Positions 1 through 64,000 of a stretch of 64,000 nt of DNA are shown one piece after another. Within the stretch, counting starts at the first letter, position 1. Each line of letters starts with the position of its first letter. Under the pieces are notes generated by a model, which saw only the letters and a program-made list of their open reading frames with translations, ran no database searches and was not told where the DNA came from. The position numbers and the translations under genes were made by a program. The DNA comes from Branchiostoma floridae (taxonomy: Eukaryota; Chordata; Leptocardii; Amphioxiformes; Branchiostomatidae), in contig NC_049979.1 of the NCBI RefSeq assembly GCF_000003815.2, forward strand, positions 34,192,459 to 34,256,458. The letters run 5' to 3'.

Positions 1-380
1 GTCTCAGAGGACGAGCTTGACTCTCTAGGCCTCTTTGTTGACTGATTTTCCTTTGTTTTTGCGTAGGTAGTTCAGGATGGATGACATGCCTGCTTCGTCT
101 ATGTCGCCCAGCGAGTTACTTCTTCGTCTGGAAGTCTGTTTCTTTCTTCTCTTTTTGCTTCTCCTCCGTCCGTGGTGGGTCGTTGTCATTGTCATTTTTC
201 TTTTTTTTCATGGTGTTTTTTTGTTTGTATTGTTTCCCGTTTACACGTTCTTGTATTCGCCTTCGTCGTGGGTTCTTTTACGTTGACGTTTCGTTCACTT
301 TCATCGCTCTTATGTGTCGAGAGCTCAGTGTCGTTGTCATTCTCCTCGACTCTTATTTCCTCTTGTTCATCCTGGGTGCT
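1..380. other. No recognisable feature
   Basis: This is pyrimidine-rich sequence on the + strand. The overlapping hydrophobic reading frames here come from runs of T and C and do not resemble any family I know. No splice signals or repeat termini were recognised. Confidence 0.4.
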
Positions 381-728
381 TCAAGTTTCACCTATGTCTG
401 ATATGTCGTCCTTCCTCACATGTTCTTCATAGGCTTTGTCGATGTAATCCATGTTTGCTTCAGTTGTAGGACTGCTGGCAGCTGACTCTGTTATGCCTTT
501 GATTGTTATCTGTATGTTGTTCATGTTTTGCATTCGTTGTTTTAGGCTGAAGGGATTTGTGTCCTTGCATTCAACTGATCTATTCCTTATGGTAACTCCT
601 TCAATCAGTAGCTTGGCTCTTGTTTCGTTACTGTGAAGGTAGATCCTCCATAATGCACGTACTAGCTGTACTGACCTCAGGTGACCAGGGTGAAGCAGAC
701 TGCATCCAACAGTGGTACATTTCTTCAT
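381..728 (-). pseudogene. Retroelement ORF1/gag-like fragment
   Basis: A 115-codon open frame on the minus strand contains a segment reading roughly 'LWRIYLHSNETRAKLL...R...V...DTNPF'. That resembles the RNA-binding-like part of gag/ORF1 proteins of invertebrate LINEs, where an aromatic-rich strand is followed by a D-x-NPF-type turn. The frame then runs into a charged, low-similarity tail. There is no zinc knuckle, no adjacent reverse transcriptase in the same orientation before 1800, and no clear start context. I treat it as a broken piece of a retroelement rather than a host gene. It could also be an unrelated open frame. Confidence 0.3.
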
Positions 729-1412
729 CCTTTATAGGGTTGACACAGGCTTCTTCTTAAGTTAGAATCTCTCTCTCCATTATGAATATTGGGAACGCTG
801 TCTCTTTTGTTGTTCCTCGTTTCACTACTGTCGACCATCTGGTTGGCTCAATCCTCTTTGTATTGGGTAATGTCTATGAGATCTGCAGAGTGTTCTCATC
901 GACCTACTCTAGCAGTTCTAGCGCAACTCATGTACAGTAGGCAAAGGTAGAAAGATTTACAATTAGAATATTGGTGTTTGTATATACTAGAGTCATTCAG
1001 AAAGCAATGTCATTGCTTTTAAACAGGCTTATCAATTTGTTATTGAAGATTCTGTGACTGCCTACGTTAATTTCAAGATAAAAACAGCCTTAGTAGCCGA
1101 TCTAAAGAAATAAGAGGTTAAATCAACCCTATTCAAACTGGGATTTTGAGGCGTTCATGGGCACCTTTTTACTTCAATACCAAAAGCCAAAACTATACCT
1201 GATATCGGCAAGACTAGATGGTGAAGAGTGGGGATTGCTGATGAGTTGCCATGCTGTAATGGTAGAATAAAATTTTGACATTTTGTCACAATTAAGTAAG
1301 AGTAAGTTACTGTTGAAGATAATTATTACATCTAGACACGACGATTTCTTAAACAGAGAGCACTATTTGCAGATCTTGAAATGTTTATGTCAATGTCTCT
1401 GTCTGTCCTCAG
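729..1412. other. 5' flank / upstream intron of the homeobox gene
   Basis: No coding region was recognised. Around 1128-1150 is a sequence like the terminus of the piggyBac-like element seen at 14367 (AACCCTATTCAAACTGGG), probably a remnant. The stretch ends in a pyrimidine-rich splice acceptor (CTGTCTGTCCTCAG, AG at 1411-1412). A non-coding upstream exon is therefore expected to lie to the left. Confidence 0.4.
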
Positions 1413-1419
1413 GTAATAG

Positions 1420-4400
1420 ATGACTGGAACCAAAATAGATGACATGGAACAACGATTTACAATTGAGCAGTTCAACCTGCTGACCCGTCTAATGTCGATT
1501 GGGGAGAGACTTCAGCAGACGGGATTGCCGTGGGACAACATGTTCCAAACCCTCTACACAATGCAGCAAAGCTATCGTCTGGGGTATGTTTGTCGGGACT
1601 CTCAGAATTCAACATTCTTTTCGATAACAAAAACTCTTTTCTTTGATTGTCGTGATGTTTTGGATCTTTGAATTAGGATTTTAGAGGCATTAATTAGAGT
1701 ATTAAGATATCAAATTAGTACCTCCTAAACTCGCGACAGTAATAGTTTTCATTGAAAAATGTAGCTTTTAGATGTCTTCCTCGACTTCCTCTAGGTATGT
1801 TTCCCACGTTCGGTGCAGTCACGCTGGTGGCTGACGAGCCCAATGCGTGACAAACAGAGTCGGTCGCAGTTGGTACTGTGACGTTTCGGGTTTTCCTTTT
1901 ACTGCGCTACAAAAGCAGCTTTGCGGTTCTCTTCAAAGATCGAGACTGACTGGTTTACAGTGTGTCGTAAAGCCTCTCGTTCAGCAGCAAGGACTGACCA
2001 ACAGTGATGGTCGATGTGGCAAGAAGACAGAGTCTTTGAATCCTTTCTTTGGTGCTCCTCTGTGGCGGTGACCAGTGGAGAGTTCGCCGTAGAGGACAAT
2101 TTTTGGCAGACGATGATCCTCCAGTCTTAAGACGTGGCCTGCCCAACGCAACTGTGTTTTCATCAGGGTGGCCTTGATGCTGGGGATTTATGCTTGCTCA
2201 AGAACTTCAACATTGGTGTTGTAGTCACTCCAGTGCTTTAATTAGGAAAGACCGTAAACAGCGTTGAGAAAACCGGTCTAGGAGCCACAGGTGGTGTCTG
2301 TAAGTGACCTATGACTCCGAGCCATACAGAAGAGTCTTCAGTACCACGGCTCTGTAGACGCTGACTTTTTTTTTAGCTTTCTTCAGGTGCTTATTGTTCC
2401 AAACTCTGCTGTGGAGACTGTCAAAGGCACTGCTTGCTTTAGCTAGTATATTGTCAACCCCCTTGTCGATTATTGCATCAAAGGAAACTGTGCTCCCCGG
2501 GTAAGTGAACTGGTGGACTGGCTTCAGTTCTGATTAGTCAATCATGATGCTGGGACACCTCCTTTGTTGCTGTCTGGTGGAGAACATCTGTCTTTTTATC
2601 AGGCTAATTTCAAGACAAAAGAGCCTGGCTGCCTCCACAAAGCAGGAAGTTACACGCAACATGACAGCCTCCATTTGAGTCACAAGGACGGCATCATCAG
2701 AAAGAAGAAGTCCCCGTATAAGTTGTTCTAGGTCTTGGTGCGGGCCCGTAGTCGTCGCAAGTTGAACATGCGTTCTGCAACGGCAGGTACCTGTCTGTTT
2801 AGGAGAACTCTTGCAAGTATATTTCCTGGGATGGTGAGAAGATTTCTCCCCTTGTAATTTGTCTTTTTTACCCTTTATTTTTGTACAGGGTAATGATGAC
2901 AGGGTCTAGTAGGTCTTGTGGTAGTTTACCCTGCTTCAAGCTTAACACAAAGAGTTTATGGAGTGTGATGTCTAGTGCAGCACCTCCGTGCTTCCAGATT
3001 TCAGGCGGTTTGGCATCTAAATCTGCAGCCTTTGCACTTTTTTTTTCTTCTGTAGCTGTCTTGGTCTCCTCGTGTGTTAACGTTGGTACTTAGTCCAGCT
3101 CTTATAGCATGGGCTGCTGAGGGATCCGCTGGAGTGCGGAGTCATTGGTAGAGCGGTATGTGCTTAAGAGGATTTGGAAGTGTTCTGCTCAGCGGTTAAA
3201 GATGCATGCCTTATCTGTAAGGAGAGCTTTGCCATCAGCACTGCCCAGAGGACCTTCAGGGATTCGTGGAAACATCTATAGTTACCAGAATCAGCAGAGC
3301 AGCGTTTTCTCAGCGAGGCTGCCCTGTTATGAGCCGGTGGTAAGGCTATTGATAAATTGTAAATAACTAGCCGCACACTAGACATTTTGAGGAGCACATG
3401 GTTTATTGTGTCCTTTCTCCAGGATTCTAGCACCAGAATGAGGTCACAGGATGAGGTCACAGGACTAGACTACTTCTAAAATAGGGGGGTTTGGGTAGGA
3501 GTGATCACACGGTTCACAGTGGTTCATAACATGCCCCACCACTGGTTCTGCTTGATTCTTAGCTTGCGCTGTAGGTCGCTAGATGAAAAGCGGAGGGCAA
3601 TTTTCTTTGCAGGACAGGAGGATGAGCCTGGTGGGCACTGCTCTTTTTTGCTAGCAGCTGTTGGATTTCTTCTTTATTTTCCTCGAACCAGTCCTTGTTT
3701 TTCCTTGAGGTGAAGCCCAGAACTTCTTTATATACTGAGAGGTGGCGGTCTTTAAGTGAGCCCAGAGGGTTTCAGGANNNNNNNNNNNNNNNNNNNNNNN
3801 NNNNNNNNNNNNNNNNNNNNNNNNNNNNNNNNNNNNNNNNNNNNNNNNNNNNNNNNNNNNNNNNNNNNNNNNNNNNNNNNNNNNNNNNNNNNNNNNNNNN
3901 NNNNNNNNNNNNNNNNNNNNNNNNNNNNNNNNNNNNNNNNNNNNNNNNNNNNNNNNNNNNNNNNNNNNNNNNNNNNNNNNNNNNNNNNNNNNNNNNNNNN
4001 NNNNNNNNNNNNNNNNNNNNNNNNNNNNNNNNNNNNNNNNNNNNNNNNNNNNNNNNNNNNNNNNNNNNNNNNNNNNNNNNNNNNNNNNNNNNNNNNNNNN
4101 CTGACTTCAGACCGCCGACCTGAAGTTTCTTACTGGGTGGCCTACTCGTTTTGGTTTGGGCTTGAAGTAATGGTTGAGTTTGTATCGCACAAGGCGGTGA
4201 TCAGTGTGACATTCTGCACTGAGCATCCCTGAAGTCTCGTTGGCGCCCTTTGATGTAGTCTGTAAGATGCCAATAGGGCAATGTGTGGACCGGGGATGTA
4301 TCCAGGTTGTTTTAAATGTGTGATTTTTTCTGCTGGGAGATGGTATAAGTGATGGGTATATGCAGTTATACACAGAACAGGAGACGCCCATTACCGTTGC

Positions 4401-7400
4401 AGTTTTTCCGGAATGGCCGTGGCCAATGGTTATTTTCCTCAGCGGTCGCAGAAATGGGAAGAATAGTGGCTTCACAGCTGCATCTAAAGGTGTGAATGGA
4501 CTAAGACTAGCATGCTGGAACATGCGGACTGTGCTGAATTCAGCAGACAGTAATTGCCCTCAGCGACGCTCTGCTCTAGTCGCAAACGAGCTCTCCCGAC
4601 TGAATATTGACATTGCCGCCCACAGTGAAGTCCGATTCCAAGACTCGGGCAGTCTCACGGAGCAGGGCGCAGGATACACCATTTACTGGTTAGGCAAGCC
4701 CTAGCCAGAGCCACGCCTTTCTGGAGTGGGCTTCATGAGTAAAAACAACTTAGCCTCCAAGTCGGAGAACTTACCGACAGGTCACTCTGACCACATCATA
4801 TCTATGCGACTGTCCTCGAGAAAGGGCCAATACGCAACCCTCTTCAGTTTTTTATGCTCTCAAAGCAGACCCTGCAGACAAGGACAAGTTCTACACAGAC
4901 TTGCGCACCCTAGTGCGGAACGCCCCAGTAGACGACAAGGCTCTCGGCGAATTTAATGCTAGAGAGGGCCGAGATTAAAAAGCCTGGAAACACGGAGTTT
5001 AGATGATACACGTTATAACTATACATTAAATATCGAACTCACATAAACTTATCAGATTTCCAGTGTGTTGTATCGTAAATAAAGAAATTCATGGCCTTTT
5101 AGACATTGATCGTTTGGATAGAAAATCTGACTTATACAATATCTCAAGATGCCATCTGGCCAGGTGAAGCGTCTGTTTTTAAAACCATATGCATATCTTG
5201 TCGCTTAATTTTTGGCGTATAACAAATCTCTGGAATTTTCGACTGAATCACTGTGTCTTTTTCAGATAGCTTACCGAATAGCACTTAACTTATGGATTGT
5301 ATCTCGTGCGACAAAAATAAATAAATTGCTGTTTAGTCGAAATCGACACCAATCCGTGTTGACTGAGAAAATGTAATCACTACTTGTATAGTCAAACCTT
5401 TTCAACCATGAATTCACCCCATGCTGTTGCAGGGAGAAACTGCCTGCCTTAGGAACTGGACCAGAGCCCTCAGTCACACATAAGCAGCTCATCCTGCTGA
5501 CCCGACAGTTGTCGATTCATCAGAGTCTTCAGCAGACTGGTCTGTCAGGAACAGCATCTTACGCATCATCTGCACCATGCAGCAAAACAAAACCGGAAAC
5601 ATCGATATCGACGGTATATGATTGAAAGTTTTGCAAATCTGACATACTTAACCCTATCCAGACCGGGGGTGGGGTGGGGGGGTCGTTACTGTAACACAAT
5701 CAGTAGATTTCTAGCGAGGACACGCCTTTAAGTCGATTCGTTCACATGCAAAGTGCCAAATTACCACGTACTGATCTAGTGGCACGCGAGGGACAGGAAT
5801 GAATAGTCCACACCTATTGTCTGTTGATTAACGATTTTTCGTCGAGCTTCCTTTCTATAGTTTGCTAGTTATTTGGAGTTGAACGTTGTCTTTCATAATG
5901 CAGTAAAGCCGCATTCTTATATTGTAAGTTAGAACTGCGTACCATGATCCCTTTACGTTCAATTTTCGAAATACAACTAACGTTACAAGGTATGTATGAA
6001 GACTGCATATTGTCAGCACGGCCTCTCTTACATTTGTTTCCTTTTCACAGACGAGTTTATAGCGGTCACCAATGAACAAAATAGTTTCCGCAAACGGAAA
6101 CCAAGTGCTACATTAGTAGTATAATTAGCTTTTTACTCTGTATATAATGATATTTGATAATTTTGTATATAATCAATTCTGTGTATAATTGTCACCGAAT
6201 TGTATATTCATGTCTACTGACTTTTGATGTCTAATGCTTATTGTTTGATTTGGTTTCGTATTGTTTTCTATTATCATTTCAGGTTTGGGAGGACAACTTG
6301 TAAAGGTGTTGATACACCTGTTTTGTCCTCCCTTCCACTTATTTTTGCATGTGGTAAATTCAAGTAAAGAAATATAGAAATAAAGGAAAGGTATGTTACA
6401 AAAATTAAGCGGCAACTGCAGATAACAGAATACTATTTTTTACGACTTGTATTGCCATAAGCAACATATTAACTGCAAAATAACGTCATACATTTTTGAA
6501 GCAAATAATCGCAAAAGTCAATAAAATTGTATAAAAACGTACATTTCAACTTTTTTTTATAAAAAAAAGTACCAGGTCGTTACCACTTTTAAGGGGAAAA
6601 TATACCCACTCTTAGTAAAATGGTTCGCCATTTAGGAGTCGGGACGATGACCTTATCAGATTCACACAATGTTAATTATGAAAGACATTCCAGAAGACAT
6701 ATGTAAGAAAAAAAGATTGATATGGGGAAAATACATTGTTACAACTGTAATTGGCCATTTTGGTCATCAAACTGTTGGAATTGTGAAAAAACTTAGGGAC
6801 TTAATGCCGACTAGATTTTAGAAAACTTACCATGGAAAGACATTACCGGATCCAGAGTANNNNNNNNNNNNNNNNNNNNNNNNNNNNNNNNNNNNNNNNN
6901 NNNNNNNNNNNNNNNNNNNNNNNNNNNNNNNNNNNNNNNNNNNNNNNNNNNNNNNNNNNNNNNNNNNNNNNNNNNNNNNNNNNNNNNNNNNNNNNNNNNN
7001 NNNNNNNNNNNNNNNNNNNNNNNNNNNNNNNNNNNNNNNNNNNNNNNNNNNNNAGAAGTTGGATGATGAATAATTCCAAAATTTGCGGGACCAATCGCAG
7101 AAGAGGAATTTGAGGGAGAGGTGGACAGGCTAATGAGGTAAACTATTAAGATTTGTTGATAATATGGTTTACGCAATGATAGACGTATGTCATCTCGATT
7201 TGATAACATGGCTGACATCCTCTAAGAGCGCGCAAATAAAAGTGTCTAAATGTTGCATTTTAGAAAGAAACCTAAGTGGTCAGGAAGGAGAAATAAAGGA
7301 CTTAACACAAATAGTATCATGCACTAGTGATAAGGTGTACCATTAAATCGTACCAGCAAAAACTTTCTCTTCTTGGATCGGCCGGAAAAATACCCTTAAT

Positions 7401-10400
7401 GTTTTAGAACGGGTTTCGCCGATAAGCAAATATACTTATTATACTAACAGGCATTTATGGGGATTTGGGGCTTTATAGTCATTTGTACCAAGTCTCTACA
7501 GAAAGGTACTGGTAAGTTAGCCTTTTTTACATGAAGATGGGATTTTAAAACGTCCAGATTGCTTTTATGCAATAATCTAATAATATGTTTCACTTTAAGG
7601 AAAGATACGATGGACTTAAATGCGGAAATCAAGACTTTTCTGCTAAATCATGAAATCCTTCAAGAAGCCGTGGCGACAGAAATCGGCGTCAGCAACAGCT
7701 CCGTGTCAGTATTTCTCAAACATGGCTGGGGTCTGAACACTAGCAAGAGAAGAGCTCTTTATACTTGGTACCTTCGCCAGAAGCATACTGAACCAGAGAT
7801 GTCAGGTGCCGTATCAAACTGTCTAAGATTGTTCTTCCATGTCTTGGTTGCTGCCACCATGTAATTAAATTCAACATCAATTATTCCTTCGACGATATCA
7901 TATTGATCACTGCAGCCAAAACTGAACCTGGCACCACAGCTTATGAAAATGCAGAACGCAAACAAATTATTTATTGCAATATATTCAACTTTTGCATAAC
8001 CACGATAGATTATCATTGTTTACCTCTCATCAATTGGGCCTCGGTATCTGCCTCTAAACCGACTGTCATGTTTACTCTGATGTTATCGACGTAATACTAG
8101 TGAACAGCCTTGAATTCAATTGCCTGGTGGCAGTGAATAATGACATTTTATCTTTAAGATTTCATAGTCAATAATCTAAAGTTTACGGGTTTAATTAAAA
8201 TATCACGTTCATTGCATGACAATTGTATTATTGGGATTCATAGAAACATGTTGTATTATGCTGTCCTAACGCTTTAAGGCACCGTTAAGTTTAGTTGACC
8301 TATACAAATATACACGAGAATGGGGGAGGGGGAGGGGGGGGGGGGGTCAAGGCAGGGCCATACCGATTTACATGCCGCATAACGCTCGAACAGATTACGC
8401 TAGAGACACAAAATCTAGTAATTTTTTCGACAAATTTCGTTGGCAATAATTTCACAAAGCGTGTCACGGCTGTTTACAGGCATTTTTGAAAACAATGCTG
8501 ATTTCGATTCTAACTTATGTTTACTGTCTCCATTACAGCTATCTAATGACTGGAAATACATTATGCAATTTATTTTACATTTTATGATAATAATTAAATT
8601 GCGTTAATTAAATGACGTCCTGACCAAAATAGCTGCCGAATAAATTTCAGGAAGAGTAAAAAATCTACCGAAAATAATTTTATCAGGTTGGGAGATAATC
8701 CTTATCTGTATCTGTATCTATCTGTATCTGTATCTATATAGCCGGGATAACCACCATTCGGCGAAACACACCAGCTTCGCAGGCAAGCGGCGTGGCAGCA
8801 GCTGGTTATGTTACACTGAACGATCCGCCACACCTAACTTTTGCACATCTATCTGCAAGCGTTGTTTAAAGCTGTGCTTGGTGATAATAAATTCCACTCT
8901 ACGATAGTTCTGGAAAAATACGAATTTTTGAACACATCAATCCTAGCTTGGTAACTCTGGTACTTGAAGTCATAGCTGTTTCGTTTTTTTTTTATGATCT
9001 GGTGACGGAGCATAGGACATAGGAATGTTCTTTTACACAACGAGTTTTTCTCATCTGCTGACGTTTCGATGTCTGTCAGACATCTTCCTCAGACCTTGTA
9101 GCTGCAGTTCTGCTTCTCGCCGCTATATGTAGCCGATGAAGATGGCGCTTTTGCGGCGAGAAGAACAATATCCCATACGTGGCTCAGCTTGTATCCCCCT
9201 TCGTCCCGGTTTATCACTGGGGTGGACTTCCTTATCCAGACTGCTTCTCTGCAGGCACGATTTCTTGTCTTCTTTCTGTGCTTGTCTTTTCTGGGACCTA
9301 GTGTATTTGGTAGTGTTCAAGTTGTCGGCCTCTTTCTTGTGTTCGTTAAGTCTAGTCCAAAAAGTCCTTCCTATCTCCCCTACGTACACCTCCTCACAGC
9401 TCTTACAAGGAATCCAGTATACACAGTTTACACTATACAATAGTCAGTTTGGGCTAGGTCCGGTAGCTTGTCTTTCGGGTGCACTAGCAAGCTTCTCAGT
9501 GTTGTTTTGGGGTTCACTGCTGTTGACACATTGTGTGTTTCCTGAACACTCTCTCCAAGGGCTACGTCACTCCCTTAATGTATGATGAGATGACCTTGCA
9601 TCTAGCCTTCTCTACTTGTTTCTTACTGTTCTTTTTCTGTTTTGTCCTATTCTTCTGCTGTTCCACACTCTTGAATATCCACTGAAGGTAGCCACAACGT
9701 GCCAGTGCCCTCTTGACGTGCTGTACTTCTAGCTGTTGGTCCGGTTCCTCCGTGATCACAGCGTTGCACCGGTCTAGTAAAGTGCGGATCACTCCAAACT
9801 TCTGGTGCAGTGGGTGGTGGGACTGAAAGCTGGGGTACTGGTCTGTGTGTGTGGCTTTCCTATAGACTAAAATCTTGACTCTACCACCCCTTTGCGTACC
9901 AAGAGGGTGTCGAGAAAGGGCAGGGAGCCATCTCTTTCTCCTTCATATGTGAACTGACGGTCGACTTGGTTCAGACGGTCAGTGATCGACCGTCAGTGTG
10001 CTGTCCTACACCCCCCTCTTTACAATTTCCCTCACGTCATCCACGCATCTTTTCCAGAGTCTGGGTCTACATGTGATAGGTGCTTAGGTGATTGCTTGTT
10101 TCTACAGCCACTCCATGAACAAGTTGGCTAACACAGGAGACATCAGGCTATCCATTGCTGTTCCAAACTTTTGCTGGTAGACCTCCCCCCTGAACATGAA
10201 GTATGTTGTAGTGACAATAAAGGACAAAAGTTCAATAATGTCATCTACGTCCAGGTTGGTCCGGCTCCGGAAGAGGGATACCACATCATGGGACAAAAAC
10301 ATCAGAATGGACTTTCCAACCAACGGTGCTAACAGGTCTGCTAGAGATCTGGACGTGTTGTAACCTATCGACCCCGTGTAGTCAACTATGGGGCGCAGGG

Positions 10401-20400: not shown

Positions 20401-21321
20401 CATCTTACAGACACGGTAATTACAAACACACAGGTTCTGAGAAAAACATAGGATTTTCTCAAAACCGTGCAGTATAAATCTTTCAGACACAGCTATTAAA
20501 AACACACAGGTTTAGATTAAAAAAATATCTTACAAACACGGGTTTTTCAAACAAGAATTTCCCCAAAAAAAAGAGATTTTTTTTCGGATTTTGCACTTTA
20601 CTTGTCACACAAACAGCAATTACAAACACACAGTTTACGAGAAAAAAAGACGATTTTCTTTTAACCTTGCACTTAACATCTAACAGACTAGGCTGTTACA
20701 AACACACAGGTTTCGAGATTAAAAAAAATAATTTTTTTTCCAAACCCTGCATTTTACATCTTACAGACAAGGCTATTCCAAAGACCCAAGTTCCGAGAAA
20801 AAAGGTAGGATTTTCCAACTCTAACAACTTATATCTTACAGACACGGATATTGCAAACACACAGTTTCAGAGTAAAACATTACATTTCATATTGTACAGA
20901 CACTGCTTTTACAACTATACAGGTACCGAGAGAAACAATGGAGAATTTTTTTTTTAAATCTTGCACTTTACATCTTACAGACAAGGCTTTAACAAACACA
21001 CAGATTCTGAGAAAGAAATAAAAAAAGCATTTTGTCAAAACCTTGCAGTTTAAATCTTTCAGACACGGCTATTAGAAACACACAGGTATTAGGTGGAAAA
21101 AAGATGAATTTTTTTTCAAATCTTGCACATTACAAATTAAAGACACGGCTATTACAAACACACGAATTACGAGAAAAAAAGGGGATTTTCTTCAAACCTG
21201 CACGTTACATCGTACAGACACGGATATCCAAAACACACAGGTATCGAGAGAGAAAAAAAATAAACTTTTTTTTTTCAACCCTTTACTTTAGTACATCCTA
21301 TAGACACGGCTATTACAAAAA

Positions 21322-21560
21322 NNNNNNNNNNNNNNNNNNNNNNNNNNNNNNNNNNNNNNNNNNNNNNNNNNNNNNNNNNNNNNNNNNNNNNNNNNNNNNN
21401 NNNNNNNNNNNNNNNNNNNNNNNNNNNNNNNNNNNNNNNNNNNNNNNNNNNNNNNNNNNNNNNNNNNNNNNNNNNNNNNNNNNNNNNNNNNNNNNNNNNN
21501 NNNNNNNNNNNNNNNNNNNNNNNNNNNNNNNNNNNNNNNNNNNNNNNNNNNNNNNNNNNN
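21322..21560. other. Assembly gap (N) in satellite
   Basis: A run of 239 N inside the array. Confidence 0.99.
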
Positions 21561-24188
21561 GAGAAAAACATAGGATTTTCTCAAAACCGTGCAGTATAAA
21601 GCTTTCAGACACAGCTATTACAAACACACAGGTTCAGAGTAAAAAAAAACATCTTACAAACACGGGTTTTTCAAACAAACAATTTCCAAAAAAAAAAGGA
21701 GAATTTTTTTCGGATTTTGCACTTTACTTATTTCACACACAGCAATTACAAACACACAGTTTACGAGAAAAAAAAGACGATTTTCTTTAAACCTTGCACT
21801 TAACATCTTACAGACACGGCTATTCCAAAGACCCAAGTTCCGAGAAAAAAAGTAGGATTTCTTCAAATCTAACAACTTACATCTTACAGACACGGATATT
21901 GCAAACGCACAGTTATCGAGAGAGAGAAAAAATAAGCATTTTTTCAAACCGTTTACTTTTGTACATCTTACAGACACGGATATTACAAAAACACAGGTAC
22001 CGAGAAAAAAAATGATTTTCTCCTAAGAACACATTTTCCATCTTACAGACACGACTATTACAAAGATCCCGGTTCTTCGAAAAAAAAAAAATTCTCCAAA
22101 CCTTACGTTACGTTTTTTACAGACACTGCTTTTATAATTATACAGATTCCGAGAGAAACAAAGGAATATTTATTTTTAAACTTCGCAATTTACATCTTAC
22201 AGACACGGTAATTACAAACACACAGGTTCTGAGAAAAACATAGGATTTTCTCAAAACCGTGCGGTATAAATCTTTCAGACACAGCTATTAAAAACACACA
22301 GGTTCAGAGCAAAATACATCTTACAAACACGGGTTTTTCAAACAACAATTTCCCCAAAAAAGGAGATTTTTTCGGATTTTGCACTTTACTTGTCACACAG
22401 ACAGCAATTACAAACACACAGTTTACGAGAAAAAAAGACGATTTTCTTGTAACCTTGCGCTTAACATCTAAAAGACTAGGCTGTTACAAACACACAGGTT
22501 TCGAGATAAAAAAAATAAATTTTTTTTCAAACCCTGCATTTTACATCTTACAGACACGGCTATTCCAAAGACCCAAGTTCCGAGAAAAAAAGTAGGATTT
22601 TTCCAAATCTAACAACATACATCTTACAGACACGGATATTGCAAACACACACAGGTATCGAGAAAGAGAAAAAATAAGTATTTTTTTCAAACCTTTTACT
22701 TTAGTACATCTTACAGACACGGCTATTACAAGCACACAGGTATCCTGATTTTTTAAAAAATTAGCTTTTCTTCCAAATCTTGCTCCTAATTACATTTTAC
22801 AAACACAGCGTTTTCAAACACACAGGTTCCGAGGGGAAAAACGGAGGCCTTTTTTTCAAATATGGCACTTTACATTTTACAGACACGGCTATTACTAACA
22901 CACAGGTTCCGAGAGAAAAAGACGATTTTCTTTAAACCTTGCACTTAACATCTAACAGACTAGGCTGTTACAAACACACAGGTTTCGAGATAAAAAAATG
23001 AGATTTTCTCCAAACCCTGCATTTTTCATCTTACAGACACGGCTATTCCAAAGACCCAAGTTCCGAGAAAAAAGGTAGGATTTTACAAATCTAACAACTT
23101 ATATCTTACAGACACGGATATTGCAAACACACAGTTTCAGAGTAAAACCTTACATTTCATATTGTACAGACACTGCTTTTACAACTATACAGGTTCCGAG
23201 AGAAACAAAGGAGAATTTTTTCTTTAAATCTTGCACTTTACATCTTACAGACAAGGCTTTAACAAACACACAGATTCTGACAAAGAAATAAAAAAAGCAT
23301 TTTGTCAAAACCTTGCAGTTTAAATCTTTCAGACACGGCTTTTAGAAACACACAGGTATTAGGAGAAAAAAAGATGAATTTTTTTCAAATCTTGCACATT
23401 ACAAATTAGAGACACGGCTACTACAAACACACAAATTACGAGAAAAAAAGGGGATTTTCTTCAAACCTTGCACGTTACATCTTACAGACACGGATATCAA
23501 AAACACACAGGTATCGAGAGAGAAAAAAATAAGCATTTTTTCAAACCTTTCACATTAGTACATCTTACAGACACGGCACAGATCCATGTTCCTCGAAAAG
23601 AAATGATTTTCTTCAAACCTTACATTACATATTTTACAGAAACTGCTTTTGCAATCATATAGATTCTGATGGAAACAAAAGAAGATTTATTGTCAACCCT
23701 TGCAATTTACATCCTCAGACACGGTTATTACAAACACACAGGTTCTGAGAAAAAAACATAGGATTTTCTCAAAACCGTAGAGTAAAATCTGTCAGACATG
23801 GCTTTTACAAACACACAGGTTTAGAGTAAAAAAAAAAAGAACCTTGCACTTATTTACATCTTACAAACACGGCATTTAGAAACAAACATGTTGCAAAAGA
23901 AAAAAAGGAGATTTTTTCGGATTTTGCACTTAATATCTTACAGACAAAGCCATTACAAACACACAGGTTTGGAAAAAAAAAGACGATTTTACATTTTACA
24001 TGCATTTTACATCTTACAGACACGACTATTCCAAAGACCCAAGTTCCGAAAAAAAGGAAGGATTTTTCCAAATCTAACAACTTACATCTTACAGACACGG
24101 ATAATACAAACACAGAGGTTCTGAGAAAAAAAAAGGATGTTCTGCAATCCTTACAGACACTGCTCTTACAAACATATTTCAAAAAAAC

Positions 24189-24799
24189 NNNNNNNNNNNN
24201 NNNNNNNNNNNNNNNNNNNNNNNNNNNNNNNNNNNNNNNNNNNNNNNNNNNNNNNNNNNNNNNNNNNNNNNNNNNNNNNNNNNNNNNNNNNNNNNNNNNN
24301 NNNNNNNNNNNNNNNNNNNNNNNNNNNNNNNNNNNNNNNNNNNNNNNNNNNNNNNNNNNNNNNNNNNNNNNNNNNNNNNNNNNNNNNNNNNNNNNNNNNN
24401 NNNNNNNNNNNNNNNNNNNNNNNNNNNNNNNNNNNNNNNNNNNNNNNNNNNNNNNNNNNNNNNNNNNNNNNNNNNNNNNNNNNNNNNNNNNNNNNNNNNN
24501 NNNNNNNNNNNNNNNNNNNNNNNNNNNNNNNNNNNNNNNNNNNNNNNNNNNNNNNNNNNNNNNNNNNNNNNNNNNNNNNNNNNNNNNNNNNNNNNNNNNN
24601 NNNNNNNNNNNNNNNNNNNNNNNNNNNNNNNNNNNNNNNNNNNNNNNNNNNNNNNNNNNNNNNNNNNNNNNNNNNNNNNNNNNNNNNNNNNNNNNNNNNN
24701 NNNNNNNNNNNNNNNNNNNNNNNNNNNNNNNNNNNNNNNNNNNNNNNNNNNNNNNNNNNNNNNNNNNNNNNNNNNNNNNNNNNNNNNNNNNNNNNNNNN
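24189..24799. other. Assembly gap (N) in satellite
   Basis: A run of 611 N inside the array. Confidence 0.99.
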
Positions 24800-26190
24800 A
24801 CGGCTATTACAAAGACCCAACTTCTGAAAAAAAGGTGGATATTTTCCAAATCTTACAATTGCATCTTACAGACACGGCTATTGCAAACACAAAAGAAAAC
24901 CGAGAAAAAGATGATCTGTACCTTACATTTTCAATCTTACAGACAAGACTATTACAAAACACACTTTTCGAGAAAAAAAGAGGACTTTCTCCAAACTCTT
25001 CATTTCACATCTTACTGGCTAGTATCTTACCAACACACAGGTTAGGAGTAGAAAGAAATGGAAGCTTTCCTGCACTCCCTACACTTTCTATCTTACAGAC
25101 ACGGCAGTAACAAACACACAGGTTCTGAAAAAAAGAAGATTTTCTCCAAACCCTGCATTTTACATCTTACGGACACGGCTATTATAAAGACCTAGGTTCA
25201 GAGAAGAAAAGGAGTTTTTTTTCCAAATCTAACAATTGCGTCTTACAGACGCAATTATAGCAAACACACAGGTTCAGAGTAAAAAAAAGGATTTTCCCAA
25301 AACCTTGTAGTTTAAATCTTACTGACACGGCTATCACAAATACACAGGTATTGAGAGAAAAGGGGAACTTCTTCAAACCTTACATTTCATATTTTACAGT
25401 CACTACTTGTACAATTATATAGGTTCCGAGAGAGAGAAAAAACGGAGGGTTTTTTTTCCAAATCTTGCACTTTACATATTACAAAAACGGCTATTACAAA
25501 CACTCAGGTTACGAGAAAAAATGACATTTTTTTTTTCAAACCATATATTTTCCATCTTACAGACACGACTATTACAAAGACCCATGTTCCGAGGAAAAAA
25601 AAGGATTTTCTCCAAACCATACATTTTATATTCTAGAGACATTGCTTGTACAAACACACAGATTCCGAGAAAAAAAGATTATTTTCTCCAAATCTAACAT
25701 TTTCAATCTTACATACACTGCTATCACAAAGACCGGTTCCGAGAAAAAAAGGAGTTTTTTTTTCAAACCTTTCACTTTTCAAAAAACAGACGCGAATATT
25801 ACAAATCTTTCATTAATTAACACACAGGTTCTAAGAAAAAAACATAGTATTTTCTCGAAACCTTGCAGTTCAACCTTGCACACACAGCTATAAAAATTAC
25901 TAGGTATCAAGAGAAAAAGAGGGAATTTTCTCCAAACCTTGAATTTTACATCTTACAGACACGGCTTTTACAAACACACAGGTTCAGATTTTTTTTTAAA
26001 AGGAGGCTTTTTCCAAACCTTACACTTGACATGTTACAGACACGTCTATTAGAAACACTTAGTTTCAGAGAAAAAACGGAGAATTTTGTCCAAACCTTAC
26101 ATTCTACATCTTACAGACACGGTTTTTCCAAACACACAGGTTCCGAGAGAATAAAGGAAGATTTTTTTCCAAACCTTTTACAACATCTTA

Positions 26191-27243
26191 TACCCCCTTT
26201 CCACTAGGACGGCGCTCTCGCGGCGCTCTCTCTGCGACCTCAAATTTGGAAGAGCGCGGTGAGAGCGCGGTGGGATCGCCAAGGTCGCCATGAGAGCGCG
26301 AAGAGAGCGCGGTGGGAGCGCCATGGTCGCCATGGTCGCCATCACCACCGCGACTGTTTTGAACCTGCTCAAAACAGTCGCCGTGAGAGCGCCGTGGACG
26401 GCGATCCAACGATGAGCGCAGAGAGAGCGCGCAGCGAGCGCCGTGAGCGCCAAGAGAGCGCACAGCGAGCGCGGTGAGCGCAATAGGCCTCAACAGTGGT
26501 TTATTATACCAATTTAGCTAGGACGGCGCTCTCACCGCGCTCTCTCTGCGCTCTCAACTGCGCAGTTTGTGAAGAAGTATATTTGACATAGACAGAAAGC
26601 GGAGAAATGTCCAAAATGTACCGGTGATGAACAATTCAACAAACTGAGTTGTAATAAGCAAGGTAAAAACAATGATTTATCATTTCTCAACTTATTTTCG
26701 AATTTCAACATGATGAAAATATGTGTTCTTGTTCTTCATCTGCACATTTAGATCATTTAAGTCCCATTTTCTATAAATTGATGTGTTTCAGTGTTGTGTG
26801 ACTTACACTAATAACGTTGCATGATACATTTATGCTGAACAAGCTACATGACAGATTTAAGAAAAAAACAGCAAGAGAAACGTGTATATTTCAGTCTGAG
26901 TGACTGTACAGTGACCAAAATTGGATTTGATTACAGCCCTGATTTTATACTTTGAATGTTATGTAACACGTAAAAGGATGACTTCAAAGATACCAAAATA
27001 CACTAAACCTCAAAAGATTCGTTCTTTATCTCTGAAATTCGTTGAGTAATCTTTCGAAACTTTGCTAGCTCATAAAAAGATGCTGACATTTGAGTTTTTC
27101 GTCGCGGTGAGAGCGCGCTGGTGTCGCCGGAGAGATTCCACTAGAGCAGCTTTTTCCGGCGTCGCGGCGCTCTCACCGCGCTCTGGCGAATTTTCCATCG
27201 CAGCGAGAGCGCCGTGAGAGCGCCGTCAAGTGGAAAGGGGGCC
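26191..27243 (+). mobile_element. GAGAGCGC-rich non-autonomous DNA transposon inserted in the satellite
   Basis: The left end is TACCCCCTTTCCACTAGGAC-GGCGCTCTC. The right end read inward is GGCCCCCTTTCCACTTGACG-GCGCTCTC, so the termini are inverted repeats. Satellite sequence resumes exactly at both edges (CATCTTA on the left, TAACAGACACGG on the right), which shows a later insertion with a TA-containing target. Both ends carry dozens of bases of clustered GAGAGCGC motifs in both orientations. The AT-rich middle has no coding frame. The superfamily is not certain. Confidence 0.75.
26350..26381. other. 13-bp perfect hairpin inside the inserted element
   Basis: GCGACTGTTTTGA pairs perfectly with TCAAAACAGTCGC across a 6-nt loop (ACCTGC). 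It interrupts the block of GAGAGCGC repeats. Confidence 0.85.
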
Positions 27244-27930
27244 TAACAGACACGGATATTTGAAACACACATGTTCCAAGAAAAAAAAGAGGATTTCTCG
27301 AAACCTAACATTTCACATCCTACAGACACAGCTATTACAAACACACGGGTTTGAGTAAAAAAAAGGGATATTCTCCTAACTTTATACTTCGCATCTTACA
27401 GTCATGGCTATCAAAAATGTAAGGTTCCGGAAAAAAAAGGAAGATTTTCTTCCAACCTTGCACCTAACATTTTACAGACACGGCCATTAAAAAGACACAG
27501 GTTCCCAGAAAAAAAAGGAGGATTTCTCCAAACCTAACATTTACATCAACAGCCACGTCTTTTATAAACACACAGGTTCCGAGAGAAAAAACGGAGGTTT
27601 TTTTTTTTACAAACCTTACACTTAACATCTTACAGACACGGCTTCTATAAACACACAGGTTCTGAAAGAAAAGAAGGAGGATTTTTCCCAAAACTTAATC
27701 TTTATATCTTACAGACACAGCTATTACAAACACACAGGTTCCACGAAAAAAAGAGGTTTTTATCCAAATATTAGAATTTTAATCTTACAAACATGTCTTT
27801 TATAAACATACAGGTTCCCAGAAAAAAATAGAGAATTTCTTTCAAACCTTAAGCCTTAGCTTATTTCTTTCAGACACAGCTTTTACAAACACAAAGGTTT
27901 CGAGAGAAAAACATTTTCGCAAAATCTGAT
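27244..27930 (+). repeat. Satellite array, continuation
   Basis: The same 75-80 bp monomer resumes after the inserted element, with diverged copies (for example ATCTTACAGACACGGCTTCTATAAACACACAGG). It fades out near 27930. Divergence at this edge is higher than in the core of the array. Confidence 0.9.
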
Positions 27931-28389
27931 GTCTTTGCGTAAAAAAAAGGCTCTTCTTGCCTGAGAAGAACAAATTAGGCTTTACTGACAGGCAAAGTGA
28001 ATATATGATGTCAGAAAATCTTTGCGGAATAAAAACTGTTCTCACCTCATAAAAGAGAATGATGCTTTAAAGACAGGCAACGCCCATATTAGGAAACTAT
28101 GTAAGGGGTGTTCTCATGGTCACTATAAAAGGAAGGAAACTGTTGAGATGGGAAATAAACACACTCTTGCATTGAAAATTGTTAAGACCCGTCAATGCAG
28201 TGAATATAGAATAGAACAACAATTAAAACAACTGCCTTTACCAAACTTATGTTAATACAATACACAAATTCACTAAGGCTAACAAATGTAAAATTTCTTC
28301 ATTATCCCAAAATTTCGCTTCTCAAAAAAGCAATACTAGTGTGTACCAAGAAGCTACACCTCAAAGTTCCACTGTACTACAAAGAAACC
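27931..28389. other. No recognisable feature
   Basis: AT-rich sequence between the satellite and the next transposon. The short open frames at 28022-28255 and 27842-28045 have no recognisable motif. Confidence 0.35.
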
Positions 28390-28906
28390 CCGCTAGAGGC
28401 CTANNNNNNNNNNNNNNNNNNNNNNNNNNNNNNNNNNNGCGACGCCCGTCAGTTGGGCAACGTTCGGGCGACGTTCGTCCGACTTCCGTTTGTTTACAAA
28501 TATTGAATTTCTGGGAATGCGAGGGTAATTCTAACATTGTGGCCCCTGTGGCAGTATGTAGGCTGGCTTTGTGACACACTTTCTTTTCTTGCGTCATTTC
28601 TATTATGCCCGCGCATTCCATTCATTGTTTAAAAAGATTACGACAACAAAATAAGCAACATTTATTGATCTCTTGCCTTTTTTTAGGAACGTTTTGTGTT
28701 ACCTTGTCCGCGTGCAAGAGGTCATGGGAGGTTTATTATCATAGATTTATTCACCGTCGATCTCACGAGCCTCGCGTATATGTGAGGGGGACAGTTTTGA
28801 GGCGAAAAATACGCAAGACCATCTTAAGATCTTAAAATCAGCCGACCTTCCTGCGATCGCGAAGAACGTCCGAAGATCGTATATAATGTGAAGGGGGTAT
28901 TAGGAA
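28390..28906 (+). mobile_element. GC-skewed repeat, probable MITE
   Basis: After a 35-N gap (28404-28438) the sequence carries GGGCAACGTTCGGGCGACG, TTCGTCCGACTTCC and, at the right, CGATCGCGAAGAACGTCCG and GTGAAGGGGGTAT. The right end abuts a truncated copy of the GAGAGCGC element at 28908. The matching left terminus is probably in or near the gap. The assignment as one transposon is inference. Confidence 0.35.
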
Positions 28907-28907
28907 T

Positions 28908-29503
28908 CTCTCCGGCGACCCCAGCGCGCTCTCACCGCGACGAAAAACTCAAATGTCAGCATCTTTTTATGAGCTAGCAAATGTTCGAAAGATTACTCAA
29001 CGAATTTCAGAGATAACAAGCAATCTTTTGACGTATAGTGTATTTTGGTATCTTTTAAGTCATCCTTTTACGTCTTACATGACATTCAAAGTTTAAAATT
29101 AAAACTGTAATCAAATCCAATTTTGGTCACTGCAGTCACTCAGACTGAAATATACACGTTTGCTGCTTTTTTCTTAAATCTGTCATGTAGCTTATTCACC
29201 ATTTATTTCTTTATCATGCCACGTTATTAGTGTAAATCATACGACACTGAAACACTTCGATTTATTGAAAATAGGACTTCAATAATCTAAATGTACAGAT
29301 GAAGAACAAGAAAATCTAATCAACATGTTGAAATTCAAAAAATAAGTTAAAAGTTATCAACCTTTGTTTTTTTTTTAACCTTGCCGCTCCCACCGCGCTC
29401 TCTGTGCGCTCCCATGGCGTCCTTGGTGATCCCACCGCGCTCTCACCAATTTGAGGTCACAGGGAGAGCGCCGTGAGAGCGCGGTCCCAGTGGAAAGGGG
29501 GTA
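28908..29503 (-). mobile_element. Truncated inverted second copy of the GAGAGCGC element
   Basis: Read on the minus strand, it matches 26500-27160 of the first copy, including TTTTCGTCGCGGTGAGAGCG, AAAGATGCTGACATTTGAG and the shared AT-rich core, and it keeps the outer terminus at 29503 (CCCAGTGGAAAGGGGGTATA). About 120 bp of the opposite terminus are missing at 28908, where another repeat abuts. Confidence 0.7.
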
Positions 29504-29781
29504 TAAACAAGTGTGGGCATACCATCACCACACAGACGTCATGTCATTTCAATTTTGTTGAAATAAAGTTGTAGTCGTTGTTCTTCTATAATGTGTTTGC
29601 GTGTTTGTTTGTTTTTGCCTCAAGGACCCTCAAGTTATACTAGATAATAGATCAAAAGAAATGAAAAATAGTAATGATAATTCAATCTTCAACATAAACT
29701 TTTTAAAATTCAAAACAGGAAGAAAATAGAAGAAAGAAAAAAATATAGGAATAACAAAATACAGTCCCAAAAAGTTACTTA

Positions 29782-30713
29782 GGCCATGTTGATTTGATTA
29801 TATGGATGACATCCTCCGGGAACTCTAAAACTGATGCGAGCGAGCGAATAAAANNNNNNNNNNNNNNNNNNNNNNNNNNNNNNNNNNNNNNNNNNNNNNN
29901 NNNNNNNNNNNNNNNNNNNNNNNNNNNNNNNNNNNNNNNNNNNNNNNNNNNNNTCAGTATGAAATCAAAGTGGCCAGGAAGGTTGAACATAGGGCTAAAC
30001 ACCCATAGTATGGTATCCCACAGTTAGGTGTAGGGACCAGTACATCATACGAGTGCAAAATATTTTTTCTTCTTGGACCAATCCGAAAAAAAGACCTGAA
30101 AAAAAAACAGAGGAACAGGTTTCGCCAATTGCAAAATGGACACACTATGTCGGCAGCCATTTGGGGTCTAACCGGGGGGCCAAGAAGACAACAAGAGCGA
30201 AGTCAAGTAGAGTATATAGTCAATTGCACCAAGTTTCTACAGTCAAAGGTACAGAGACAGTTAGCCTTTATTACATGGAGATGGGATTTTAAAATGCAGT
30301 GGGAGTCCAATAATCCACCAAACAGATTCCTTTGTAGCAAAATTGACCAATTACCATTGTTTTGAGTATTGCCAGTTCTCAAGTTTCCACAGACAATCAG
30401 GTCCAGGTTCATGTCCGGACCTGGAAATGATCCTCTGGACCTGAATTTTCTGTACTGGTACCTCCCCCAACCGACATTAGATTTTTTTTCTTTCTGTCCT
30501 TTCACATCTTATTCTTTGACTTTAGATTCATTTTGGCACTCTATGGCATTGATTATCTGTTTTCTGATACTTTTTTTTTTCAATCTACGGAATATTTGTG
30601 CTCGTTTTACAGTGCACAATTTATTGTGTGGTCGAAAACTTTTCTTTTTTTTGGAAATGGCCGAAAATTGGTGCGAGCGCGGATGTCATCCATATAATCA
30701 AATCAACGTGGCC
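29782..30713 (+). mobile_element. Composite MITE, TTA target duplication (PIF/Harbinger-like), copy 1
   Basis: The inverted ends are GGCCATGTTGATTTGATTAT-ATGGATGACATCC and its complement. TTA flanks both sides (29779-29781, 30714-30716), as expected for PIF/Harbinger-type MITEs. Inside, between about 30020 and 30490, is a second inverted-repeat unit (TAGGTGTAGGGACCAGTACA and GTACTGGTACCTCCCCCAA) that resembles the hAT-like element at 52755-53188. It includes a 100-N gap (29854-29953) and has no transposase. Confidence 0.75.
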
Positions 30714-31350
30714 TTACTGACAAAAAAAATTATTGACCTAAAAAAACGTTTTATCAATTAAAATGTTAAAACAACTTGTGCGGGTATCTCTTCAGTGAGA
30801 TTCCTACATAAGTTGGATAGGTGTAACTCTAATGAATTCATCATTTGAATCATGAAATGAAAATTGAAGTATGACTGAAAAGACAAAAAACACACAGACC
30901 ATAGAAATATTCCTCTTCTGAAAATGGAATTTGAGGAGCCCTTGTGAAGTGGGGGTGTTAGCGACATGTATTGAATATCATATTCTGGTTTTGTGTCATT
31001 TTTAACCAAAATAAAAAGTTGGACAATACAGCAGTCTATTTTATTCATAAGCAAAGGTTGGAAAGTGGAATAACAATTTGTTTCATATATAATTGGCATG
31101 ATAACTAAACATGCCTATTAATGTTCTATTTATATAAGACATCTTATGTTTTATTTGCACATTCATTGCAAACAGCACCTGGCAACTTTGTCACAAGGTT
31201 TGAAGATTTTTCTCTGAGAAATAACCCAAACAAAATATCTACAGTACAGAAAGTAAAATATAACAAGAAAAGGGTCATATATCTATGACAACAATTATTG
31301 TATTCTATAAAAATAAGCATTTTTTGGTCTTATGACCAGTCATAGGTCAT
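30714..31350. other. Intergenic; flank repeat at right edge
   Basis: No gene was recognised. The last 60 bp (31292-31350: ATAAAAATAAGCATTTTTTG, then CAGTCATAGGTCAT) are repeated on the far side of the next MITE at 31577-31632. Confidence 0.4.
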
Positions 31351-31351
31351 A

Positions 31352-31575
31352 CTGTAAATGCATTTAAATTCGCAGGGATTTAAATTTGCAGGGATTTAAT
31401 TTCGCGACAGTGGGAAAAGGTACTTTTCGTGGTGGTTTTAAGTTCACAGTAGCACCATGCACTGTAGTCTCTTTCTGCCATGGAAAAATGTTTGCAGTGG
31501 TTTTAAGTTTGCGGTGAAGTGGCCTCCGTGAAAACTGCAAACATTAAACCACCACAAAAGTTTCTGCATTTACAG
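31352..31575 (+). mobile_element. mariner-type MITE, TA target duplication
   Basis: The ends CTGTAAATGCATTTAAATT and TGCATTTACAG are inverted repeats flanked by TA. The interior carries TTCGCGACAGTGGG, GGTGGTTTTAAGTTCACAGT and AAACCACCACAAAAG. This is a 224-bp non-coding element. A decayed copy lies in the second intron of PTCHD gene A (36262-36462). Confidence 0.75.
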
Positions 31576-31655
31576 TATTGTATCTATAAAAAAATTAAGC
31601 ATTTCTTGGTCATAGTCCCAGTCATAGGTCATGGTTCAAAGCGACGTCGCTACTT

Positions 31656-64000: not shown

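Follow-up and report, generated by a model that had tools for sequence, protein, structure and literature searches.

Four exons on the plus strand of the window, the whole 64-kb stretch of Branchiostoma floridae DNA that was analysed, join into a gene whose predicted protein is supported by sequence comparison as a member of the HNF class of homeobox proteins, with HMBOX1 as its nearest relative. Its homeodomain seems to keep the residues of the three-helix core, and the DNA-reading face of helix 3 appears to be devoid of contact residues, uncharged and largely hydrophobic. Tentatively, and with slightly less than even confidence, we read the locus as a real, rapidly diverged, lineage-specific Hmbox-like gene of the HNF class, in which the homeodomain would be a non-DNA-binding scaffold and perhaps part of a dimerising antagonist. 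All statements about helix 3 depend on the last exon, exon 4, which is the least secure of the four and the assignment of which is probable.

Exon 1 (1420-1583) carries the start codon and a putatively HMBOX1-type dimerisation-like segment with an insertion of seven residues, exon 2 (7600-7805) a POU-specific-like domain (HNF-1_N), exon 3 (10667-10888) the linker and homeodomain helices 1 and 2, and exon 4 (11847-11947) the end of the loop, the altered helix 3 (L48, D51, W53) and the stop codon. Joining them reproduced the earlier claim, made from the letters alone, of four exons with matching phases and a 230-aa product. The 693 nt encode 230 aa followed by a TAG stop, and introns 1, 2 and 3, of phases 2, 1 and 1, respectively, are all of the GT-AG type. 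The 5' untranslated end (1413-1419, plus strand) follows a splice acceptor ending at 1412 and presents two in-frame stops, TAA TAG, immediately 5' of the ATG. At the other end, the protein stops directly after homeodomain helix 3. An AATAAA at 12164-12169 on the plus strand, one of four such hexamers listed in 11948-14000, is a possible polyadenylation signal.

Splice sites were scored with a simple, general consensus matrix. Among GT sites of the first 20 kb, the donors of exons 1-3 fall at the 97.4, 89.3 and 93.6 percentiles. Acceptors of exons 2, 3 and 4 are placed at the 89.3, 88.0 and 98.3 percentiles among AG sites, and the acceptor ahead of exon 1 at the 99.0 percentile. The GC content at codon positions 1, 2 and 3 of the coding frame is 0.50, 0.37 and 0.57, and that of the three introns 0.43, 0.44 and 0.34.

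The introns had been described as filled with transposons. This description is borne out in part by a stretch of intron 2 (9015-10523) that lies between inverted repeats 60 and 35 nt long (88% and 91% complementary) and is possibly Penelope-like; on its minus strand, a GIY-YIG match falls below threshold. The other intron ORFs scanned had no Pfam match above a curated cut-off. Downstream of the gene, the window contains a 30-bp tandem repeat in three near-perfect copies (13039-13127, 96% matches), an array of 246-bp units (16408-17087) and a long degenerate satellite comprised mainly of 75-84 bp units (17536-27910). In addition, three groups of ORFs with Patched/sterol-sensing-domain similarity were observed, at 35107-38428 (plus strand), 47249-51420 (minus) and 59590-63301 (minus). 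Groups 1 and 2 have the motif GIG[IV]DD in the sterol-sensing domain; group 3 (59590-61266) has SGLEAANRL there, and ASFSLEH at the place of GFSVDFS of group 2. Group 3 is possibly a second instance of key-motif loss in a paralogue within the window, and the start of its ORF may not be a true exon.

The exon 1 segment aligns with the N-terminus of HMBOX1 (provisional sequence) at a score that was equalled by 0 of 1000 shuffles. Its similarity to the HNF1A dimerisation segment is weak, with shuffles as good in 67 of 1000 cases in global and 150 of 1000 in local alignment. The seven-residue insertion is seen relative to the provisional HMBOX1 sequence and, in global alignment, also relative to HNF1A. 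Seven residues make about two helical turns, so that the insertion could extend a dimerisation-type helix without changing its register; it could also disturb the predicted dimerisation segment.

A search through the 64-kb window revealed a duplicate of exon 1 within intron 1 (5433-5613, plus strand; 78/105 bases, E 6e-13). Its acceptor and donor are retained at places matching those of exon 1, which supports the boundaries proposed for this exon. A one-base gap shifts the reading frame of the duplicate, and depending on which of its two homologous frames is read, the copy leaves with phase 1 or 0, whereas exon 2 requires 2. The duplicate was therefore ruled out as an alternative exon in either of these frames. 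Both copies contain the seven-residue stretch that has no counterpart in the provisional HMBOX1 sequence (1465-1527 and 5482-5544). Alignment of the duplicate to exon 1 is free of gaps across the insertion, thus making the insertion older than the duplication.

Membership in the HNF class and likeness to HMBOX1, both proposed in the sequence-only reading, are upheld by searches of Pfam and PDB and by the length of the loop between homeodomain helices 2 and 3, with the alignment of exon 1 tentatively in agreement. The Pfam search detected HNF-1_N at aa 54-114 (E 1.1e-15), together with a sub-threshold Homeodomain match of 17.2 bits against a cut-off of 22.9, limited to aa 165-191. In the PDB search, the HNF1A structures 1ic8 and 8pi7 matched at 3.4e-11 and the HMBOX1 structures 2cuf and 4j19 at 1.1e-5, the latter in gap-free alignments from aa 158/159 to 220 that span the junction of exons 3 and 4. 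The POU-specific-like part is about equally near to HNF1A (21/52 identical) and to HMBOX1 (24/57 with one gap, provisional sequence). The HNF class is marked by extra residues between homeodomain helices 2 and 3, which number 15 in HMBOX1 and 21 in HNF1 (excerpt of PMC2211742). Provided that exon 4 is correct, the candidate has such extra residues and has 15 of them, not 21: its loop is of HMBOX1 length, and the homeodomains align without gaps, with 20 of 73 positions identical. In viral_contigs and genome_contigs, 4 and 56 pattern matches, respectively, yielded no confirmed relative of exon 2.

The canonical DNA-binding residues W48, N51 and R53 are replaced, conditional on exon 4, by L, D and W, and the substitutions L215, D218 and W220 named by the sequence-only reading are borne out in the gap-free alignment to HMBOX1. 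The predicted loss of canonical DNA contact is in fact broader than had been claimed, again if exon 4 holds. The homeodomain residues H44, I47, L48, M50, D51, W53, L54 and I57 correspond to K, N, W, A, N, R, K and K of HMBOX1. We compared 12 core and 10 contact positions, which were taken from general homeodomain knowledge and chosen after the alignment had been seen. A position was considered conserved if its BLOSUM62 value against HMBOX1 was above 0, by which N51D and E55Q count as conserved. On this measure, 11 of the 12 core positions (8 identical) and 3 of the 10 contacts (1 identical) are conserved (Fisher 0.006), in comparison with 11/12 and 8/10 in the control pair HNF1A and HMBOX1 (Fisher 0.57). 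Within exon 4 alone the contrast, 4/5 core against 2/8 contact positions, is not significant (Fisher 0.10).

Contacts known from HNF1A were also inspected. Its homeodomain touches DNA through R203, K205, R263, N266, N270 and K273 (excerpt of PMC11382887), equivalent to homeodomain positions 5, 7, 44, 47, 51 and 54. Of these six residues, the candidate (S, K, H, I, D, L) keeps only the equivalent of K205, and HMBOX1 (R, T, K, N, N, K) keeps four. The POU-specific contacts of HNF1A in the same excerpt are Q130, R131, Q141, S142, H143, N149 and K158; aligned by eye, three of the seven are identical in the candidate (Q, E, N, S, S, K, K) and four in HMBOX1 (provisional sequence, also by eye). The homeodomain segment carries no net charge, as against +7 in HMBOX1, and helix 3 (42-58) has a net charge of 0, compared with +5 in HMBOX1 and +1 in HNF1A. 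Since helix 3 of HNF1A, the DNA-binding control, carries only +1, a charge of 0 is by itself a weak argument.

The altered helix could be a chance reading of a mis-assigned exon 4, the canonical helix-3 exon being hidden in an assembly gap or lost, and we consider this unlikely. The background for exon 4 consisted of AG sites, from either strand, that are followed by 24 open codons in the phase dictated by exon 3; sites near N were excluded. Among 2417 such sites, three match the HMBOX1 helix-3 segment at least as well as exon 4 does, as a chance reading would allow, and 44 have an acceptor as good, but none combines the two. Of the 32 phase-correct candidates no more than 3 kb from exon 3, only exon 4 has an acceptor that good; shuffled targets among these candidates reached its helix-3 score in 1.9% of 20000 trials. 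A variant of this test gave exon 4 the top score among 1247 plus-strand sites, and three better ones among 1177 minus-strand sites. GC content was dropped as an independent support because 17% of 449 local windows are as GC-rich as exon 4, which leaves room for mis-assignment. Gaps in which another exon might lie do exist downstream, the nearest at 13432-13730, but the assembly is gap-free between exons 3 and 4, and the canonical helix-3 pattern W[FY]xN[RKHQ]R does not occur in any of the six reading frames across the sequenced portion of the window. Furthermore, hhalign against a profile of HMBOX1 and HNF1A paired MTPAHVQILFMDR with VTSLKVYNWFANR (probability 95.7), with gaps placed in the loop and the register of helix 3 identical to that in the gap-free alignment.

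With exon 4 accepted, the gene might still be in early decay, having lost selection recently, with a frame that is still open only by accident and helix-3 changes that represent damage; this we regard as somewhat unlikely. Part of the locus did decay, as indicated by the frame-broken duplicate of exon 1. A comparison of exon 1 with the duplicate yielded a dN/dS of 0.67 over 32 codons, which is not clearly below 1. The 25 differences are distributed as 8, 7 and 10 over the codon positions, and the excess at third positions falls short of significance (p 0.28), giving no clear sign of purifying selection. Decay would also be in line with the early stop, which removes any C-terminal region, and with the case of human SEBOX, a suspected pseudogene with altered N51 and R53 (excerpt of PMC2211742). 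On the other hand, 11 of the 12 core positions are still conserved, and an open frame would rarely survive neutral change of this extent. The 690-nt frame was simulated under neutral change, in 3000 runs per step with indels assumed at 0.1 per substitution and 80% of them frame-shifting. It stayed intact in 8.7% of runs at a divergence of 0.03 and in 1.4% at 0.05, with means of 0.7 and 1.1 of 10 contact positions changed. When divergence reached 0.2, 0.3 and 0.5, seven or more of the 10 contact positions had changed in 4%, 16% and 55% of runs, and at these steps the frame was intact in 0 of 3000 runs with indels, and in 0.5%, 0.2% and 0.1% when indels were ignored. On the presumption of a correct exon 4, rough rates, and an exon 4 that was not selected for its openness, neutral decay alone poorly explains the changes in this model. 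Taken together with the conserved core, the simulation suggests that the helix-3 changes were probably made mostly under frame constraint. Of re-purposing and early decay, between which the earlier interpretation had been left, the former is in this way favoured, and a recent loss of function following the helix-3 changes is possible. It is very improbable that the homeodomain binds DNA with an altered specificity, or that the POU-specific-like domain binds alone, in what would be an ordinary transcription factor. Such binding would agree with the retained R31 and K at position 7 of the homeodomain and with the POU-specific contacts shared with HNF1A, but the main contact residues are replaced by D51, I47, L54 and W53, and the protein has no region for activation or repression beyond helix 3.

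Under the preferred reading of a diverged Hmbox-like gene, the loss of DNA-touching residues suggests that the protein may act by pairing with related proteins instead of reading DNA. Its homeodomain would have given up canonical DNA binding to serve as a scaffold or a protein-binding surface. More speculatively, exon 1 might mediate pairing with partners of the Hmbox or HNF1 type, and the resulting dimers, with one defective DNA-reading half, might limit the activity of the partner, in the way that Id proteins restrain bHLH factors. By analogy, a dimerising antagonist or a protein-binding scaffold appears to be the likeliest role. Truncated HNF1A antagonises HNF1B, binding it through the dimerisation domain (excerpt of PMC8905088), and HOPX is a homeodomain protein unable to bind DNA (excerpts of PMC2211742 and PMC6800262). 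A narrower version, which we find rather doubtful, is that I, M, L and I at positions 47, 50, 54 and 57 around the acidic D51 make up a rebuilt hydrophobic protein-binding surface, in an Id-like dimerising inhibitor of Hmbox/HNF1 that would hold at most a half-site via its POU-specific domain. If expressed, the gene would exemplify how a transcription factor can come to regulate its relatives.

A single-sequence AlphaFold model (mean pLDDT 43.2, pTM 0.34) contains, besides two short strands, helices at 5-32, 39-53, 58-71, 73-83, 87-97, 102-116, 128-133, 162-172, 180-197 and 209-229. Helices 162-172, 180-197 and 209-229 of this low-confidence model lie at the places expected for homeodomain helices, and a mean pLDDT of 43.2 is too low for the model to count either for or against the proposal. 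To our knowledge, homeodomains that keep the core and drop DNA contact are rare, HOPX being one, and no example from the HNF class is known to us, the literature searches not having been designed to prove absence. A targeted literature search for the loss of homeodomain Asn51 gave no paper, and excerpts of PMC4901127, PMC4244043, PMC8113555 and PMC3141429 provided background, with nothing decisive here.

When set beside known systems, the candidate resembles Hmbox (human HMBOX1/HOT1) in the POU-specific-like domain and perhaps the exon 1 segment (both against the provisional sequence), in the homeodomain core and in the gap-free helix 2-3 loop. It differs in the replaced helix-3 contacts, the insertion in exon 1 and the stop directly after helix 3. 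HMBOX1 has over 100 residues beyond helix 3, and a long stretch separates its first two domains. With Hnf1 (HNF1A, HNF1B) the candidate shares the POU-specific-like domain, at the identity to HNF1A given above, and NPS at positions 25-27, but its loop insertion is 15 and not 21 residues, and exon 1 is scarcely like the HNF1A dimerisation segment. HOPX likewise has a homeodomain without DNA binding, a property that in the candidate is predicted from sequence, but it belongs to the PRD class and consists, with 73 residues, almost entirely of the homeodomain (excerpt of PMC2211742). Human SEBOX is altered at both positions 51 and 53, with W at 53 as in the candidate; it differs in having K51 rather than D51, in its PRD class and in the suspicion of being a pseudogene (same excerpt).

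The name Ahnfx, suggested earlier for the gene, was not found in the literature searched. Amphioxus Ahnfx would be an extra HNF-class gene, which is compatible with the counts of HNF-class genes listed in an excerpt of PMC5322547 (four in B. floridae, three in human and two in sea urchin). The candidate may already be among the catalogued B. floridae genes; if it is one of these four, the gene is known, and the analysis of helix 3 and the duplicate exon are the new part.
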